Assembly: GCF_031085155.1 (NCBI RefSeq)
Contig: NZ_JAVHUL010000011.1
Span: 18,350 to 82,349, forward strand
Direction: 5' to 3'
DNA length: 64,000 nt
Origin: Mesonia profundi
GTDB lineage: Bacteria; Bacteroidota; Bacteroidia; Flavobacteriales; Flavobacteriaceae
Shown here: in pieces, positions 1 to 64,000 of the stretch
How the letters are laid out: every line of letters starts with the position of its first letter
How positions within the stretch are numbered: position 1 is the first letter of the stretch
Notes under the pieces: model-generated
The model's input: only the letters and a program-made list of their open reading frames with translations
Database searches by the model: none
Told to the model about the DNA's origin: nothing
Translations under genes and position numbers: made by a program

Positions 1-225
1 GTGGAACGCACTGCCGATACGTTTGCGGTACAACGAGGAATGCAAGAATATATCTTAGCCACCAAAGATTTTATATTAAACAACACCCGAATTTCACCCA
101 AATATAAAGCGCGTATTAAACGCCTATACATGTCTCCCGAAGAAATTATGGAACTGGTGAATAAACAAGGCCCTAAAGAAACCGAAAAGAAAGTAGACAA
201 AGAATTAGAAGAAACACCATCTTAG
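1..225 (+). CDS. C-terminal end of an unidentified protein, possibly a metallopeptidase (partial)
   Basis: Only the last 74 codons are in the window, so the GTG at base 1 is the window edge and not a proven start. The visible part contains E-R-T-A-D, which fits the ExxAD pattern that supplies the third zinc ligand in M48-like gluzincins, followed by a basic stretch and a Lys/Glu-rich tail. The HExxH motif that would decide the matter lies upstream and cannot be seen. The reading frame is open to the left edge and ends just before a strong terminator. That it is a gene is fairly sure; the peptidase idea is inference. Confidence 0.55.
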   Translation: MERTADTFAVQRGMQEYILATKDFILNNTRISPKYKARIKRLYMSPEEIMELVNKQGPKETEKKVDKELEETPS

Positions 226-248
226 CACCATTTAATTTCTTTAAAACA

Positions 249-285
249 GGAAAGCCATATCACGCTAGGTCATATGGCTTTCTTT
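249..285 (+). terminator. Rho-independent terminator
   Basis: GAAAGCCATAT pairs with ATATGGCTTTC around an 11-base loop and is followed by TTT. It closes the partial gene on its left. Confidence 0.75.
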
Positions 286-317
286 ATGCTCTAAGCTAAG
301 TTAGCTATAAACAGTTT

Positions 318-1868
318 CTATTTAAAATCTTTCACGAACTCTTGAAACTCTTTGAGTTTTTCTTCTTTCATCACCTTCTCCATTTTTACTTGTCCGCCTT
401 TTTTCTTGTTGGCACCACTCCATTCATAAAAAGCTTTTAATGGGAGTATACTTACCTTTACTCCTTTTAAAGCCTTTCCTCGAGCCACCTTATAATTCTT
501 ATTGGCATCTTTAAGACTTTCATCTAGCTTCTTGGCTATCTCTTCTTCATTCATGTCAAAATCTGAATCTGAACCTATATACCATTGATGATAAAATTCA
601 TTATCAATTTTTATGGCTCCCACGGTAAACTCGGGCAACTGCACATCGTAAATTTCTTCTAACTCTTTAATGGCGTCGTTCATCTTGTTGACAGAAAGCT
701 GAGACCCCACCACATTTAGAAAAAACTTGGTTCTTCCGGTGATTTTAATTTCTGATTTTTCTTTATCTGTAAACGCGATGGTATCGCCAATAATATAACG
801 CCAAGCGCCAGAAACGGTGCTCATTAACAATACATAATCTACATCTTCTTCTACATCTTCAATACTCATCACGGGTGCTTCTTGTTTTAAAGAACCATCT
901 TCATTGATGTAATCGGGTTGAAAGGGAACAAATTCAAAGAAAATTCCATTATCGGTAATCAGTTTCATCGACTCGGTGTCGGGACGATTTTGAAACGCGA
1001 TAAATCCTTCTGAAGCCAAATAAGTATCAATCACCGTGATGGGTTTTCCTAATAAGGCATTAAAACTTTTCTCGTAAGGCTGAAAAGCTACTCCGCCAGA
1101 GGTATATACTTGTAGGTTAGGCCAAACTTCGTGAATGTTTTTTACTTGATGATGTTCAATTACTTTTTTAAGCATCAATTCCATCCAAGAAGGAATTCCG
1201 CTTAAAGCGCCAATATCCCAGGTTTTTGCATTTTTGGCAATGTGTTCTACACGCTCATCCCAATCGTCAATTTTTGCAATATCTTCTCCCGGTTTATAAT
1301 ATCCTTTAAACCAAAAGGGAATGTTACTTGCGCTTATTCCGCTAATCTCGCCTTCCAATTTTCCTTTTCGTTCTTGTAAATTGGTAGAACTTCCCAGCAT
1401 CATAATTTCTGTTTCAAAAAAATCTGATGGTAAATCAAAATTAGAAAGCGCTGCAACTTGTTTTATTCCGGCTTGACGAATGGCATCAATCATATCCTCT
1501 GTCACTGGGATACGCTTACTCGTTTTTCCTGTCGTCCCCGAGCTCAACGCGTAGTAATCTGGAGAGCCTGGCCAGGTAATGTCTTCGCTACCTTCATGCA
1601 ATTGCTGCCACCAACGCTCATTAAGCTGATGGTAATCAAAGTAAGGTACTTTTTTCTGAAATGTTTTGATGACATCTTCTGACTCTAAAATACTTGAAAA
1701 ATTATAAAACTTACCAAAAGAAGTCTCTTTTGCTTTTTCTAAAAGTTCTTTTAATACGTTTAACTGATCTTCTTGTACGTTAGCATCATCATTAGAAATG
1801 CTTCCGGTAACGTCAATCACTTTTTTTATAATCGAGCCTATAATTGCCATACGAGTGTTTTTTATCAA
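318..1868 (-). CDS. GH3 auxin-responsive-promoter family protein
   Basis: 516 aa, about the usual length for the family. GH3 proteins belong to the ANL adenylate-forming superfamily and join carboxylates to amino acids; the bacterial substrate is generally unknown. The ATP-binding loop is clear at residues 109-120 (SSGTTGKTSKRI), and the C-terminal part carries W-R-Y-I-I-G-D-T followed by a hinge-like K-I-T-G-R-T. There is no signal peptide, so the protein is cytoplasmic. The gene stands alone, separated from the PPK2 gene upstream by about 230 bases without ORFs. Family assignment is firm; the reaction in this organism is not known. Confidence 0.85.
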   Translation of the reverse strand: MIKNTRMAIIGSIIKKVIDVTGSISNDDANVQEDQLNVLKELLEKAKETSFGKFYNFSSILESEDVIKTFQKKVPYFDYHQLNERWWQQLHEGSEDITWPGSPDYYALSSGTTGKTSKRIPVTEDMIDAIRQAGIKQVAALSNFDLPSDFFETEIMMLGSSTNLQERKGKLEGEISGISASNIPFWFKGYYKPGEDIAKIDDWDERVEHIAKNAKTWDIGALSGIPSWMELMLKKVIEHHQVKNIHEVWPNLQVYTSGGVAFQPYEKSFNALLGKPITVIDTYLASEGFIAFQNRPDTESMKLITDNGIFFEFVPFQPDYINEDGSLKQEAPVMSIEDVEEDVDYVLLMSTVSGAWRYIIGDTIAFTDKEKSEIKITGRTKFFLNVVGSQLSVNKMNDAIKELEEIYDVQLPEFTVGAIKIDNEFYHQWYIGSDSDFDMNEEEIAKKLDESLKDANKNYKVARGKALKGVKVSILPLKAFYEWSGANKKKGGQVKMEKVMKEEKLKEFQEFVKDFK

Positions 1869-2100
1869 AGATAATTTTAAACTTTAATGCGTAAAAAAGC
1901 CGCTCCCTAAAAGTTTGTTAATAAAGTTATTTCTCTTTAGTGCAGTTCTTAAAAAACACATTATTAAATGCTTTTGAACTATTTTTTGTCATTTAAATAA
2001 GAAGTGAAAGAACCTTACGAGTTAAAACCGATAATTTAGAGATTACATCAAACTTTGTCTTTGCCTTTAGTTAATCATTTTTAGTTTTTAGTTGAAATAG

Positions 2101-2982
2101 CTATTCTTCTTTTAAGGCCGCTATATATTCATCTATATTCTTTTCAACTTCGGGAGAGACTGAAGGTTCTTGCACATCTTCATATTCCAACAACTTTTCT
2201 CTTAAAATTTTTGCCACTAAATACCTAGCCGCTTTTTTATCATCTGACGGAATAATGTACCAAGGTGCTTTTTCTGTAGAGGTGTTATTGATTGCTTTTT
2301 CGTAGCAGTTTTGATATTCTTCCCACAACTTTCTTTCTTCTAAATCACTTGGAGAAAACTTCCAATTTTTCTCTGGTCTTTGTAATCGTCTTAGGAGTCG
2401 GTATTTTTGTTCTTCTTTAGAAATATGAAGAAAAAACTTAAACACAATGGTACCATTATCTACCATGCCTTCTTCAAAATCTCTGATTTCGTTCATTCTA
2501 GTTTCCCAGAAATCTTCATCTATGTCTTCTAGACTATTGATATGCGGAATGTTTTCTCCTAAAATATATTCGGGGTGAACTCTAGTAACCAACACATTCT
2601 CATATTGAGTTCTATTAAAAACACCAAACTTTCCTCGTTCGGGTAAAGCTACATAGTGACGCCAAAGATAATTGTGACGCAATTCTCTTTTGGAAGGGGT
2701 TTTAAAACTATGAACCACTACTCCGCGAGAGTTAAAACCTTGAAAAACTTCTCGTATTAAACTGTCTTTTCCAGAAGTATCCATCCCCTGCAAACAAACT
2801 AACACCGAATACTTTCCATGAGCGTAGAGTTTATCTTGCCATTTTGCCAGCTTCTTTCTGGTCTTTTTTAGGGCTTTTTTCTTCTCTTTTTTATCCGCGT
2901 CAAGCGAAATAGAAGTGTTTACTTCACTTATTTTTATAGGTTGCGTTACCTTAAATTGATCTATATTAATATCTTTCATCAT
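2101..2982 (-). CDS. ppk2: PPK2-family polyphosphate:nucleotide phosphotransferase
   Basis: 293 aa. PPK2 enzymes transfer phosphate between inorganic polyphosphate and nucleotides. The Walker A segment GMDTSGKDS is at residues 66-74 and is followed by the family pattern F-K-T-P-S and W-R-H-Y. The R-L-x-R-x-x-x-P-E-K-N-W-K-F-S lid motif is also present. The N-terminal 50 residues are Lys-rich and probably wrap the anionic polymer. A single PPK2 domain of this size is of the 'PPK2-related' one-domain type; whether it prefers AMP or ADP cannot be read from the sequence. Monocistronic, divergent from the GNAT gene. Confidence 0.9.
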   Translation of the reverse strand: MMKDINIDQFKVTQPIKISEVNTSISLDADKKEKKKALKKTRKKLAKWQDKLYAHGKYSVLVCLQGMDTSGKDSLIREVFQGFNSRGVVVHSFKTPSKRELRHNYLWRHYVALPERGKFGVFNRTQYENVLVTRVHPEYILGENIPHINSLEDIDEDFWETRMNEIRDFEEGMVDNGTIVFKFFLHISKEEQKYRLLRRLQRPEKNWKFSPSDLEERKLWEEYQNCYEKAINNTSTEKAPWYIIPSDDKKAARYLVAKILREKLLEYEDVQEPSVSPEVEKNIDEYIAALKEE

Positions 2983-3059
2983 AATTGTGAATTAGAATCC
3001 TAAATATACAATCTTTAAGACACTTTATTTATTTATCTTCGCCTTCTAAAATTATCCCA

Positions 3060-3662
3060 TTGAATAAAGATGTTATTATAGACCGTGTGGCGGAGATTTT
3101 AAAGGAAACCCCGTCTGCACAAGATATTGTAAAAAAAGGAGCTGATAGAGATCGTAGATTTCACTATTTGGCGACGCATATGGTAAACAAAGCCCTAAAG
3201 AAAGATGCTCTTGTTCTTTCTGAAAACGACATGGGAATCGCTATCTTATTCAAAACCAGTAAAAAAGATAGTAATTTTTGGAATGATATTTTTCAAGAAT
3301 TAGGCCTGGTGTTTAAGGTTACCGGAGTTAAAAATGCGCTTAAAATCTTAAAAAATCAGAAGTATATTAAAAATCAACGTCCGCAAGAGGGAGAATATTT
3401 ATACTGTTGGTTTTGGGGAATCGTACAAGGAAATCGTGGCGCCGACACCCAGATTGGTAAAGAAATGAAGGATGAATTTTTACGCAGGGCAGATTTATAT
3501 AATATCCCGTTATATGCAGAAACACGTATTCGTAAAAATGTAATCGTTTACCAACGTTTTGGCTTTGAACTTTTTAATACTTGGGATCGTCCTGACGGCC
3601 ACAAAATGTGGTTCTTACGTTATGTTCCCAAAGCATTAAAGGAAAAGCAGGAGAAAAGCTAG
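3060..3662 (+). CDS. GNAT-superfamily acetyltransferase-like protein
   Basis: 200 aa with a TTG start; no in-frame ATG lies nearby. The C-terminal half has the GNAT acetyl-CoA pattern: a beta strand (YLYCWFWGIV), then Q-G-N-R-G-A-D-T-Q-I-G as a variant of the Q/R-x-x-G-x-G/A loop, and later L-Y-A-E-T with V-Y-Q-R-F-G-F-E, the usual end of the fold. The N-terminal half resembles the substrate side of bacterial GNAT proteins acting on small molecules. Substrate unknown. The stop nearly touches the convergent response-regulator gene (3-base gap). Confidence 0.7.
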   Translation: MNKDVIIDRVAEILKETPSAQDIVKKGADRDRRFHYLATHMVNKALKKDALVLSENDMGIAILFKTSKKDSNFWNDIFQELGLVFKVTGVKNALKILKNQKYIKNQRPQEGEYLYCWFWGIVQGNRGADTQIGKEMKDEFLRRADLYNIPLYAETRIRKNVIVYQRFGFELFNTWDRPDGHKMWFLRYVPKALKEKQEKS

Positions 3663-3665
3663 TCG

Positions 3666-4832
3666 CTATTTCCCTGCAAATTGCTTCACCGCTTTTTCAT
3701 CTATTTTTTGAGAAGTGCTTAAAATAATTAAGCGCTCTACCACATTTCGTAGTTCTCTAATGTTTCCCGTCCAATCGTAATCCTTTAAAAGCGCTAATGC
3801 TTCCGCAGAAAATGTTTTAACCGCCGTTCCTTGCTCTTTGGCTATTTTCTCACAAAAATAATCTACCAATAAAGGAATATCTACTTTTCTATCATTCAGC
3901 TTAGGGACTTCAATTAAGATGACCGCCAAACGGTGGTATAAATCTTCTCTGAAATTCTTTTCTTTGATTTCTTCTTTTAAGTCTTTGTTGGTGGCAGCGA
4001 TTACTCTTACATCTACCTTTATATCTCGATCGCTCCCAACCCGCTGAATTTTATTTTCTTGTAAGGCTCGCAATACTTTCGCTTGCGCGGAAAGACTCAT
4101 GTCTCCTATTTCGTCTAAGAATATAGTTCCGCCATTCGCAGCTTCAAACTTACCTGCTCTGTCTTTGTTGGCCGAAGTAAAAGCACCCTTCACGTGTCCA
4201 AAAAGTTCACTTTCAATTAATTCTGAAGGAATGGCAGCACAATTCACCTCTATCATATTCCCTTTAGATCGGTTACTTTTTTGGTGCAACCAATGCGCTA
4301 CTAATTCTTTTCCAGTTCCATTATCTCCGGTAATCAATACGCGCGCTTCGGTAGGAGCTACTTTCTCAATCATTTCCTTAATGTTGTCAATTTCGGGAGA
4401 GTTTCCTATCATTTGATAGTTTTTACCCACCTTCTTCTTCAGACGCTGATTTTCTACGACCAGTTCCTTTCGGTCTAACGCAATTCTAACCGTATTCAAT
4501 AACCGATTTAAATCTGGTGGTTTTGAAATGTAATCAAAAGCCCCTTTTTTCATGGTTTCTACGGCAGTCTCTAAATCGCCGTGTCCAGAAATCATCACAA
4601 TAGGGATTTCAGGTTTTATTTTTTTGATGGCTTCTAAGACTTCTACGCCGTCCATTTTTGGCATTTTGATGTCGCAAAGCACCAAATCGTAATCTTGATC
4701 TTTTATTTTTTCAATTCCGGCAAGGCCATCTTCTGCCTCCTCCAATTCGTAAGTTTTACTTTCTTCAGAGAGTATTTTAACCAATACTCTACGTATGGCA
4801 GCTTCGTCTTCAATTATTAAAATCTTCGGCAT
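3666..4832 (-). CDS. NtrC-type sigma-54-dependent response regulator without a DNA-binding domain
   Basis: 388 aa. Residues 1-120 form a receiver domain with acidic pair E8/D9, phospho-acceptor D54 and K104. Residues 140-370 form a sigma54-activator AAA+ domain with Walker A GDNGTGKE (169-176), the RpoN-contact loop GAFTSA (216-221, canonical GAFTGA) and Walker B F-L-D-E-I-G-D. NtrC relatives normally carry a Fis-type helix-turn-helix after the AAA+ lid. Here the protein ends about 20 residues after R-E-L-R-N-V-V-E-R and no HTH is visible. It directly follows the outer-membrane protein gene with no intergenic base, so the two are probably cotranscribed. No cognate kinase is adjacent. Confidence 0.88.
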   Translation of the reverse strand: MPKILIIEDEAAIRRVLVKILSEESKTYELEEAEDGLAGIEKIKDQDYDLVLCDIKMPKMDGVEVLEAIKKIKPEIPIVMISGHGDLETAVETMKKGAFDYISKPPDLNRLLNTVRIALDRKELVVENQRLKKKVGKNYQMIGNSPEIDNIKEMIEKVAPTEARVLITGDNGTGKELVAHWLHQKSNRSKGNMIEVNCAAIPSELIESELFGHVKGAFTSANKDRAGKFEAANGGTIFLDEIGDMSLSAQAKVLRALQENKIQRVGSDRDIKVDVRVIAATNKDLKEEIKEKNFREDLYHRLAVILIEVPKLNDRKVDIPLLVDYFCEKIAKEQGTAVKTFSAEALALLKDYDWTGNIRELRNVVERLIILSTSQKIDEKAVKQFAGK

Positions 4833-5738
4833 TTATATTTTAAATTTTATTCCTGTTCGTATATAAAATGTATTGTCGTTATCTATCACAAATACATCAT
4901 CTTTATTATTATCTCTTATTCTATATTCATTGTAAACGGTATGCCCCGCATAAAGGTAATACTGCAAATGGTCTGTAAAATAAAATTCATATCCCAGACC
5001 TAAAGTAACATTAGTCATCGAGATATTTTCTCCAGGTCTTGAATTTCCTGGAACCATCACCGGATTTTGAATGTTAGCGAAAAAATTATCTAAACTGGCA
5101 AAAGCATGCAAGTGATTTTTTTCATTAAACGTATACCTCAACAATGTTTTAGGAACTCCTAGCGTATACGACCAAGTTTCATTAACCTTTCTAAAATAGT
5201 TTATCAAAGGAAGCGGATAATTTCTTCCTGGAGTACTGGTATAAACGAGTCCCACAATCAATCGGTAAGGTTTTCCTATGATGTTACCTTTTTCGTCCCT
5301 ATTTTTTACGTCATTGATTGCATAAATAGCACCTAGATAAATAAAATCGTCTTTTTCTAAAGTGGTTTCGAAAGTGGAAGCTATTCTTGCTCCTCCCCGT
5401 GCAGCAATACGCCAATTGGTATTTTTAATTTTCTTCACATAACCAAGACTAGCCTCTATACGCTGCGTAGATTCTAATGCTCCCGTCTCAAATGGAGCAC
5501 TTTCTCTAAAATCTAAATCTAGTTTACGGTACTCTGCTCCTATCACCAAATAATCATCTTTTATTGGAATTGGAGCTTGTATAAACGCCCTAAACCTGTT
5601 CATAGATTGATCTCCATTGCTAAAGGGAACACGCATATATTCTATTCGTGCTAAATCTGTGCTTTGTGCTTGTAACTGAATAAACGAGGTGCATATGAAT
5701 GCTATTAGTAAACTAGTTAAGCTTAAGGCTTTTTTCAT
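4833..5738 (-). CDS. DUF6268-like outer-membrane beta-barrel protein
   Basis: An ATG at 5738 gives MKKALSLTSLLIAFICTSF, a clean signal peptide ending near Q-L-Q-A-Q; the longer frame to 5774 would put 12 polar residues in front, so I prefer the internal start. The rest shows alternating hydrophobic/polar strands rich in Tyr and Phe and ends in F-Y-I-R-T-G-I-K-F-K-I, typical of an outer-membrane barrel. The pattern matches flavobacterial DUF6268 proteins of unknown function. It precedes the sigma54-type regulator without a gap, so its expression may be tied to that regulator. Confidence 0.7.
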   Translation of the reverse strand: MKKALSLTSLLIAFICTSFIQLQAQSTDLARIEYMRVPFSNGDQSMNRFRAFIQAPIPIKDDYLVIGAEYRKLDLDFRESAPFETGALESTQRIEASLGYVKKIKNTNWRIAARGGARIASTFETTLEKDDFIYLGAIYAINDVKNRDEKGNIIGKPYRLIVGLVYTSTPGRNYPLPLINYFRKVNETWSYTLGVPKTLLRYTFNEKNHLHAFASLDNFFANIQNPVMVPGNSRPGENISMTNVTLGLGYEFYFTDHLQYYLYAGHTVYNEYRIRDNNKDDVFVIDNDNTFYIRTGIKFKI

Positions 5739-5847
5739 AAGGTTATTTTGGAGGCTTGTTCTTGGCTTGTCCAAGATAGAAAAATATGATTTATTCCTTA
5801 AAGGATTAACTTTTATTTGGCGCTATAGAGATTACTTTATATAAAAA

Positions 5848-7140
5848 TTAATATTTTAACCACTTAAAGAGCTCTTTGTAACTCGCTTTTTTTCCATACA
5901 TTAAAATCCCTACGCGGTAGATTTTTGCAGCCATCCAAATCACTAAAAATACGGTAGCAAATAAAATACTCAACGAAATCAACACTTCCCACCAAGCGAC
6001 TCCAAACGGAATCCGCATGAGCATCACAATAGGCGAGGTTAAGGGAATGTAAGAGAAAATCGTAGCTACAATCCCGTGCGGATTCTCAATCACCGAAAAG
6101 AAACCTACATAAATCCCCAACATTAAAGGCAAAATCACGGGAAACATAAATTGCTGCGTATCGGTTTCGCTATCTACGGCAGCGCCTATGGCTGCATAAA
6201 TAGAGCTGTATAAAAAATAGCCTCCTATAAAGTAAATTAAAAAGGCAACGGTAATAGTTCCCAATGGCAATTGTAACACATCATTAATAAATAATTGCAT
6301 TTCATCTTGGTTGATGGCAGTGGCAGCAGCCTGACCTTGAATAGAGGTGCTTTCAATCCCAAAAATCGCGGTCACCGAAAACAATAAAATGCTTCCAAAA
6401 ATAATCCAAATGAAAAACTGAGTGATTCCTGCCAAGCTGGTTCCCACAATTTTCCCTAACATCAATTGAATGGGTTTTACCGAAGAAATAATAATCTCAA
6501 CAATGCGATTGGTTTTTTCCTCAATCACACTCCGCATCACCATATTTCCATAGATAATAATAAACATCATTAATAAATAACCTGCAGCTCCGCCAAAGAA
6601 CATTTTTACATAACTAGCCATTTTTGAAGTGGTTTGCCCCGAAAAATTTTCAATTTTGATATTTACTTGTGCTTTAGAATTTTCGATAGTAGCGAGATTG
6701 ACACCCGTATTTTCTAATTTCCTATTAGAAAGAACTCCACTTATCTTTTGTTCTAAATCTGATAGGAAGAAATTGCTTGGTGCTTCTTTTGCGAAGAACT
6801 CTACATGACTGGATAGTTCTGCGTCGGTTTCTCCAGAAGGAATGTATAACAAGCCGTAGTATTCTTTTTTATCTACCGAGTCTATCGCCGTTCTCAAATC
6901 TAAATAAGAAAGATTAAGGTAGACGGTATTTTCTTGTTCTTGAAGTTGATCATACACGATATTGGAAACATCATGAACCCCTACAATTTTTTCTTCGTCA
7001 TTGTTTAAACTAGTAAGGTAAGCGATGAGCATCACCATCGCCACCATAATCACCGGACTTAGAAACGTCATCACCACAAAGGTTTTGTTTCTTATTCTAG
7101 AGAGGTATTCTCGTTTTATAATAAGTTGAAGATTACGCAT
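5848..7140 (-). CDS. ABC-2 type transporter permease, NatB-like
   Basis: 430 aa. Architecture is one N-terminal membrane helix after the basic start (I-K-R-E-Y-L-S-R-I-R-N-K-T-F), a large extracytoplasmic domain (about residues 45-175), then five or so helices, as in NatB/YhaP permeases (ABC2_membrane_3). A conserved E-E-K-T-N-R-I-V-E coupling segment is present near residue 210. It overlaps the ATPase gene upstream by 8 bases, so the two are translationally coupled and form one exporter. NatAB systems export sodium or other small solutes; the substrate here is unknown. Confidence 0.88.
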   Translation of the reverse strand: MRNLQLIIKREYLSRIRNKTFVVMTFLSPVIMVAMVMLIAYLTSLNNDEEKIVGVHDVSNIVYDQLQEQENTVYLNLSYLDLRTAIDSVDKKEYYGLLYIPSGETDAELSSHVEFFAKEAPSNFFLSDLEQKISGVLSNRKLENTGVNLATIENSKAQVNIKIENFSGQTTSKMASYVKMFFGGAAGYLLMMFIIIYGNMVMRSVIEEKTNRIVEIIISSVKPIQLMLGKIVGTSLAGITQFFIWIIFGSILLFSVTAIFGIESTSIQGQAAATAINQDEMQLFINDVLQLPLGTITVAFLIYFIGGYFLYSSIYAAIGAAVDSETDTQQFMFPVILPLMLGIYVGFFSVIENPHGIVATIFSYIPLTSPIVMLMRIPFGVAWWEVLISLSILFATVFLVIWMAAKIYRVGILMYGKKASYKELFKWLKY

Positions 7141-8062
7141 GTTGCCCTACAGTTTTAATGAATATATCGTTTACAGAAGGAATGACCTCTACAAAATGGT
7201 TCACCTCTCCCAAACTTATTAAATGATGCAGCAAATCGTTGGCGTTGCTATGATCTGGTATTTTTATATGCAATTTGGTGTCGTCGTGAATGCTATGATA
7301 ATGTGCAGGAGTTACTTCAAAATGTTGTTTTAAATCTCCAATAAATTCTTGTTGCTTCCGCGGACTTATTCCAACTTCATACGTATTAGATCTGAAATCT
7401 TTTTTTATATCTGAAACTTTTCCGTCAAGGATTTTGTTAGACTTATGAATCAATGCCATATAGTCACACAGTTCTTCTACGCTTTCCATACGATGCGTCG
7501 AAAATAAAATCGTGGCACCATCTTCTTTCAGCTGAAGGATTTGATCTTTTATAAGATTGGCGTTCACCGGATCAAAACCGCTAAAAGGCTCGTCAAAAAT
7601 GAGCAATTTAGGCTGATGGATTACGGTTACGATAAACTGAATCTTTTGAGCCATCCCTTTAGAAAGCTCCTGAATTTTCTTATTCCACCAATCGCCAATT
7701 TCTAATCGCTCAAACCAATAGTTTAATCGCTTCGTGGCTTCTTTTTTGGAAAGTCCTTTTAATTGAGCCAAATACAATACCTGCTCGCCTACTTTCATAC
7801 TTTTATACAAACCTCGCTCTTCTGGTAAATAACCTATATGCTGCACATCGCTAGGTTGCAAAGGCTCACCATCTAACAAAATCTTGCCTGTATCTGGCAT
7901 TGTAATTTGATTAATGATTCTTATAAAGGTGGTTTTCCCTGCTCCATTGGGCCCCAACAAACCAAAGATACTTTGCGCTGGCACTTCTATAGATAAGTCG
8001 TTGATGGCTTTATAATCCCCGTAAGATTTAGAAACATTTTGGGCGACGAGTAAGTTCTTCAT
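7133..8062 (-). CDS. ABC transporter ATP-binding protein, NatA-like
   Basis: 309 aa. Walker A GPNGAGKT at residues 37-44, signature L-S-K-G-M-A-Q-K (a K replaces the second G of LSGGQ, common in NatA-like proteins), Walker B L-L-I-F-D-E-P and the H-loop S-T-H-R. The C-terminal 80 residues form the DUF4162-type extension seen in NatA. First gene of the two-gene exporter operon; a diverged 162-bp repeat lies directly upstream of it. Confidence 0.9.
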   Translation of the reverse strand: MKNLLVAQNVSKSYGDYKAINDLSIEVPAQSIFGLLGPNGAGKTTFIRIINQITMPDTGKILLDGEPLQPSDVQHIGYLPEERGLYKSMKVGEQVLYLAQLKGLSKKEATKRLNYWFERLEIGDWWNKKIQELSKGMAQKIQFIVTVIHQPKLLIFDEPFSGFDPVNANLIKDQILQLKEDGATILFSTHRMESVEELCDYMALIHKSNKILDGKVSDIKKDFRSNTYEVGISPRKQQEFIGDLKQHFEVTPAHYHSIHDDTKLHIKIPDHSNANDLLHHLISLGEVNHFVEVIPSVNDIFIKTVGQHA

Positions 8063-8090
8063 AGTTACTTTTGAGGGGATAAAGGTAATG

Positions 8091-8252
8091 ATACCAAATT
8101 AAACAAATAGTGTCGCTATTAAATCGTTTCTTTTATGCTTACTTTTTATTAAAATGATTACCATAACAAAGGCTATGCTAATCATTTTTAATTTCAATTA
8201 AACATAAAATAATTCAATTTTTTAATACGACATTACGTATTTAAATTGGTAT
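8091..8252. repeat. MITE-like 162-bp inverted-repeat element, copy 1
   Basis: The segment begins ATACCAAATT and ends AAATTGGTAT, so the termini are inverted repeats. Its middle is a second hairpin, AAAATGATTA against TAATCATTTT, around the core CAAAGGCTATG. Copy 2 at 22077-22238 has exactly the same length, the same termini, TGTCGC at the same offset (bases 21-26) and AAGGCTATGC at nearly the same offset (79 against 80). No ORF lies within. It is probably a non-autonomous mobile or REP-type element that has decayed. Confidence 0.7.
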
Positions 8253-8275
8253 AAACGACCTGTTTTAAAACACAA

Positions 8276-8361
8276 AACCCACCCTTAAATCTTTTGGAAA
8301 TAAGGATGGGAAAAAATTGCTATGAAAAAGAAAAATATCACTATAATTAAATAGTGATATT
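8276..8361 (-). terminator. Two tandem hairpins downstream of dnaJ
   Basis: Read on the minus strand, AATATCACTAT pairs perfectly with ATAGTGATATT (8334-8361) and is followed by TTTTTCTTTTTC. A second stem (CCCA and CCTTA with TAAGG and TGGG, 8278-8311, one mismatch) follows, with TTTTGTGTTTT after it. Both fit termination of the grpE-dnaJ transcript. Confidence 0.7.
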
Positions 8362-8394
8362 CAAATATATATAAAATTTTGTTAATAGACAGGA

Positions 8395-9528
8395 TTAAGA
8401 AAACATATCTTTAACTTTTTCGAAAAAGGATTTATCGCTTTTTTCAGGATTTGGTTCGAAATTAGTATCTCCGCTCATCTTTTCAAAAAACTCTTTTTGC
8501 TCTTTAGAAAGTGTTTTGGGAGTCCATACATTTACATGAACTAATAAATCTCCTTTCCCATAACCATTGATACTTGGAATTCCTTTTCCGCGTAAGCGTA
8601 AAATTTTCCCGCTCTGTACCCCTGGTTCTATTTTGATACGTACTTTGCCATTTACCGTTTGTATGTCTTTAGATTCTCCTAAAGCAGCTTCAGAAAAACT
8701 CACATATAAATCGTAATGCAAGTTATCGCCTTCGCGTTGTAATTGCTCATGTTCTTTTTCTTCTATAGCGACCAATAAGTCTCCAGCAATACCATTTCCT
8801 GGGGCATCATTCCCTTTACCAGCTACTTTTAACTGCATTCCTTCTACCACTCCAGGTGGAATTTTGATAGAAACAGTTTCTTCGTGCACTTTAAATCCTT
8901 GGGCATCAGCATCGGCAGATTTCTTGTCGATCATTTGTCCAGAACCACCACATACATTACATGGAGAAGCGGTTTGCATTCTTCCTAAAATCGTATTGGT
9001 TACACGAGTCACTTGTCCAGAACCACCACAGGTAGAACAGGTTTTATACGTAGTTCCTTCCGCTTGAGTTTTTCTTTTAACCTTTATCTTTTTCTCTACG
9101 CCATTGGCGATTTCTTCTAGAGTAAGTTTCACGCGAATACGCAAGTTGCTTCCTTTGGCTCGACGCTGACCGCCACCAAAACCTCCAAAACCACCAGAGA
9201 AACCTCCGCCGCCGCCAAAGCCGGAGCCAAAAATGTCTCCAAACTGACTAAAGATATCGTCCATATTCATGCCCCCGGCACCGCCGCCAAAGCCTCCAGA
9301 ACCATCAAAAGCCGCGTGCCCCATTTGGTCGTAGCGTGCTCTTTTGTCAGGGTTGCTCAATACATCATAAGCCTCTGCTGCTTTTTTGAACTTCTCTTCC
9401 GCTTCCGTGTCATCTGGATTTTTATCTGGATGATATTTCACGGCCTTTTTCCGGTAAGCTTTCTTTATTTCGGTTACAGAAGCGCTCTTGCTTATTTTTA
9501 ATATGTCGTAATAATCTTCTTTCATCAA
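8395..9528 (-). CDS. dnaJ: Chaperone DnaJ (Hsp40)
   Basis: 377 aa (start may be the second Met). DnaJ delivers unfolded proteins to DnaK and stimulates its ATPase. The J domain has H-P-D at residues 33-35, followed by a G/F-rich linker (about 70-125) and two C-terminal substrate-binding domains. The zinc region has only two CxxCxGxG-type motifs (CSTCGGSG and CNVCGGSG), where E. coli DnaJ has four, so only one zinc site can form. I recall the same reduction in other flavobacterial DnaJ proteins, so it is probably lineage-typical. Cotranscribed with grpE upstream; dnaK is not nearby. Confidence 0.96.
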
Positions 9529-9549
9529 ATTAATTTTTTATGAGAATGC

Positions 9550-10128
9550 TTATTTTCCGGTAACTACTTTTGGATACCTAATAATTTTATCTCCTAAGGT
9601 GTATCCTTTTTCTACTACATCAACAATCTTACCTTTTAATTTCTTGTCTGGAGCCGGAATCTGCGTAATGGCTTCGTGCAGGTCGGCATCAAATTTATCT
9701 CCTGACTTTACAGTCATTTCTGCAAGACCTTTACTCTTTAGCGTTTCCCTAAGTTTATTGCTGATTAGTTCCACTCCTGTTAGCAGGCTTTTATCTTCTG
9801 TCTTTCTAATTTCGTTTAAGGCTCTATCAAAATCGTCTAAAACAGGAAGCATAGACTGCATCACCTCTTGACTTGCCGTCTTAAAAAGCTCTAGGCGTTC
9901 TTTGCTAGTTCTACGTTTATAATTTTCAAACTCAGCAAACAGACGTAAAAATTTATCTTTTTCTTTTTCTACTTCTTGTTTTAATTGTTCTGCCTCAGAA
10001 AGCTCTTCTTGTTCTGCTTCCGCGGAAGCGTCATTATTATCTGCATCTTCTATAGCTTGGTCTAGCGTTTCTTCTACTTGATCTTTCAAAGACTCGTCTT
10101 GGGCTTGTGAATTTTTATCTTGGCTCAT
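9550..10128 (-). CDS. grpE: Nucleotide exchange factor GrpE
   Basis: 192 aa. GrpE releases ADP from DnaK and works with the downstream dnaJ product. The order is as expected: an acidic disordered N-terminus (residues 1-55), a long coiled coil with F-A-E-F-E-N-Y-K-R-R, and a beta domain ending P-K-V-V-T-G-K. Spacing to dnaJ is 21 bases, so they share a transcript. The acidic N-terminus contains a perfect copy of the dispersed palindrome (encoding A-S-A-E-A). A minus-strand TAGATTTG at 10157-10164 with CAAA-type -33 at 10186-10189 is a plausible promoter. Confidence 0.95.
   Translation of the reverse strand: MSQDKNSQAQDESLKDQVEETLDQAIEDADNNDASAEAEQEELSEAEQLKQEVEKEKDKFLRLFAEFENYKRRTSKERLELFKTASQEVMQSMLPVLDDFDRALNEIRKTEDKSLLTGVELISNKLRETLKSKGLAEMTVKSGDKFDADLHEAITQIPAPDKKLKGKIVDVVEKGYTLGDKIIRYPKVVTGK
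10016..10029. repeat. Dispersed palindrome copy inside grpE
   Basis: GCTTCCGCGGAAGC, a perfect 14-bp palindrome of the family whose full form is CGCTTCCGCGGAAGCG. It encodes part of A-S-A-E-A in the disordered N-terminus of GrpE. Confidence 0.75.
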
Positions 10129-10223
10129 CGCTTTTCTTATTTTTAAATCTTAATGGCAAATCTACTGCCATTGTTGTAAAAATGTCAAAATGTCACTCCT
10201 TATTTTTTAATAAATTTTTATGA

Positions 10224-10252
10224 TTTGATTCGGTACTCTTCCACTAAATTTG
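10224..10252 (+). promoter_or_regulatory. Promoter of the yceI-like gene
   Basis: TTTG (10224-10227) and TAAATTTG (10245-10252) with a 17-bp spacer, matching the Bacteroidota sigma-ABfr consensus. The leader to the ATG at 10283 would be about 24 bases. Confidence 0.65.
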
Positions 10253-10282
10253 TCGCAAATTAAATAAATCAAAATCTTACAC

Positions 10283-10960
10283 ATGAAAAAAGTATTTTTA
10301 AATGCGATGTTAGTCGCTTTTATAGGAATTACAAGTGTTTCTTGTAAAAATGAGCCTAAGAACGAAACTAAAGCAAACGATGCAGAAGCAGCAGCAGTAG
10401 CTACAGAAGAGGCTCAGGTTTTTATGATTGACGCCAACAACTCAAAAATTGAATGGAAAGGTGCTAAACCTGCTGGAGAACACCACGGAACTGTCATGGT
10501 AAAAGATGGTAAGTTTTCTACTATGGGGGAAGAGTTAGAAAGTGGTAATATCACTTTAGATATGACCAGCATTACGGTGAATGACTTAGAAGGAGATGAT
10601 AAAGCTTCTTTGGAAGCACACTTAAAAGGAACCGCCGAAGGAAAAGAGGATCATTTCTTTAATGTTGCAGAACACCCAGAAGCTAAATTTGAAATTACTA
10701 AAGTAGTGGAAAAAGAAGGTAAAATTTGGTTATCTGGAAATCTAACTATGAAAGGAACTTCTAAAAATGTAGATATTCCTGTAAGCTACTCTATGGAAGA
10801 CGATGGAAACAAATTGGTTTTAAAAAGTGAACCTTTTACTATTGATAGAACGCAATGGAAAGTGAACTACGGATCTAAATCTGTATTTGACGATTTAAAA
10901 GATAAGTACGTAAACGACGAAATTGAAATTACCTTTATGGTAGAAGCTAAAAAATCTTAA
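10283..10960 (+). CDS. YceI-family lipoprotein
   Basis: 225 aa. The N-terminus is a lipoprotein signal (MKKVFLNAMLVAFIGITS then V-S-C), followed by an Ala/Glu linker. From about residue 45 the YceI lipocalin-like barrel begins: N-S-K-I-E-W-x-G, later G-x-I-T-L-D-M-T-S-I and a closing strand with D-R-T-Q-W-K-V-N-Y-G. YceI proteins bind polyisoprenoids or similar lipids. It has its own promoter and terminator, so it is a single-gene unit. Confidence 0.9.
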   Translation: MKKVFLNAMLVAFIGITSVSCKNEPKNETKANDAEAAAVATEEAQVFMIDANNSKIEWKGAKPAGEHHGTVMVKDGKFSTMGEELESGNITLDMTSITVNDLEGDDKASLEAHLKGTAEGKEDHFFNVAEHPEAKFEITKVVEKEGKIWLSGNLTMKGTSKNVDIPVSYSMEDDGNKLVLKSEPFTIDRTQWKVNYGSKSVFDDLKDKYVNDEIEITFMVEAKKS

Positions 10961-10987
10961 TCGATTTTTTAATAATTTAAGTGTATC

Positions 10988-11024
10988 AAAAAGTCACAAC
11001 CTAAACCTTGTGGCTTTTTTTATT
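10988..11024. terminator. Bidirectional terminator between yceI-like and TIGR01777 genes
   Basis: AAAAGTCACAA pairs with TTGTGGCTTTT and is flanked by A- and T-runs on both sides, so it can stop the convergent transcripts from both strands. Confidence 0.8.
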
Positions 11025-11925
11025 TTAATAAACTCTTTAAGGCAGGAAGAATATGGGTATAATGGTATTTAAAACCATGGGCATCTATTTTTTTATTGCT
11101 TACCAATTGGCTAGACAAAACGATAGTTGCCATTTCTCCTAAAATTAACTTAAGCATAAAAGCAGGAACATTAGGCATCCACAAGCTTTTATCTAAGACT
11201 TTCGCAATACTATGGGTAAGCTTTTTATTGGTCACAGGATTAGGAGCTACTGCGTTGTAAACGCCATCTAAATTCTTTTGTATAGCAAATAAAAAGATTC
11301 TAGTTAAGTCTTTAATATGAATCCAAGACTGCCATTGTTTTCCGCTTCCTAAGGGAGAACCAAAACCTTTTTCTATAGGCTCTTTCATTTTTTCTAAGGC
11401 ACCACCACCTTCCGCTAAAACCACTCCAATTCTAATTTTGGCCACTTCTATGCCCAACTTTTCAAATTGATCTACAGCACGTTCCCATTTAATAACTACA
11501 TCTCCTAAAAAATTATCGGCTATTTTTGGGCTATCTTCTTGGTAAAGGTTGGTGAGACTGTCTGGGTAAATCCCTATGGCACTTGCCGAAACGATTTGTG
11601 TGACTTTGTTTTCTTTTGTCGCCAATAAGTTATAGAGTACGCTAGCGGTGTCTACCCTACTATCAACAATGGCTTTCTTTTGTTGATCTGTCCAGCGTTT
11701 AGAAACACTGGCTCCCACAAGGTTGATGATTTTATCTACTCCTTCAATGCAGTTTTCATCAATCTCATTTTCTTTTGGATTCCAATAAAATCCTTTATAG
11801 TTTTCTGAATGTTCTATCTTTTCCTTACTAGTGGTAAGGTAATAAACTTGTATCTTTTTCTCTAAACAAAGCTTGATAATGGAGGATCCTATTAGCCCTG
11901 TTGCACCGGTAATTAATACCCTCAT
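11020..11925 (-). CDS. TIGR01777-family NAD(P)-dependent epimerase-like protein
   Basis: 301 aa. It has an N-terminal Rossmann fold with T-G-A-T-G-L-I-G-S-S at residues 6-15, the SDR core S-A-S-A-I-G-I-Y, and the family C-terminal domain (DUF1731) with P-N-P-V-T-N and P-x-F-M-L-K-L-I-L-G-E-M. This extended-SDR family (E. coli YfcH) has no settled substrate. Stands alone between a bidirectional terminator and mnmD. Confidence 0.88.
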   Translation of the reverse strand: MRVLITGATGLIGSSIIKLCLEKKIQVYYLTTSKEKIEHSENYKGFYWNPKENEIDENCIEGVDKIINLVGASVSKRWTDQQKKAIVDSRVDTASVLYNLLATKENKVTQIVSASAIGIYPDSLTNLYQEDSPKIADNFLGDVVIKWERAVDQFEKLGIEVAKIRIGVVLAEGGGALEKMKEPIEKGFGSPLGSGKQWQSWIHIKDLTRIFLFAIQKNLDGVYNAVAPNPVTNKKLTHSIAKVLDKSLWMPNVPAFMLKLILGEMATIVLSSQLVSNKKIDAHGFKYHYTHILPALKSLLK

Positions 11926-12017
11926 GTTTTTTACTTAAATGTAGCCATTTACAAGCGTGACAGCCTTATGTTTAATACGGCTTTAACAGCAAAAAATTAA
12001 AATTTGTGATTTAATTA

Positions 12018-12692
12018 TCAATTCCTCTTCGTTGCCCTAAGCATTTCTCTTTTTCCTGGAGGGCCTTCGAGTCTTTCTACTGCAAATCCCACTTCCTGCA
12101 AAGCGCGTCTTACACTTCCTTTAGCCGAATAGGTCACTAAAACTCCGTTATCTTTTACCGCCTCATACATTCTTTGAAACATAGACACTTCCCATAATTC
12201 GGGTTGTACTCTTGCTCCAAAAGCATCAAAATAAATAAGGTCGAATTCTTTTTTATTTTCAATCTCATCAAACATTTTTTCTTGCTTGATCAACTTAAAT
12301 TTATCGTGAACTACAAAATTCTCTTCCCAGTTTCCTTTATGAATCTTTTGAAAATACGCTACCGCGGAAGCGTCATCTAAAGCGGTGGCATAATTAAGTT
12401 GCGACAGTTCTTGTTGAGAAACAGGATATCCCTCTACTCCGCAATAGTTTACTTCCCGATTTTGATTTTTTGCTTCTAGGCTCGTGATGAGTGCATTTAA
12501 TCCCGTACCAAAGCCTATTTCTAGAATTTTTATAGGAGAAAGCGCTTTGGGTAAGTGATTAAAACCGGTTTTAATAAACACATGGTAAGCTTCTTGAATA
12601 GCGCCGTGCTTAGAATGATATTGCTCATTCCATTCGGGTATATGGATGGTTGTAGAACCATCTGCGGTAGTCATTATCTCTCTTTTCAACAC
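12018..12692 (-). CDS. mnmD: tRNA (mnm5s2U34)-methyltransferase MnmD
   Basis: 224 aa, the stand-alone SAM methyltransferase that in E. coli is fused into MnmC. It completes the methylaminomethyl modification of U34 in tRNAs for Lys, Glu and Gln. The SAM site reads I-L-E-I-G-F-G-T-G-L-N-A, and the DUF752 (Methyltransf_30) signature D-L-I-Y-F-D-A-F-G with Y-S-A-K-G-S-V-R-R follows. It starts on the base after the lipoprotein gene's stop, so it is the last gene of a three-gene operon. The palindrome family intrudes at 12357-12372. Confidence 0.9.
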   Translation of the reverse strand: MLKREIMTTADGSTTIHIPEWNEQYHSKHGAIQEAYHVFIKTGFNHLPKALSPIKILEIGFGTGLNALITSLEAKNQNREVNYCGVEGYPVSQQELSQLNYATALDDASAVAYFQKIHKGNWEENFVVHDKFKLIKQEKMFDEIENKKEFDLIYFDAFGARVQPELWEVSMFQRMYEAVKDNGVLVTYSAKGSVRRALQEVGFAVERLEGPPGKREMLRATKRN

Positions 12693-13127
12693 TTAGCGGA
12701 TAAGTAATTTCTTAATTCTGGGAATAGGACCTGTACATTTTTTTTGATGGCAACTAATACACATATTAATGGCCTTATTGAAGGTTTCTTTCTGCTGGAG
12801 GCTATCGCCCACCAACTGCTCTTCATATTCTACATACAGTTTTGCCATACTTTCATATTCGGCATCGCGGTCTGTAGAGTCTGTCATTCTTGCGTAAAAC
12901 AACTTAGACAAATCGTAGTGTAATGTATCTACTTTTTTGCCTGCCATGATTTCACCTTTTATACGCTGATGATCTACATACATATTTTCCATAAAAGCAG
13001 CCATTTCAGACATTTGATATAGCTGAAAAGGTTCGTCTCTTTGGGTTACATCTTCTTTCTTGACTTCTGGTTTGTCCTTACAAGCGATCAATCCACTTAA
13101 GAAAACAAGATAAAGTAATTTTCTCAT
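12693..13127 (-). CDS. Small lipoprotein with a C-terminal CxxCH heme-binding motif
   Basis: 144 aa. The signal ends in a lipobox (L-I-A-C, Cys16). The mature part is helical and Met/Glu-rich, and near the end it carries C-I-S-C-H, the c-type heme attachment motif, followed by a second C-T-G-P-I-P-R-I-K-K-L. It is probably a membrane-anchored mono-heme cytochrome-like protein of the periplasm; a Met axial ligand cannot be assigned. It lies between the DUF4920 lipoprotein (2-base gap) and mnmD (no gap). Confidence 0.75.
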   Translation of the reverse strand: MRKLLYLVFLSGLIACKDKPEVKKEDVTQRDEPFQLYQMSEMAAFMENMYVDHQRIKGEIMAGKKVDTLHYDLSKLFYARMTDSTDRDAEYESMAKLYVEYEEQLVGDSLQQKETFNKAINMCISCHQKKCTGPIPRIKKLLIR

Positions 13128-13129
13128 GC

Positions 13130-13672
13130 TTAGTCTTGAGCAGGCTCTTCCATTAACACGCCTGTCGCCATAAACGCATATTCTGTCTTAGGCTCTGTAA
13201 TCGCGGCTATTTCTTCTTCCGTTTTACCTGCATCTTTGGCATAATGTCTTAACTCATCGATAGAAGTTTTGGTAACAAAGGCTTTTCCTTCTAAAATGGT
13301 TTCTCTTTCTTCCGCATTTAAAGGCACAAAAAAGCTATAGTCTTTAAAGCGTACAAAAGAAGTTAAAGAATCATCTAATTTCACAGACATCCAACATCCT
13401 TTCTTCTTACAAACCTTCTCTACTTGGGTCTTAAACTTTACGTCAAGCGTATCGCCGGTTTTCATAGAAGTAAATTTCTCTTTCATTGCTGAAGCAGAAA
13501 TCACTCCTTCTTTATCTATCTTCTCTCCAAAACTAGCATAAGAAATAGCTGCATTTGCGATAAGTTCTTCTTGCTTCACCTCTTCCACTTCATTTGAAGC
13601 ATCTTCTTTTTTAGTGTTGTCTTGACAAGCAATAAAAGCCAAGGCGCTGAACATAAAAACTATTTTTTTCAT
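13130..13672 (-). CDS. DUF4920 lipoprotein
   Basis: 180 aa. Lipoprotein signal MKKIVFMFSALAFIAC, acidic linker, then a compact beta domain with V-C-K-K-K-G-C-W-M-S-V-K-L, the recognisable DUF4920 core, and F-V-R-F-K-D-Y-S-F-F-V-P. Function unknown; the neighbouring heme lipoprotein suggests a periplasmic redox or copper/heme context, which is inference only. First gene of the operon with the cytochrome-like lipoprotein and mnmD. Confidence 0.82.
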   Translation of the reverse strand: MKKIVFMFSALAFIACQDNTKKEDASNEVEEVKQEELIANAAISYASFGEKIDKEGVISASAMKEKFTSMKTGDTLDVKFKTQVEKVCKKKGCWMSVKLDDSLTSFVRFKDYSFFVPLNAEERETILEGKAFVTKTSIDELRHYAKDAGKTEEEIAAITEPKTEYAFMATGVLMEEPAQD

Positions 13673-13779
13673 AATTTAAAACCTTATCAATGATTTGTTT
13701 ATATTTGCAAAATTAAGAAATACATTAGTTTTTCTTATATCTTTATTTTAATACTTTTGTAAAAATTAAACTTTATTCC

Positions 13780-14853
13780 ATGAATACTCCAAAAAAAAGC
13801 CTAGATATTACTACGGCCAAATCATCCCGTTTAGACCAAGTAGATTTTGATAATTTAGTTTTTGGTAAGTATTATGCAGATCATATGATGATTTGTGATT
13901 ACAAGGATGGGGCATGGCAAACGCCACAAATTATGCCTTATGGACCTATGGAAATAGAGCCTTCTTCTAAAGTTTTTCATTACGGGCAAGCAGTCTTTGA
14001 AGGAATGAAAGCTTTTAAAGATGACCAAGATAAAGTATGGCTTTTTAGACCCGAAGAAAATTTTGAACGTATCAATATCTCTTCAAAGCGTATGGCTATT
14101 CCTGAATTTCCTAAAGATTATTTTTTCAATTCTTTAGAAACTTTATTAGATTTAGATCAAGAATGGGTAAAAAAAGGAGAGGGTAACTCGCTTTATATTC
14201 GTCCGTTTGCGATTGGAACCGAATACGGAGTTTCGGCTTCCCCTTCTAATGAATATAAATTTATCATTATTTGTTGCCCTGCAAAAGCTTATTATTCTAC
14301 GCCAGTAAAAGTTTTAATTTCTGATCACTATAGTAGATCTGCCGACGGAGGTGTAGGTTTTGCAAAAGCTGCTGGAAACTACGGTGCTTCTTTCTACCCT
14401 ACTAATTTGGCTAAAGAAAAAGGATACCAACAAGTAATTTGGACCGATGCGAGTACACACGAGTATCTAGAAGAAGCAGGAACAATGAATGTCTTCTTTA
14501 GAATTGGTGATAAATTGATTACCGCGCCTACCAGCGATCGTATTTTAGATGGGATTACACGTAAAAGTATTATCGATTTAGCTAAACACGAAGGTATAGA
14601 CGTGGAGGTTAGAAAGATAAAAGTAAGTGAAATCGTAGAAGCCGCTAAAAACGGCACGCTAAAAGAAATTTTTGGAACTGGAACCGCTGCGACTATCGCC
14701 CAGATTTCTGGTTTTGAACAAGACGGTACTTTTTATGACCTTCCAGAGGTAGAAAATGCTTACAACGTAAAACTAAAAAAGAAACTTCAGGATATTCAAG
14801 CCAATAAAGCAGAAGATCCTTTTAACTGGCGCTATGCCGTTAAGACCTCATAA
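13780..14853 (+). CDS. ilvE: Branched-chain amino acid aminotransferase
   Basis: 357 aa, class IV PLP aminotransferase of the longer (BCAT II-like) type. It transfers the amino group between Glu and Val, Leu or Ile. The PLP lysine is K196 within F-A-K-A-A-G-N-Y-G; the substrate loops H-Y-G-Q-A-V-F-E-G-M-K-A and E-E-A-G-T-M-N-V-F-F are intact. A TACTTTTG box at 13752-13759 fits a -7 element 20 bases before the ATG, though no clear -33 is seen. Terminated by a strong hairpin. Confidence 0.93.
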   Translation: MNTPKKSLDITTAKSSRLDQVDFDNLVFGKYYADHMMICDYKDGAWQTPQIMPYGPMEIEPSSKVFHYGQAVFEGMKAFKDDQDKVWLFRPEENFERINISSKRMAIPEFPKDYFFNSLETLLDLDQEWVKKGEGNSLYIRPFAIGTEYGVSASPSNEYKFIIICCPAKAYYSTPVKVLISDHYSRSADGGVGFAKAAGNYGASFYPTNLAKEKGYQQVIWTDASTHEYLEEAGTMNVFFRIGDKLITAPTSDRILDGITRKSIIDLAKHEGIDVEVRKIKVSEIVEAAKNGTLKEIFGTGTAATIAQISGFEQDGTFYDLPEVENAYNVKLKKKLQDIQANKAEDPFNWRYAVKTS

Positions 14854-14857
14854 AATG

Positions 14858-14887
14858 AAAAGCGCTTGTAATTACGGCGCTTTTTTT
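14858..14887. terminator. Terminator between ilvE and the MazG-like gene
   Basis: AAAAGCGC pairs with GCGCTTTT around an 11-base loop, followed by T-rich sequence. It overlaps the end of the convergent minus-strand gene. Confidence 0.75.
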
Positions 14888-15272
14888 ATTTCTTTAAAAC
14901 GCGTTCCAGATTCGGTTTAAAATAGTTAGGGCCTTTTAGGACCTTTCCATCTTCCCTATAAATAGGTTTCCCATCTTCGCCTAATTTACTCCTATTGCTT
15001 CGTTGTATCTCGTCGAACACTTCTTCAATTTTATCTTGCATTCCGTGTTCTATGATCGTTCCGCAAAGAATGTATAACATATCTCCAAGAGCATCTGCCA
15101 CCTCTATAAGATCATTATTATTCGCCGCCTCCAGATATTCTTCATTCTCTTCTTTCATTAAATGATACCGCAATAAATTCTTAGCTTTTCCCAAGTGAAC
15201 TTGAGGTTGTTCTTTAACACCTAAACCAAATGCTTCGTGAAACTGTTTTACCTCATTAATTCTTTTCTTCAT
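14886..15272 (-). CDS. MazG-like nucleoside triphosphate pyrophosphohydrolase
   Basis: About 128 aa from the ATG at 15272. The frame extends to a TTG at 15299, but a TATTTTTG promoter-like box lies exactly there, so the ATG is preferred. The helical fold has the acidic metal motif K-E-E-N-E-E-Y with E-V-A-D-A-L-G-D-M, which coordinates Mg2+ in MazG/all-alpha NTP pyrophosphatases. The likely role is house-cleaning hydrolysis of non-canonical nucleotides. Divergent from the small membrane-protein gene. Confidence 0.82.
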   Translation of the reverse strand: MKKRINEVKQFHEAFGLGVKEQPQVHLGKAKNLLRYHLMKEENEEYLEAANNNDLIEVADALGDMLYILCGTIIEHGMQDKIEEVFDEIQRSNRSKLGEDGKPIYREDGKVLKGPNYFKPNLERVLKK

Positions 15273-15310
15273 AACTTTTATAGTCTTAATTTTGCACAAA
15301 AATAAACTTT

Positions 15311-15496
15311 ATGTTTTCCCAAGGACAACTTTTTTTTGCGGGCTTTTTTGTCGTAGCCTTTGTTATCATTATAACTATTAGCTATCGTAAAGATTTAAAA
15401 TTACACAAAAAATATTATAAAGGTAGCCTATACGTTCTCTTGGGCTTTCTAATTTTTATAGGTCTTCTGTTTGTAATTAAAAAGTTTTTACACTAG
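15311..15496 (+). CDS. Small two-helix membrane protein
   Basis: 61 aa with two hydrophobic segments (about residues 6-24 and 40-57) separated by a basic loop with H-K-K-Y-Y-K-G. I do not recognise a named family, though similar short proteins are common in Flavobacteriaceae. Start ATG is 11 bases from the divergent MazG-like frame. It probably shares transcription with the downstream plus-strand run. Confidence 0.65.
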   Translation: MFSQGQLFFAGFFVVAFVIIITISYRKDLKLHKKYYKGSLYVLLGFLIFIGLLFVIKKFLH

Positions 15497-15541
15497 GCGC
15501 ATTTTTCTGAATTATGTATCTTCGTAAGCTTAACCAAGCTG

Positions 15542-16291
15542 ATGAAAGCAACGATACAATTAGAACATAAAGACATTACCGTCAACTTAAAACAGCCTAT
15601 AGATATTTCTTTAAGGCTTAGCGCCGAAGAAAATAATCCCACGGCTTGGTATATGGATGCCCCAAAAATACAACCCGTAAAAGAGGGCGATTGGATTGCG
15701 AAAGTAAGTGAAGGCGCTTCGGTTAATTTTAATAACATTGCTTTTAATCCGCATGCCCATGGAACCCACACGGAATGCGTCGGACATATTTCCATAGAGT
15801 TTTATAGCATCAACGATTGTTTACAGCAGTTTTTTTTTTCGGCCAAAGTGGTTAGCTTAACGCCCGAAGCTCGTGGAGAAGATTTAGTATTCAGCAAAAA
15901 ACAAATCGAAAAACATTTCCGTAAAGGAGAAGCAGAAGCCATTATCATAAGATCTTTACCCAATTCAGAAAAAAAACGAAGCAAACACTACAGCCACACC
16001 AATTGGCCTTACCTTTTGGAAGAAACGGCACTTTATTTGAGAGCCTGTGGCGTGAAGCATTTGTTGATTGATTTACCTTCGGTAGATAAAGAAAAAGACG
16101 ACGGGAAGCTATTGGCACACCACGCCTTTTGGGATTATCCCAAAAACACCCGACTTAAAGCTACGATTACCGAAATGATTTATGTGCCTCAAGAAGTGGA
16201 GGATGGAAATTATTTACTTAATTTACAAATCGCATCTTTTCATAATGACGCCAGTCCTAGCAAACCGGTGTTGTACAAAATTGAATCTTAA
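15542..16291 (+). CDS. Cyclase-family (kynurenine formamidase-like) hydrolase
   Basis: 249 aa. The motif P-H-A-H-G-T-H-T-E is the metal-binding HxGTHxD pattern of the cyclase family with E in place of D, and it is followed by H at the spacing of the usual P-x-H. A later D-L-P-S-V-D segment matches the second half of the active site. Members hydrolyse N-formylkynurenine, isatin or related amides; the substrate here is not determined. It is followed by DUF4230 after 3 bases, so it belongs to an operon. Confidence 0.72.
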   Translation: MKATIQLEHKDITVNLKQPIDISLRLSAEENNPTAWYMDAPKIQPVKEGDWIAKVSEGASVNFNNIAFNPHAHGTHTECVGHISIEFYSINDCLQQFFFSAKVVSLTPEARGEDLVFSKKQIEKHFRKGEAEAIIIRSLPNSEKKRSKHYSHTNWPYLLEETALYLRACGVKHLLIDLPSVDKEKDDGKLLAHHAFWDYPKNTRLKATITEMIYVPQEVEDGNYLLNLQIASFHNDASPSKPVLYKIES

Positions 16292-16294
16292 ACT

Positions 16295-16936
16295 ATGGAA
16301 TTACTTTTTATAGGGCTTGCTGCCGGAGCCATTGTTGCCTATCTCATCTATTCTTTTTTTAATAAAAGCAAAAAGAAAGAGAAAGAGCAACAGCAATCTG
16401 TGGTCTTGATGGAAAAGATTAGAGCCGTATGTAAATTCATTACGGTGGAAGGTGATTTTTCTGAAATTTACCACTACGCCAATGTTAAAGACAAATGGCT
16501 TAACTTGTTTTTAGGAAGCAAAAAAGCTCTGGTACTTATTGAAGCTAAAGCGCATATTGGTTTTGATTTGACTAAAATAAAAATGAATTCTGATGTGGAA
16601 AAGAAAACCATTATTTTAAGCAACTTCCCCCTCCCGGAACTTCTTTCTATAGAAACCGATTTTAAATATTACGATAAAAAAGAAGGTTGGGCGAATCCGT
16701 TTACTTCTTCAGATTTAACTGATATTAATAAGGAAGCCAAACAATATATCGTAGAGAAAATTCCAAACAGCGGATTGCTAAACGAAGCTTCTAACCAAGC
16801 CTTAGAGACCATTCAGCTTATGGAAAAATTGGTAGAGACCATCAACTGGAAATTGGATTATTCTTCCTTAGAAATGGGAACGAGTACGGCAACTCCTTTA
16901 CAAGATAAAAGGAAAGATACCTTAGAAAATCAATAA
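16295..16936 (+). CDS. DUF4230 membrane-anchored protein
   Basis: 213 aa. One N-terminal membrane helix (residues 3-20) and a basic stop-transfer stretch, then a mixed domain with L-G-S-K-K-A-L-V-L-I-E-A-K-A-H-I-G-F-D-L, the DUF4230 hallmark. Function unknown. Embedded in an operon, with 2-3 base spacing on both sides. Confidence 0.82.
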   Translation: MELLFIGLAAGAIVAYLIYSFFNKSKKKEKEQQQSVVLMEKIRAVCKFITVEGDFSEIYHYANVKDKWLNLFLGSKKALVLIEAKAHIGFDLTKIKMNSDVEKKTIILSNFPLPELLSIETDFKYYDKKEGWANPFTSSDLTDINKEAKQYIVEKIPNSGLLNEASNQALETIQLMEKLVETINWKLDYSSLEMGTSTATPLQDKRKDTLENQ

Positions 16937-16938
16937 GT

Positions 16939-17313
16939 ATGGAAATTGATGAATTAAGAGATTATTGTCTCTCTAGAAAAGCCGCTACAGAAGATTTCCC
17001 GTTTGATGAGCATACGCTGGTTTTTAAAGTAATGAACAAGGTATTTGCCTTGACCAACCTTAAAAAATGGGAAGAAGGAGATCATAGCATCAACCTAAAA
17101 TGTGACCCAGAAAAAGCCATCGCTTTACGCGAAAAATACCCCGAAGAAATTTATGGCGGTTACCATATGAACAAAAAACATTGGAACACGGTAATCCTTA
17201 ACGGACCTCATCTTACTGCTAAAAACATTCAAGGTTTTATTAATCACAGCTACGAGCTCGTGGTTAGCAAACTCACCAAAAAACAAAAAGAAGAGTTGAA
17301 AAACACTCCTTAA
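16939..17313 (+). CDS. MmcQ/YjbR-family protein
   Basis: 124 aa. Sequence order F-P-F-D-E-H-T-L-V-F-K-V, then K-C-D-P-E-K-A, then G-G-Y-H-M-N-K-K-H-W-N-T-V matches the YjbR (CyaY-like fold) family. The family is annotated as DNA-binding but the function is poorly defined. Operon member. Confidence 0.88.
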   Translation: MEIDELRDYCLSRKAATEDFPFDEHTLVFKVMNKVFALTNLKKWEEGDHSINLKCDPEKAIALREKYPEEIYGGYHMNKKHWNTVILNGPHLTAKNIQGFINHSYELVVSKLTKKQKEELKNTP

Positions 17314-17323
17314 CTAGATATTC

Positions 17324-19096
17324 ATGCAAAACCCACATACCACCTACTCTTCCTATATTCTTACGTACAGTTACCAGCTTAAAAAACTAAAGCAACAACT
17401 CATTGCCTCTAGCATGCTTAGGCTTGTTCTCTTTTTGCTTTTTGCTTTTTTAATCTATCACTTTTTTGGAAACACCAAGTTGGTCATTGGTTTTGTGATT
17501 GGCGCTATTATCGGTTTCATCTTCTTAGTGTCGAGGCACGCTACGCTTCAGCAGAAAAAGAAAAAGTTAGAGGCTCTTATTGGTATTAATGAAACGGAAA
17601 TCAAAGTTTTAAATCGGGATTTTCAGGAGCTCCCTACTGGGGAAGAATTTGCAAATTCACTTCATCATTTTAGTCAGGATATAGATTTATTTGGAAATCG
17701 CTCTTTCTTCCAATACCTCAACCGATCTGCTCTAGCCTCAGGAAAAAAGAAATTAGCGCAACTTTTAACCAGTAACCACATCAGTTTTATTCCGAAGAAG
17801 CAAAACGCAATTCAAGAACTTGCCGAAAAAATAAAGTTTAGACAAGAGTTTTCTGCGGTGGCCCAATTGGTAAAAGTAGAAACCAGCACACATACCATCT
17901 TAAACTGGCTCAAGCAATATCAAACTTTTGTGCCTTCTTTTATTTCTTGGCTCCCCAAAGTGTTTTCTGTACTTTCTTTAGCAGTAATTGCAGCTTACTT
18001 TACTGATTTTATTTCGGGGTACGTTTTATTGGGATGGATGATTTTAGGCTTGGTGATTACGAGCAAATACCTGAAAAACATCAACGAGCTTTCTTCTCGC
18101 GTAAGCAAAGTGCAAGAAACTTTTAGACAATATTATCAATTATTAGCGCTATTGGAACAGGAAGAGTTTAGCGGAGACTTGCTAAAACAAGAAAAAGAGA
18201 AAATCATCAACGATCAACACAAAGCTTCGCAAACCTTGAAACGCTTTTCAAAGGCAATTGATGCTTTAGACCAAAGAAATAATTTGCTATTTGGCGTTTT
18301 TGGAAACGGGTTTCTGCTTTGGGATTTACAACAGTCTTTAAAGTTAGAACGGTGGATTGTGAATCACCGTCAAGAAGTGGACGAATGGTTTCAAGTAATC
18401 GACTTTTTTGATGCTTATAATTCTTTAGGGAATTATGCGTTGAACCATCAAGAATATGTGTTTCCCAACATTAATGAAGACCAAGATATTTTAAAAACCA
18501 CCCAAGCGGTACATCCTTTAATAGATCCTGAAGAAGCGGTTACCAACGATTATCAAATCAAAAAGGAAGAATTTTTTATCATTACCGGCGCCAATATGGC
18601 TGGAAAAAGCACCTTCTTACGTACGGTTTCCTTACAAATTATGATGGCCAATGTAGGTCTGCCAGTTTGTGCAAAAACTTGTGATTATTCGCCTATAAAA
18701 CTCATCACCAGTATGCGAACTGTAGATAGTTTGGCAGATGAAGCTTCGTATTTCTTTTCGGAATTGACGCGTTTAAAATTTATCGTAGAAGAAATTAAAA
18801 CCGACCGTTATTTTATTATTCTCGATGAAATTTTAAAAGGAACTAACAGCACCGATAAAGCTATTGGCTCCAGAAAATTTATAGAAAAACTGGTCGGTTC
18901 CCATTCTTCGGGGATTATCGCCACGCACGATTTAAGTTTGTGTGAAGTTTCTGAAGAATTATCCCAAGTGAAAAATCACTATTTTGATGCCGAAATTTTA
19001 AACAACGAACTCTTTTTTGACTATAAGTTTAAAAACGGAATTTGTCAAAATATGAATGCTTCCTTTTTACTTAAGAAAATGGAAATTGTAGATTAA
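17324..19096 (+). CDS. Membrane-associated MutS-family ATPase
   Basis: 590 aa. The C-terminal 180 residues are a MutS-type ABC ATPase with Walker A T-G-A-N-M-A-G-K-S-T (about 421-430), Walker B Y-F-I-I-L-D-E and the H-loop I-A-T-H-D. The N-terminus has two adjacent membrane helices (about residues 29-70) and another hydrophobic pair near 210-245; mismatch-recognition domains are absent. This is the Bacteroidota 'MutS-related' type and not a mismatch-repair MutS. The membrane anchoring argues against a direct repair role, but function is unknown. Confidence 0.85.
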   Translation: MQNPHTTYSSYILTYSYQLKKLKQQLIASSMLRLVLFLLFAFLIYHFFGNTKLVIGFVIGAIIGFIFLVSRHATLQQKKKKLEALIGINETEIKVLNRDFQELPTGEEFANSLHHFSQDIDLFGNRSFFQYLNRSALASGKKKLAQLLTSNHISFIPKKQNAIQELAEKIKFRQEFSAVAQLVKVETSTHTILNWLKQYQTFVPSFISWLPKVFSVLSLAVIAAYFTDFISGYVLLGWMILGLVITSKYLKNINELSSRVSKVQETFRQYYQLLALLEQEEFSGDLLKQEKEKIINDQHKASQTLKRFSKAIDALDQRNNLLFGVFGNGFLLWDLQQSLKLERWIVNHRQEVDEWFQVIDFFDAYNSLGNYALNHQEYVFPNINEDQDILKTTQAVHPLIDPEEAVTNDYQIKKEEFFIITGANMAGKSTFLRTVSLQIMMANVGLPVCAKTCDYSPIKLITSMRTVDSLADEASYFFSELTRLKFIVEEIKTDRYFIILDEILKGTNSTDKAIGSRKFIEKLVGSHSSGIIATHDLSLCEVSEELSQVKNHYFDAEILNNELFFDYKFKNGICQNMNASFLLKKMEIVD

Positions 19097-19097
19097 T

Positions 19098-20093
19098 ATG
19101 GATTCACTCACGCAAATTGTTTTAGGAGCTGCCGTTGGCGAAGTTGTCTTAGGAAAGAAAGTAGGTAATAAAGCCATGCTTTACGGAGCCATTGCAGGGA
19201 CGATCCCAGATTTGGATGTCTTGGCTTCTCAATTTACAGATACGGTAAACGCACTCGATATTCACAGAGGTTTTACACATTCTATCGTATTTTCGGTGCT
19301 TTTTGCGCCTATTTTTGGGTGGCTGGTTTCCCGCTACGAAAAATTAGGTTCTTTTAAAGATTGGTCTTGGTTGTTCTTTTGGGGGTTTTTGACTCATCCC
19401 CTACTCGATGCACACACCACTTGGGGGACGCAGTTGTTTTGGCCGCTCGACCTTCGACTGGCGTATAAAAATATTTTTGTCATCGATCCTTTATATACGA
19501 TTCCGTTTTTGATTTGTGTCATTTGGGCGATGCGACTGCCAAAAATTTCCGTTAAACGGAGAAAAATCAACTGGCTTGGAATCATTTTAAGCTCTTCTTA
19601 TTTAGTAATTACCTTACTTTTAAAAGCCTATACCTACCCCAAATTCACGCAGGCTCTAGAAGACCAAGAAGTTGATTACACTTCCGTGCAAACGAAACCT
19701 TCTGCCTTTAATAGCATTTTATGGACCGCCAATGTAGATACACCAAATGCCTATCTCATTGGACATTACTCTATTTTTGACACTCAACCTATTCAGTTTG
19801 CTTCCTATCCCAAACAACACGAATTATTGGGCAAACTCAAAGACGAAGAAAAAGTGCAGCAACTCATTAGAATTACCGAAGGTTGGTATAGCATTACGCA
19901 AAAAGGAGAACGCTTATTTTTTAACGATTTAAGGTTTGGCGTTTTAGGTTTTGCTTCAGGAGAAGATCGGTTTGTATTTAGCTATGAACTCATAGAAACT
20001 CCCACAGGACTGAAGGTAGAAGAAGTCGAAAAAGACAGAGAACAAGCCAAAGAATTAGTTGGCGAATTAGGCGAACGCATCCTAGGAAATTGA
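19098..20093 (+). CDS. YdjM-like membrane-bound metal-dependent hydrolase
   Basis: 331 aa. The N-terminal D-S-L-T-Q-I-V-L-G-A-A-V-G and G-T-I-P-D-L-D-V-L, then H-R-G-F-T-H-S and L-T-H-P-L-L-D, are the conserved YdjM (DUF457) residues, with His/Asp clusters able to bind metal. Four or five membrane helices fill the first 190 residues; the C-terminal 130 residues are soluble. Starts 1 base after the MutS-like gene's stop, so it is the last member of this operon. Confidence 0.85.
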   Translation: MDSLTQIVLGAAVGEVVLGKKVGNKAMLYGAIAGTIPDLDVLASQFTDTVNALDIHRGFTHSIVFSVLFAPIFGWLVSRYEKLGSFKDWSWLFFWGFLTHPLLDAHTTWGTQLFWPLDLRLAYKNIFVIDPLYTIPFLICVIWAMRLPKISVKRRKINWLGIILSSSYLVITLLLKAYTYPKFTQALEDQEVDYTSVQTKPSAFNSILWTANVDTPNAYLIGHYSIFDTQPIQFASYPKQHELLGKLKDEEKVQQLIRITEGWYSITQKGERLFFNDLRFGVLGFASGEDRFVFSYELIETPTGLKVEEVEKDREQAKELVGELGERILGN

Positions 20094-20190
20094 TTTTTAC
20101 TGAAGATGTCCTTGCAACAAATCCTATTTTTGTGAATTTGTTAACTCGAAGTTAGTATAAAAACTAACAAATTAGCTTAAAATATCAGGT

Positions 20191-21369
20191 ATGAGTAAGC
20201 GGCAGCATCGAAAAAGATATAAGAAGAAAAGGTATATACTACCTGTTATCCTTATTGTTTTACTCATAGCTTTTCGCCTGTATTTACCAACCTTGGTCAA
20301 AAACAACCTGAATAAAGTTTTAGCTGATATTCCTGGTTATCACGGCGCAATAGAAGACGTAGATCTTTCCTTATGGCGAGGCGCTTACCAATTGGAAGGA
20401 CTTTACCTGAACAAAAAAACTGCTAAAAGCGAAGTTCCTTTCTTAAATTTTCCGATGACAGATATCTCTATTGAATGGAGGTCTCTTTTTAAAGGTAAAA
20501 TTGTTACCGAGATTGAAATGCACAATCCAGAAATTATTTATGTTTTAGAAGATCAAGAAGAAACTCCCGAAGAGGGGGAAGCAGATACCGAAGATTGGAC
20601 AGCAGCCTTAACAGATATTGTTCCGCTAGACATCAACAGCTTTGATATTTACAATGGAAAACTCGCTTTCGTACAGTTAGAATCTGAACCTAATATCGAC
20701 TTAAGCATTCATAATCTAAGACTTAGTGCTAAAAATTTACGAAATGTAAAGCAGGTAGAAAAGGTTCTTCCTTCTCCTATCACTGCCACAGGAACAAGCA
20801 TTGGAAACGGGAAACTAAACCTAGATGGAAAAATTAACCTCATCAAAGAAATTCCAGATATGGATATGTCTCTTTCCTTAGATGAAGTGGATGCCACTGC
20901 CTTAAATGAGTTTACCAGTTTTTATGCCGGTCTAGATTTTGAAAGCGGAACTGTAGGTGTTTTTACCGAATTTGCCATCGCAGACGCCCATCTTAAAGGT
21001 TATGTAAAACCTCTTTTAACCGATACTACATTAATAGGGAAAGAAGATGGTTTCTTAGAAACACTATGGGAAGGTTTTGTGGGCGTATTTAAATTTATTC
21101 TAAAAAATCAAAGCACCGATACCGTAGCAACCAAAGTTCCTATAGAAGGAGATCTTAGCGAAGTAGGACCAAAGGTTTTTCCTACCGTACTAAACATCTT
21201 TAAAAACGCCTGGATTAAGGCGTTTACAGGAAGTGTTGATGGTAACATAGAGTATAAAGATGCTTTTAAAGAGAGTGAAAAATACGATAAAAAGGAAGCT
21301 AAAGAAGAACGCAAAGAAAAGCGTAAAAAGAAAAGAGAAGAGAGAAAAGCAGAAAAAGACAAGGAATAA
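20191..21369 (+). CDS. AsmA/DUF748-like membrane-anchored protein
   Basis: 392 aa. A basic N-terminus, one membrane helix (about 16-34), then a large beta-rich periplasmic region with repeats of the type G-A-I-E-D-V-D-L-S-L and G-N-G-K-L-N-L-D-G, as in DUF748/AsmA-like proteins of the bridge-type lipid transport superfamily. The last 35 residues are almost only Lys, Glu and Arg. A role in envelope lipid transport is inferred from the fold family only. Confidence 0.7.
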   Translation: MSKRQHRKRYKKKRYILPVILIVLLIAFRLYLPTLVKNNLNKVLADIPGYHGAIEDVDLSLWRGAYQLEGLYLNKKTAKSEVPFLNFPMTDISIEWRSLFKGKIVTEIEMHNPEIIYVLEDQEETPEEGEADTEDWTAALTDIVPLDINSFDIYNGKLAFVQLESEPNIDLSIHNLRLSAKNLRNVKQVEKVLPSPITATGTSIGNGKLNLDGKINLIKEIPDMDMSLSLDEVDATALNEFTSFYAGLDFESGTVGVFTEFAIADAHLKGYVKPLLTDTTLIGKEDGFLETLWEGFVGVFKFILKNQSTDTVATKVPIEGDLSEVGPKVFPTVLNIFKNAWIKAFTGSVDGNIEYKDAFKESEKYDKKEAKEERKEKRKKKREERKAEKDKE

Positions 21370-21386
21370 TTGAACTAAACTTAAAA

Positions 21387-21410
21387 GTTTCGCTTCCGCG
21401 GAAGCGAAAC
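21387..21410. repeat. Perfect 24-bp palindrome (intergenic copy of the dispersed family)
   Basis: GTTTCGCTTCCG followed by its exact reverse complement. It lies 17 bases after the DUF748-like stop. The core CGCTTCCGCGGAAGCG recurs inside grpE and hisS. As RNA it could fold into a hairpin, but no T-run follows. Confidence 0.85.
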
Positions 21411-21495
21411 TAGCATCTACCAAATAGAAGTTTTTTTGAGCGTCTTAAAGTAGAAACTCTAAAAAACGATTACCTTTACTTTTTTTAAAACTATT

Positions 21496-22077
21496 ATGAG
21501 CCTAGACCAAGATTTGATGCAACGCGCAGATTCTAAATGTGAACTCTGCGGAAGTAAAGAAAACCTAGAAATATACCCTGTTCCTCCGGAAGAAAAAGTA
21601 ACTGCAGATACCGCAGTGCTTACTTGTGAAACTTGTTTTGAACAATTACAAGATTCCGATAAAATAGAGCCTAACCATTGGCGATGCCTTAACGACAGTA
21701 TGTGGAATACCACACCTGCCGTACAAGTGGTAGCTTGGCGTATGCTCACCCGATTAAAAAATGAAGGCTGGCCGCAAGATTTGCTGGACATGATGTATAT
21801 GGAAGACGACACTTTAACTTGGGCAAAATCTGCCGGAGTACAAGAAGAGGAAGCTCCCAAAGGATTGGTGCATAGAGATAGCAACGGAGTCGTGATTGAA
21901 GCTGGCGATACCGTGGTTTTGATTAAAGATTTACCGGTAAAAGGTTCTAGCATGGTAGCCAAAAGAGGAACGGCTGTAAGAAGAGTTTCTTTGGTTCACG
22001 ACAATGAAGAACACTTGGAAGGAAAAGTGGACGGACAACAAATTGTGATTCTTACCAAATTTGTGAAAAAGATGTAA
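21496..22077 (+). CDS. PhnA-domain (YjdM-like) protein
   Basis: 193 aa. The N-terminal zinc ribbon has C-E-L-C-G and later C-E-T-C; the C-terminal PhnA domain has V-H-R-D-S-N-G-V-V-I-E-A-G-D-T-V-V-L-I-K-D-L-P-V-K-G and a final I-V-I-L-T-K-F-V-K-K. Despite the name the family is not needed for phosphonate use and its function is unclear. The stop codon TAA overlaps the first base of the 162-bp repeat copy 2. Confidence 0.88.
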   Translation: MSLDQDLMQRADSKCELCGSKENLEIYPVPPEEKVTADTAVLTCETCFEQLQDSDKIEPNHWRCLNDSMWNTTPAVQVVAWRMLTRLKNEGWPQDLLDMMYMEDDTLTWAKSAGVQEEEAPKGLVHRDSNGVVIEAGDTVVLIKDLPVKGSSMVAKRGTAVRRVSLVHDNEEHLEGKVDGQQIVILTKFVKKM

Positions 22078-22238
22078 TACCAATTTGACAATGAGATGTC
22101 GCATTCCAACTCGTTCATTTTTCGTTCTATTTTCTTGTTCACATTTTCCGTAGCTAAGGCTATGCAAATCGATCACAGCGGCATAGAACAAAAGATTAAC
22201 TTCGTTCTCTGTACGCCATTCCATAATTAAACTGGTAT
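22077..22238. repeat. MITE-like 162-bp inverted-repeat element, copy 2
   Basis: Begins ATACCAATTTG and ends AAACTGGTAT. Its two halves are imperfect inverted repeats of each other: the reverse complement of the right end reads ATACCAGTTTAATTATG, against ATACCAATTTGACAATG on the left. The centre CTAAGGCTATG matches copy 1 at 8091-8252, and length and landmark offsets agree. It starts exactly at the end of the phnA-like gene. Confidence 0.7.
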
Positions 22239-22268
22239 AAGCAAAATTTTTGCTCCTATTATAAATTT

Positions 22269-22316
22269 AAAAATCCGTCTCCAAGCTAAATATTAGCATA
22301 GAGACGGATTTTTTTC
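22269..22316. terminator. Bidirectional terminator between phnA-like and MBL-rhodanese genes
   Basis: AAATCCGTCTC pairs perfectly with GAGACGGATTT around a 19-base loop, with A-runs before and T-runs after, so it can serve both convergent genes. Confidence 0.85.
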
Positions 22317-22344
22317 TTAATCACTTATGTTATTTCACAAGTGC

Positions 22345-23682
22345 TTATAAGAAATCTTTGATGTCGTTGCTTAAGTCCAGCACTTCTAATTGAGGAAGTT
22401 TGTTTTCTAAAATACTACTTCCTGCGGCACTTCTATAGCCTGCTGCACAATGCACCACAATCGGCTTGTCAGTAGGGAGTTCTTGAGCTCTTTCTCTTAG
22501 TTCGTGTAATGGAATGTTGATAGAACTTTTAAAAGGTTTATTTTCTTCTACTTCGGGCTGATTTCGGATATCTACGATGGTATAATCCTCTTCATTCCCT
22601 TTTAATTTATCTCCAGAAATTTTTGCTGAAGTTTTTAATAAACGATGCTCAATCGTAAGAATTCCTTTCAGTTGCTTTTCGTAGCCTATTTTTGCAATTC
22701 TTTCCAAATTTTTATCAAAGTTAGCCACAGAATCTACCACTATGTAAAAAGGTTCTCCCGGTCTTACAATGGCTCCCAACCAAGTTTCTAATTTTTGTGC
22801 ATCTCTAATCGCTTCAATATTAATGCTGTTGGGTAAATGACCTGCTTTAAAATCGTCTATCGCTCTGGTATCTACAACGGTAATGTTGTGATCTACTTGA
22901 GACCGATTGATGAATCGGGGTACTTCTCCTAAACTTTTCTCTATAGTGTTTGCTCCTGCTTTATTGGTGTCCACATCAAAACCAAAGTAATGCGGAATCA
23001 TAGGTTGGTCTTTTAAAATTTCTTTTATAAACTCCGCTTCCGTTTGCTCTTTAAATGCCCAATTGCTTAAGCGTTCTTGCCCTAAAGTAGACGAAGAAGC
23101 ATCACTCATATTTTTCCCGCAAAGAGAACCCGCTCCGTGCGCAGGATAAATCACGGTTTCGTCTGGTAAATCATTAAATTTATGATTTAGCGTATGGTAC
23201 ATGGCTTTTGCTAACTCTTCACGTTTTGCCTGCATATTACCCGCTTTTTCTCTTAAGTCTGGTCTTCCTACATTTCCTATAAAAATGGTATCGCCTGTAA
23301 AAAGCACTTTTTCTTCTGCTTCTTCGGCCAAAATACAAATACTATCTGGGGAATGTCCAGGAGAATTTATAGCAGATAATTTAATGCTTCCTATAGAAAA
23401 ATGATCTCCGTCGTCAAATGTCTTGTGAGGATATTCTGCGCCCAACAATTTACTTACATAAATGGTCGCACCAGTTTCTCTATGAATTTGCAAATGGCTG
23501 CTCACAAAATCGGCGTGCGGATGTGTTTCTATCACTGCTACAATCTTGGCGTCTTGCTCTTCCGCGTAAGCGTAATATTGCTGCGGATTTCTAGAAGGAT
23601 CTATAAGTGTCATTTTACCGTTAGAAACTATGGCGTAAGAATAATGTGCTAATGCTTTATCGTTAAACTGTTTAAGTGTCAT
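22345..23682 (-). CDS. Persulfide dioxygenase-like MBL hydrolase with two rhodanese domains
   Basis: 445 aa. The N-terminal metallo-beta-lactamase domain has H-P-H-A-D-F-V-S-S-H (about 54-63), G-H-S-P-D-S and F-T-G-D-T-I-F-I-G-N-V-G-R-P-D-L-R, the ETHE1/Blh pattern for iron-dependent oxidation of glutathione persulfide. Two rhodanese domains follow. The second has an active Cys loop (H-C-A-A-G-Y-R-S-A), while the first has V-D-S-V-A-N-F where the Cys should be and is probably inactive. Role: sulfide/persulfide detoxification in the cytoplasm. It lies 5 bases from the sterol-desaturase-like gene upstream. Confidence 0.9.
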   Translation of the reverse strand: MTLKQFNDKALAHYSYAIVSNGKMTLIDPSRNPQQYYAYAEEQDAKIVAVIETHPHADFVSSHLQIHRETGATIYVSKLLGAEYPHKTFDDGDHFSIGSIKLSAINSPGHSPDSICILAEEAEEKVLFTGDTIFIGNVGRPDLREKAGNMQAKREELAKAMYHTLNHKFNDLPDETVIYPAHGAGSLCGKNMSDASSSTLGQERLSNWAFKEQTEAEFIKEILKDQPMIPHYFGFDVDTNKAGANTIEKSLGEVPRFINRSQVDHNITVVDTRAIDDFKAGHLPNSINIEAIRDAQKLETWLGAIVRPGEPFYIVVDSVANFDKNLERIAKIGYEKQLKGILTIEHRLLKTSAKISGDKLKGNEEDYTIVDIRNQPEVEENKPFKSSINIPLHELRERAQELPTDKPIVVHCAAGYRSAAGSSILENKLPQLEVLDLSNDIKDFL

Positions 23683-23687
23683 TTTTT

Positions 23688-24572
23688 TTAATTTTTGTTA
23701 TGTTTCTTCTGAAAGGGATGCATGGTTTGATTGACAAAACCGTCTGGAAAATTTTCATCTCCTTCAAAACCTAATTCTATATCTTTTCCGTTTTTCGGAA
23801 TGTAAGCGGTTCTAAATAAATAATCCCAAATGCTAAGAGACAGCCCAAAATTCATTCCTTTCTTTAAATGGTCTGGTAATTCTTTTGAATGATGCCAAAT
23901 GTGCATTTTAGGATTGTTGATAATATAGCCAAAATAACCGTAACTCCAACCCAAATTGGCGTGATTAAGGTGCCCTATAAAAACGGCAAACATATGAACC
24001 ACAAAAAATTGCTGAATCCCAAAACCAATCATCGCCAAAGGAATATATTGAACCGATTTATAAAAAATGGTTTCCATAAAATGAAATCTAAACTGCGCGG
24101 CAAAGGCCATTTCTTTTACACTGTGATGCACTTTGTGAAATTCCCACAACCAAGGACGGCGGTGTAATTGGCGGTGTACATTCCATTGTATAAAATCGGC
24201 AATCACAAACATAATGAGCAACTGCGCCCATTCTGGAAAGTCTTGCACCTCTATAGCCACTAGATTAGTAATCCCAAATAAAGATAAAAAATCATTAAAC
24301 AACTCTACGCCCACATTAGAAATGGCATTATATCCCACTAAGGAAAAGAGAAAGAAATTAAAGAGAATGTAAAAAGTGTCTAACCAAAAATCTTTTCTTA
24401 AAATAGGCTGGTTTCTTCGCCACGGAATCACAATTTCTAATATCCAAACTAAAAGAGATAATCCTATGAGCCAATAAAAGTAATTGTAAAGAGAGGGATG
24501 GGCAATTTCTTCTACCAAATAATTGAAATAACCTGTAAAAGAATCTTGTATAATTTTGAGGTATTTATCCAA
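23688..24572 (-). CDS. Sterol desaturase / fatty acid hydroxylase family membrane protein
   Basis: 294 aa with four or so membrane helices. The eight-His di-iron pattern is present: H-R-Q-L-H, H-K-V-H-H and H-I-W-H-H, with an isolated H-L-N-H between them. Family members insert oxygen or double bonds into lipids; the substrate here is unknown. The start is a TTG at 24572; an upstream ATG runs immediately into a stop. It precedes the persulfide dioxygenase gene and probably shares its transcript. Confidence 0.85.
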   Translation of the reverse strand: MDKYLKIIQDSFTGYFNYLVEEIAHPSLYNYFYWLIGLSLLVWILEIVIPWRRNQPILRKDFWLDTFYILFNFFLFSLVGYNAISNVGVELFNDFLSLFGITNLVAIEVQDFPEWAQLLIMFVIADFIQWNVHRQLHRRPWLWEFHKVHHSVKEMAFAAQFRFHFMETIFYKSVQYIPLAMIGFGIQQFFVVHMFAVFIGHLNHANLGWSYGYFGYIINNPKMHIWHHSKELPDHLKKGMNFGLSLSIWDYLFRTAYIPKNGKDIELGFEGDENFPDGFVNQTMHPFQKKHNKN

Positions 24573-24724
24573 ATCTAGCGCATTTTATTTTTTCCTTTGT
24601 CAAGCTTACTAAGGTATTCCTTACTTTCTAAAAGCACTTTAAAGCTTTTGTATCTTTTAATGATTAATTTTAGATTCCCAAATATCGGAGTTTTCTTATT
24701 AGATTTAATGAAAGTTATCATAAA

Positions 24725-25267
24725 ATGAACACCTATATCATCTTATTACGAGGCATTAATGTTGGAGGAAAGCACAAGGTTTCCATGAAAGAAGTAAAGA
24801 CTCTTTTAGAACAAAGTACTTATAAGAATGTAATTACATTACTTAACTCTGGGAATGTCATTTTCAATGCAAAAGAACAAGGTATTTCTGTCTTAGAAAA
24901 CAACTTGAGCGAGCTTTTAGAGCATCATTTCTCTTTTCCGATTCCTGTAATTGCATTAAGCGCGAGAAGTCTTCAGCAAATGATAGAAGAAAATACTTTT
25001 CAAAAGGAAGAGATTCATAAAGACATACGTCTGTATGTTTCTTTTACAAAAGAAGAGATTCAAAATAAAACTGAACTTCAACTTTTAGAAGATGAATCTT
25101 TTAAAATCATAAAATCTACTTCTAATCAAATTTTTAGTATGGTAGATCTCTCTAAAGGGAAAACTACGAAAGCTATGGAAAAATTAGGCAAACTCTATAA
25201 AAAGAAAATAACCACTCGAAATTGGAATACCCTAGAGCGGATTTATAAGAAACTGGAAACCCTGTAG
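24725..25267 (+). CDS. DUF1697 protein
   Basis: 180 aa. The start is the characteristic I-I-L-L-R-G-I-N-V-G-G-K-H-K-V, followed by N-V-I-T-L-L-N-S-G-N-V-I-F and a C-terminal T-T-R-N-W-N-T. DUF1697 has no established activity. Monocistronic. Confidence 0.9.
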   Translation: MNTYIILLRGINVGGKHKVSMKEVKTLLEQSTYKNVITLLNSGNVIFNAKEQGISVLENNLSELLEHHFSFPIPVIALSARSLQQMIEENTFQKEEIHKDIRLYVSFTKEEIQNKTELQLLEDESFKIIKSTSNQIFSMVDLSKGKTTKAMEKLGKLYKKKITTRNWNTLERIYKKLETL

Positions 25268-25448
25268 TTTGAAAATAAACTCCATTCCTCACCCTTTAGC
25301 ATAATCCTAGCTAAATATAAATTTTGCTCTTTCTTTTCGTTCTCTGCTTTTTATATTTATCCGCATGACGCCAAAAATACAGGATAAAAACAGATAGCGT
25401 TCTCTTCATCTTTTTAATTATAATGGATAGATTATTACCGATTAAGGC

Positions 25449-25496
25449 AATAATTAACTATAACAACTCTAAACTAATAGAAATAATTAACTATAA
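25449..25496 (+). promoter_or_regulatory. Pair of 15-bp direct repeats upstream of the metalloprotease gene
   Basis: AATAATTAACTATAA occurs at 25449-25463 and again at 25482-25496, start to start 33 bp (about three helical turns), ending 23 bases before the ATG. The spacing on one face of the helix is what an operator pair would show, but no regulator is known. Confidence 0.4.
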
Positions 25497-25519
25497 TTGC
25501 AAAAATTTAACCTACACTT

Positions 25520-27682
25520 ATGAAACACCTTCTTCTCTTACTTAGCATTTTTACTTGCTTTTCTTTTTATGGACAAGAATTAAGACCCATTCCTCAAAAA
25601 ATAGAAGACTTCAAGCAAAACAACGGAGAGTTTACCTCATTCGAACTCTTTTCTAAAGTTGAAAACAGTACAGAAATAGAAAAACTAAGCAGGCTAGCTT
25701 CAGACGCTACGGTCTTAGAGCTAAACAATTCTCAACTGCAATCGCTAATCACCGAGAAACCCAAAGCAATTGAAGTTTCTTTTTATTACCAAGAAGAAAA
25801 AATTACGTTACACTTATTAAGAACCAATAATTTTACGGAAAGTTTTAAAGCTTTTGATGAAAAGGGAAACAAAATCGATTACGACTTAGGTGCCTATTAC
25901 CAGGGTATTGTTGCCCATGAACCTAATTCTTTAGTAGGTTTTAGTTTTTTTAATGATGATGTTATGGGAGTTACTTCTTCCTTAAGTTTAAGAAATGTTG
26001 TTTTGGGAAAAATTAAAGGTTCTAATCATTTTATTACCTATGCAGATCATAACTTAACAAAGGAAAACCCGTTTATGTGTGGTGTAGATACATTGAAAGA
26101 GAATAATGAATCTGGAAAAATTACACAAAGTAGCACCACTGCCAACACTAATATGACTAACAATTGCGTAAGAGTTTATTATGAGATTGCTTACGCTCCT
26201 TATGTAAACAATAATAGTGACACTACTGCAACTATAAATTGGTTAACTGCTATTCATAACAATATTGCTACCTTATATTCTAATGACAACATTCAAACTG
26301 CTTTAAGCGAGGTAATGGTTTGGACCAGCGAAGATCCTTATGAATTTGGGTTTTCTGGTAATTTATCTTATTTCGCTAATTCAAGAACTGGGTTTAATGG
26401 AGATCTAGCCCATTTGGTTAATTATCCATCTACAACCTCTGTAGCTTATTTAAACTCTCTTTGTTCAGAAAATAGGTTTGCCTATTCTGGTATTGACCAA
26501 TATTACGCAGACGTGCCTACCTATTCTTGGACGATTATGGCAATGACACATGAAATGGGACATGCTTTAGGTTCTCCACACACCCATGCTTGTGCCTGGA
26601 ATGGAAACAATACCGCGATAGATGGTTGCGGACCTCAATCTGGAAACGGTGAGGGTTGTGATGCGGCTTTACCTAGTGATGGCGGTACCATTATGAGTTA
26701 TTGTCATTTAGTATCTGGTGTGGGGATTAATTTCCTTAACGGATTTGGAACACAACCATCAACATTAATACAAAACACTATTGATTCTAAATCTTGTCTT
26801 GGGACAGATTGTACCACTTCTGAATGTTCAGCAACTGTATATGATGCAACCTTTACCGATGTTACTCAAAACTCTGCTACGGTGAATATTGTTGATAACT
26901 ACTCTACCGAATGGGAATACAAAATATATCCTGTAAATTCATTCAGCAACAACTGGATCTCTACTACGAGTCAATCTGTTGACTTATCACAATTAGATCC
27001 TAACTCCTATTACGTGATTGAAATTAAAAACATTTGTAATAATCCTGGGAGTTTAAACATTAGTACCAAAAGAATGTTTTTAACAGACGGGGATTACTGT
27101 AACGGTGATGTATTTACTGATACTGGTGGCACCAGCGGATTTTATGGCGATCAAGAATATTTTGTGAAGACTTTTTATCCAGGAGATGGAGAAACATTAA
27201 CGATGACCTTTAATGAATTTGATTTAGAGTTAGATTATGACTTTATGACCATTTATAATGGAGAAAGTGTAAATGATCCTATCTTTCCAAATGCTGATTT
27301 GATGTCTGGAAGCACCAATCCAGGTCCGTTTACCTCAACGCATCCGTCGGGTGCCATTACAGTGAAATTTATTTCTGATCCTGCTGTTAATCTTGCTGGA
27401 TGGAATGCTTCTTTCTCTTGCGAAGATCTTTCTACTTCTTCACAAGAAGTTAATTCATTTAGTATATACCCTAATCCAACTTCTTCTGTGGTTCATGTTT
27501 CTGCCAAAGAATTAATTAAAGATATTAAGGTATATGATACTTCTGGTAGATTAATACAATCATTAAATAATCTAGAAACGGAAAGCGCAAGCCTAGATCT
27601 AGGCACACTTTCTAACGGAGTTTATTTTATACAAGTTACTTCTAAAAATGGGAAAGAAACCAAACAGATTATAAAGAAGTAA
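25520..27682 (+). CDS. Secreted M12B-like zinc metalloprotease with CUB-like domain and T9SS sorting domain
   Basis: 720 aa. Signal peptide MKHLLLLLSIFTCFSFYGQ; a prodomain-like region to about residue 180; a metzincin catalytic domain with H-E-M-G-H-A-L-G-S-P-H (His344, Glu345, His348, His354) and a Met-turn I-M-S-Y-C. After it come a fibronectin-like stretch (about 435-525), a CUB-like domain starting D-Y-C-N-G-D, and from about 645 a type A T9SS C-terminal domain (S-I-Y-P-N-P-T, then G-V-Y-F-I-Q-V). The protein is exported across the outer membrane by the type IX system and digests extracellular protein. Own terminator; paired direct repeats upstream. Confidence 0.92.
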   Translation: MKHLLLLLSIFTCFSFYGQELRPIPQKIEDFKQNNGEFTSFELFSKVENSTEIEKLSRLASDATVLELNNSQLQSLITEKPKAIEVSFYYQEEKITLHLLRTNNFTESFKAFDEKGNKIDYDLGAYYQGIVAHEPNSLVGFSFFNDDVMGVTSSLSLRNVVLGKIKGSNHFITYADHNLTKENPFMCGVDTLKENNESGKITQSSTTANTNMTNNCVRVYYEIAYAPYVNNNSDTTATINWLTAIHNNIATLYSNDNIQTALSEVMVWTSEDPYEFGFSGNLSYFANSRTGFNGDLAHLVNYPSTTSVAYLNSLCSENRFAYSGIDQYYADVPTYSWTIMAMTHEMGHALGSPHTHACAWNGNNTAIDGCGPQSGNGEGCDAALPSDGGTIMSYCHLVSGVGINFLNGFGTQPSTLIQNTIDSKSCLGTDCTTSECSATVYDATFTDVTQNSATVNIVDNYSTEWEYKIYPVNSFSNNWISTTSQSVDLSQLDPNSYYVIEIKNICNNPGSLNISTKRMFLTDGDYCNGDVFTDTGGTSGFYGDQEYFVKTFYPGDGETLTMTFNEFDLELDYDFMTIYNGESVNDPIFPNADLMSGSTNPGPFTSTHPSGAITVKFISDPAVNLAGWNASFSCEDLSTSSQEVNSFSIYPNPTSSVVHVSAKELIKDIKVYDTSGRLIQSLNNLETESASLDLGTLSNGVYFIQVTSKNGKETKQIIKK

Positions 27683-27700
27683 ACTGTTTTTAACCCATAT

Positions 27701-27735
27701 AAAAAGCCTTTCAGTTAAATCTGAAAGGCTTTTTT
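27701..27735. terminator. Terminator after the metalloprotease gene
   Basis: AAAAGCCTTTCAG pairs perfectly with CTGAAAGGCTTTT around a 6-base loop, with further T-rich sequence. It also suits the convergent minus-strand gene. Confidence 0.85.
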
Positions 27736-27756
27736 GTTTACTAGATAGAACTAAGG

Positions 27757-28071
27757 TTAAATTACTTCAGCATCAATCACATTATCATTTAAATCTTCTG
27801 CACTAATTCCGTTGAAAATATAGGCATAAACCCACATAAGTGTAAAGGAAGGAACAATATCTGTATAAGGCAATATTTCTTCGACAAATACAAGAATTGA
27901 GGCAATTTTACCTTTCTTTCCTGGATACATTTCAGACATCTGTTTAGCAGCATATGGCGCCCACAAAATATCTAAAAAAGGTCCTACTACAGGAATGACC
28001 ATAGATAACATCCCTACGCCATCAAAAAGTAATCCCTTAAAAAGTTGTTGGTATTTATGAGTTAAATTCAT
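27757..28071 (-). CDS. Small hydrophobic protein of unknown function
   Basis: 104 aa with two hydrophobic segments (about 16-37 and 58-90) that contain Pro and Asp/Glu, so they are either membrane hairpins or amphipathic. The pattern P-V-V-G-P-F-L-D-I-L-W-A-P-Y-A-A is distinctive and loosely recalls DUF4112-type proteins, but I cannot assign it. Ends in an acidic tail. Separated from msrA by 44 bases. Confidence 0.6.
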   Translation of the reverse strand: MNLTHKYQQLFKGLLFDGVGMLSMVIPVVGPFLDILWAPYAAKQMSEMYPGKKGKIASILVFVEEILPYTDIVPSFTLMWVYAYIFNGISAEDLNDNVIDAEVI

Positions 28072-28115
28072 GTGTTTTTTATCTATATATATAACAAAAA
28101 AAGTGCCGAAATTAT

Positions 28116-28649
28116 CTATTCATCTAATAAATAGGCAAAAGATTCTCTCAATTTTTTAAGTTTAGGATTAATAATAATCTGGCAATAAGGTTGTTGCGTG
28201 TAATTATTATAGAAGTTTTGATGCTGAAATTCAGCTTCGTAAAAATTGGTGTAGGAGGTAACTTCAGTGACAATCTTATCTTCAAAAACCTTCTTGTTTA
28301 ACTCTTCAATTACCCGATTGGCAGTTTCTTCCTGTTCCTCATCTTGGTAGAAAATAGCGCTTCTATATTGAGTGCCAATATCATTTCCCTGTCTATTTAA
28401 AGTTGTAGGATTGTGCGTCGCAAAAAAGATATGTAGTATTTCTTCATACGAAACTTGCTTGGGATCGTAGGTAAATTGTAATGCTTCGGCGTGTCCCGTT
28501 CTTCCTTCCACCACTTCTCGGTAAGGAGGGTTTTTAATTTTTCCGCCAGAGAAACCAGATTTTACACCAGAGATTCCTTTTACCCGTTGAAAAACAGCTT
28601 CGGTACACCAAAAACAACCATTGGCTAGAGTGACTTGTTTCATTTCCAT
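28116..28649 (-). CDS. msrA: Peptide methionine-S-sulfoxide reductase MsrA
   Basis: 177 aa. Catalytic Cys12 in G-C-F-W-C-T-E-A, followed by G-V-x-S-G-F-S-G-G and H-A-E-A-L-Q-F-T-Y-D, the MsrA signatures. It reduces the S-epimer of methionine sulfoxide in proteins. Cys15, the usual resolving position in some types, is present, while the distal resolving Cys is represented by the C-terminal Y-C-Q. No signal peptide, so cytoplasmic. Confidence 0.95.
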   Translation of the reverse strand: MEMKQVTLANGCFWCTEAVFQRVKGISGVKSGFSGGKIKNPPYREVVEGRTGHAEALQFTYDPKQVSYEEILHIFFATHNPTTLNRQGNDIGTQYRSAIFYQDEEQEETANRVIEELNKKVFEDKIVTEVTSYTNFYEAEFQHQNFYNNYTQQPYCQIIINPKLKKLRESFAYLLDE

Positions 28650-28795
28650 TTTTTGCTTAAAATTAAAAGAAGTTTTTCAGCATTAAAACAGCTAGGCTTA
28701 AATTAACGTTGATTTGTGATTTATATCACCTAGCATCACATTTTGAAAAGAAAAACCTATTTTAGCCTAGAAAATCTTGCTCAAAAAAGATATCC

Positions 28796-29464
28796 ATGAT
28801 TGAAGTTAAAAATTTACATAAATACTACGAAGACCTTCACGTTCTTTACGATGTCAATCTCGTGATAGAAAAAGGTGAAATTGTTTCTATAGTGGGCGCT
28901 TCTGGAGCTGGAAAAACCACTCTTTTACAAATTCTGGGCACCTTAGATACCCCCAGTAAAAAGCAGGATTCTTTGGTAAAGCTCAACCAGACTGAAGTGA
29001 GCAAACTCTCTAAGAAAGACTTGGCTAAATTCAGAAATCAACATATCGGATTTATTTTTCAGTTTCATCAATTGTTACCCGAATTTACGGCTTTAGAAAA
29101 TATTTGTATTCCGGCTTTTATTCATAAAACTCCCAAAGATCAAGCTGAAAAAAGAGCTTTAGAGCTTTTAGAATTTCTAGGACTTGAAGATCGCAAAGAT
29201 CACAAACCCGGCCAATTAAGTGGTGGAGAGCAACAACGAGTAGCGGTTGCCAGAGCTTTAATCAATAATCCTGAAATTATCCTTGCCGATGAACCTTCAG
29301 GAAATTTAGACTCTGAATCTGCTGAAAATCTTCATCAGCTTTTTTTTAAACTAAGAGAAGAATTCGGTCAAACCTTTGTCATTGTCACCCACAACCTAGA
29401 ATTAGCTAATATGGCAGACCGTAAACTGGTTATGGTCGACGGTAGTATAACTCCGCCCGTATAA
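28796..29464 (+). CDS. lolD: ABC transporter ATP-binding protein, LolD/MacB-type
   Basis: 222 aa. Walker A G-A-S-G-A-G-K-T (34-41), signature L-S-G-G-E-Q-Q-R, Walker [12 protein letters not shown]. The E-P-S-G-N-L-D segment is typical of LolD/FtsE/MacB ATPases, which drive lipoprotein release or mechanotransmission with FtsX-fold permeases. A matching permease is not adjacent. The stop codon overlaps the ATG of the following gene remnant (TAATG). Confidence 0.85.
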
Positions 29465-29719
29465 TGCTGTTCATTGTTGTTTCTTGGCTCTATATTTTTC
29501 TAGCTTCTACGCTAGTAGGGCTTTTTATTCAGCAACAATTAAAACTTTCTTTTCAAGCTTTAGTTATTCAGTTTCTTCTGGAATACGGGAGATGGTCCTT
29601 TGCCTAGCGTAAACAAAGACCAGATTAAATATTTTAAAGAAAAAATCCATTATATTCCGCAGCGAAGAGGAAAAACTTTAAAAGAAGGCTTTTACAGCAA
29701 AAAAATACCCGCGGAATGA
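29464..29719 (+). pseudogene. Remnant of a membrane-protein gene (both ends kept, middle lost, frameshifted)
   Basis: The first part starts with an ATG that overlaps the lolD stop and reads 47 codons of a hydrophobic N-terminus ([14 protein letters not shown]) before a TAG at 29605. From about 29570 another frame is open and reads F-W-N-T-G-D-G-P-L-P-S-V-N-K-D-Q-I-K-Y-F and a basic C-terminus, ending in a TGA at 29717-29719 that overlaps the next gene's ATG (ATGA). Overlap with both neighbours shows that an intact coupled gene once filled this place; a large internal deletion with a frameshift is the simplest explanation. The N-terminus resembles that of large flavobacterial multi-helix membrane proteins; identity is not certain. 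Confidence 0.6.
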
Positions 29720-30480
29720 ATAAAAGAGAACTAAAAGAGTTTTTAGACCATAAGGTTGTTGAATACGAAAATCCCGAGTTTATAGCGACTGATCCTATTC
29801 AGATTCCGCATTTATTTACTCGAAAAGAAGATATCGAAATCGCAGGCTTTCTTACTGCCACCATCGCTTGGGGAAATAGAAAAAGCATTCTTAAAAATGC
29901 GCATCGACTCATGGAAATGATGGATCATTCGCCCTATGACTTTATCAAAAATCATCAAGAAACAGATTTGGACTCGCTTACGGGCTTTGTTCATCGTACT
30001 TTTAATGCAAATGATTTATTCTATTTTATAAAAGCACTTCAAAACATCTATCAAAATCACCAAGGCCTTGAAGGCATTTTTACCGAATTTAGCTCGCCTA
30101 CTTCTACCCAAGTGGGAATTCACGAACTCAAAAAGATATTCTTTGAGTTAGAGCATCAAAAAAGAACCGAGAAACACGTTAGCGATCCTTTAAAAAAATC
30201 CGCTGCAAAGCGTATCAATATGTTTTTAAGGTGGATGGTACGTTCTTCAAAAAATGAAGTAGATTTCGGACTCTGGAAACATATTTCTCCGTCCGCCTTA
30301 TCTTGCCCGCTAGACGTTCATAGCGGCAACGTGGCTAGAAAATTAGGCCTCTTAAAAAGAAAGCAAAATGATGCTAAAGCTTTAGCAGAATTAGACATGC
30401 AACTTAGAAAATTAGACCCTCAAGATCCTGTAAAATATGATTTTGCTCTCTTTGGATTAGGAGTTTTTGAAAAATTCTAA
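29716..30480 (+). CDS. TIGR02757-family protein
   Basis: 254 aa. Pattern A-T-I-A-W-G-N-R-K-S-I, then F-V-H-R-T-F-N, F-L-R-W-M-V-R and P-L-D-V-H-S-G-N-V-A-R-K-L-G-L matches TIGR02757. The last segments suggest an HhH-type DNA-glycosylase-like fold, but no activity is established. Start ATG overlaps the remnant upstream. Confidence 0.88.
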   Translation: MNKRELKEFLDHKVVEYENPEFIATDPIQIPHLFTRKEDIEIAGFLTATIAWGNRKSILKNAHRLMEMMDHSPYDFIKNHQETDLDSLTGFVHRTFNANDLFYFIKALQNIYQNHQGLEGIFTEFSSPTSTQVGIHELKKIFFELEHQKRTEKHVSDPLKKSAAKRINMFLRWMVRSSKNEVDFGLWKHISPSALSCPLDVHSGNVARKLGLLKRKQNDAKALAELDMQLRKLDPQDPVKYDFALFGLGVFEKF

Positions 30481-30551
30481 ATATAACCGCATAACTATAC
30501 TTACTTTTTTATCTTTACTTAAAATTAACTACCTCCAAAAGCTTTGTCTTT

Positions 30552-31760
30552 ATGCTTACTCAACAAACTTCTCGCCGAGAATTAAAACGTTTAAAAGCTT
30601 TAGAAGAATATCGCATTTTAGATACGCCAAATGAAGCAGAGTATGATGAAATTGCGCAGTTAGCAGCTAAAATTTCTGGTATGCCTGTTGCTCTCATTTC
30701 GTTTATAGACAAAAATAGGCAATGGTTTAAATCTAAAGTGGGCTTTGATGTGTGTGAAACCGAAAGAAATATTTCTTTTTGTACCCACGCGATTGAAGCT
30801 GAAGGTGATATCTTAGAGGTTAAAAACGCTCTAGAAGATGTGCGTTTTAAAAATAATCCGCTTGTAACTACCCCAGAATCACCTGTTATTTACTATTGCG
30901 GTTTTAAGCTTACCGATAGTAAAGGGATGACTTTAGGGACACTTTGTATTATAGGTCATCAACCAGGATCTATGAACGAAAGTCAAAAAGCTTCTTTAAA
31001 GACCTTATCCAATCAAGTGGTAAAACTCTTAGAATTAAGACGTAATTTTGTCTTGTTAAAAGAAGCAGAGAAATCTCTTAAAGAGAAGAATAAGTTACTT
31101 AAAGATTTTGCAGGAACCGTTTCTCACGATATAAAAATGCCCTTGGCCAATATGGTTTTAACAGTAGATATTTTAAAGAAAAAGTACCTACCCGTTTTAG
31201 ATGATGAAGGCCTAGAATATTTAAACTACTTAAAGCAATCTAGCTTTAAACTAAGCGAATACATTACCGGTATTTTAAATTTGTATGAGAGTGAAGTCAG
31301 TACTCTAGAAAACTCTAAAGATTCTTTTGATCTAAAGAAATTATTAGAAGAAATCATTGACTTGTTTAATATTAAGCAAGAATGTGAGATTCTGTTACCA
31401 AATAACAATATAGAGCTTCAGTGTAATCGAACTGCTTTAGAGCAAATTTTATTGAATCTTATAGGGAACAGTTTAAAATATAATGATAAGGAAAATATCA
31501 TTATCAAAATTAAGTGCAAAGAGAAAGACGGGTATTATTTATTCTCCGTTCACGACAATGGGGTAGGCATTCCTAAAGATAAGCAAAAAGATATTTTTAA
31601 GTTATTTTCTACCGCAGGAATACAAGATCGCCATGGAAATAAAGGAAACGGAATTGGTCTTTCTACCGTAAAAAAATTAGTTAAAAAATTAGGCGGAAAA
31701 GTTAAAATAAAGTCTGAAGTAGGAGAATTCACGAAAGTTTCATTTACCATTAAAAAGTAA
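30552..31760 (+). CDS. GAF-domain sensor histidine kinase
   Basis: 402 aa. Residues about 20-155 are a GAF domain of the type that starts R-L-K-A-L-E-E-Y-x-I-L-D-T, followed by a coiled linker, a HisKA dimerisation domain with phospho-acceptor His in S-H-D-I-K-M-P-L, and a GHKL ATPase with N-L-I-G-N-S-L-K-Y, D-N-G-V-G-I and G-N-G-I-G-L-S. No membrane segments, so it senses an intracellular signal. No response regulator gene is adjacent. Confidence 0.9.
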   Translation: MLTQQTSRRELKRLKALEEYRILDTPNEAEYDEIAQLAAKISGMPVALISFIDKNRQWFKSKVGFDVCETERNISFCTHAIEAEGDILEVKNALEDVRFKNNPLVTTPESPVIYYCGFKLTDSKGMTLGTLCIIGHQPGSMNESQKASLKTLSNQVVKLLELRRNFVLLKEAEKSLKEKNKLLKDFAGTVSHDIKMPLANMVLTVDILKKKYLPVLDDEGLEYLNYLKQSSFKLSEYITGILNLYESEVSTLENSKDSFDLKKLLEEIIDLFNIKQECEILLPNNNIELQCNRTALEQILLNLIGNSLKYNDKENIIIKIKCKEKDGYYLFSVHDNGVGIPKDKQKDIFKLFSTAGIQDRHGNKGNGIGLSTVKKLVKKLGGKVKIKSEVGEFTKVSFTIKK

Positions 31761-31770
31761 TTAATATCAT

Positions 31771-33705
31771 ATGCTATTTAAAAACCCTGCCGTTTTATAT
31801 GCTTTATGTGTATTGATTATTCCCTTTTTTGTACACCTTTTTCAATTACGAAGGTTTAAGAAAGAATACTTCACCAATGTCGCATTTCTTAAAAAGATAC
31901 AGCAGCAGTCTAGAAAAAGCTCTAAAGTAAAGAAGTGGCTAGTGCTGCTTTCCAGATTATTGGCATTTGCCGCTATTATTATGGCTTTTGCTCAGCCTTA
32001 TTTCCCCGCGGAAGACACGAGTATCAAAGATGAAGATTTAGTGGTTTATCTAGACAACTCGTTTAGTATGCAGCAAGAAGGAGCTAATGGCACGCTTTTA
32101 AACGAAGCGGTGCAAAGTTTCATCACTTCTATTCCTGCCCAAAAAGAATTTACTCTTTTTACCAGCAATAAAGTCTACCAAAATACCAAGCTTGATAAAA
32201 TTAAAAATCAGTTGTTAGAGACGGGTTTTACCGCAAAGAACCCTAGCTTAAAATCTACTTACCTAAAAGCTCAGAACCTTTTTACTACTGAAAATAACAA
32301 GCGTAAAAGCTTTTTAGCACTATCCGATTTTCAAGCTAATACGGTAGATTCTAATGACTTTTTTGAGAAAGAAATTCATAACATCTTAATTCCGCTTCAA
32401 GCGAAAGAGCAACAAAATGTGAGTATTGATTCGGCATATATTGCCAATAAAATCAATCAAGATTACCAAATGCATATTCGGGTTTCAAGCAACAAAAAAT
32501 CTGAAGATATTTTTCCCATTGCTTTATACAATCAAGATCAACTTTTGGCCAAAAGCAGCATTAGCTTTACAGATAGTTTGGTAAGAAAAGTGGTTTTTAA
32601 TCTTAATGAAAAAGAAATTCTTTACGGAAGAATAAGCTTAGAAGACCAATCTTTAGATTATGATAATCGCTTATTTTTTGGTATTGACTCCTATCAAAAA
32701 ATAAAAGTAGCAGCCATTTCTGCGGAAGAGGATCGGTTCTTAAAGAAAATTTTTACCAACAAAGAAACTTTTGATTTTCATAGTTTTAAAGAAAATGAAG
32801 CCGATTATTCTGTCCTAGAAAACGCCGATTTTATAATCGTGAATGAGCTCTCACAACTCCCCACAAGTCTACAAACCTTGCTTCAGCAAAAACTGAAGCA
32901 AGAGAAAAACGTACTAATTATTCCCGGGAGTGATATAGATATTTCCAATTACAATGCGTTTTTAGGGATACTAAACCGCGCTAAAATCATCGAAAAGAAT
33001 AGTCAGGAATTAAAACTTACTCAAATCAGATTTTCACATCCTTTACTCAAAAATGTCTTCCGTAAGCAAATTTCCAATTTTGATTATCCTACGGTTTATG
33101 AAAGTTATAAGATCAACGATTATGGCTCTCCTGTGCTAATCACCAATGACAATGCAGGTTTTTTAACCGAAAAGAATCATCTTTATCTATTTAAATCGGC
33201 TTTAAATCAAGAGGCGACTAACTTTAAAAGCTCTCCGCTAATTGTTCCCGTCTTGTATAATATGGCTTGGCAAAGTGTTTCTATCCCTCAACTCTATTAT
33301 GAGGTTGGAGAAGTGAATGCGATTGATATTCCTACGCCTTTACATGATGATGAAGTCTTGCATTTAACTCAAGGAGACGCAGATTTTATTCCGTTGCAAC
33401 GGAAATTAAACAAGCAAGTAAAAATTACCACAGCTCCAGATCTTCCTCTTTTGGCGGGAAATTTTGAAGTAAGGAAACAAGATGAATTCATTACCAGCTT
33501 AGGTTTTAATTACAACCGGAAGGAAAGCGACTTAAAGGTTTATCCTCTTGAGCAATTGCAACACGTAGAAATTAAAAACAGTATTACCCAATATTTTTCT
33601 AGCTTAAGAAACCAGAGCGAAGTTGATGAACTTTGGAAATGGTTTGTTATTTTTGCACTTGTATTTTTAGCCATAGAAATGTTGCTGCTCAAGTTCCTGA
33701 AATAA
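31771..33705 (+). CDS. BatA-domain (aerotolerance N-terminal) membrane protein
   Basis: 644 aa. The N-terminus is the BatA/TIGR02226 pattern: F-K-N-P-A-V-L-Y-A-L, one helix, F-x-L-R-R-F and a second helix ending A-Q-P-Y-F-P. A vWA-like segment follows with D-N-S-F-S-M (variant of the MIDAS D-x-S-x-S), then a long extracytoplasmic region and a C-terminal helix (about 622-641). The family is common in Bacteroidota; function is unknown. The operon possibly runs into the dihydroorotase-like gene, 100 bases further on. Confidence 0.85.
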   Translation: MLFKNPAVLYALCVLIIPFFVHLFQLRRFKKEYFTNVAFLKKIQQQSRKSSKVKKWLVLLSRLLAFAAIIMAFAQPYFPAEDTSIKDEDLVVYLDNSFSMQQEGANGTLLNEAVQSFITSIPAQKEFTLFTSNKVYQNTKLDKIKNQLLETGFTAKNPSLKSTYLKAQNLFTTENNKRKSFLALSDFQANTVDSNDFFEKEIHNILIPLQAKEQQNVSIDSAYIANKINQDYQMHIRVSSNKKSEDIFPIALYNQDQLLAKSSISFTDSLVRKVVFNLNEKEILYGRISLEDQSLDYDNRLFFGIDSYQKIKVAAISAEEDRFLKKIFTNKETFDFHSFKENEADYSVLENADFIIVNELSQLPTSLQTLLQQKLKQEKNVLIIPGSDIDISNYNAFLGILNRAKIIEKNSQELKLTQIRFSHPLLKNVFRKQISNFDYPTVYESYKINDYGSPVLITNDNAGFLTEKNHLYLFKSALNQEATNFKSSPLIVPVLYNMAWQSVSIPQLYYEVGEVNAIDIPTPLHDDEVLHLTQGDADFIPLQRKLNKQVKITTAPDLPLLAGNFEVRKQDEFITSLGFNYNRKESDLKVYPLEQLQHVEIKNSITQYFSSLRNQSEVDELWKWFVIFALVFLAIEMLLLKFLK

Positions 33706-33805
33706 AGAACCTAACAGCAACGCTTCAAAATACAACTTGGGATATGATTGTTAATTTTCGAGGGAAATCCTCGCAGTAATAACCTTCAATAAGGGAATAA
33801 AACGT

Positions 33806-35068
33806 ATGAAACTACTTATTAAGTCGGCCAAAGTGATCCAGCCCTCCAGTGAATTTCATCAACAACAGGTAGATATACTTATAGAAGATGGAGTAATTGC
33901 TTCCATTAAGCCCAAGATTGATGAACGTGCAGACCAAATCCTAGAGATAGAAAATTTACATCTTTCTGAAGGTTGGTTTGATAGCAGTGTCTCTTTTGGA
34001 GAACCTGGTTATGAAGAAAGAGAAACCCTAGAAAACGGTTTATTAACAGCAGCCAAAAGCGGATTTACTCAACTAGGTTTAAACTCCAACATCAACCCGA
34101 TTGCAGACCATGCTTCTGCCCTTAATTTTTTACAAAAAGAAAATGAAAAGCAAGCGGTGCGGGTTTATCCTATCGCTGCGTTAACCAAACATAGTGAAGG
34201 AAAAGATTTAGCCGAAGTTTATGATATGCACCATGCGGGAGCCGTTTCCTTTTACGATTACAAGAAACCGGTGAACAATCCCAACTTGCTAAAAATCGCT
34301 CTACAATACGTACAAAATTTTGACGGACTCGTACAGTCTTTCCCTTTAGATGAATCCATTGCTCACAAAGGCTATGTACACGAGAATAAGCAAAGCACCA
34401 TATTAGGCTTAAAGGGAATTCCTTCTTTTGCCGAAGAATTACAAATTAGCAGAGACCTTCACGTTTTAGAATATACGGGAGGGAAATTACACATCCCAAC
34501 CCTCTCAACTAAGAAAGCGGTAGCACTCATTCGTGAAGCCAAGAAAAAAGGCTTGGACGTAAGCTGCAGCGTTGCTGTTCATCAACTTGTGTTTCACAAT
34601 GATAAGCTAGAAACTTTTAATAGTCACTTTAAAGTGATGCCGCCGTTAAGGTCTAAAGAAGATCAAGAAGCTTTAGTAGAAGGCGTTAAAGACGGCACGA
34701 TAGATATGGTGACTACAGACCATATGCCCATAGATATTGAAAACAAAAAAGTAGAATTTGAAAATGCTCTTTTTGGAACGATTGGTTTAGAATCGGCTTT
34801 TGGAGCGCTTAACGCATTGCTAGGATTAGAAAAAACCATTGATTTACTCACCAAAGCAAAAAAACGATTTCACATTCCTACTTCCCTTATAAAAGAAGGA
34901 AAAATGGCCAATTTTAGCTTTTTTAATCCAAAAGGCAATTATACCTTTGCCCCGCAACACATATATTCCTCTTCAAAAAATGCGATGTTTTTAAATCACT
35001 CCTTAACGGGAAAAGCGCTTGGAGTATATGCACAAAAAAATCTTGTTCTCCATGAATCAGACTCATAG
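33806..35068 (+). CDS. Dihydroorotase-like protein with a disrupted metal-binding motif
   Basis: 420 aa amidohydrolase fold in the order of type I dihydroorotases. The active-site strand should read D-x-H-x-H; here it is F-D-S-S-V-S (Asp59, Ser61, Ser63), so both metal-binding His are replaced. Later parts such as G-E-P-G-Y-E-x-R-E-T, the N-S-N loop and T-T-D-H-M-P-I are conserved. It is therefore probably a non-catalytic pseudo-dihydroorotase of the type that accompanies aspartate transcarbamoylase, or it has another role; an active PyrC should exist elsewhere in the genome. The DUF4870 gene overlaps its 3' end by 17 bases. Confidence 0.8.
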   Translation: MKLLIKSAKVIQPSSEFHQQQVDILIEDGVIASIKPKIDERADQILEIENLHLSEGWFDSSVSFGEPGYEERETLENGLLTAAKSGFTQLGLNSNINPIADHASALNFLQKENEKQAVRVYPIAALTKHSEGKDLAEVYDMHHAGAVSFYDYKKPVNNPNLLKIALQYVQNFDGLVQSFPLDESIAHKGYVHENKQSTILGLKGIPSFAEELQISRDLHVLEYTGGKLHIPTLSTKKAVALIREAKKKGLDVSCSVAVHQLVFHNDKLETFNSHFKVMPPLRSKEDQEALVEGVKDGTIDMVTTDHMPIDIENKKVEFENALFGTIGLESAFGALNALLGLEKTIDLLTKAKKRFHIPTSLIKEGKMANFSFFNPKGNYTFAPQHIYSSSKNAMFLNHSLTGKALGVYAQKNLVLHESDS

Positions 35069-35396
35069 TTCTTCTGAAGTAGAAAATGGCAAAACTACCG
35101 CCATTATAAGTTACCTCACTTTTGTAGGTGGCATCATCGCCATTTTTATGAATCTAGAACCCAAAAATAAATTTGCTTCTTTTCATATTAGACAGGCCAT
35201 AGGCATACATTTGCTTCAAATTCTTATTTTCACCACCATGAGTGGTTTTGATAGTTTTTTGATTTCCTTTCCTTTATGGATATTCTTCTTTGTCTTATGG
35301 TTTTATGCTTTCTTAGGCGTAGTACAAGGAAAGAGATATATAATCCCATTATTGGGAGAACATTTTCAAAATTGGTTTAATAAAATAGCGCCATGA
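35052..35396 (+). CDS. DUF4870-like membrane protein
   Basis: 114 aa from the ATG at 35052, which I prefer to the in-frame ATG at 35019 because that would lie 50 bases inside the dihydroorotase-like gene. The sequence has G-K-T-T-A-I-I-S-Y-L-T-F-V-G-G-I-I-A, H-I-R-Q-A-I-G-I-H and three or four hydrophobic segments, the DUF4870 (Tic20-like) pattern. Overlaps the next gene by an ATGA. Confidence 0.78.
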   Translation: MNQTHSSSEVENGKTTAIISYLTFVGGIIAIFMNLEPKNKFASFHIRQAIGIHLLQILIFTTMSGFDSFLISFPLWIFFFVLWFYAFLGVVQGKRYIIPLLGEHFQNWFNKIAP

Positions 35397-36046
35397 TCAC
35401 AAAAAAATTATCTTTAGAACACGTGTTAAGACCTTCAACATTAGAAGGAAAAGCCCCCTTAATCCTTATGCTTCATGGGTATGGAAGTGATGAAAACGAT
35501 TTATTTTCGTTTGCATCAGAGCTTCCTGGTGAGTATTTAATCGTTTCCGCGAAAGCGCCACAACAAATGATGCCTTACGGAAATGCTTGGTACGAAATTA
35601 ATTTTGATGCCCAAGGCGATAAGTTTACCAACGACGAACAAGCCATTGCTTCTCGAGATTTAATTGCGACGTTTATTGACGAGATTGTAGAAGCCTACCA
35701 CGCAGATGCACAACAAGTAACTTTATTAGGCTTTAGCCAAGGAGCTATTTTAAGTTATGCCGTAGCGCTTTCTTATCCCAATAAAGTGCAAAATATTATC
35801 GCTTTAAGCGGATATATCCACGCTTCTATTTACAAGGCAGGATACGAGAATAATGACTTTTCTAACCTAAGTATTTACGCTTCTCACGGAAATGTAGACC
35901 AGGTTATTCCTGTAGAGTGGGCTCGAAAAAACAAACCTTTCTTAGACGAATTAGGAATTGAAAACAAGTATTCTGAATTTCCTGTAGGCCACGGCGTGAA
36001 TCCTGAAAACTTTAAGGAATTTAAAAACTGGTTAGCCCAGCATTAG
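35393..36046 (+). CDS. Phospholipase/carboxylesterase-family alpha/beta hydrolase
   Basis: 217 aa. M-L-H-G-Y-G-S-D-E-N-D at the oxyanion site, nucleophile Ser in G-F-S-Q-G-A, Asp in G-N-V-D-Q-V-I-P and His in V-G-H-G-V-N-P form the triad of the Abhydrolase_2 (carboxylesterase 2) family. Cytoplasmic; substrate unknown. A copy of the dispersed palindrome is at 35542-35557, where it encodes V-S-A-K-A. The stop overlaps the convergent gene's stop by 4 bases. Confidence 0.88.
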   Translation: MITKKLSLEHVLRPSTLEGKAPLILMLHGYGSDENDLFSFASELPGEYLIVSAKAPQQMMPYGNAWYEINFDAQGDKFTNDEQAIASRDLIATFIDEIVEAYHADAQQVTLLGFSQGAILSYAVALSYPNKVQNIIALSGYIHASIYKAGYENNDFSNLSIYASHGNVDQVIPVEWARKNKPFLDELGIENKYSEFPVGHGVNPENFKEFKNWLAQH

Positions 36047-36540
36047 TCGGTATAAATAAAGGAGTCTGTTACTTCAATATCAATAGATTTATCTTCATTG
36101 ATAAAATACTTGAACATGAACTCTCCCCAATATTTTCCATCCGTAAATTCGGCAATTCCCCATTTATGATTCAATAGCTTAATGGCATTGATCGCCATAT
36201 TTCCATCCATTCCTTGGTAAGGAACCAGAGGATTGTCTTTATCAATGCTGTTTTTATCTAAAATTTGTGCTTGTAGCAACCCATTAAATTCTTCTACACG
36301 AAAGCCTCTGTCTTCAATATACATTTTTGCTTTATCGCTTTGCAGCAACGAAAATCTACTGCTGGCGTCTACTAGATTCACAAGCGAATCTTTTTCTCTT
36401 TTGAGTTCTTTTTTGTCCTTAGAAAGCTCAGTTATTTGTGCCTCTTGCATTTCCAAACCTTTCTTAGAGTTTGAGAATTGAAAGACAATATATAATAATG
36501 CAAACACAAACAAGAACATAAAAATTTTACCGCTCATCAA
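36043..36540 (-). CDS. Membrane-anchored coiled-coil protein of unknown function
   Basis: 165 aa. One N-terminal helix (about 5-21), a heptad-rich Lys/Glu stretch (about 28-58), then a small globular domain with N-H-K-W-G-I-A-E-F-T-D-G-K-Y-W-G-E. The C-terminal domain is conserved-looking but unassigned. Its start overlaps the stop of the MBL hydrolase gene (ATGA), so they are cotranscribed. Confidence 0.65.
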   Translation of the reverse strand: MMSGKIFMFLFVFALLYIVFQFSNSKKGLEMQEAQITELSKDKKELKREKDSLVNLVDASSRFSLLQSDKAKMYIEDRGFRVEEFNGLLQAQILDKNSIDKDNPLVPYQGMDGNMAINAIKLLNHKWGIAEFTDGKYWGEFMFKYFINEDKSIDIEVTDSFIYTD

Positions 36541-37298
36541 ATTTCAATTTTTAAATTATCATAGGCCAAAAATACATTTTCTGGCAACTCTGCTTCCACT
36601 TCATCGTGAAAACCTAACAAATGACTAATATGGGTTAAATAAGCTTTTTCTGGCTGTAACTCTTCAATCATAGCCAAGGCTTCTTCCAAGTTTAAGTGAG
36701 AATGATGTGGCTCTCTTCGCAAAGCATTTATCACCAAGACTTTTAGGCCTTTTAGCTTTTCTTTCTCTTCTGCTGCTATGGTTTTTGCATCGGTGATGTA
36801 AGCAAAATCATTTAACCTGAACCCAAATACCTGCAATCGATTGTGCAACACATTTACAGGAACTACTTCTTTATTCTTTAACGTAAATGCTTCCCCAGTA
36901 AGCTCAATTACATGTACTTCCGGGGCACCGGGATATTTATTCTTTTCTTGAAAAACATAATCAAATCTTTTCTTAAGTGCCTCCACTACTCTATGATGTG
37001 CGTAAACATCTATTTTTCCTTGACGAAAATAAAAAGGTCTTACATCATCCAATCCAATAATATGATCGTTGTGTTCGTGAGTAAATAAAATCCCATCAAT
37101 ATGAGAAACATGATGAGTAAGCATTTGCTGTCTAAAGTCGGGGCCACAATCAATCACATAGCGATAATTTTCCCATTCTATCATCACAGAAACCCGTAAA
37201 CGCTTGTCTCTAGGGTTCTCGCTTAAACACACAGGATGCTGGCTTCCTATAACAGGAATACCTTGTGAAGTTCCAGTACCTAAAAAAGTAATTTGCAC
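36537..37298 (-). CDS. PhnP-like MBL-fold metallo-hydrolase
   Basis: 253 aa. Opening L-G-T-G-T-S-Q-G-I-P-V-I-G and metal motif T-H-E-H-N-D-H-I-I-G-L-D-D-V place it with PhnP/RNase Z-like phosphodiesterases, and C-terminal L-T-H-I-S-H matches the metal-bridging part. PhnP hydrolyses cyclic ribosyl phosphodiesters; here there is no phosphonate operon, so the substrate is open. First gene of a two-gene operon. Confidence 0.85.
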   Translation of the reverse strand: MQITFLGTGTSQGIPVIGSQHPVCLSENPRDKRLRVSVMIEWENYRYVIDCGPDFRQQMLTHHVSHIDGILFTHEHNDHIIGLDDVRPFYFRQGKIDVYAHHRVVEALKKRFDYVFQEKNKYPGAPEVHVIELTGEAFTLKNKEVVPVNVLHNRLQVFGFRLNDFAYITDAKTIAAEEKEKLKGLKVLVINALRREPHHSHLNLEEALAMIEELQPEKAYLTHISHLLGFHDEVEAELPENVFLAYDNLKIEI

Positions 37299-37331
37299 GC
37301 ATTTATTTTGTCACAAAAGTAGTTATATTTT

Positions 37332-37360
37332 TTTGTTTAAATGTCAAATCACTACCTTTG
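37332..37360 (+). promoter_or_regulatory. Promoter upstream of the 484-aa conserved gene
   Basis: TTTG (37332-37335), 17-bp spacer, TACCTTTG (37353-37360): sigma-ABfr-type. Leader to the ATG at 37398 about 30 bases. Confidence 0.6.
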
Positions 37361-37397
37361 ATACTGTAATCTTATTTATTAATCTTTTTATATAGCC

Positions 37398-38852
37398 ATG
37401 CCAATTACGATAATGGGTGACAAGGAATTCGAGAGTATTCCTACCATCAACACCAAGGTACTTCGCATTAATTTAAACGAAAATATTTACGGAACATTTT
37501 CTGAAATTGGTGCAGGTCAAGAAACGGTTCGAAATTTCTTTAGAGCAGGCGGGGCATCTGGAACCATCGCGAAAACGATGAGTGCCTATGATAAAAATTT
37601 TAGTGATGCCATTTATGGCGCAGAAGACGATAAAAGGTATGTGACCGAAGCACGTCTAAAAAGGATGCTTTCTCATGAGATGAATCTTATAGAAGAGCGA
37701 ATTGACCGGAAAAAACATCCTAATAAATTGTTTTTTAGTTTCGCTAATACCGTAGCAACTATAGATTTCGCTAAGAAATATAAAGGTCACGGCTGGGTAG
37801 GAATTAGATACCAAGTAACGCCAGAAGAAGATTACAACGAAATTATTCTACACGTTAGGTTTCACGAAAATGATGCTCGTTTACAACAAAATACCTTAGG
37901 TACTCTTGGCGTTAACCTCATTCACGGAGCTTATTACAAATATGATTCCCCAAAAAAACTACTTAGGTATCTTTACGATCACATTGATAAAGAACAAATA
38001 GAAATAGATACCATCAACTTTTCTGGACCTCGTTTTAAGGAAGTCGACAACCGTTTGATGAGTTTACAATTGGTTAAAAACGGAATGACCAAAGCAGTGA
38101 TGTTTGCTCCAGACGGAAATAACGTCCTTCCTGCAAAAGTGCTTTATAGGAAAAATGTACTTGCACTAAGAGGGAGCTTTAGACCCGTTACCAAAGTAAA
38201 TATGGATATCTATAAAAACTCTATGGAACTTTTTTTAGCGGAGAAACGCGTTAAGAAAGAAAATACCATGTGCATTTTTGAAATTACACTTTCTAATCTA
38301 AGGTCTGAAGGAGAAATTGACGAAAAAGACTTTATGGACAGAGCAAAGCTACTGTGCTCCTTAGGACATACGGTTATGATTTCTAACTTTCAAGAATACT
38401 ATAAGCTTGTAGAGTACTTTTCTAGGTATACCAAACAGCGGATGGGACTAGCCATGGGCGTTAGCAATTTGGTAGATATTTTTGACGAAAAATATTACCG
38501 TCACCTTAGCGGAGGAATTTTAGAAGCCTTTGGTAAACTTTTCTTTAAGGATTTAAAAGTATACCTATACCCTTGGAAAGACGAAAAAACCGATGAAATC
38601 ACCAATAGTGATAACCTAAAAGTGCATCCAAGAATGAAAGAGCTTTATAAGTTCTTTAAATATAACGGAAAAGTAGTAGACATTAAAGACTACGATCCTA
38701 GTATTATGGATATTTACTCTAGAGAAGCCCTACAAATGATTGCCAATGATACAGAGGGTTGGGAAGAAATGCTTCCAGAAAACACGGCTAGCCTTGTACG
38801 AGAACAACATTTATTTGGGTTTAAGCCTAAAGAAAAAAAACAAGAGGCCTAA
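37398..38852 (+). CDS. Conserved soluble protein of unknown function
   Basis: 484 aa, no signal peptide or membrane helix. Recognisable blocks are G-A-G-Q-E-T-V-R-N-F-F-R-A-G-G-A-S-G-T-I-A-K-T-M, then F-S-F-A-N-T-V and G-H-G-W-V-G-I-R-Y-Q, and R-M-G-L-A-M-G-V. These look strongly conserved in Bacteroidota and other bacteria but I know no demonstrated activity, and I would not trust borrowed names such as adenylyltransferase or TonB receptor. It has its own promoter and terminator. Confidence 0.7.
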   Translation: MPITIMGDKEFESIPTINTKVLRINLNENIYGTFSEIGAGQETVRNFFRAGGASGTIAKTMSAYDKNFSDAIYGAEDDKRYVTEARLKRMLSHEMNLIEERIDRKKHPNKLFFSFANTVATIDFAKKYKGHGWVGIRYQVTPEEDYNEIILHVRFHENDARLQQNTLGTLGVNLIHGAYYKYDSPKKLLRYLYDHIDKEQIEIDTINFSGPRFKEVDNRLMSLQLVKNGMTKAVMFAPDGNNVLPAKVLYRKNVLALRGSFRPVTKVNMDIYKNSMELFLAEKRVKKENTMCIFEITLSNLRSEGEIDEKDFMDRAKLLCSLGHTVMISNFQEYYKLVEYFSRYTKQRMGLAMGVSNLVDIFDEKYYRHLSGGILEAFGKLFFKDLKVYLYPWKDEKTDEITNSDNLKVHPRMKELYKFFKYNGKVVDIKDYDPSIMDIYSREALQMIANDTEGWEEMLPENTASLVREQHLFGFKPKEKKQEA

Positions 38853-38878
38853 CAGCTTCACTTATAGATTACTAAAAC

Positions 38879-38909
38879 AAAAAAAAACACCTTTGAAAGG
38901 TGTTTTTTT
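38879..38909. terminator. Terminator between the 484-aa gene and murA
   Basis: AAAAAACACCTTT pairs with AAAGGTGTTTTTT around a single-base loop; A- and T-runs on both sides make it usable by both convergent genes. Confidence 0.8.
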
Positions 38910-38930
38910 TGTGTCATTTTTCCGTGAAGA

Positions 38931-40241
38931 TTAGACTCTTGTAATTTTAGCGCCTATAGCTCTTAATCTTCCATCTATATCTTCGTATCCACGATCAATT
39001 TGCTCAATATTATGAATGGTAGAGGTCCCTTTAGCAGAAAGTGCTGCAATCAATAAGGATATTCCCGCTCTAATATCGGGGCTTGTCATGGTGGTTGCTT
39101 TTAAAGTAGATTGAAAATCGTGTCCAATAATGGTCGCTCTATGCGGATCACATAAAATGATTTTCGCACCCATATCAATCAATTTATCTACAAAGAAAAG
39201 TCGGCTCTCAAACATCTTTTGATGTATAAGCACGCTTCCTCTAGCTTGAGTGGCGATCACCAACATAATACTCAATAAATCTGGTGTAAAACCAGGCCAA
39301 GGAGCATCACTTATATTCATAATAGAACCATCGATAAAGCTTTGTACTTCATATCCATTTTTATGGGCAGGAATGTACAAATCATCGCCCTTCTTTTTAA
39401 CGGTGATTCCAAGTTTTCTAAATGTAGTGGGTATTAAGCCTAGGTTATCCCAGCTTACATCCTTAATGGTAAGTTCGCTTTTGGTCATGGCGGCTAAACC
39501 TATCCAAGAACCAATTTCGATCATATCGGGAAGAACTCTATGCGTACATCCCGTTAGTTTTTCTACGCCTTCAATCTTTAAAAGATTAGAACCTATTCCC
39601 TCGATATGAGCTCCCATAGAAACCAACATCTTACACAATTGTTGTATATAAGGCTCACAAGCTGCATTATAAATGGTAGTTTTTCCTTTAGCTAAAACAG
39701 CAGCCATCACAATGTTTGCTGTCCCAGTAACCGATGCTTCCTCTAAAAGCATATAAGCTCCCTTTAAACCTTTGGGTGCTTCTACGCCGTAAAAACGCTC
39801 CTCTTTATTGTATCTAAATTTTGCGCCTAGTTTTATAAAACCTTCAAAGTGGGTATCTAGTCTTCTTCTTCCAATTTTATCTCCTCCAGGTCTTGGGATA
39901 TAGCCTTTACCGTATTTAGCCAATAAAGGTCCCATAATCATAATAGAACCTCTCAAACTACTGCCTTCTTCTTTAAAAAGCTCGCTTTCTAGGTAGTCTA
40001 AGTGGAGTTGATCGCTAATAAAGGAGTATCTTCCTTTACCTAATTTCTGAATTTTAACTCCCAGATTACCCAATATGGTAATGAGTTTGTTCACATCCCT
40101 AATGTCTGGAATGTTTTCAATAATCACCTCGTCATCGGTTAACAAAACAGCACAAAGTATTTGTAATGCTTCGTTTTTTGCTCCTTGCGGAACTATTTCC
40201 CCTTTTAAAGAATGTCCTCCTTCAATTTGAAAAGTAGCCAT
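38931..40241 (-). CDS. murA: UDP-N-acetylglucosamine 1-carboxyvinyltransferase MurA
   Basis: 436 aa. First committed step of peptidoglycan synthesis: adds enolpyruvate from PEP to UDP-GlcNAc. The two inside-out barrel halves are recognisable from G-G-H-S-L-K-G-E at the start, the K-N-E-A-L pair (usually K-N-A-A-L), R-P-G-G-D-K-I-G-R-R and D-I-R-A-G-I-S-L. The position of the fosfomycin-target Cys loop reads Y-I-P-R-P-G-G-D-K; I see no Cys there, and the Asp variant known from fosfomycin-resistant MurA enzymes fits. DUF4290 lies 14 bases upstream. Confidence 0.93.
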   Translation of the reverse strand: MATFQIEGGHSLKGEIVPQGAKNEALQILCAVLLTDDEVIIENIPDIRDVNKLITILGNLGVKIQKLGKGRYSFISDQLHLDYLESELFKEEGSSLRGSIMIMGPLLAKYGKGYIPRPGGDKIGRRRLDTHFEGFIKLGAKFRYNKEERFYGVEAPKGLKGAYMLLEEASVTGTANIVMAAVLAKGKTTIYNAACEPYIQQLCKMLVSMGAHIEGIGSNLLKIEGVEKLTGCTHRVLPDMIEIGSWIGLAAMTKSELTIKDVSWDNLGLIPTTFRKLGITVKKKGDDLYIPAHKNGYEVQSFIDGSIMNISDAPWPGFTPDLLSIMLVIATQARGSVLIHQKMFESRLFFVDKLIDMGAKIILCDPHRATIIGHDFQSTLKATTMTSPDIRAGISLLIAALSAKGTSTIHNIEQIDRGYEDIDGRLRAIGAKITRV

Positions 40242-40255
40242 AAATAATCAGAATA

Positions 40256-40915
40256 TTAGTAGCGCTTGCGAGTGCTACGGTTACGGTGATTTTTTTTGTT
40301 GGTGGGTTTTGAAGTAGAAGTTTTACTGTAACGCTTACTGTTACTTCCTTTTATAAGATCTGAAGCTTCCGTAAGGTCTTCTTCTTTGGCCTTCAAATTA
40401 ATTTGACCATCGCTCAATTCGTACAAATGTTCAAAAATTGCCTTATCGTCTACCGTATCACGGTTCCAATTAAGGTAACATTTCTTCATGTGATTGGCGA
40501 TATTAAACACAAGTGCATCTTTTAAATCTCCATCTTCCCATTCTAACGCAGCATCAATCATGCGTTTAATATTATTTCCGTAAAAACGGTATTTAGGAAA
40601 ATTTTGAGGGTATTCTAAAGGAGACGGATGCTCTTGCAACTTCTCTCTTGAAGGTTTTGGATATGGAGAATCTACATCTAGTTTAAAATCACTAATGATA
40701 AAAAGTTGATCCCATAATTTATGCTGAAAATCTGGTACATCACGCAAATGCGGATTTAGATTTCCCATCACGGCAATGATAGATTTTGCTACCTCATTCC
40801 TTTCTTTATCATCTTCTAAACTAATGGCGTGTTCTACCATTTTTTGAATATGTCTGCCATATTCTGGAATAAAAAGTTTACTCCTCTCTGAGTTGTATTC
40901 TAAATCGTATATCAA
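40256..40915 (-). CDS. DUF4290 protein
   Basis: 219 aa. Begins D-L-E-Y-N-S-E-R-S-K-L-F-I-P-E-Y-G-R-H-I-Q, the DUF4290 signature; the end is a Lys/Arg/Ser/Thr-rich tail (N-H-R-N-R-S-T-R-K-R-Y). Restricted to Bacteroidota, function unknown; always seen beside murA in my recollection of flavobacterial genomes. Upstream gene of the murA transcript. Confidence 0.88.
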   Translation of the reverse strand: MIYDLEYNSERSKLFIPEYGRHIQKMVEHAISLEDDKERNEVAKSIIAVMGNLNPHLRDVPDFQHKLWDQLFIISDFKLDVDSPYPKPSREKLQEHPSPLEYPQNFPKYRFYGNNIKRMIDAALEWEDGDLKDALVFNIANHMKKCYLNWNRDTVDDKAIFEHLYELSDGQINLKAKEEDLTEASDLIKGSNSKRYSKTSTSKPTNKKNHRNRSTRKRY

Positions 40916-41030
40916 AATTGAAAATTATATAGGTATAAATATTGTTGAAGCTGAAGTCTTTAGCTCATAACGCTTGCAAAATAATAAATAATTAGCTACC
41001 AGCTCCATTTTTTAATAAAAAATAGCAAAT

Positions 41031-41324
41031 TTATAGCGATATAACTCCATCTACCTTTTCTCCTACTTTAATATACTTTTCTATCACCGCCTCTGGACTT
41101 TTCATTTTAACACTAACAGAAACACTGGTATAGGTTCCTTTAGAAGACTCTTTGGTAGTAATCACAGCGCCCATATTGTCAAAAATATTCTCTACTTCGG
41201 CTATTTTCTCATTACTTGAAGGAACAATAAATTTATATAAATACTCACTTGGCCATTCTGCTGTTTCTGCTAATTTAACTTTTAGATTCTTATAAAAGTC
41301 ATCTCTTTCTTTATTTGAACTCAT
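41031..41324 (-). CDS. DUF493 (YbeD-like) protein
   Basis: 97 aa from the ATG at 41324; the frame extends 12 codons further to 41360 but that segment is hydrophobic and atypical. Pattern F-Y-K-N-L-K-V-K-L-x-E, W-P-x-x-Y-L-Y-K-F-I-V-P and a beta-alpha-beta ACT-like fold with Y-T-S-V-S-V-S-V-K-M match DUF493, a small regulatory fold with unknown ligand. Confidence 0.82.
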   Translation of the reverse strand: MSSNKERDDFYKNLKVKLAETAEWPSEYLYKFIVPSSNEKIAEVENIFDNMGAVITTKESSKGTYTSVSVSVKMKSPEAVIEKYIKVGEKVDGVISL

Positions 41325-41392
41325 AAATTTAATATCTTTTAAAATACAAAGATACTTCATTCATTTTTTTAAATTGCCAAAAAAAAGTTATC

Positions 41393-41938
41393 ATGGCTAA
41401 GGCTCAAAAAATATTGCTCATAGGCGGACCGGGAACGGGAAAGTCTACCATCATAAATCACTTAGATAAAATGGGTTATCGCTGCTTTCCTGAGATTTCT
41501 AGGAAAATTACCCTTACCGCTCAAAAAGAAGGCACAGAACAGCTTTTTCTATCGCAGCCTTTACGGTTTAGCGAATTACTTTTAGAAGGTAGAATAAAAC
41601 AGCATCAAGAAGCAGATGATTTAGCAGCCAATTATGTTTTTATAGACAGAGGAATTCCCGATATTACCGCTTATATGGATTTTAGAGGTGATCAGTATCC
41701 AGAGACTTTCGAGAATGCGAATCTAAAGTACACTTACGATCAGGTATTTTTGCTTCCTATTTGGGAGGCCATTTACACTTCAGATAACGAACGTTATGAA
41801 AATTTAGATCAAGCTAAAAAAATTCAGCAACAGCTTATAAAAACGTATACTGAATTGGGTTATGATTTGATTGAAGTCCCTAAAAGTTCGGTTGAAAAAC
41901 GTGTCGAATTTATTTTAACGAATACTCAAATAAACTAA
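41393..41938 (+). CDS. AAA_28-type P-loop ATPase/kinase
   Basis: 181 aa. Walker A G-G-P-G-T-G-K-S-T at the N-terminus, followed by C-F-P-E-I-S-R-K-I and F-I-D-R-G-I-P-D, the AAA_28 (NadR-kinase-like) pattern, with a lid rich in Gln. Probably phosphorylates a small molecule; substrate unknown. It precedes recQ by 3 bases. Confidence 0.8.
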   Translation: MAKAQKILLIGGPGTGKSTIINHLDKMGYRCFPEISRKITLTAQKEGTEQLFLSQPLRFSELLLEGRIKQHQEADDLAANYVFIDRGIPDITAYMDFRGDQYPETFENANLKYTYDQVFLLPIWEAIYTSDNERYENLDQAKKIQQQLIKTYTELGYDLIEVPKSSVEKRVEFILTNTQIN

Positions 41939-41941
41939 TTC

Positions 41942-43843
41942 ATGCCCACCCCTGAAGAAATATTACGTGAATATTGGGGTTTCTCCACTTTTAAACCTGC
42001 GCAAAAAGAAATCATCACCCATCTTATAGAAGGAAATGATGCGCTGGCATTACTCCCCACCGGTGGCGGAAAATCTATTTGTTTTCAGGTTCCCGCACTA
42101 ATGCAAGAAGGAATATGCATTGTGGTTTCGCCGCTTATTGCACTTATGCAGGACCAGGTGCAAAACCTTAATGCCAAGGGAATTAAATCGCTGATGCTTA
42201 AAGGCGGAATTTCTCTTCAGGAATTAGACACCACCTTAGACAATTGCATCTATGGTAATTACAAGTTTCTCTACCTCTCACCAGAGCGTTTACAACAAGA
42301 TTTGGTGCAAGAGAGAATTTCTAAAATGAATGTCAACCTTATTGCTATTGATGAGGCGCATTGTATTTCTGAATGGGGACACGACTTTAGACCCGCTTAT
42401 AGAAAGACCAATATTCTTAAAGAACTTCATCCCGAAATTCCCGTAGTCGCTTTGACTGCCACAGCAACCAAACGCGTACAAAGTGATATTTTAGAAACTT
42501 TAGGCATTGATGTTTCCCAAGTCTTTAAATACAGCTTTAAGCGGAATAACATTCAGTTTCTAATTCAGAAAGAAGAAGATAAAACACATCACCTGATTGG
42601 TTTTCTGAAAAAACATCCGGGATCGAGTATCATTTACGTACGAAATAGAAAAGCGACCTTAGAGTTAAAAGAAGTTTTACTACAACATCAAATTTCTGCA
42701 GATGCTTATCATGGAGGACTAGAAACCTCTCAGAAAAATAAATTACTAGAAGGCTGGCTAAAAGAAAGGTTTAAGGTAATGATAGCCACTACTGCTTTCG
42801 GGATGGGAATTGACAAAGAAAATGTTCAGAATGTGATTCATTTTCACCTGCCAGAAAGTTTGGAAAGCTTCTTTCAGGAAGCCGGAAGAGCGGGTAGGAA
42901 TGGAGAAGACGCTACTTCCCTCCTGCTCTATAACGATCATGACTTTTTGTTGCTCAACAATCAGTTTTTAAAAAATATCGCTACTGTAAAAAGCGTCAAG
43001 CTAGTCTATAAAAAGCTGAACGCTTATTTCTCCATTGCTTATGGCGAAGGCGAACAAACCGAACACAACTTTAATTTTAGTGATTTCTGTAAAAATTACC
43101 AACTTCCCTTTGCGCTTACGTATAACAGTTTAGAGTTATTAGATCGCGTAGGAGTCATCAAGCTTACCAAAGAGTTTTCAAAAAAAACAGCCTTACAATT
43201 CTTAATTAGTAGTAAGCAAGTGTTTTACTTTTTGGAAAGGAATCCGTCTTACGAAGAACTTTTAAAAACCTTATTCAGATTAAAGGGAGGCTTTTTTGAG
43301 CATAAAACCAGTTTTTCGATTGATAGGCTGAGTGAAAAATCGGGCGTAACCCCAGAAATGATTGAAAACAAATTAGAATATTTGTCCAAAGAAAAAATCA
43401 TAGATCTAAGCATTGCCAATCAAGATACGAGTTTAGTGTTTTTAGTAACCAGGGAAGATGACATTAGCATTAATCCCGTCTCTAAATATATCAAACAGCA
43501 ATATAGCCTCAAAGAAGAAAAGATAAAAGCGGTTACTTTATTTGTTTCTTCCAAAGAACGCTGTAAAGTAAAGGAACTTTTAGCCTATTTTGGGGAAGAT
43601 GAAAAAGAGGATTGTGGCAAATGCTCGGTGTGCTTAAAACGCAAGAAAAAGCATACTAGAAAGGTTTATAATGATGTTTACCAACAAATCTTAGTAATTT
43701 TAGAAAAGGAAGAAATGCCTTTAAAGCAATTGGTCCCAAAAATTGAAGCCAAAGAAGAAGACACTTTATACCTATTAAGAGCTATGCTAGATAAAAAATT
43801 AATTTCAATTAGCAGTAACAATATTATTCAATTAAAAAAATGA
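41942..43843 (+). CDS. recQ: RecQ-family ATP-dependent DNA helicase
   Basis: 633 aa. Walker A P-T-G-G-G-K-S (39-45), D-E-A-H at 137-140 followed by the RecQ aromatic loop C-I-S-E-W-G-H-D-F-R-P, T-A-T-A-T, and motif VI Q-E-A-G-R-A-G-R-N-G. The C-terminal RQC-like zinc region is reduced to C-G-K-C-S-V-C, and I see no clear HRDC domain. It unwinds 3'-tailed and branched DNA in recombinational repair. Cotranscribed with the AAA gene and fmt, which overlaps by 4 bases. Confidence 0.92.
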   Translation: MPTPEEILREYWGFSTFKPAQKEIITHLIEGNDALALLPTGGGKSICFQVPALMQEGICIVVSPLIALMQDQVQNLNAKGIKSLMLKGGISLQELDTTLDNCIYGNYKFLYLSPERLQQDLVQERISKMNVNLIAIDEAHCISEWGHDFRPAYRKTNILKELHPEIPVVALTATATKRVQSDILETLGIDVSQVFKYSFKRNNIQFLIQKEEDKTHHLIGFLKKHPGSSIIYVRNRKATLELKEVLLQHQISADAYHGGLETSQKNKLLEGWLKERFKVMIATTAFGMGIDKENVQNVIHFHLPESLESFFQEAGRAGRNGEDATSLLLYNDHDFLLLNNQFLKNIATVKSVKLVYKKLNAYFSIAYGEGEQTEHNFNFSDFCKNYQLPFALTYNSLELLDRVGVIKLTKEFSKKTALQFLISSKQVFYFLERNPSYEELLKTLFRLKGGFFEHKTSFSIDRLSEKSGVTPEMIENKLEYLSKEKIIDLSIANQDTSLVFLVTREDDISINPVSKYIKQQYSLKEEKIKAVTLFVSSKERCKVKELLAYFGEDEKEDCGKCSVCLKRKKKHTRKVYNDVYQQILVILEKEEMPLKQLVPKIEAKEEDTLYLLRAMLDKKLISISSNNIIQLKK

Positions 43844-44787
43844 CAGCATTACGTATACTTTTTATGGGAACTCCCGAGTTTGCCGTAACTATTCTAGATC
43901 AAATCATTCAACAAGACTATACGGTAGTTGGCGTAGTAACCGCCCCCGACAAACCTGCTGGGAGAGGTCAAAAGCTTAGAAAATCTGCTGTAAAAGTTTT
44001 TGCAGAAGAAAAAGGCATCGAAGTATTACAGCCTACCAACTTAAAATCTGATGCTTTTCAGGAAGATTTAAACCGTTTACAACCTAATTTAAACATTGTG
44101 GTTGCTTTTAGAATGCTTCCTAAGAAAGTATGGAACTTTCCTAGTTTAGGGACTTTTAATTTACATGCTTCGCTCCTACCTCAATATAGAGGAGCCGCAC
44201 CTATTAATTGGGCGATTATTAACGGAGAGAAGACTACGGGAGTAACTACCTTTTTTATAGATGAAAAAATTGACACGGGTTCTGTTATTTTAAGAGAGGA
44301 AGTAGAAATAGAAGCTACAGATAATGCCGGAAGCTTACACGATAAGTTAATGCACAAAGGCGCGAGTTTGGTGATTACAACCTTAGAGCAAATTGAAAAC
44401 GACAAAGTTTCTCCACAAGAGCAAAAAGAAGCTGGAGGATTAAAAACCGCTTATAAGTTGATCAATGAAAATACAAAAATAGATTGGTCTAAACCCACAC
44501 AAGAGATTTACAACCACATAAGAGGTTTGAGTCCGTATCCTGTTGCTTGGACTCAGTTAGAAAATGGAGAAGAGACTTTACGCTGCAAAATACAAGAAGC
44601 GAGTTATACTTTAAAAGAACATCAACTCCCTTTGGGTAAAATTTCTATGGAAGAAAAAAGCATCTTAGTAGCTACCCAAAATGGTTTTATTAAAATTGAG
44701 CAGATGCAATTACCAGGAAAAAGAAAAATGAAAGCAAAAGACCTTTTAAATGGTTATGAGTTTAAAGAAAATGCAAAGATGCTCTGA
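43840..44787 (+). CDS. fmt: Methionyl-tRNA formyltransferase
   Basis: 315 aa. Formylates initiator Met-tRNA using 10-formyl-THF. Signatures F-M-G-T-P-E-F-A at the start, N-L-H-A-S-L-L-P-Q-Y-R-G-A-A-P-I-N-W-A (catalytic N-x-H-x-S-x-L-P) and G-V-T-T-F-F-I-D; the C-terminal OB-fold binds tRNA. The ATG overlaps the recQ stop (ATGA). Confidence 0.95.
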   Translation: MTALRILFMGTPEFAVTILDQIIQQDYTVVGVVTAPDKPAGRGQKLRKSAVKVFAEEKGIEVLQPTNLKSDAFQEDLNRLQPNLNIVVAFRMLPKKVWNFPSLGTFNLHASLLPQYRGAAPINWAIINGEKTTGVTTFFIDEKIDTGSVILREEVEIEATDNAGSLHDKLMHKGASLVITTLEQIENDKVSPQEQKEAGGLKTAYKLINENTKIDWSKPTQEIYNHIRGLSPYPVAWTQLENGEETLRCKIQEASYTLKEHQLPLGKISMEEKSILVATQNGFIKIEQMQLPGKRKMKAKDLLNGYEFKENAKML

Positions 44788-44837
44788 AGCCTTGAAAATG
44801 CTAGCGAGAGAGAAATAAATTGAAAAACAAGCTAGTT

Positions 44838-44869
44838 TTATTAACAATTGACTAAAGTTATTAACAATT
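44838..44869 (+). promoter_or_regulatory. Direct repeats upstream of the HU promoter
   Basis: TTATTAACAATT occurs at 44838-44849 and 44858-44869, 20 bp apart (two helical turns), 24 bases before the -33 box. The first nine bases resemble a DnaA box (TTATnCACA) with two changes, but two sites on one helix face fit a transcription-factor operator better. Confidence 0.45.
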
Positions 44870-44892
44870 ATAGGTATTTAGCCTGCTATTAC

Positions 44893-44922
44893 TTGTATGG
44901 CAACGAAAAGCGTATAAATTTG
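44893..44922 (+). promoter_or_regulatory. Promoter of the HU gene
   Basis: -33 TTG (44893-44895), 19-bp spacer, -7 TAAATTTG (44915-44922). The leader to the ATG at 44974 would be about 45 bases. Confidence 0.7.
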
Positions 44923-44973
44923 TAGAGAGAATTTAATAGATGTTTAACCAACAATTAGTTTAAAACAAAAATT

Positions 44974-45246
44974 ATGAACAAAACAAATTTAATTGATTCA
45001 ATGGCAGAAGATGCTGGAATTTCAAAAGCAGCTGCTAAAAAAGCATTAGAATCTTTCTTAGAAAACGTAGAAGGTTCTTTGAAGAAAGGAGATAGAGTAT
45101 CTCTTGTAGGATTTGGTTCTTGGTCAGTTACTAGAAGAGCTGCTCGTGAAGGAAGAAATCCACAAACAGGAAAGACTATCAAAATTGCTGCAAAAAATGT
45201 AGTTAAATTTAAAGCTGGTTCAGATTTACAGAAGTCTGTTAACTAA
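44974..45246 (+). CDS. hup: HU-family nucleoid protein
   Basis: 90 aa, the usual length. Bends and compacts DNA as a dimer. The signature S-L-V-G-F-G-S-W-S-V with R-x-G-R-N-P-Q-T-G-K-T-I-x-I-x-A, where the G-R-N-P-x-T-G-x loop forms the DNA-inserting arms, is intact. Strong promoter and terminator fit high expression. Confidence 0.96.
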   Translation: MNKTNLIDSMAEDAGISKAAAKKALESFLENVEGSLKKGDRVSLVGFGSWSVTRRAAREGRNPQTGKTIKIAAKNVVKFKAGSDLQKSVN

Positions 45247-45267
45247 GAGATCTTTATAGAAAATATT

Positions 45268-45298
45268 AAAAAGACCCTTCTTTAGGGTCTTTTTTTTA
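45268..45298 (+). terminator. Terminator of the HU gene
   Basis: AAAAAGACCCT pairs with AGGGTCTTTTT around a 5-base loop, followed by more T. Confidence 0.85.
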
Positions 45299-45355
45299 TC
45301 AAAGATTTTGTTCTTTTAAAATTTTTAATTTAGTTTTAGGTAAATAAATATACTT

Positions 45356-45916
45356 TTGGAAGCATTAAAACCAAAAAAAGGCATCTTAATGGCCGCAGAA
45401 CCCTCTATTACAGGAGACCTCTCCTTTAATCGTTCTGTCATATTATTAGCAGATCATAGTGAGGAAGGCTCTATTGGTTTTATCCTTAACAAAGTTTTAG
45501 ACCATAACCTTAGCGAACTCATCCCAGGTATTAAAAAAGATTTTCTAGTGTATTACGGCGGTCCCGTAGAGCAAGACAATCTATATTTTATCCACAAAGT
45601 CCCTAGTTTAATTCCAGATAGTATAGAAATTGCCGAAGGTATTTATTGGGGAGGAAATTTTGAAGCCGTTAAAAAGCTCATCCAAAATAATCTAATCACC
45701 GATAAGGAAATTAAATTCTTTTTAGGATACTCCGGTTGGGATTTGAACCAACTCGAAGAAGAGTTACACGCTAAAGCTTGGATCTTGATCAATGAATATG
45801 CTCAAGAAGAGATCTTAGAAAAAAACTACCATAACTTCTGGAAAGAGAAATTAGATGAATTAGGCGGAGAATACCTCATTTGGTCTAATGCGCCAGAAAA
45901 TCCTAGTTACAACTAG
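45356..45916 (+). CDS. YqgE/AlgH-family protein
   Basis: 186 aa. TTG start at 45356; the family's conserved opening K-P-K-K-G-x-L-M-x-A-E-P is upstream of the first ATG (45389), so the TTG is preferred. Blocks N-R-S-V-I-L-L-A-D-H and G-S-I-G-F-I-L-N-K and Y-G-G-P-V-E-Q match the family. It is a small mixed alpha/beta protein of unknown activity. Convergent with the aminotransferase gene, 4-base overlap. Confidence 0.9.
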   Translation: MEALKPKKGILMAAEPSITGDLSFNRSVILLADHSEEGSIGFILNKVLDHNLSELIPGIKKDFLVYYGGPVEQDNLYFIHKVPSLIPDSIEIAEGIYWGGNFEAVKKLIQNNLITDKEIKFFLGYSGWDLNQLEEELHAKAWILINEYAQEEILEKNYHNFWKEKLDELGGEYLIWSNAPENPSYN

Positions 45917-46758
45917 CCCAAACGCGCTTGCGTATTTAATTTTGCCCGTAGATTATTCGCCGTCGCAAAATCATAGCTTTTCTTCCTATACTTTGTTATC
46001 GATTGAATGCCCATAATGCTATTAGTCACAAAAAGCTCGTCTGCTTTTTGAAGTTCAAACGGAGAAATACTCTCTTCTTTTAAATCGAAGTCTTCCAGTT
46101 TACCAATAATTTTAATTAAGTTTTTTCTTATAATTCCGTTAAGGCAACCATCAGATAATGGCGGAGTTTTAATACTATTCCCTTTTACCAAGAAAATATT
46201 TCCGTTAAGGGCTTCTAAAACCGACTTCTTCTCATTGAGCAATAAGCAGTTCTCGTAGTCATTTTCTTCGGCATAAATACTTCCCAACACATTTACAATC
46301 CTATTGTTCGTTTTAAGCGTAGAAAGCAAGCCGCTCGCTACATAATGATCTTTATAAAGCTCTACTTCGTATGCAGATTCATCGTTGATGTAAAAAGGAG
46401 TATCTAAAAGGGAAGTAGAAATCATATAACCTATTTCTCGCTGCTGCGGAAGGTATAATCCTCCAGGAAGACGATGAATATTAATTTTTACCCGCACGGA
46501 TTGCTCTTCAAAACCGTTTTCTTTTACACACGAAAGAATCTCTTCTTCGAGAAACTCTGGCGAGAACGACATAGGAATTTCCATGCGCAAAATACGCATA
46601 GAAGCCATTAAGCGAAAGTAGTGATCTTCCCAAAACATCAATTTGCCATGCACCACTCTTAAGGTTTCAAAAAGAGAATCTCCATAGTGATACCCTCGAT
46701 TGTCTATAGACAAACTCGCGTCCTCTTGCGCTACCATTTTTCCGTTGTAATTGATCAT
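45913..46758 (-). CDS. Class IV aminotransferase (PabC/IlvE-like)
   Basis: 281 aa. R-G-Y-H-Y-G-D-S-L-F-E-T-L-R is the class IV start; the PLP lysine lies in L-S-T-L-K-T-N-N-R-I. The size and D-S-L-F-E-T fit 4-amino-4-deoxychorismate lyase (folate synthesis) as well as D-amino acid or short branched-chain aminotransferases. ilvE is already present at 13780, so the PabC role is favoured but not proved. Confidence 0.8.
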   Translation of the reverse strand: MINYNGKMVAQEDASLSIDNRGYHYGDSLFETLRVVHGKLMFWEDHYFRLMASMRILRMEIPMSFSPEFLEEEILSCVKENGFEEQSVRVKINIHRLPGGLYLPQQREIGYMISTSLLDTPFYINDESAYEVELYKDHYVASGLLSTLKTNNRIVNVLGSIYAEENDYENCLLLNEKKSVLEALNGNIFLVKGNSIKTPPLSDGCLNGIIRKNLIKIIGKLEDFDLKEESISPFELQKADELFVTNSIMGIQSITKYRKKSYDFATANNLRAKLNTQARLG

Positions 46759-46817
46759 AAAAAAAGCTCCAATTTTGTGTAAAATTGGAGCAAATATACT
46801 TTAAATAATATGATTTT

Positions 46818-47216
46818 TTAAACCGAACCTAAGACTTGTTTTAAATCTGAAACCATATTTTCCCATAACATTTTGCCTTCATTAATATCATCTTCACTAT
46901 CCTCGGCATAATCTGTAATCATCAAAGAAACATCTTTGGTAATTTCATCTACTTGTATGCGCATTTCAAAAAAGTAAGCATCTCCTTCTTCCTCATCTTC
47001 CAACCAACGTAATTTGATACGCTCTCCACTTTTCTTACTTACTAATTTAGCACTCTCTTCGCTACCTTCCCAGATAAAATTAAAAACTTCACCTCTTGAG
47101 TTAACATTGTCTGCAAACCACTCACTTAGGCCAGAAGGGGTAGATATATATTGATATAATAATGACGGGGAAACCTGTATTGGAAACTCCATTTCGTATT
47201 TCACTTTTGTACTCAT
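46818..47216 (-). CDS. START-like (SRPBCC) domain protein
   Basis: 132 aa from the ATG at 47216; another ATG at 47240 adds eight residues that the family start (K-x-x-x-E-x-E-F-P-I-Q-x-S-P) makes unlikely. Pattern L-L-Y-Q-Y-I-S-T-P-S-G-L-S-E-W-F-A-D-N-V is that of the flavobacterial START-like domain. Ligand unknown; cytoplasmic. Confidence 0.85.
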   Translation of the reverse strand: MSTKVKYEMEFPIQVSPSLLYQYISTPSGLSEWFADNVNSRGEVFNFIWEGSEESAKLVSKKSGERIKLRWLEDEEEGDAYFFEMRIQVDEITKDVSLMITDYAEDSEDDINEGKMLWENMVSDLKQVLGSV

Positions 47217-47300
47217 AACGTATAATTTGTTGAAAGGCAATATATATATTCTTTACCGAATAGGAGCTAAAAATTAATTTATTAATTTTTTTAAAACTTA

Positions 47301-47331
47301 TTTGCTCGAAAGCCAAATAATACTATATTTG
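47301..47331 (+). promoter_or_regulatory. Promoter of tRNA-Met
   Basis: TTTG (47301-47304), 19-bp spacer, TATATTTG (47324-47331); the tRNA starts 12 bases later. Confidence 0.75.
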
Positions 47332-47342
47332 CACCCGCAAAC

Positions 47343-47416
47343 GGCGAGGTAGCTCAGTTGGTTAGAGCGTCGGATTCATAACTCGGAGGTCCCGGGTTCA
47401 AATCTCGGTCTCGCTA
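47343..47416 (+). tRNA. tRNA-Met (anticodon CAT)
   Basis: 74 nt. The acceptor GGCGAGG pairs with TCTCGCT (two G-U pairs). The D arm is GCTC/GAGC, the anticodon loop TTCATAA has CAT at its centre, and the T arm is CCGGG/CTCGG with TTCAAAT. The anticodon stem is imperfect (one A-C pair). CCA is not encoded. CAT could also be read by a lysidine-modified tRNA-Ile, but the identity elements favour elongator Met. A terminator follows directly. Confidence 0.9.
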
Positions 47417-47417
47417 C

Positions 47418-47448
47418 AAAAAACCACTCTTTTTAGAGTGGTTTTTTT
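47418..47448 (+). terminator. Terminator of tRNA-Met
   Basis: AAAAAACCACTCT pairs with AGAGTGGTTTTTT around a 4-base T loop. The stretch from here to 47705 is AT-rich and I see no gene in it. Confidence 0.85.
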
Positions 47449-47705
47449 ATGCTTAACACTAAGGCTAATCTCTTAGAGATACACGTTTTACAAATTCTTA
47501 AATTTTAGATAGGATTTTATATTCATTCTATATAGCTTTACTAACTGTTAACATAATTTCAGTATAATTATTAGATAGATTGCTAAATCTTAATATCGTA
47601 AAAAAGAAAAAGAAGAAAGTTTTATGTAAAAGCAGTTAAGACTTAAATCATTGTTACCTATTTATTAAAATATTTCAAAACAGAAAAAAAGTTAATTTTT
47701 CAGGC

Positions 47706-47897
47706 ATGAAAATTGAAAAGAGAAAAAAGGAGAGTATATTTAATCTAAATGATATTCAAATAATTTGTTTTATGGAAATACTTAATAATAAGTAAACTTT
47801 TAATAAAGTCCATAATCTTAAAAAAATTGAAGAATTATGCTTTGAGGTTATTGAAAAACTTCAAAAGAAATTAATAAAGAGTAATTATAATGTTTAA
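47706..47897 (+). pseudogene. Small ORF coupled to the 250-aa gene, interrupted by an in-frame stop
   Basis: From the ATG at 47706 the frame reads 29 codons to a TAA at 47793-47795. The same frame then stays open for a further 33 codons (T-F-N-K-V-H-N-L-K-K-I-E-E-L-C-F-E-V-I-E-K-L) and ends with a TAA at 47895-47897 whose last base is the A of the next gene's ATG. The perfect TAATG junction argues that a roughly 63-aa helical protein once existed and was translated together with the 250-aa gene. The internal TAA is either a nonsense mutation or, less likely, the second part is translated separately. No family recognised. Confidence 0.5.
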
Positions 47898-48649
47898 TGA
47901 ATAAAAAAGATATTAGTAAAATAATTGAATCAACGCTTATATCTGTCGCTTCAAGTTTTCCAGTAGCTGCATCTTTAGCAACTGGTTGGTCTGAATATAA
48001 AAACCATCAACAATCTTTGAGAATAAAAGACCTTCTTGAAAGATATGTTAAAAACCTACAAAAGTTTAAAAATCAAGTAGATGAAGAGTACCTTAAAAAG
48101 GAAGAAGCTAAAAAATTAATAGAACAAACAGTTGAGAAAGGAAAGGATGAAGTTAAGAGTGAAAAAAGGAAATTACTATCAGATTTTTTATTTTTCTCTT
48201 CAACGAAAAGTCTTTCGAAAGATAATGATAAAGAAATGATATTATATACAATTGATAAAATTAGTTTACTACAGGCAAGCCTGTTGTTGTCAATTACTAA
48301 ATATTTATCGTCTGGTTATGGTAAAGAGAATATTTTAATGGGAAGTGATTATTATTACTCTAAGGCTAAAGATGAGTTTTGTTATCAACCGGAATGGTAT
48401 ATAGTTCACTCTTACACAAATAAAAAACAACACGAAAAATCCCATATTGAAGCATGTTTAGATTATTTAGTTTCAATTGGTGTAATTGAAACAGCCAGTT
48501 CACGTGGGTTTACAACTGTTTGGGATAAAAAAGGTATAAAAGGATACAGACCTACGAAATTAGGCTTAAAAACTTTGGAATATCTCGGTTATGGATTAGA
48601 TAAATTACCGGATTTAGATAAATCAGATAAACTTTGGTATTTATCTTAA
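47897..48649 (+). CDS. Unrecognised accessory protein with coiled-coil and winged-helix-like parts
   Basis: 250 aa, AT-rich. The N-terminus (about 5-30) is mildly hydrophobic, with S-F-P-V-A-A-S-L-A-T-G-W-S-E-Y. It is followed by a long charged helix (35-95, Lys/Glu-rich). Around residues 185-235 is a segment of the order E-A-C-L-D-Y-L-V-S-I-G-V-I-E-T and later G-Y-R-P-T-K-L-G-L-K-T-L-E-Y-L-G, which reads like a winged helix. I do not recognise the family. It sits alone between tRNA-Met and hisS with a coupled small ORF before it, an arrangement typical of small accessory or defence/toxin-type insertions; this is inference. Confidence 0.6.
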   Translation: MNKKDISKIIESTLISVASSFPVAASLATGWSEYKNHQQSLRIKDLLERYVKNLQKFKNQVDEEYLKKEEAKKLIEQTVEKGKDEVKSEKRKLLSDFLFFSSTKSLSKDNDKEMILYTIDKISLLQASLLLSITKYLSSGYGKENILMGSDYYYSKAKDEFCYQPEWYIVHSYTNKKQHEKSHIEACLDYLVSIGVIETASSRGFTTVWDKKGIKGYRPTKLGLKTLEYLGYGLDKLPDLDKSDKLWYLS

Positions 48650-48942
48650 CTTATAAGTGAATAAATGTGAAACTAAAGAAGAGTTTTATTTAAATGTAAA
48701 TAGTACCGTTGACAATTTAAATCACAAATAAAATGCAAAATTTGTTGTTAATTTAAGGAGTTTGAGTGCTTTTTTTTGACAAGTGTATTGAAATACCCAT
48801 CTTTTAGCTTCGATACGACTTTCTTTCGAAAATCACTCAATCCACTTAAATCCTTTTTTCTTCAAAATTGATTGCTCTACAACTTCAGAAAACAACCTCT
48901 TTTAATCACTTAAAAGACCACAGAACCGCGAACTATCATCCC
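48650..48942. other. Non-coding AT-rich stretch between the 250-aa gene and the hisS terminator
   Basis: No ORF with gene-like features on either strand and no repeat of the tRNA-Met 3' end. I see nothing else here that I can support. Confidence 0.5.
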
Positions 48943-48945
48943 ATC

Positions 48946-48976
48946 AAAAAAGCCGAACAACTTGCTCGACTTTTTT
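48946..48976 (-). terminator. Terminator of hisS
   Basis: On the minus strand AAAAAAGTCGA pairs with TCGGCTTTTTT (one G-U pair), loop of 9, T-run after. Confidence 0.65.
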
Positions 48977-48999
48977 GACGCGGAAATTTTAGAGATAAA

Positions 49000-50370
49000 C
49001 TAGCTTATCGTTTTTATCATTTCTTGTAAAGAAACGCTGGACTGCTCTCCGGTTTTCATATTTTTTAAGGTGTATTTTTCCTCTTCCATCTCTTTGGTGC
49101 CTGCCAATACGACAAACGAAATATTGCGTTTGTTGGCGTGGTTCATTTGCTTCTTCATTTTGGCTGCATCGGGATACATTTCGGCGGCGATGTGTTGAGT
49201 TCTTAATTCTTTCACCGCTTTCATCGCGTACAAGGCTTCTTTTTCTCCGAAGTTGATAAAGATTACTTGGGTATTCGCTTCCGCGGAAGCGGGAAATAAA
49301 CCAAGTTCTTCTAACACCAAATAAATTCGATCCAAACCAAACGAGATCCCAACCCCACTCATATTTTTAAGTCCGAAAATGCCAGTGAGATCATCATAAC
49401 GACCTCCGCCACCTATAGACCCCATCTTCACTTTCTCTGGCGCAGCTACTTCAAAAATAGCTCCCGTGTAGTAATTAAGTCCGCGTGCTAAAGTTACATC
49501 CAAATCTAATTTGGCGGTTTCTAACGGCATAGCTTCAAGGGCACGTTGTATAAACTGAAGTTCTTCAATTCCTTTTTTTCCTTCTTCAGACTCCGCTAAA
49601 ATCTCTTTTAAACCTTGAATTTTAGTTGAGAAATCTCCGGTGAGAGAAAATATAGGTTGTATGGTTTTTATCGCTTCCGCGGAAATACCTTTTTCCTGCA
49701 TTTCTTTAATCACGCCCTCTTCTCCTATTTTATCGAGCTTATCTAAAGCCACCGTGAAATCGATAAGTTTATCGCTTTCTCCAATCACTTCGGCAAAACC
49801 AGAAAGAATTTTTCTATTGTTAATTTTTAGAGTCACGCCTTCCAAGCCTAAAGCGGTAAATACGGCATCATAAAGCTGAACAAATTCTACTTCTTGCCAA
49901 AGGCTATCGCTACCCACCACATCTGCATCGCATTGGTAGAATTCTCTAAACCTTCCTTTTTGAGGCCTATCGGCACGCCAAACCGGCTGAATTTGATAGC
50001 GTTTGAACGGAAATTCAATTTCGTTTTGATGCTGCACCACATAACGCGCAAAAGGAACGGTAAGGTCGTAACGCAAAGCTTTTTCTGAAATTTGCGTAGT
50101 GATCTTTTGGCTATTTTTTTCCGCGAAAGCGTGATCATCTACTTTCTTTAAAAAATCTCCACTATTTAAGATTTTAAAAATAAGTCGGTCGCCTTCTTCG
50201 CCGTACTTCCCCATCAAGGTATCTGAGTTTTCAAAACTGGGGGTTTCTATAGGTTGAAAGCCAAATTTTTGAAACTGATGTTTGATGGTAGAGAAAATAT
50301 AATTTCTTTTACTAACTTCTGCAGGAGAAAAATCTCTTGTTCCTTTAGGTATTGTGGGTTTTTGTGCCAT
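49000..50370 (-). CDS. hisS: Histidyl-tRNA synthetase
   Basis: 456 aa from the ATG at 50370 (six more residues if 50388 is used). Class II synthetase: motif 1 near the start (K-G-T-R-D-F-S-P), motif 2 in [10 protein letters not shown], the His-specific [14 protein letters not shown] loop and motif 3 G-I-S-F-G-L-D-R. The C-terminal anticodon-binding domain is complete. Three copies of the dispersed palindrome lie within the gene (49276, 49672 and 50116), encoding A-S-A-E-A, I-S-A-E-A and F-A-E-K, apparently in loops. Confidence 0.95.
49276..49291. repeat. Dispersed palindrome copy inside hisS
   Basis: CGCTTCCGCGGAAGCG, perfect 16-bp palindrome, in frame with hisS. Near-copies are at 49672-49686 and 50116-50131 in the same gene. 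Confidence 0.75.
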
Positions 50371-50469
50371 ATCAAAATTTAAAGTCACAAAGATAATTAA
50401 ACAAAAGAGAAATTATAAGTAACTTTTAGCCCTTAAGCTCGTCTTATTAACAACGCTTAACACAAACGC

Positions 50470-51711
50470 ATGTTTTCACTCTTCAAAGAAAATATAAGAA
50501 TCGCTCTAGACAGCATAAGAACCCAGCTGCTTAGAACTATTTTAACGGTATTGATTATCGCTATTGGGATTACCGCATTGGTTGGGATTTTAAGTGCCGT
50601 CAATGCCTTAGAAAACACGATTACCAGTGATTTTGCCTCGATGGGCGCCAATACGTTTAACCTGCAACGCTATGATTTTACGGTGCAAACCAGAGGTAGC
50701 GGAGAGGTGCAAAAAGTGAATCCTGTGATTACCTATCGCGATGCCAAAGAGTTTAAAGAAAACTTTATTTATCCCAATACAGATACTTCCATTTCTTTTT
50801 CTGGAACCTCCGCAGCCGAAATAAAATATGGAAAAGAAAAAACAGATCCCGAAGTAAGCGTTTTGGGCGTAAATGAATTTTTTCTAACCAACTCCGGACT
50901 AGAAGTCGAAACTGGAAGAGATTTCTCTTACTTTGATATTGAAAATAACGCAAACGTTTGCGTAATAGGTTCTGATTTTAAAGACGGAATTTTTAAAAAC
51001 ATAGATCCTATCAATAAAACCATCAGCGTTCGTGGCGCTAAATTTAAAGTAATTGGCGTTCTGGAAAGCAAGGGTTCTACCTTTGGAAACAATCAAGATT
51101 TACGGGTGTTAATCCCCATTCAGAAAGCGCGGACTTTATTTAACCTCGCCAATACCAATTACAACATCAGTGTAAAAGTAGCCGATAAAGAGATGCTGGA
51201 AGGTGCGCAAGATGAGGCGATCATTAGCTTTAGAAAGATACGAAAGTTAAAGCCTAGAGAAGAGAATAACTTTGGGATGGAGCGTAGCGACAGCTTATTA
51301 AATGAGATTTTTAAAATTATGGGCTACTTAGATGTGGCCGCGTGGATTATTTCTATCATCACTATTTTGGGCTCTTCCATTGCCTTGATGAATATTATGC
51401 TGGTTTCAGTAACCGAAAGAACCCGAGAAATTGGAGTAAGAAAAGCTTTAGGTGCCAAAAAGAACACCATTGCTTTTCAGTTTTTTAGCGAAACTATTAT
51501 TATTGGACAGCTAGGCGGAATTCTAGGAATTCTCTTAGGTATGCTTGTAGGCTACGTGGTGGCGGTGAGCGCCGATTTTGTTTTTAGCATTCCGTGGGGA
51601 GCAATTATTTCAGCCACGGTAATTTCTTTGGTTATCGCAATTCTTTCGGGTAGTTATCCTGCGCTTAAAGCGGCAAAACAAAACCCGATAGAATCTTTGC
51701 GATACGAGTAG
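50470..51711 (+). CDS. MacB/FtsX-type ABC transporter permease
   Basis: 413 aa. One N-terminal helix (about 20-45), a periplasmic MacB-PCD-type domain, and three C-terminal helices with the FtsX coupling segment V-T-E-R-T-R-E-I-G-V-R-K-A-L-G-A-K-K and the end P-A-L-K-A-A-K-Q-N-P-I-E-S-L-R-Y. These permeases pair with LolD/MacB-type ATPases in lipoprotein release or efflux; no ATPase gene is adjacent. Confidence 0.88.
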   Translation: MFSLFKENIRIALDSIRTQLLRTILTVLIIAIGITALVGILSAVNALENTITSDFASMGANTFNLQRYDFTVQTRGSGEVQKVNPVITYRDAKEFKENFIYPNTDTSISFSGTSAAEIKYGKEKTDPEVSVLGVNEFFLTNSGLEVETGRDFSYFDIENNANVCVIGSDFKDGIFKNIDPINKTISVRGAKFKVIGVLESKGSTFGNNQDLRVLIPIQKARTLFNLANTNYNISVKVADKEMLEGAQDEAIISFRKIRKLKPREENNFGMERSDSLLNEIFKIMGYLDVAAWIISIITILGSSIALMNIMLVSVTERTREIGVRKALGAKKNTIAFQFFSETIIIGQLGGILGILLGMLVGYVVAVSADFVFSIPWGAIISATVISLVIAILSGSYPALKAAKQNPIESLRYE

Positions 51712-51721
51712 TAAAGGCTGA

Positions 51722-52204
51722 TTATTCAACCTCTATCACGCGTTCAAAATACTGAAACAACTCTCCTTTGGTAATATTCGCCCCTTGTTGAATGAGGGCA
51801 AAGATATCTTTGTTTCTATCTTCGGAAATGGCCTTGACGGAATTATAAATCTCTACATCTTCTGTCAATAAATTATCCTGAAGCCAGGCATAGCCTTCTT
51901 TAGTAGCAATATTTATAGCTTCATTATTCACTTTTATTCCTATAAGACGCATTTTTGCCTCCTCAATATGGAATAAAAATAATTGTTGTTTAGAAAGATG
52001 CTCTAAATAGTTGGCTTGGTTAAGCACTCCTTCCCAAACCAAATCGCTAAATACGTCTAGTTCATCTTCGGCTAATTCAGGTTTATCTTTCTTTATTTGT
52101 GTCCACTCCTCTGCCGTAATGGATTGTGAAGCTAAAAAATTGATAAATTCCTCATGCAATTCTTCCAATTGCTCTTTCGTTAATCTTGCGTATTTCATAC
52201 CCAT
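51722..52204 (-). CDS. DUF6495 protein
   Basis: 160 aa. Pattern K-Y-A-R-L-T-K-E-Q-L-E-E-L-H-E-E-F-I-N-F-L-A and W-x-x-I-K-K-D-K-P-E-L-A-E-x-E-L-D-x-F-S-D-L-V-W-E matches DUF6495, a Bacteroidota family of unknown function. The second Met (52198) is the likelier start. Confidence 0.85.
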   Translation of the reverse strand: MGMKYARLTKEQLEELHEEFINFLASQSITAEEWTQIKKDKPELAEDELDVFSDLVWEGVLNQANYLEHLSKQQLFLFHIEEAKMRLIGIKVNNEAINIATKEGYAWLQDNLLTEDVEIYNSVKAISEDRNKDIFALIQQGANITKGELFQYFERVIEVE

Positions 52205-52227
52205 CTAAATCTCTTTAATAAGGAAGC

Positions 52228-53631
52228 TTATGATTCCTGTTTTAATTTGGTAAAATGTTTGTAAAAAAATGGAATGGTTTCAATTCCTTTCAGGTAATTC
52301 CAGATTCCAAAATTCTCATTAGGCGAGTGAATCGCATCGCTATCTAAACCAAAGCCCATTAAGATGGTTTTACTTCCTAGTTCTTTTTCGAACAGAGAAA
52401 CAATAGGAATACTTCCTCCACTTCGCTGCGGAATAGGATCTTTTCCAAAGACTTCGTGATAAGCATCATTGGCAGCTTGATATTCGATTCCAGTAATGGG
52501 AGTTACATACCCCTGACCTCCATGATGTGGCTTTACCTCTACCGTTACTCCGCTTGGAGCGATATTTTCAAAATGAGTTTTAAACAATTCAGTAATTTCT
52601 TTCCAGTCTTGATTAGGCACCAAACGCATAGATATTTTAGCAAATGCTTTACTCGCAATCACCGTTTTAGCTCCTTCTCCTGTGTACCCGCCCCAAATTC
52701 CGTTAACGTCTAAAGTAGGTCGAATAGAATTTCTTTCGTTCGTTGTATAACCTTTTTCTCCGTACACATCGTTTAGGTCTAAAGCTTTTTTATACTTTTC
52801 TAAATCAAACGGAGCTTCCCCCATTTTCGCACGCTCTTCTTTGGTGAGTTCTTCTACTTTGTCATAAAAACCAGGAATCGTAATGTGGTTGTTTTCATCG
52901 GTAAGAGAGGCGATCATTTTAGCCAACACGTTTATCGGGTTAGCTACAGCTCCGCCATATAAGCCAGAGTGCAAATCTCTATTAGGACCTGTTACTTCCA
53001 CCTCAACGTAACTCAATCCGCGTAAGCCTGTCGTAATAGAAGGCACATCTTTAGCAATCATTCCCGTATCGGAAATAAGAATCACATCATTTTTCAACTT
53101 CTCATGATTCCGCTCAATAAACCAACCTAGGTTTTCGCTTCCTACTTCTTCCTCTCCTTCAATCATAAACTTTACATTACACGGCAAATCGTCGTTCTCT
53201 ACCATATATTCTAAAGCTTTCACGTGCATATACATTTGTCCTTTATCGTCACAAGCGCCACGTGCAAAAATAGCACCTTCGGGATGGATGTCGGTTTTCT
53301 TAACCACAGGTTCAAACGGCGGATTGTCCCACAAATCGATAGGATCTGCCGGTTGCACATCATAATGACCGTACACTAAAACGGTTGGCAACTTCTCATC
53401 TATGATTCTTTCTGCGTAAACCACAGGATAACCTGGAGTTTCACAAACCTCGGTATGCGTACATCCTGCGTCTTCCAAACTTTTTCTAATTCCTTCTGCC
53501 ATGCGAATCACGTCTTTTTTATACGCCGGATCTGCACTCACGGAGGGCACTTTTAAAATTTCTATTAATTCGTTTATAAACCTTTTCTGGTTTTTTTCTA
53601 CATAAGCTTTGCTAGAATTCATCTTTCTCAT
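52228..53631 (-). CDS. M20-family metallopeptidase (dipeptidase)
   Basis: 467 aa. Zinc pattern V-Y-G-H-Y-D-V-Q-P, then E-G-E-E-E-V-G-S, D-T-G-M-I and C-terminal H-S-P-N-E fits the M20 dipeptidase family with a lid domain. Typical substrates are short peptides, carnosine-like dipeptides or beta-Ala-x. Cytoplasmic, no signal peptide. DUF6495 lies 24 bases downstream. Confidence 0.9.
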   Translation of the reverse strand: MRKMNSSKAYVEKNQKRFINELIEILKVPSVSADPAYKKDVIRMAEGIRKSLEDAGCTHTEVCETPGYPVVYAERIIDEKLPTVLVYGHYDVQPADPIDLWDNPPFEPVVKKTDIHPEGAIFARGACDDKGQMYMHVKALEYMVENDDLPCNVKFMIEGEEEVGSENLGWFIERNHEKLKNDVILISDTGMIAKDVPSITTGLRGLSYVEVEVTGPNRDLHSGLYGGAVANPINVLAKMIASLTDENNHITIPGFYDKVEELTKEERAKMGEAPFDLEKYKKALDLNDVYGEKGYTTNERNSIRPTLDVNGIWGGYTGEGAKTVIASKAFAKISMRLVPNQDWKEITELFKTHFENIAPSGVTVEVKPHHGGQGYVTPITGIEYQAANDAYHEVFGKDPIPQRSGGSIPIVSLFEKELGSKTILMGFGLDSDAIHSPNENFGIWNYLKGIETIPFFYKHFTKLKQES

Positions 53632-53694
53632 TTTTATTAGATGGTCAAGATAAGAACTACTTCATAAAAAATAAAATTTTTATAAAAGACTTTC

Positions 53695-53724
53695 TTTGAA
53701 AATTGTAATCTTTGTTTATATTTG
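53695..53724 (+). promoter_or_regulatory. Promoter upstream of tRNA-Leu
   Basis: TTTG (53695-53698), 18-bp spacer, TATATTTG (53717-53724). A transcript from here would have about 95 bases before tRNA-Leu, including the tRNA-like remnant. Confidence 0.65.
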
Positions 53725-53766
53725 CATCCTCTTAGCAAATAATTCTGGGTTTTGTTAAGAAATAAT

Positions 53767-53804
53767 GCGAGGGTGGTGCCCCGAAGTGTCGGGAGATAGA
53801 CACG
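53767..53804 (+). other. tRNA-Leu-like 5' remnant
   Basis: GCGAGGGTGGTG matches the first 12 bases of the tRNA-Leu below at 10 of 12 positions, and GATAGACACG matches its D-arm end at 9 of 10. Between them the D loop is replaced by a hairpin (CCCGA, loop AGTG, TCGGG). Nothing resembling an anticodon arm follows. Most simply it is the decayed 5' part of a second tRNA-Leu. Confidence 0.5.
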
Positions 53805-53826
53805 TGAAAAATACCATATAATAAAT

Positions 53827-53908
53827 GCGGGCGTGGTGGAATTGGTAGACACGCTAGACTTAGGATCTAGTGCCGCGAGGTGTGAGAGTTCGAGTCTCTC
53901 CGCCCGTA
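53827..53908 (+). tRNA. tRNA-Leu (anticodon TAG)
   Basis: 82 nt. Acceptor GCGGGCG pairs with CGCCCGT (one G-U). The anticodon stem CTAGA/TCTAG encloses CTTAGGA with TAG, a class II variable arm TGCCGCGAGGTGT follows, and the T arm is GAGAG/CTCTC. CCA is not encoded. The last 12 bases of the gene are part of the 13-bp repeat that bounds the integrated element; the gene is kept intact by the integration. Confidence 0.95.
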
Positions 53909-53909
53909 C
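53897..53909. repeat. attL: 13-bp attachment repeat at the tRNA-Leu 3' end
   Basis: TCTCCGCCCGTAC, identical at 63830-63842 (attR). On this side it is the end of the T arm and the acceptor of tRNA-Leu, so integration rebuilds the gene. Start-to-start distance 9,933 bp. Confidence 0.85.
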
Positions 53910-53914
53910 AAAAT

Positions 53915-53957
53915 AAAAAGCTAACTATGTTATTATTAACTAGTTAGCTTTTTTTGT
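53915..53957. terminator. Element-borne terminator behind tRNA-Leu
   Basis: AAAAAGCTAACTA pairs with TAGTTAGCTTTTT around a 13-base loop. It can terminate the tRNA (plus) and ietS-like (minus) transcripts. It replaces the original terminator, which was displaced to 63846-63878. Confidence 0.75.
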
Positions 53958-53965
53958 TTTATACC

Positions 53966-53982
53966 TTGTACTATATTTGTAC
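53966..53982. promoter_or_regulatory. Putative integrase arm-type site near attL
   Basis: TTGTACTATATTTGTAC: two TTGTAC half-sites 11 bp apart. The motif recurs at 63683-63699 with 15 of 17 bases identical and in the same orientation. Confidence 0.5.
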
Positions 53983-54001
53983 GTTGTCTTAGAAAAACAT
54001 A

Positions 54002-56464
54002 TTACAATTCGATCTCAATTTCATTTTCTATTTTTATTTCTTCATAGATCTGAACATCATCATTTATTGCTTCAATAGAAACTGTAAAAGCATAAGGAAT
54101 CTCTTCTTTATTTACATCCCAACCTTTATGCCCTTGAACAGAAAAGCTTATTTCTTCAGATAATTCATAAGCCTTAATTATAACCCAGTCTTTTTGTAAA
54201 GAACTATTATTTCTACTCAAACCTTTAACACTTCCCCAGTCTTTATTTTCCCTTATTTTCCACTTAACAACTTGTTTTCCGTTTTCTTTTTCATAGTCTA
54301 CTTCTTCATCTTCAATTACCCTTAAAGCTCTTTTCCTAAATTTATCTAATGGCTCATCAAAATAAGAGGCTGTCCAGTCTAACCATGTTGATAAATAAGA
54401 TTTTGTCTTTTGTCTGGTTCTTCTGACTTTTGCAGTAAATGATAATGTAACTTCAATCAATATATCATATTCATTCGCTTGATTTCGTATGCTTTCAGGT
54501 ATTTTTAAAGAATATATATGCCCTTCCTCTGCTCGAATTTTTGATGTATTATAAAAAGTTACTCGTTGTTCTGTATTTCTAGTTACTCTTTCCAGTGAAG
54601 GAATTCCGTATCCAAAATGCTTGAGACTACTCGTAGTAGGATTAAAAAAATGTGCTTCTGGTAGACGAGCTCCTTGAGCAACTAATGCTCTAATCAAGTT
54701 GTTGTTTTCTTTTGGATAAAGCTCTTTCAGTTTTGCTACAATATTTGAAACTTTAGGAGTTGAAAATGAAGTACCACTAGTATCCTGTCCATATGCAGAA
54801 CCTCCATTTAAAGTTGACCTTACAAGTTCGATCGATGTCTCTTCTATTTCCCTTACTGAATTGACGCCATTTTTTGATCTTACAAATCCTCCACCAAATT
54901 CAACTACATCTGGTTTTATCATCCCCCATATTCCATTTCCAATTCTTGAAAATGCAGAAATATCATTCTCCTTTCCAAGGGAAACCCAATTATCATCCTC
55001 AAAACTTGAATGATTTATAGAACCTACAACTAAAGAGAAACAGCTTTGTCCAGGGTTAGCAATTCTGCAAAAAGCTTCATTTAAATAATTGGGGTATTCT
55101 AAACCTTCATTAATATAACTTCGTATTTTAGGTCTGTCTATATTTCCACTGGATATTATAAATATTTTATTTTTTTCATGTATTAATAAGTCTAGAGCGG
55201 CAGCCCAAGTAGACATATGCTTAATCCTAAATGGGAACTTTGAATTAATAGACATATTAAATAAATCACAATCCTCATTATCATTAACAATGTCAAACAT
55301 TAGCTCAGCAGGAAACTTATTTTTAAGCTGGTTATTATCATTTAAAACTCTCAAATTCCTGATTCTACAAGGTAATTGATATGGAGAAGACAGACCATTA
55401 ATTCCTAACGGATATATTATTGCGCCAGCAACTTTAGTACCGTGCCCTCCCTCAATAACTTTATCTGCTGTTGATTCATCATTATGAACATAACTTTTAG
55501 ACTTTGAACTGTCAATAGCTAAGCTCAAATATTTATGACCTTCCATTATCCCGCTGTCAATAACGCCAACTTCGGCAGATTCTTCACTTGGAGGTAATAT
55601 ATCTATATTTTTTTCATCAATTTCAAAACTTTCTCCAACTCTACCTTTAATAATATCAACTTCTGTTACTTCGAATACAAACGGATAATTAATTACCAAA
55701 TCCTTTAAGCCACTACCACTAATTTCTAATTCACAAGAAAAGCTATCCTCTAAATCAATAAAGCTACTGGTTCTACTACCATAAATTTTAATGAAATTAT
55801 CAAAATGAGTTTCTCTTTCCATCCATAAATCATCTCTTTCTATCTGCTTTTGGCGATATTTTTCAAGCCTCTTAATACCACCTTGTTTTGTGGGGTCAGG
55901 CTCTTTCCCTAATGGTTTATCAAAAGCTACACCTACTTCTACCTTATAAATATCTTTTTCATTAATATGAGGCCATTTATTATAAAGTTCTTCAGATAAA
56001 ATGTGCTTTGGCTTCCAATCTTTTCTCTCCCCAGTTATAATCTCCCATAATTTTGCAATTTTAGCAGTACCGTGACCCGAATGTACAAAACCATTAATCT
56101 TTTCCTCTAAAGCTCTTAAACCATCATTCGATGCTCCAACTATAAAGCCATCATCCTCCTCTGAAATGATCTCTATCCCAAATTTTTGTAAATCAAAACT
56201 AATATCGGATAATAAATCAGGGTCAGTTTGTAGAAATATAGGGATAATATCCTTATCCAACGGTGCGAGTTCTTGCTCCTCTCTCTCACTCAAGTTAAGC
56301 GTCCAAGATTCCCTTAGGTCAATAGTTCTTTTTGATAAATATGAACTGTGCTTTTTACGGTTTTTTTTATTCTCTTTAGTTCTTTCATTTTGACCACCAC
56401 CACCATGGAGCCTAGGATTACCTTGTATTTTTTGAACAAATTTTAAATGAGGAAGTCTATCCAT
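54002..56464 (-). CDS. ietS: Subtilisin-like (S8) protease, IetS-like
   Basis: 820 aa, much longer than a bare subtilase. Basic N-terminus (about 20-45), an N-terminal region of about 290 residues, then the S8 catalytic domain: Asp303 in V-I-D-S-G-I, His341 in G-G-H-G-T, oxyanion Asn441 in S-S-G-N and Ser566 in G-T-S-F-S-T-P. About 220 C-terminal residues follow, apparently beta-rich. No signal peptide, so it acts in the cytoplasm, unusual for a subtilase. It follows the AAA gene after 6 bases. An AAA ATPase plus cytoplasmic subtilase is the ietAS pair, first described as a plasmid-stability toxin-antitoxin-like unit on Agrobacterium Ti plasmids and later listed among phage-defence systems. 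The triad is complete, so it should be active. Confidence 0.85.
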   Translation of the reverse strand: MDRLPHLKFVQKIQGNPRLHGGGGQNERTKENKKNRKKHSSYLSKRTIDLRESWTLNLSEREEQELAPLDKDIIPIFLQTDPDLLSDISFDLQKFGIEIISEEDDGFIVGASNDGLRALEEKINGFVHSGHGTAKIAKLWEIITGERKDWKPKHILSEELYNKWPHINEKDIYKVEVGVAFDKPLGKEPDPTKQGGIKRLEKYRQKQIERDDLWMERETHFDNFIKIYGSRTSSFIDLEDSFSCELEISGSGLKDLVINYPFVFEVTEVDIIKGRVGESFEIDEKNIDILPPSEESAEVGVIDSGIMEGHKYLSLAIDSSKSKSYVHNDESTADKVIEGGHGTKVAGAIIYPLGINGLSSPYQLPCRIRNLRVLNDNNQLKNKFPAELMFDIVNDNEDCDLFNMSINSKFPFRIKHMSTWAAALDLLIHEKNKIFIISSGNIDRPKIRSYINEGLEYPNYLNEAFCRIANPGQSCFSLVVGSINHSSFEDDNWVSLGKENDISAFSRIGNGIWGMIKPDVVEFGGGFVRSKNGVNSVREIEETSIELVRSTLNGGSAYGQDTSGTSFSTPKVSNIVAKLKELYPKENNNLIRALVAQGARLPEAHFFNPTTSSLKHFGYGIPSLERVTRNTEQRVTFYNTSKIRAEEGHIYSLKIPESIRNQANEYDILIEVTLSFTAKVRRTRQKTKSYLSTWLDWTASYFDEPLDKFRKRALRVIEDEEVDYEKENGKQVVKWKIRENKDWGSVKGLSRNNSSLQKDWVIIKAYELSEEISFSVQGHKGWDVNKEEIPYAFTVSIEAINDDVQIYEEIKIENEIEIEL

Positions 56465-56470
56465 AAAATG

Positions 56471-57466
56471 TTATTTGTTTAAAGCTGAATTCTCAACTAG
56501 AGCTTTATTCAAATCATTAATGGATATTTCGCTATTTGAGTCTATTACAGATCTTTTAGCTGCATCATTGGCTATCTTTACGATTATAGCATATGAAAGT
56601 CCAACCATTTTATCTGCATAATCATTGATATTTATATCTCTACTCAGTTTAAGAGCTGAAAAGGATATTTTAAGTAAAGCAACTATTTCTTCCAAAGAAG
56701 GTCGAGGAAGCTCAATAAAATCATCAAACCTTCTAAACAAAGCATCATCTAAGCTATCTTCAAGATTAGTTGTAGCCACCAATAAACCCTCTCCATCATA
56801 TTCTTCTAATAATCCCAATAGAATATTTACTATTCTATGTATCTCGCCTGCATCATTTGAATTGACATTTCTCTTCTTTCCTATAATATCGAACTCATCT
56901 AACAGTAAAACACAAGGGTAGTTTCGAATACTATCAAACAATTTTTGCAAGTTAGAAGCTGATTCTCCTAAATAAGAAGAGATAATTGAATCAAAACGGA
57001 CTTTATAAAAAGGCAAACCTAAATCCCAAGCAATTTTTTCTGCGGTCATACTTTTTCCACAACCAGAAGCGCCATATAATAAAATTTTTTTTCGCGGTTT
57101 TAATCCATGATGTGCTAATCTCTCTTTAGCTAGGTATTCTTTTTCAATTCTTAATATTTTACTTTTTACAGTAGATGAAAGAACCATTTCCCGCCTTAAG
57201 TTTTCATGCTCGATATGATTAGCTAATGGAAGTTTATATCTCCTATCAGCAGGAATTTTAAAATCTGCTTCTTTTGTTAGTTTAAAGGGTGTGCTATATT
57301 CATATTTAGAAAGATTATTTTCCAAAATTAAACCTAATTTTCTTGCTAATTTTGAATGTCCCTTTTTTTCCTCTTCTTCTATGATGCTATAAGCAATTCT
57401 AACTAAAGGTGCTTTTTTGTCTCCTTCAATCGATTTAAATAATCTTGTTAGCAGTGCTTGGTTCAT
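56471..57466 (-). CDS. ietA: AAA+ ATPase, IetA-like
   Basis: 331 aa. N-terminal helical domain (1-80), then AAA+ with Walker A G-A-S-G-C-G-K-S (132-139), Walker B L-L-L-D-E-F-D (187-193), sensor 1 A-T-T-N (231-234) and arginine fingers R-R-F-D at 245-248. The nearest look-alikes are spastin/katanin- or FtsH-like AAA domains that remodel proteins. It would control or feed the protease encoded next. A minus-strand TAACTTTG box at 57482-57489 fits its -7 element. First gene of the two-gene cargo operon, preceded by a long gap. Confidence 0.82.
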   Translation of the reverse strand: MNQALLTRLFKSIEGDKKAPLVRIAYSIIEEEEKKGHSKLARKLGLILENNLSKYEYSTPFKLTKEADFKIPADRRYKLPLANHIEHENLRREMVLSSTVKSKILRIEKEYLAKERLAHHGLKPRKKILLYGASGCGKSMTAEKIAWDLGLPFYKVRFDSIISSYLGESASNLQKLFDSIRNYPCVLLLDEFDIIGKKRNVNSNDAGEIHRIVNILLGLLEEYDGEGLLVATTNLEDSLDDALFRRFDDFIELPRPSLEEIVALLKISFSALKLSRDININDYADKMVGLSYAIIVKIANDAAKRSVIDSNSEISINDLNKALVENSALNK

Positions 57467-57489
57467 TAGTATTTTTTTTTACAAAGTTA

Positions 57490-58049
57490 TTAAATTAGAG
57501 AAAGAAATTAGTTTTTTTTTCCCTTTCCTTGATTATGAACAATAATTAATAAAAGGTATTAGGTAAAACTGGTTCTAAGAAACCTTAAAAATGAATGTAT
57601 TTCAATCTTCTACAAAAAAATTGAATAAAAATCACCTTATGAAAAACTTGACAAGTTTAAGTTTGAAAAATTAATTCAAGTCTACATAGATTTAAGCAAT
57701 TAAAGCATGCTGTTAAGTATTTCAAGCACGTCTAAGCTACTCATATAGTATAAGCCGTTAAGGGTGTTGCTCTGCAATTTATTATTATACCATCGCAATG
57801 ATTGACGCTTAATTTAATCGATGTTTAGTGGGATTGCTCAATAAAACTTTTAGTTACTTTGCCGACTTTTATAAGCTGTTGCAATATGTTGCGCGCAGCA
57901 ATGTTGATTTATTCTACACGGTTTTGAAATCTTGTTATAGATTAAAGTTATAACATTACGAATTTGTATAGATTTTTCTTATTTAGTTCTATTGTTATTA
58001 CTTGCAGTTGCTGCTAAAAACATAAATACTGTCAATTATATAACAAACA
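57490..58049. other. Long gap without recognised genes inside the element
   Basis: About 560 bases, AT-rich, without a gene-like ORF on either strand. It contains some small inverted motifs (TTGC, GCGC, A, GCAA near 57890) but no convincing RNA gene. It separates the replication-type genes from the ietAS-like cargo and could hold regulatory or RNA functions that I cannot identify. Confidence 0.4.
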
Positions 58050-58050
58050 A

Positions 58051-58084
58051 AAAAAGGAGCGTATCCAATTAAGGTCGCTCCTTT
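58051..58084 (-). terminator. Terminator of the small-ORF transcript
   Basis: AAAGGAGCG pairs perfectly with CGCTCCTTT around a 14-base loop; on the minus strand it is followed by TTTTTTTG. Ends the transcript that includes the two small ORFs. Confidence 0.75.
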
Positions 58085-58105
58085 AATTTAACAAATAAGC
58101 AAGGT

Positions 58106-58249
58106 TTATTTTTTGCTCATCATAATGGTTAAAGTACAATCATCTACAACGATGTTATTTTTTACTTTCCATCCTTCTTTGAGATGCTTATTAATTTCTT
58201 TCTCAATATCGATGATACTGTTCTTTTGAATAATCTTTATTTCTTTCAT
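58106..58249 (-). CDS. Small protein, second of a coupled pair (DUF1737/DUF4177-like shape)
   Basis: 47 aa. The core I-E-K-E-I-N-K-H-L-K-E-G-W-K-V followed by two short beta strands (N-N-I-V-V-D-D, T-L-T-I-M-M) has the helix-then-GW-strand layout of DUF1737 and DUF4177 proteins. Its ATG overlaps the stop of the upstream small gene (TAATG), so the two are translated together. Function unknown. Confidence 0.6.
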   Translation of the reverse strand: MKEIKIIQKNSIIDIEKEINKHLKEGWKVKNNIVVDDCTLTIMMSKK

Positions 58250-58407
58250 TATAGATTTAATTTTACTCCAATTTGGAATTCATTATACTCGTTTTTTGTT
58301 ACTTCCGTAATAGCTTCATAGCTTTTATTAAAGTGGTTTACAATTTTTTTTTCTAGTATTGCTCTACTGCTAGATGTCAATATTTTGTATTCAGGTGCTA
58401 AGGTCAT
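58249..58407 (-). CDS. Small protein, first of a coupled pair
   Basis: 52 aa. It begins E-Y-K-I-L-T-S-S-S-R-A-I-L-E-K-K-I-V-N-H-F and ends in a strand F-Q-I-G-V-K-L, again a beta-alpha-beta layout like the next gene, without the GW. Start codon ATG at 58407 lies just beyond the stop of the 252-aa gene at 58410, so the three genes probably form one transcript. Not recognised further. Confidence 0.55.
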   Translation of the reverse strand: MTLAPEYKILTSSSRAILEKKIVNHFNKSYEAITEVTKNEYNEFQIGVKLNL

Positions 58408-58409
58408 AA

Positions 58410-59132
58410 TTATTGGATTGTTAGTATTTTGTTATAGTTAAAATTCACTTCGTTTAAATCTCTTGTTAGACCTTGCTTTCCCGTTTGATGTCCGTGAAAG
58501 AGATTACTTTCATCATACAAATAATGCTTAATCGGAGTATAAACATCTTTATACGCCAAATCCATTTTCTTACCAAGCTTGACAAATTGTTTAATATCGT
58601 TCATCATTTCAAGCTGCTTGTCATTGCTTGCATAGGTTGTAAATAATTCAGTATCTAAATTCACTTCAATGTTTCCATTTTTAAAGACTAACAAATCTAC
58701 TGGTTTGAACGATACTTTTTTTGGTGCATCATCTAAATACTCTTTTAAGCTTGGATTCCTTGAAGCGTTATTTTTGCAGTACTGATAAAACTTAGTATTG
58801 TAAGCGTAAAACTCACGTTGGCTAAATGCTCGGGCGTTGTAAATTTCTTCTAGCTTTTCTAGTTCTGTTACGTCAAACTCTAACATCTCAATATACTTTT
58901 CATAAGAAAGCATTTTAACGAAACCTTCTTTTTGTTGATTATGAGCTTTGCGATGATGATTGTGAAATTCATCTAAGAAATTACCTTGAATTAAATCCTT
59001 GGGCTCACACTTAACTTTTAATTTGCTAAGTTCATTTTGAGCATCTATTAAAATATTTCCGACTTCTAATATTCCGTCTTCCTCTCTCTTATGTTCTGAT
59101 TGGTTAAACTCTAATTTTTTTTTAATTGACAT
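58410..59132 (-). CDS. Unrecognised element protein next to the iteron-like repeats
   Basis: 240 aa from the ATG at 59132 (12 more residues if 59168 is used). It is highly charged and helical, without motifs I recognise, and contains N-H-H-R-K-A-H-N-Q-Q and a C-terminal H-Y-L-Y-D-E-S-N-L-F-H-G-H-Q. It is the first gene after the origin-like repeat cluster, so replication initiation or regulation is possible, but this is inference from position alone. Confidence 0.6.
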   Translation of the reverse strand: MSIKKKLEFNQSEHKREEDGILEVGNILIDAQNELSKLKVKCEPKDLIQGNFLDEFHNHHRKAHNQQKEGFVKMLSYEKYIEMLEFDVTELEKLEEIYNARAFSQREFYAYNTKFYQYCKNNASRNPSLKEYLDDAPKKVSFKPVDLLVFKNGNIEVNLDTELFTTYASNDKQLEMMNDIKQFVKLGKKMDLAYKDVYTPIKHYLYDESNLFHGHQTGKQGLTRDLNEVNFNYNKILTIQ

Positions 59133-59286
59133 TTGTGTGATTTTTAGGAGCTGCAATGTTATATTCAATTGCCGCTCAATTATTTTATTAATTGTTTAAT
59201 TCTGATTTAAGGACATATTTATTCTGAATAATAACTAAGGAGCATTATTCCATTTATAATATTTCATTCTTTTAATTTTTTAGCTT

Positions 59287-59468
59287 GTAGGGCAAGTAGG
59301 ACAGTTTCGCATATACTTTATATATATATATATTTTTACATGTGTATATTTTTAAAATTGTCCTACTTAACCTACGTTTTTGTAGGACGTGTAGGACAGT
59401 TCTCAACTTTCTTTTTAAAATTGTACGCCTTTTTTAAATCTTTCTGAAAATTGTCCTACTTGTCCTAC
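59287..59468. repeat. Four pairs of 9-bp iteron-like repeats around a TA-rich tract (putative origin)
   Basis: The unit GTAGGACAA/G occurs as head-to-tail pairs in alternating orientation: 59287-59304 plus, 59358-59375 minus (second unit degenerate), 59382-59399 plus, 59451-59468 minus (both perfect). Spacings are 53, 6 and 51 bp, so the arrangement is nearly symmetric. A run of TA repeats (59318-59334) sits between the first two pairs. Paired iterons next to an AT-rich unwinding region, beside a primase-helicase gene, is the classical layout of a replication origin. It may also act as operator for the 252-aa gene. Confidence 0.65.
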
Positions 59469-59533
59469 TTGTTTAAGTTTGCTGAATTTGATGTCAAACT
59501 AGAAGTTTTGCTTTAAAAGCATTAGTTTTAAAC

Positions 59534-61006
59534 TTAGTTTTTGAGTTTCTTAAAAGCTACTTTCGCAACGCCTGCGCTTACTCTGGTATCAACTTCATAG
59601 CCTTTAAAATTAGCCCAAATTTGAATCCATCCACTAACCACACGACTCCTAACTCTATCATCTGGATTGTTAATTTCCTCTCTAAGTTCGTTGGCTATAT
59701 CTTTCAATAAATAGTACGTACCAAGTTCTTTGTAATCAGATTCCATTAGCTCAACAAAAGTTTTATTGGTTTCGTTTTCGAGCTTCTGCACGCTTAATTC
59801 GGGACTATTATATTCAACTAAACCTTTCTTAAAATACTGCTGTAAACAGTAAATCATAAATGAGTAGAAGCGTTGATATTCCTTATCGTTCCATTCCAAA
59901 AAGAACAAGTTTCCAAAGTGCTTTTCAGGCTTGTTAGTGCTGCTGAAATGATTATTCAATAGTACTAGATGTTTTCTATCGCTGAAGCTGCCTCCGGTGT
60001 CTGATAACGTGTAATTTGTTGTAACTGCTATCTTTGGACTGTCTTCAAAGTTTAATATTTCTTTAAGTTGATGCTTTCGCTCTATGGTCATTTTATCAGT
60101 AATTACTGCAAATAAATCTTCAAAACTGAAGTTCTGTTGAACGTCCTGTAATACGAACAAAACCGTTTCTATATCAATGGACTGATAGACAAATTTATCC
60201 CTCGCTAAATCTAAGTTTTTGCCATTTTGTTCTACCACGTTTAGAAGCTGTTCCATTCCTTTTATAATTATACCCTTACCACTTCTTCCGTTTGCGGTGT
60301 TGGTTGCCTGACTTGAAATATCGCTCAATATTACTACCTTGGCTAAACCTGGGTTCTTATGACGGTGCAGCATATAACCTATTGAAGTTATTACGTTCTT
60401 AAAATGCTTTTTCTCATTAGTAGATAGCTTTAGAAATTCATAAAACTGGCTTTCCTTAAAGTCTTTTCGATGCTTAAAATCTTGCTTAATAATCTGACCT
60501 TCAAGAATATATTGGTTAGGAATTATTTTACTTAGGCTTGAGTAGCTGTAAGACTTGGAGTTATCTTTATCAACAACGACAAATACATTCTTAAAAAATA
60601 CTATCGCTGAATTTTTGCTGTCCTTATACCTTGTGGCTTCAATCTCTGGCAAGCTGCCTAAAATTGCTTTCTTTATCATTAGTAAGGTTTCTCCTTCCTT
60701 AATGAAACAACTGGTAAGATTATCGTTTTTCTGCTCTTCAATATACTTTAGAACGTAATTAAAAACTTCTTGCGGACTGTAAACTTTAGCAATGTTATTT
60801 TCAAATTTTACAGCCAACCATTTTCCAGAATAATGAATGATTCGAAAACCATTCAGTTCTAAAAATTTTTTAAGTTTTGCGATGTCAGTTACAAAGTTTC
60901 CTCTATCGTTACGGCGCCAAAATTCAAGTGATTTAAATTTTGTATATTTACGAACGGATTTTATTTCCGAAGCTGGTTTAGAGCTATGGGTTTTCTTTTT
61001 ACTCAT
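59534..61006 (-). CDS. SF3-type primase-helicase (DUF5906-like)
   Basis: 490 aa. The C-terminal half is a P4/SF3-like helicase: Walker A N-G-R-S-G-K-G (239-245), Walker B V-L-F-V-L-Q-D-V (282-289) and motif C K-I-A-V-T-T-N-Y. The N-terminal 200 residues hold the usual D5-like/DUF5906 region but no recognisable primase catalytic triad, so priming activity is uncertain. Such proteins drive replication of satellites, plasmids and integrative elements. Lies between the HTH gene (8 bases) and the origin-like repeats. Confidence 0.8.
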   Translation of the reverse strand: MSKKKTHSSKPASEIKSVRKYTKFKSLEFWRRNDRGNFVTDIAKLKKFLELNGFRIIHYSGKWLAVKFENNIAKVYSPQEVFNYVLKYIEEQKNDNLTSCFIKEGETLLMIKKAILGSLPEIEATRYKDSKNSAIVFFKNVFVVVDKDNSKSYSYSSLSKIIPNQYILEGQIIKQDFKHRKDFKESQFYEFLKLSTNEKKHFKNVITSIGYMLHRHKNPGLAKVVILSDISSQATNTANGRSGKGIIIKGMEQLLNVVEQNGKNLDLARDKFVYQSIDIETVLFVLQDVQQNFSFEDLFAVITDKMTIERKHQLKEILNFEDSPKIAVTTNYTLSDTGGSFSDRKHLVLLNNHFSSTNKPEKHFGNLFFLEWNDKEYQRFYSFMIYCLQQYFKKGLVEYNSPELSVQKLENETNKTFVELMESDYKELGTYYLLKDIANELREEINNPDDRVRSRVVSGWIQIWANFKGYEVDTRVSAGVAKVAFKKLKN

Positions 61007-61014
61007 AGCTTTTT

Positions 61015-61284
61015 TTATTTATTTAGTTGCACGATTGCAGCTTCTACTTCCTCGCGCTTATAATAGACACGTCCGCCAATTTGATACGCTTGTATAATAC
61101 CTTTCTTTGTCCAATTATGAACGCTTGAAACGTCGATTTGTAGCATCTCAGAAACATCGTGTCTGGAAAGATAAACGGATTGTTGTTTGGGTCTGAAATT
61201 GCTTTTAATTTCTTGCAGTTCGTTCCTTAGTGCCTTTAACTCGTTTGTAAGGCTGTCGGGTAATGTAAATTGAATTGTTTGCAT
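61015..61284 (-). CDS. HTH_17-type excisionase/AlpA-like DNA-binding protein
   Basis: 89 aa. After an N-terminal coiled region, the C-terminal half is a MerR-like winged helix: Y-L-S-R-H-D-V-S-E-M-L-Q-I-D-V-S-S-V-H-N-W then G-x-I-x-A-Y-Q-I-G-G-R-V-Y-Y-K-R-E-E-V. Such proteins act as excisionase or as activator of the element's replication genes. 8 bases before the primase-helicase gene. Confidence 0.85.
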   Translation of the reverse strand: MQTIQFTLPDSLTNELKALRNELQEIKSNFRPKQQSVYLSRHDVSEMLQIDVSSVHNWTKKGIIQAYQIGGRVYYKREEVEAAIVQLNK

Positions 61285-61303
61285 AACTTATTGTTTTTAA
61301 ATG

Positions 61304-61336
61304 TTATACTGCAAATCTCAATTTTCATTATACTGC
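61304..61336. promoter_or_regulatory. Direct repeats upstream of the HTH gene
   Basis: TTATACTGC at 61304-61312 and 61328-61336, 24 bp apart. Candidate autoregulatory or excisionase sites; no further support. Confidence 0.35.
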
Positions 61337-61397
61337 GATAAAAGTGGTTGAAAATGTGTTTTATGTGTTTTTTCTGTTTTTTTAAACTTTATTCAAG

Positions 61398-62285
61398 CTA
61401 TTTATTGGAAAGATTATTTTTAAAGGCTTCAAAGTGGGAATTCAAAGTGGGTAAATGTTTATTTTCATAGCTTGGGGTTTTATCGGTGTTTGTGATTTCA
61501 ATTTCATAATGTTTAGCTAATTCTTTATAAGCTTTTTTTGTTAACCTTTTATGCTTTTCAAACTTGATGCTATTATTTAATTCGTTATTGAAATAATGCC
61601 AAATATTCATAAACCGAGTTTTATCTCCGTGTTTTGAAACTTTCACATAATTTTCGATTAGATATTTGAAAAAATCATAACCCTTTTCATTAAATAAATT
61701 GGCATCGTATAAAGGATGCTTTGTCTCCTTATTGTTTATATCAGAACTTTTTTTACCTTCTTTCTCTTTATTACTGCAAGCTTCGTTTGTTTTTACAGTT
61801 GCTGCTTTGCAAGCTTCATCAATCTTTTTAGAAATTTCAGATGCCCGTTCTACATATTTGACCTCTTTATGCTCTTGTGGGTATTCAGGTTTTAACTCAA
61901 AATCAAAAGCATCTATCCATTCGTCTAATTCCTCTTTTGAAAAGCAATTAATATTATTCTTCACTTTGTTTATGTCTGCAATTCTTCTGACGATATTATT
62001 TAGTTTCTCCTCTTTTAAATAAGTACGCATAGCATAATCCTTTGCCTCGTTTGTAACACGTTCAATTTCAAAAAATAAACCTTTAGCTTCTTTGTCGCTC
62101 ACCATATTCATATCGCTATTTTTAATACGGTCGTATAATTCTTGTAGTCTGCCATAAGCATCATCTTTGTAACTGTATAAAAGTAAGTTTGAAATTTCTT
62201 CTTTTGTCTTTTCTTCTTGTGGAAATATTTCGGTTTTAGTACTTGGCATTGCTGTTTTATTATTTTGGTCTTTATTAGCTTTCAT
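61398..62285 (-). CDS. Unrecognised element protein
   Basis: 295 aa, charged, with a Lys/Glu/Asn-rich linker (about 165-195) between two helical regions. The C-terminal part reads F-F-K-Y-L-I-E-N-Y and N-I-W-H-Y-F-N-N-E. I cannot assign a family. Position between integrase (12 bases) and the HTH gene is where many Bacteroidota islands carry a gene of unknown function. Confidence 0.6.
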   Translation of the reverse strand: MKANKDQNNKTAMPSTKTEIFPQEEKTKEEISNLLLYSYKDDAYGRLQELYDRIKNSDMNMVSDKEAKGLFFEIERVTNEAKDYAMRTYLKEEKLNNIVRRIADINKVKNNINCFSKEELDEWIDAFDFELKPEYPQEHKEVKYVERASEISKKIDEACKAATVKTNEACSNKEKEGKKSSDINNKETKHPLYDANLFNEKGYDFFKYLIENYVKVSKHGDKTRFMNIWHYFNNELNNSIKFEKHKRLTKKAYKELAKHYEIEITNTDKTPSYENKHLPTLNSHFEAFKNNLSNK

Positions 62286-62297
62286 AACTGCTGCTTT

Positions 62298-63644
62298 TTA
62301 CTGGTTAGATGCGTTTCTAATAACGTTTAATTGTGGAATGGGTTTAGGCTTGCTTTTCTTTTTACTAAAGCTGTCAAACGCTCTCTTAGCTTTATCATAG
62401 TCTGGTCTTACTATGTAGTTTAAAAACTCTTTCTCTGTTGTGTGACCTGTGAAATACATTAGGTCTGGCGTTGGTACGATACCATAGTTTAAAGTAGCAA
62501 ATGTCCTTCTTCCAATATGAGACGTTATAAGCTTCCATTTTTCAAAGTCTCCAATTACATTTCTATAATCATACTTTGTAGGTTTTTGTCCCTCTGGAGC
62601 TATACACTCACGTTTCTTACCTTGACAAATTGTATTAATTCCAGCTTCTTTGCAAACTAACTTTATATAATCATTATATTTTTGGTCTGAAATTGCTCTT
62701 GGAAATTCTCCTTTTCTTTTATCTAAAATGGTTTTTATTTCCTCCCTTAAAGGCAAGAACATTTCGTGTGCTGTTTTTACTTGTGTAAATATTATAAACG
62801 AGCGGTTATTTTCATCCTTAGTAATCATACTAGAAGTAAAACGCATAAAATCAGAAATACGCTGCCCTGAATAAATACTTATCAAAAGCCAATCCCTTGC
62901 ATTTTCCAAATAGTCGTGTTTTAATTTTACATTTTCAATTTGCTCTATTTCAGCTTCTTCAAGATATAGCTTGATAGCTTTCTCTTTGCTTATCTTAAAA
63001 GTTCGCTCATTTAAAACCTTGCTAACCTCTAAACCTCTGCGTTCTGCATAACGGCAAATGGTTCTAACACGTTCAAATTCCTTATTTTGAGTATTAACAG
63101 AGTATTGCTGCTGCTCTGAATATGCAATGTAATCAGCCTTAAAGTCATCGTTAATGTCCTTAATCTTGTATTTCTTAGATATGCTCTCCTCTAGTCTTAT
63201 TAGCTTATTGCGTGTGGTAATTATTCGCTTTCTTTGGTTATCCTTTAACTCATTAAGTGCTTTTTTATCAGCTAGGTAAGAATCAATGAAGTCAACTAAA
63301 AAAACAGGGTATTTCTTTTCTTCTGTTTTTGGTGAGTAGTAATTTTTCAACGCTAATTTAAGCCAGTCTTTATCTTTTTCATTAGGTGCATCTTTTTCGT
63401 ATTGCTTTAGTATAAATTCCTCTAAAGGTTCAATACTGTCATTTACTCTTTTAATTTCATTCTTATCATCCCCACTTAAACCACGCTGCTTTTTTCTTGC
63501 AGTATTCCAAAACTCTTTGGAGACGTGAATTTGCGTATTTGCTTCAAACTGAAAAAATTTGCCCTCAATTCCTTTGTCTTGTAATCTTACTTTAAGTGCT
63601 GCTTTTTCTTTTTGCGAACGATATAAAAAATATACTCTAGCCAT
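62298..63644 (-). CDS. int: Tyrosine recombinase (integrase)
   Basis: 448 aa. N-terminal arm-binding and SAM-like core-binding domains (about 1-215), then the catalytic domain with Arg262 in S-G-Q-R-I-S-D, His376 and Arg379 in H-I-G-R-R, His401 in G-H-T and nucleophile Tyr410 in F-L-N-Y. All catalytic residues are present, so it should be active. Located next to attR. Catalyses integration into the tRNA-Leu 3' end. Confidence 0.93.
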   Translation of the reverse strand: MARVYFLYRSQKEKAALKVRLQDKGIEGKFFQFEANTQIHVSKEFWNTARKKQRGLSGDDKNEIKRVNDSIEPLEEFILKQYEKDAPNEKDKDWLKLALKNYYSPKTEEKKYPVFLVDFIDSYLADKKALNELKDNQRKRIITTRNKLIRLEESISKKYKIKDINDDFKADYIAYSEQQQYSVNTQNKEFERVRTICRYAERRGLEVSKVLNERTFKISKEKAIKLYLEEAEIEQIENVKLKHDYLENARDWLLISIYSGQRISDFMRFTSSMITKDENNRSFIIFTQVKTAHEMFLPLREEIKTILDKRKGEFPRAISDQKYNDYIKLVCKEAGINTICQGKKRECIAPEGQKPTKYDYRNVIGDFEKWKLITSHIGRRTFATLNYGIVPTPDLMYFTGHTTEKEFLNYIVRPDYDKAKRAFDSFSKKKSKPKPIPQLNVIRNASNQ

Positions 63645-63682
63645 AATTGGTTGTTTAGTTTATTATAACAAAAATAGCTAAG

Positions 63683-63703
63683 TTGTACTAAATATGTACT
63701 AAA
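63683..63703. promoter_or_regulatory. Putative integrase arm-type sites near attR
   Basis: TTGTACTAAATATGTAC, the partner of the site at 53966-53982; GTACTAAA is repeated at 63685 and 63696 (11 bp apart) and occurs inverted at 63794-63801. Confidence 0.5.
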
Positions 63704-63805
63704 AACTTCATTTGATTTAAACTTATTTCTATTTCATTCCCTATAAAAATCTTTAAAACTACTGCTAATAAAGGGATTGAAAGCTTAAATACATTTAGTA
63801 CAGTT

Positions 63806-63829
63806 TAACACAATGCATTATTTGTGTTA
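63806..63829. repeat. Perfect inverted repeat abutting attR
   Basis: TAACACAA and TTGTGTTA around an 8-base spacer, ending exactly one base before the 13-bp repeat. Good candidate for a recombinase or excisionase binding site. Confidence 0.5.
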
Positions 63830-63842
63830 TCTCCGCCCGTAC
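63830..63842. repeat. attR: 13-bp attachment repeat
   Basis: TCTCCGCCCGTAC, identical to the tRNA-Leu 3' end at 53897-53909. Not part of a tRNA here; it marks the original end of the tRNA gene before integration. Confidence 0.85.
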
Positions 63843-63845
63843 TCA

Positions 63846-63878
63846 AAAAGCTTCAACTTAATCGTTGGAGCTTTTTTT
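63846..63878 (+). terminator. Original tRNA-Leu terminator, displaced by the element
   Basis: AAAAGCTTCAAC pairs with GTTGGAGCTTTT (one T-G pair) around a 6-base loop, followed by T-rich sequence. It begins three bases after attR, as expected for a terminator that followed the tRNA before insertion. Confidence 0.75.
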
Positions 63879-63893
63879 ATTTAGAAAATACAG

Positions 63894-63931
63894 CTTGATC
63901 CATTCATGGCTGTAGCTTACTTCGGATCAAG
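63894..63931. repeat. Inverted repeat CTTGATCC / GGATCAAG
   Basis: Perfect 8-bp arms around 22 bases, in the core chromosome just beyond the element. No T-run; purpose unknown. Confidence 0.35.
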
Positions 63932-64000
63932 TCAAAAAGTTGTGGGATTTTAGTTTTATGCAAAAATTGTGGATAGTCTAAATAGGAAAAAATCTACTTT

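Follow-up and report, generated by a model that had tools for sequence, protein, structure and literature searches.

Several described elements resemble the one reported here. In SaPIs the packaging (phage-hijacking) module lies behind the origin, SCC elements use a Ccr recombinase, and NBU1, too, has its site at the 3' end of a tRNA-Leu gene. PICIs are recognized by an integrase, a replication module and a master regulator in conserved order and by att sites unused by prophages, together with induction that depends on a phage and packaging in infectious particles (PMC6092414). The excision of a 10K island of Riemerella anatipestifer to a circle was shown experimentally (PMC6764341). Small helper-dependent elements carry anti-phage systems (e.g., PMC9122126 and PMC8791490), and PMC12324425 describes another kind of element. 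In the literature searched, no description of the present element family in Flavobacteriia was found, the nearest being the Riemerella 10K island (PMC6764341).

The window, which is the whole 64,000-nucleotide stretch of Mesonia profundi DNA analyzed here, contains an element of 9,946 bp (53897-63842) that is bounded by identical 13-bp repeats. This element is a member of a coherent family that is undescribed within the literature searched and, by analogy, we lean towards regarding it as a PICI/SCC-like integrative replicon. Its main genes run in the order integrase, p295, HTH, helicase, p252 and cargo. The features of the locus are as follows.

53827-53909, plus strand: tRNA-Leu(TAG), the integration target (ARAGORN; Rfam tRNA at 53827-53908)
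53897-53909, plus strand: left att core, the last 13 bases of tRNA-Leu(TAG) (sequence)
53911-53960, plus strand: element-borne hairpin with T-run directly behind the tRNA (fold -18 kcal/mol, z -6.3)
53968-53982, no strand: left GTAC-N7-GTAC site, predicted arm-type integrase site
54002-56464, minus strand: IetS-like subtilase, 820 aa (PADLOC IetS, Pfam Peptidase_S8)
56471-57466, minus strand: IetA-like AAA ATPase, 331 aa (PADLOC IetA)
58106-58249, minus strand: open reading frame of 47 aa
58249-58407, minus strand: p52, small open frame (weak relative in L012 only)
58410-59132, minus strand: p252, orphan core protein, 240 aa from ATG
59287-59468, no strand: GTAG-N5-GTAG repeats, predicted replication origin (four sites, alternating orientation)
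59534-61006, minus strand: SF3-type helicase, 490 aa (phrog_28855; structure model)
61015-61284, minus strand: HTH_17 protein, 89 aa (PF12728)
61398-62285, minus strand: p295, in the variable slot behind the integrase
62298-63644, minus strand: tyrosine integrase, 448 aa (PF13102, phrog_1)
63685-63699, no strand: right GTAC-N7-GTAC site, predicted arm-type integrase site
63806-63829, no strand: imperfect inverted repeat TAACACAA...TTGTGTTA adjoining the right att core (sequence)
63830-63842, no strand: right att core copy (sequence)
63845-63876, plus strand: hairpin outside the element, in the right flank (terminator scan, fold, alignment to genus relatives)

The first-pass annotation had described a complete tRNA-integrated mobile element with 13-bp direct repeats, one of them the tRNA 3' end, and with its main genes on one strand. 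That description was borne out in its bounds, main frames and tRNA: TCTCCGCCCGTAC (13 bp) occurs exactly twice in the 64-kb window, starting at 53897 and 63830, and the main genes all lie on the minus strand. The repeats are more than chance, because the end geometry recurs in relatives. Like the inverted repeat beside the right att core, L012 to L016 have TAACAC-like bases at the equivalent place (by eye). The element has a GC content of 31.3%, against 35.8% for the part of the window on its left. Since the contig ends at window position 64000, the right flank beyond the right repeat is short, at 158 bp. The hairpin at 53911-53960, whose loop exceeds the limit of the terminator scan and which was hence missed there, is likely a replacement terminator for tRNA-Leu, and that at 63845-63876 is likely the tRNA's own former terminator. 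This reading rests on the folds of two chosen hairpins; the terminator scan itself found 2 sites against 4.1 in shuffles, which by number lends no support, and promoter-like sites (52 against 43.8 expected) were uninformative. Between core and cargo, about 640 bp of AT-rich sequence (57467-58105, about 29% GC) is without a main gene and is perhaps a cargo insertion point.

A comparison of tRNA-Leu loci, which had been proposed as a check for an empty site, was run and gave empty-site evidence within the genus. A peptidase locus is kept in all 15 genus relatives and is followed each time by a tRNA that agrees with the tRNA-Leu(TAG) of the window at 65 to 83 of 83 positions; the lowest match (65/83, in L140) may be another tRNA-Leu. 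None of the 13 profiles used, that of the integrase and others of the family, had a match in the 8.2 to 12.3 kb behind the tRNA in these 15 relatives. The right flank of the element resembles the sequence after the tRNA in the genus relatives, most clearly in L135, L138 and L139, and by a simple alignment score it beat the inner hairpin of the element in 12 of the 15 and did worse in three (L144 to L146). This is moderate evidence that the right flank would be the original post-tRNA sequence, and the comparison is only moderate because both hairpins carry T-runs. The 13-bp pattern is not present in the genus relatives L140, L147 and L148. L143, on contig C18 of genome G005, has the tRNA-Leu att core twice at a distance of 130 bp, so that site may have been used before, the second copy marking either a leftover or a second use.

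The tyrosine integrase is intact, as had been claimed, with a complete frame and R262, K290, H376, R379, H401 and Y410, which we take to be the motif residues, in place by eye. It matches PF13102 with 29.6 bits, above the cut-off, and phrog_1 at 4.8e-24, and it scores 18.7 bits against PF00589, below the cut-off. Among the 25 bounded elements of the family, GTAC-N7-GTAC sites of the right type lie 138 to 167 bp from the integrase end in 15 and those of the left type 84 to 90 bp from the tRNA end in 10; eight, including the element of the window, have them at both ends. In all, 26 matches fall at the ends of these 25 elements and 1 inside, and shuffled ends gave a mean of 0.125 and a maximum of 2. 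These positions suggest that GTAC-N7-GTAC marks arm-type integrase sites, which would tie both ends to one recombinase.

Behind the integrase, p295 belongs to no family in scans of Pfam, PADLOC, PHROGs and NCBIfam and has no match in 50,697 phage records; its clear relatives are in L015 (35%) and L037 (30%). The 89-aa HTH protein matches PF12728 with 41 bits (cut-off, 27), scores 19.7 bits against TIGR01764, below the cut-off of 28.8, and has weak HTH-only matches to phage excisionase and terminase-small-subunit families. From these matches the protein appears excisionase-like or AlpA/MerR-like.

The first-pass annotation had named an SF3 primase-helicase with iteron-like repeats as a replication module. 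The helicase half of that name stood and the primase half did not: the match to phrog_28855 (1.7e-50) covers only positions 316 to 714 of 804, BT4734-like_N, PriCT_1 or zinc-finger domains are found in the longer relatives, and no primase domain precedes the helicase in the PHROGs match range or the structure model. The element also yielded no primase gene. By VIA Z, the top hit of the helicase model is the SaPI5 primase-helicase; by Foldseek E value, the nearest are ASFV PrimPol and mpox E5, and SaPI5 ranks 35th. The repeats are real and consist of four ordered GTAG-N5-GTAG sites (59287-59299, 59363-59375, 59382-59394 and 59456-59468) around an AT-rich stretch at 59300-59362, the only other such site in the element being at 55764. 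A helicase of SF3/D5 fold is followed by repeats just 3' of its gene (gene end, 59534), the arrangement of SaPI/Cch2-type initiator replicons. The helicase is predicted from its model to be a self-loading initiator, and 59287-59468 is the predicted origin of the element; helicase and adjoining repeats together support the replication module. In relatives the exact GTAG-N5-GTAG sites become fewer, with 3 in L015, 2 in L014, 1 each in L016, L027 and L034 and 0 in L012, and L023, of the same helicase family, has other repeats.

The integrase was used to scan genome contigs, which yielded 62 loci; 60 of them were run through ARAGORN (L071 and L073 were left out). A tRNA or tmRNA lies in the stretch in 26 of the 60, the targets being tmRNA (11), Leu-TAA (4), Ala (4), Leu-TAG (3), Ser (2), Gln (1) and Phe (1). 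An exact copy of 13 to 21 bp of the tRNA or tmRNA 3' end was found near the integrase start in 23 of these 26 relatives. The end copy of L013 has one mismatch in 14, and none was found in L060, where the tmRNA is on the other side of the integrase, or in L069, at a contig edge. The 25 bounded elements, that of the window included, span 5.0 to 11.4 kb. Five core genes make up the forms in L014 (6,144 bp; from Psychroflexus planctonicus CGMCC 1.12931) and L032 (6,009 bp), namely those of the integrase, the slot protein, HTH, a replication ATPase and p252, and neither form has cargo.

Core genes were compared across 31 elements (the 25 bounded ones and 6 known from the integrase end only) by single-linkage families. 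The helicase family of the element occurs in 8 of the 31, a D5/DUF5906 family likewise in 8 (two members were checked against Pfam), the unnamed family c8 in 7 (in L067 at another place) and DUF3987 in 2 (one member checked), DUF3987 also standing beside the helicase in L023. L019 has a Rep_1 protein (47.1 bits; cut-off, 33.2), and the replication protein of L013 is by eye a RecA-like ATPase, for which no PDB sequence match was obtained. No replication gene was recognized in 4 of the 31 (L029, L044, L055 and L063). The element and L013, from Mariniflexile gromovii KCTC 12570, use the same tRNA and share 75% identity in the integrase, 78% in the HTH protein and 38% in p252, and their replication proteins have no detectable similarity. 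As judged from these comparisons, the replication gene is exchanged between relatives that keep the same ends and integrase type.

Some more distant loci were also observed. L061, L066 and L068, with integrases at 29 to 31%, have family c17 in common; the c17 member of L061 has hits to both DUF6046 and phrog_5233 (baseplate hub), which places a connection to phage tails within a mini-element integrated at a tRNA. L076 (IMG/VR contig 3300012252_000039, classed as viral) starts with an integrase relative at 30% and continues with HTH, c8 and c6 genes, and is thus one of these elements. Four phage records from human fecal samples (MT836782.1, MT836675.1, MT839178.1 and MT836511.1; 5.7 to 10 kb) hold integrase relatives at 25 to 28%, and their size fits small integrative elements.

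The orphan p252 lies between the predicted origin and the cargo. The 252-aa form first reported starts at TTG, and the form from ATG has 240 aa. Relatives of p252 are present in 8 of the 31 elements, always after the replication ATPase and with three kinds of ATPase. A search of 5.8 billion proteins, with 4,508 candidates scored, returned 9 proteins at E 0.001, including that of the window, and 4 of 397 family genomes match (the window, G187 and two weak partial matches). G187 belongs to the same family as the genome of the window, and its stretch contains the exact integrase gene of Mariniflexile maritimum, which is one of the Flavobacteriaceae. There was no match in 50,697 phage records, plasmid records or IMG/VR scans, and a confident structure model gave no fold match. 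Profile searches of the 295-aa and 252-aa proteins in Pfam, PADLOC, PHROGs and NCBIfam, which had been proposed, found no relaxase family. L023, L027 and L034 have the helicase family of the element and not p252, so the helicase is independent of p252. Our working guess for p252 is a partner specific to the element that acts either in replication or in handling a helper. Of the small frames beside it, p52 scores 18.8 bits against DUF6558_C (Pfam), below the cut-off; as for the one of 47 aa, a frame with a similar start comes, by eye, after the helicase in both L027 and L034.

The defence-like AAA-protease cargo of the first-pass annotation matches IetAS in both genes by PADLOC: the subtilase matches IetS at 8.6e-51 and the ATPase matches IetA at 4.5e-73. 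As in IetAS, the AAA ATPase gene adjoins the gene of the S8 protease, and the protease motif is in place by eye. In contrast to IetAS, neither protein reaches the NCBIfam equivalog cut-offs; the subtilase scores 121.5 bits against IteS (cut-off, 900) and the ATPase 203 bits against IteA (cut-off, 510). Because these scores are far below the cut-offs, the cargo is described as a divergent form of the pair, one that by its family matches corresponds to an anti-phage system.

That the family carries defence cargo as a rule was only partly confirmed. PADLOC was run on large cargo-side genes from 12 elements, that of the window and 11 relatives, and matches were clear in 6 of the 12, the one of the window among them. 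Of the other five, L015 has type I restriction and PDC-S15, L016 the methylase and the specificity subunit of a type I system, L034 GajB and SduA, L024 a type II methylase and a weak nuclease, and L027 SWIM_XIII. The match in L029 is weak. No PADLOC match was found on the large cargo-side genes of five (L012, L013, L019, L023 and L062), L013 having a NACHT match below the cut-off. Six of the elements (L012, L015, L016, L023, L027 and L034) lack a far boundary, so the defence genes there are perhaps outside the element; among the six bounded ones, clear matches are those of the window and L024 only. Relatives often, not always, come with restriction or other defence genes. Rather speculatively, these elements might form a separate lineage of satellite-like integrative replicons in Flavobacteriia, whose one integrase/att/HTH chassis would swap whole replication cassettes (SF3, D5/DUF5906, DUF3987, Rep_1 and, by eye, RecA-like) and ship anti-phage cargo, with p252 in one branch at the place of the SaPI phage-hijacking module.

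Taken together, our slightly favored account is that the element works like a phage-inducible island, with excision, self-replication, helper-borne spread and the IetAS-matching cargo. From the integrase and att layout, the integrase would excise the element as a circle. The helicase fold, the repeats and the precedent of SaPI and SCC elements lead us to infer replication, in which the SF3-type helicase would start copying at the repeats behind its own gene. A helper would then bring the circle into new cells for reinsertion, and the IetAS-matching pair would travel as cargo, with a defensive role suggested by family models. A phage is the better candidate for the helper, though held with less than even confidence, and conjugation is a weaker one, the remainder being assigned to neither. 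Relatives in phage records are all distant, those of the integrase occurring in 39 records (25 to 30% among the 15 matches listed) and those of the helicase in 5 (28 to 32%); in IMG/VR, relatives of both are at only 26 to 30%.

As had been stated, no packaging, capsid or relaxase gene, and likewise no interference gene, was found, at the thresholds applied, in scans of the eight main proteins with Pfam, PADLOC, PHROGs and NCBIfam. The earlier label of satellite goes beyond what the sequence shows; the host has a conjugative region, and the PF03237 terminase model has no match in the host genome. The element is a variant of integrative replicating islands, with satellite status not proven. The conjugative region, on host contig C5 (L166 and L167 of G000), encodes a TraG-type ATPase, TraM, DUF4138 (TraN-like), a coupling protein, SSB and DUF5712, which we take to be a relaxase family. 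A large gene set lies between its two parts. The PF03432 relaxase model had no match in the host genome, with a control positive in only 1 of 14 genomes. These genes make it a minor but real possibility that the element is mobilizable without a relaxase of its own, excising and perhaps replicating while a resident T4SS and relaxase act on a hidden oriT. Elements of mixed make-up also use integrases of this family, and an IntN1-like integrase is found in the 10K island of Riemerella, a member of the same order, Flavobacteriales (PMC6764341); however, no relaxase family is among the proteins of the element, whereas in Bacteroidetes the small number of IMEs described so far have relaxase genes of their own (PMC5704250).

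It is unlikely that the element is an integrative plasmid-like replicon that excises and replicates for stability, as proposed for SCC (PMC7581432), and is transferred passively by transformation or generalized transduction. Integrase, helicase and repeats are complete with no transfer or packaging gene, and helicase relatives occur in three plasmid records (29 to 30%), but integrase relatives at 75% in Aequorivita and Mariniflexile and the many target genes suggest frequent movement. Least likely is a decayed or frozen island kept for its defence genes, for although the host genome has a single high-identity integrase copy (three other matches are at 25 to 27%), the main frames are complete, the att cores identical, the paired end sites kept and the integrase and protease motifs in place by eye.

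If the element replicates and moves, it offers a compact model with 6-kb, five-gene minimal forms and directly readable ends, and with L013, which has the same integrase and a different replicon, it forms a natural pair for cassette exchange. p252 would be an entry to what links element and helper.

Compared with PICIs and SaPI5, the element has the integrase at one end, an HTH protein of regulator or excisionase type, accessory genes at the far end, a replication protein of its own that is alike in fold and whose gene is closely followed by repeats, and no phage structural genes (PMC6092414, PMC7581432). Integrase, HTH_17 and helicase are present in a conserved order, with HTH_17 as a candidate for the master regulator, and no structural or lytic phage gene was found in the eight main proteins (Pfam, PHROGs and NCBIfam). 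Unlike PICIs and SaPI5, it has no terS, capsid-remodeling or interference gene, no divergent repressor was seen, and its helicase is without the primase half; at 9.9 kb (family, 5.0 to 11.4 kb) it is also smaller than PICIs, which are typically about 12 to 15 kb (PMC6092414). With SCC elements carrying Cch2 it shares integration and a D5-like helicase, self-loading by prediction in the element, whose gene has repeats right after it (PMC7581432), whereas it has a tyrosine integrase acting on a tRNA, and no CCPol/MP-type primase pair was recognized. NBU1 and other mobilizable elements of Bacteroides likewise combine a tyrosine integrase with an excisionase-type factor, but they encode relaxases (PMC5704250), and family search found none in the element. 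Although the Riemerella anatipestifer 10K island lies at tRNA-Arg with a 53-bp repeat and is likened by layout rather than by genes, it shares with the element a size of about 10 kb, a host in Flavobacteriales, a tyrosine integrase and a tRNA site (PMC6764341).
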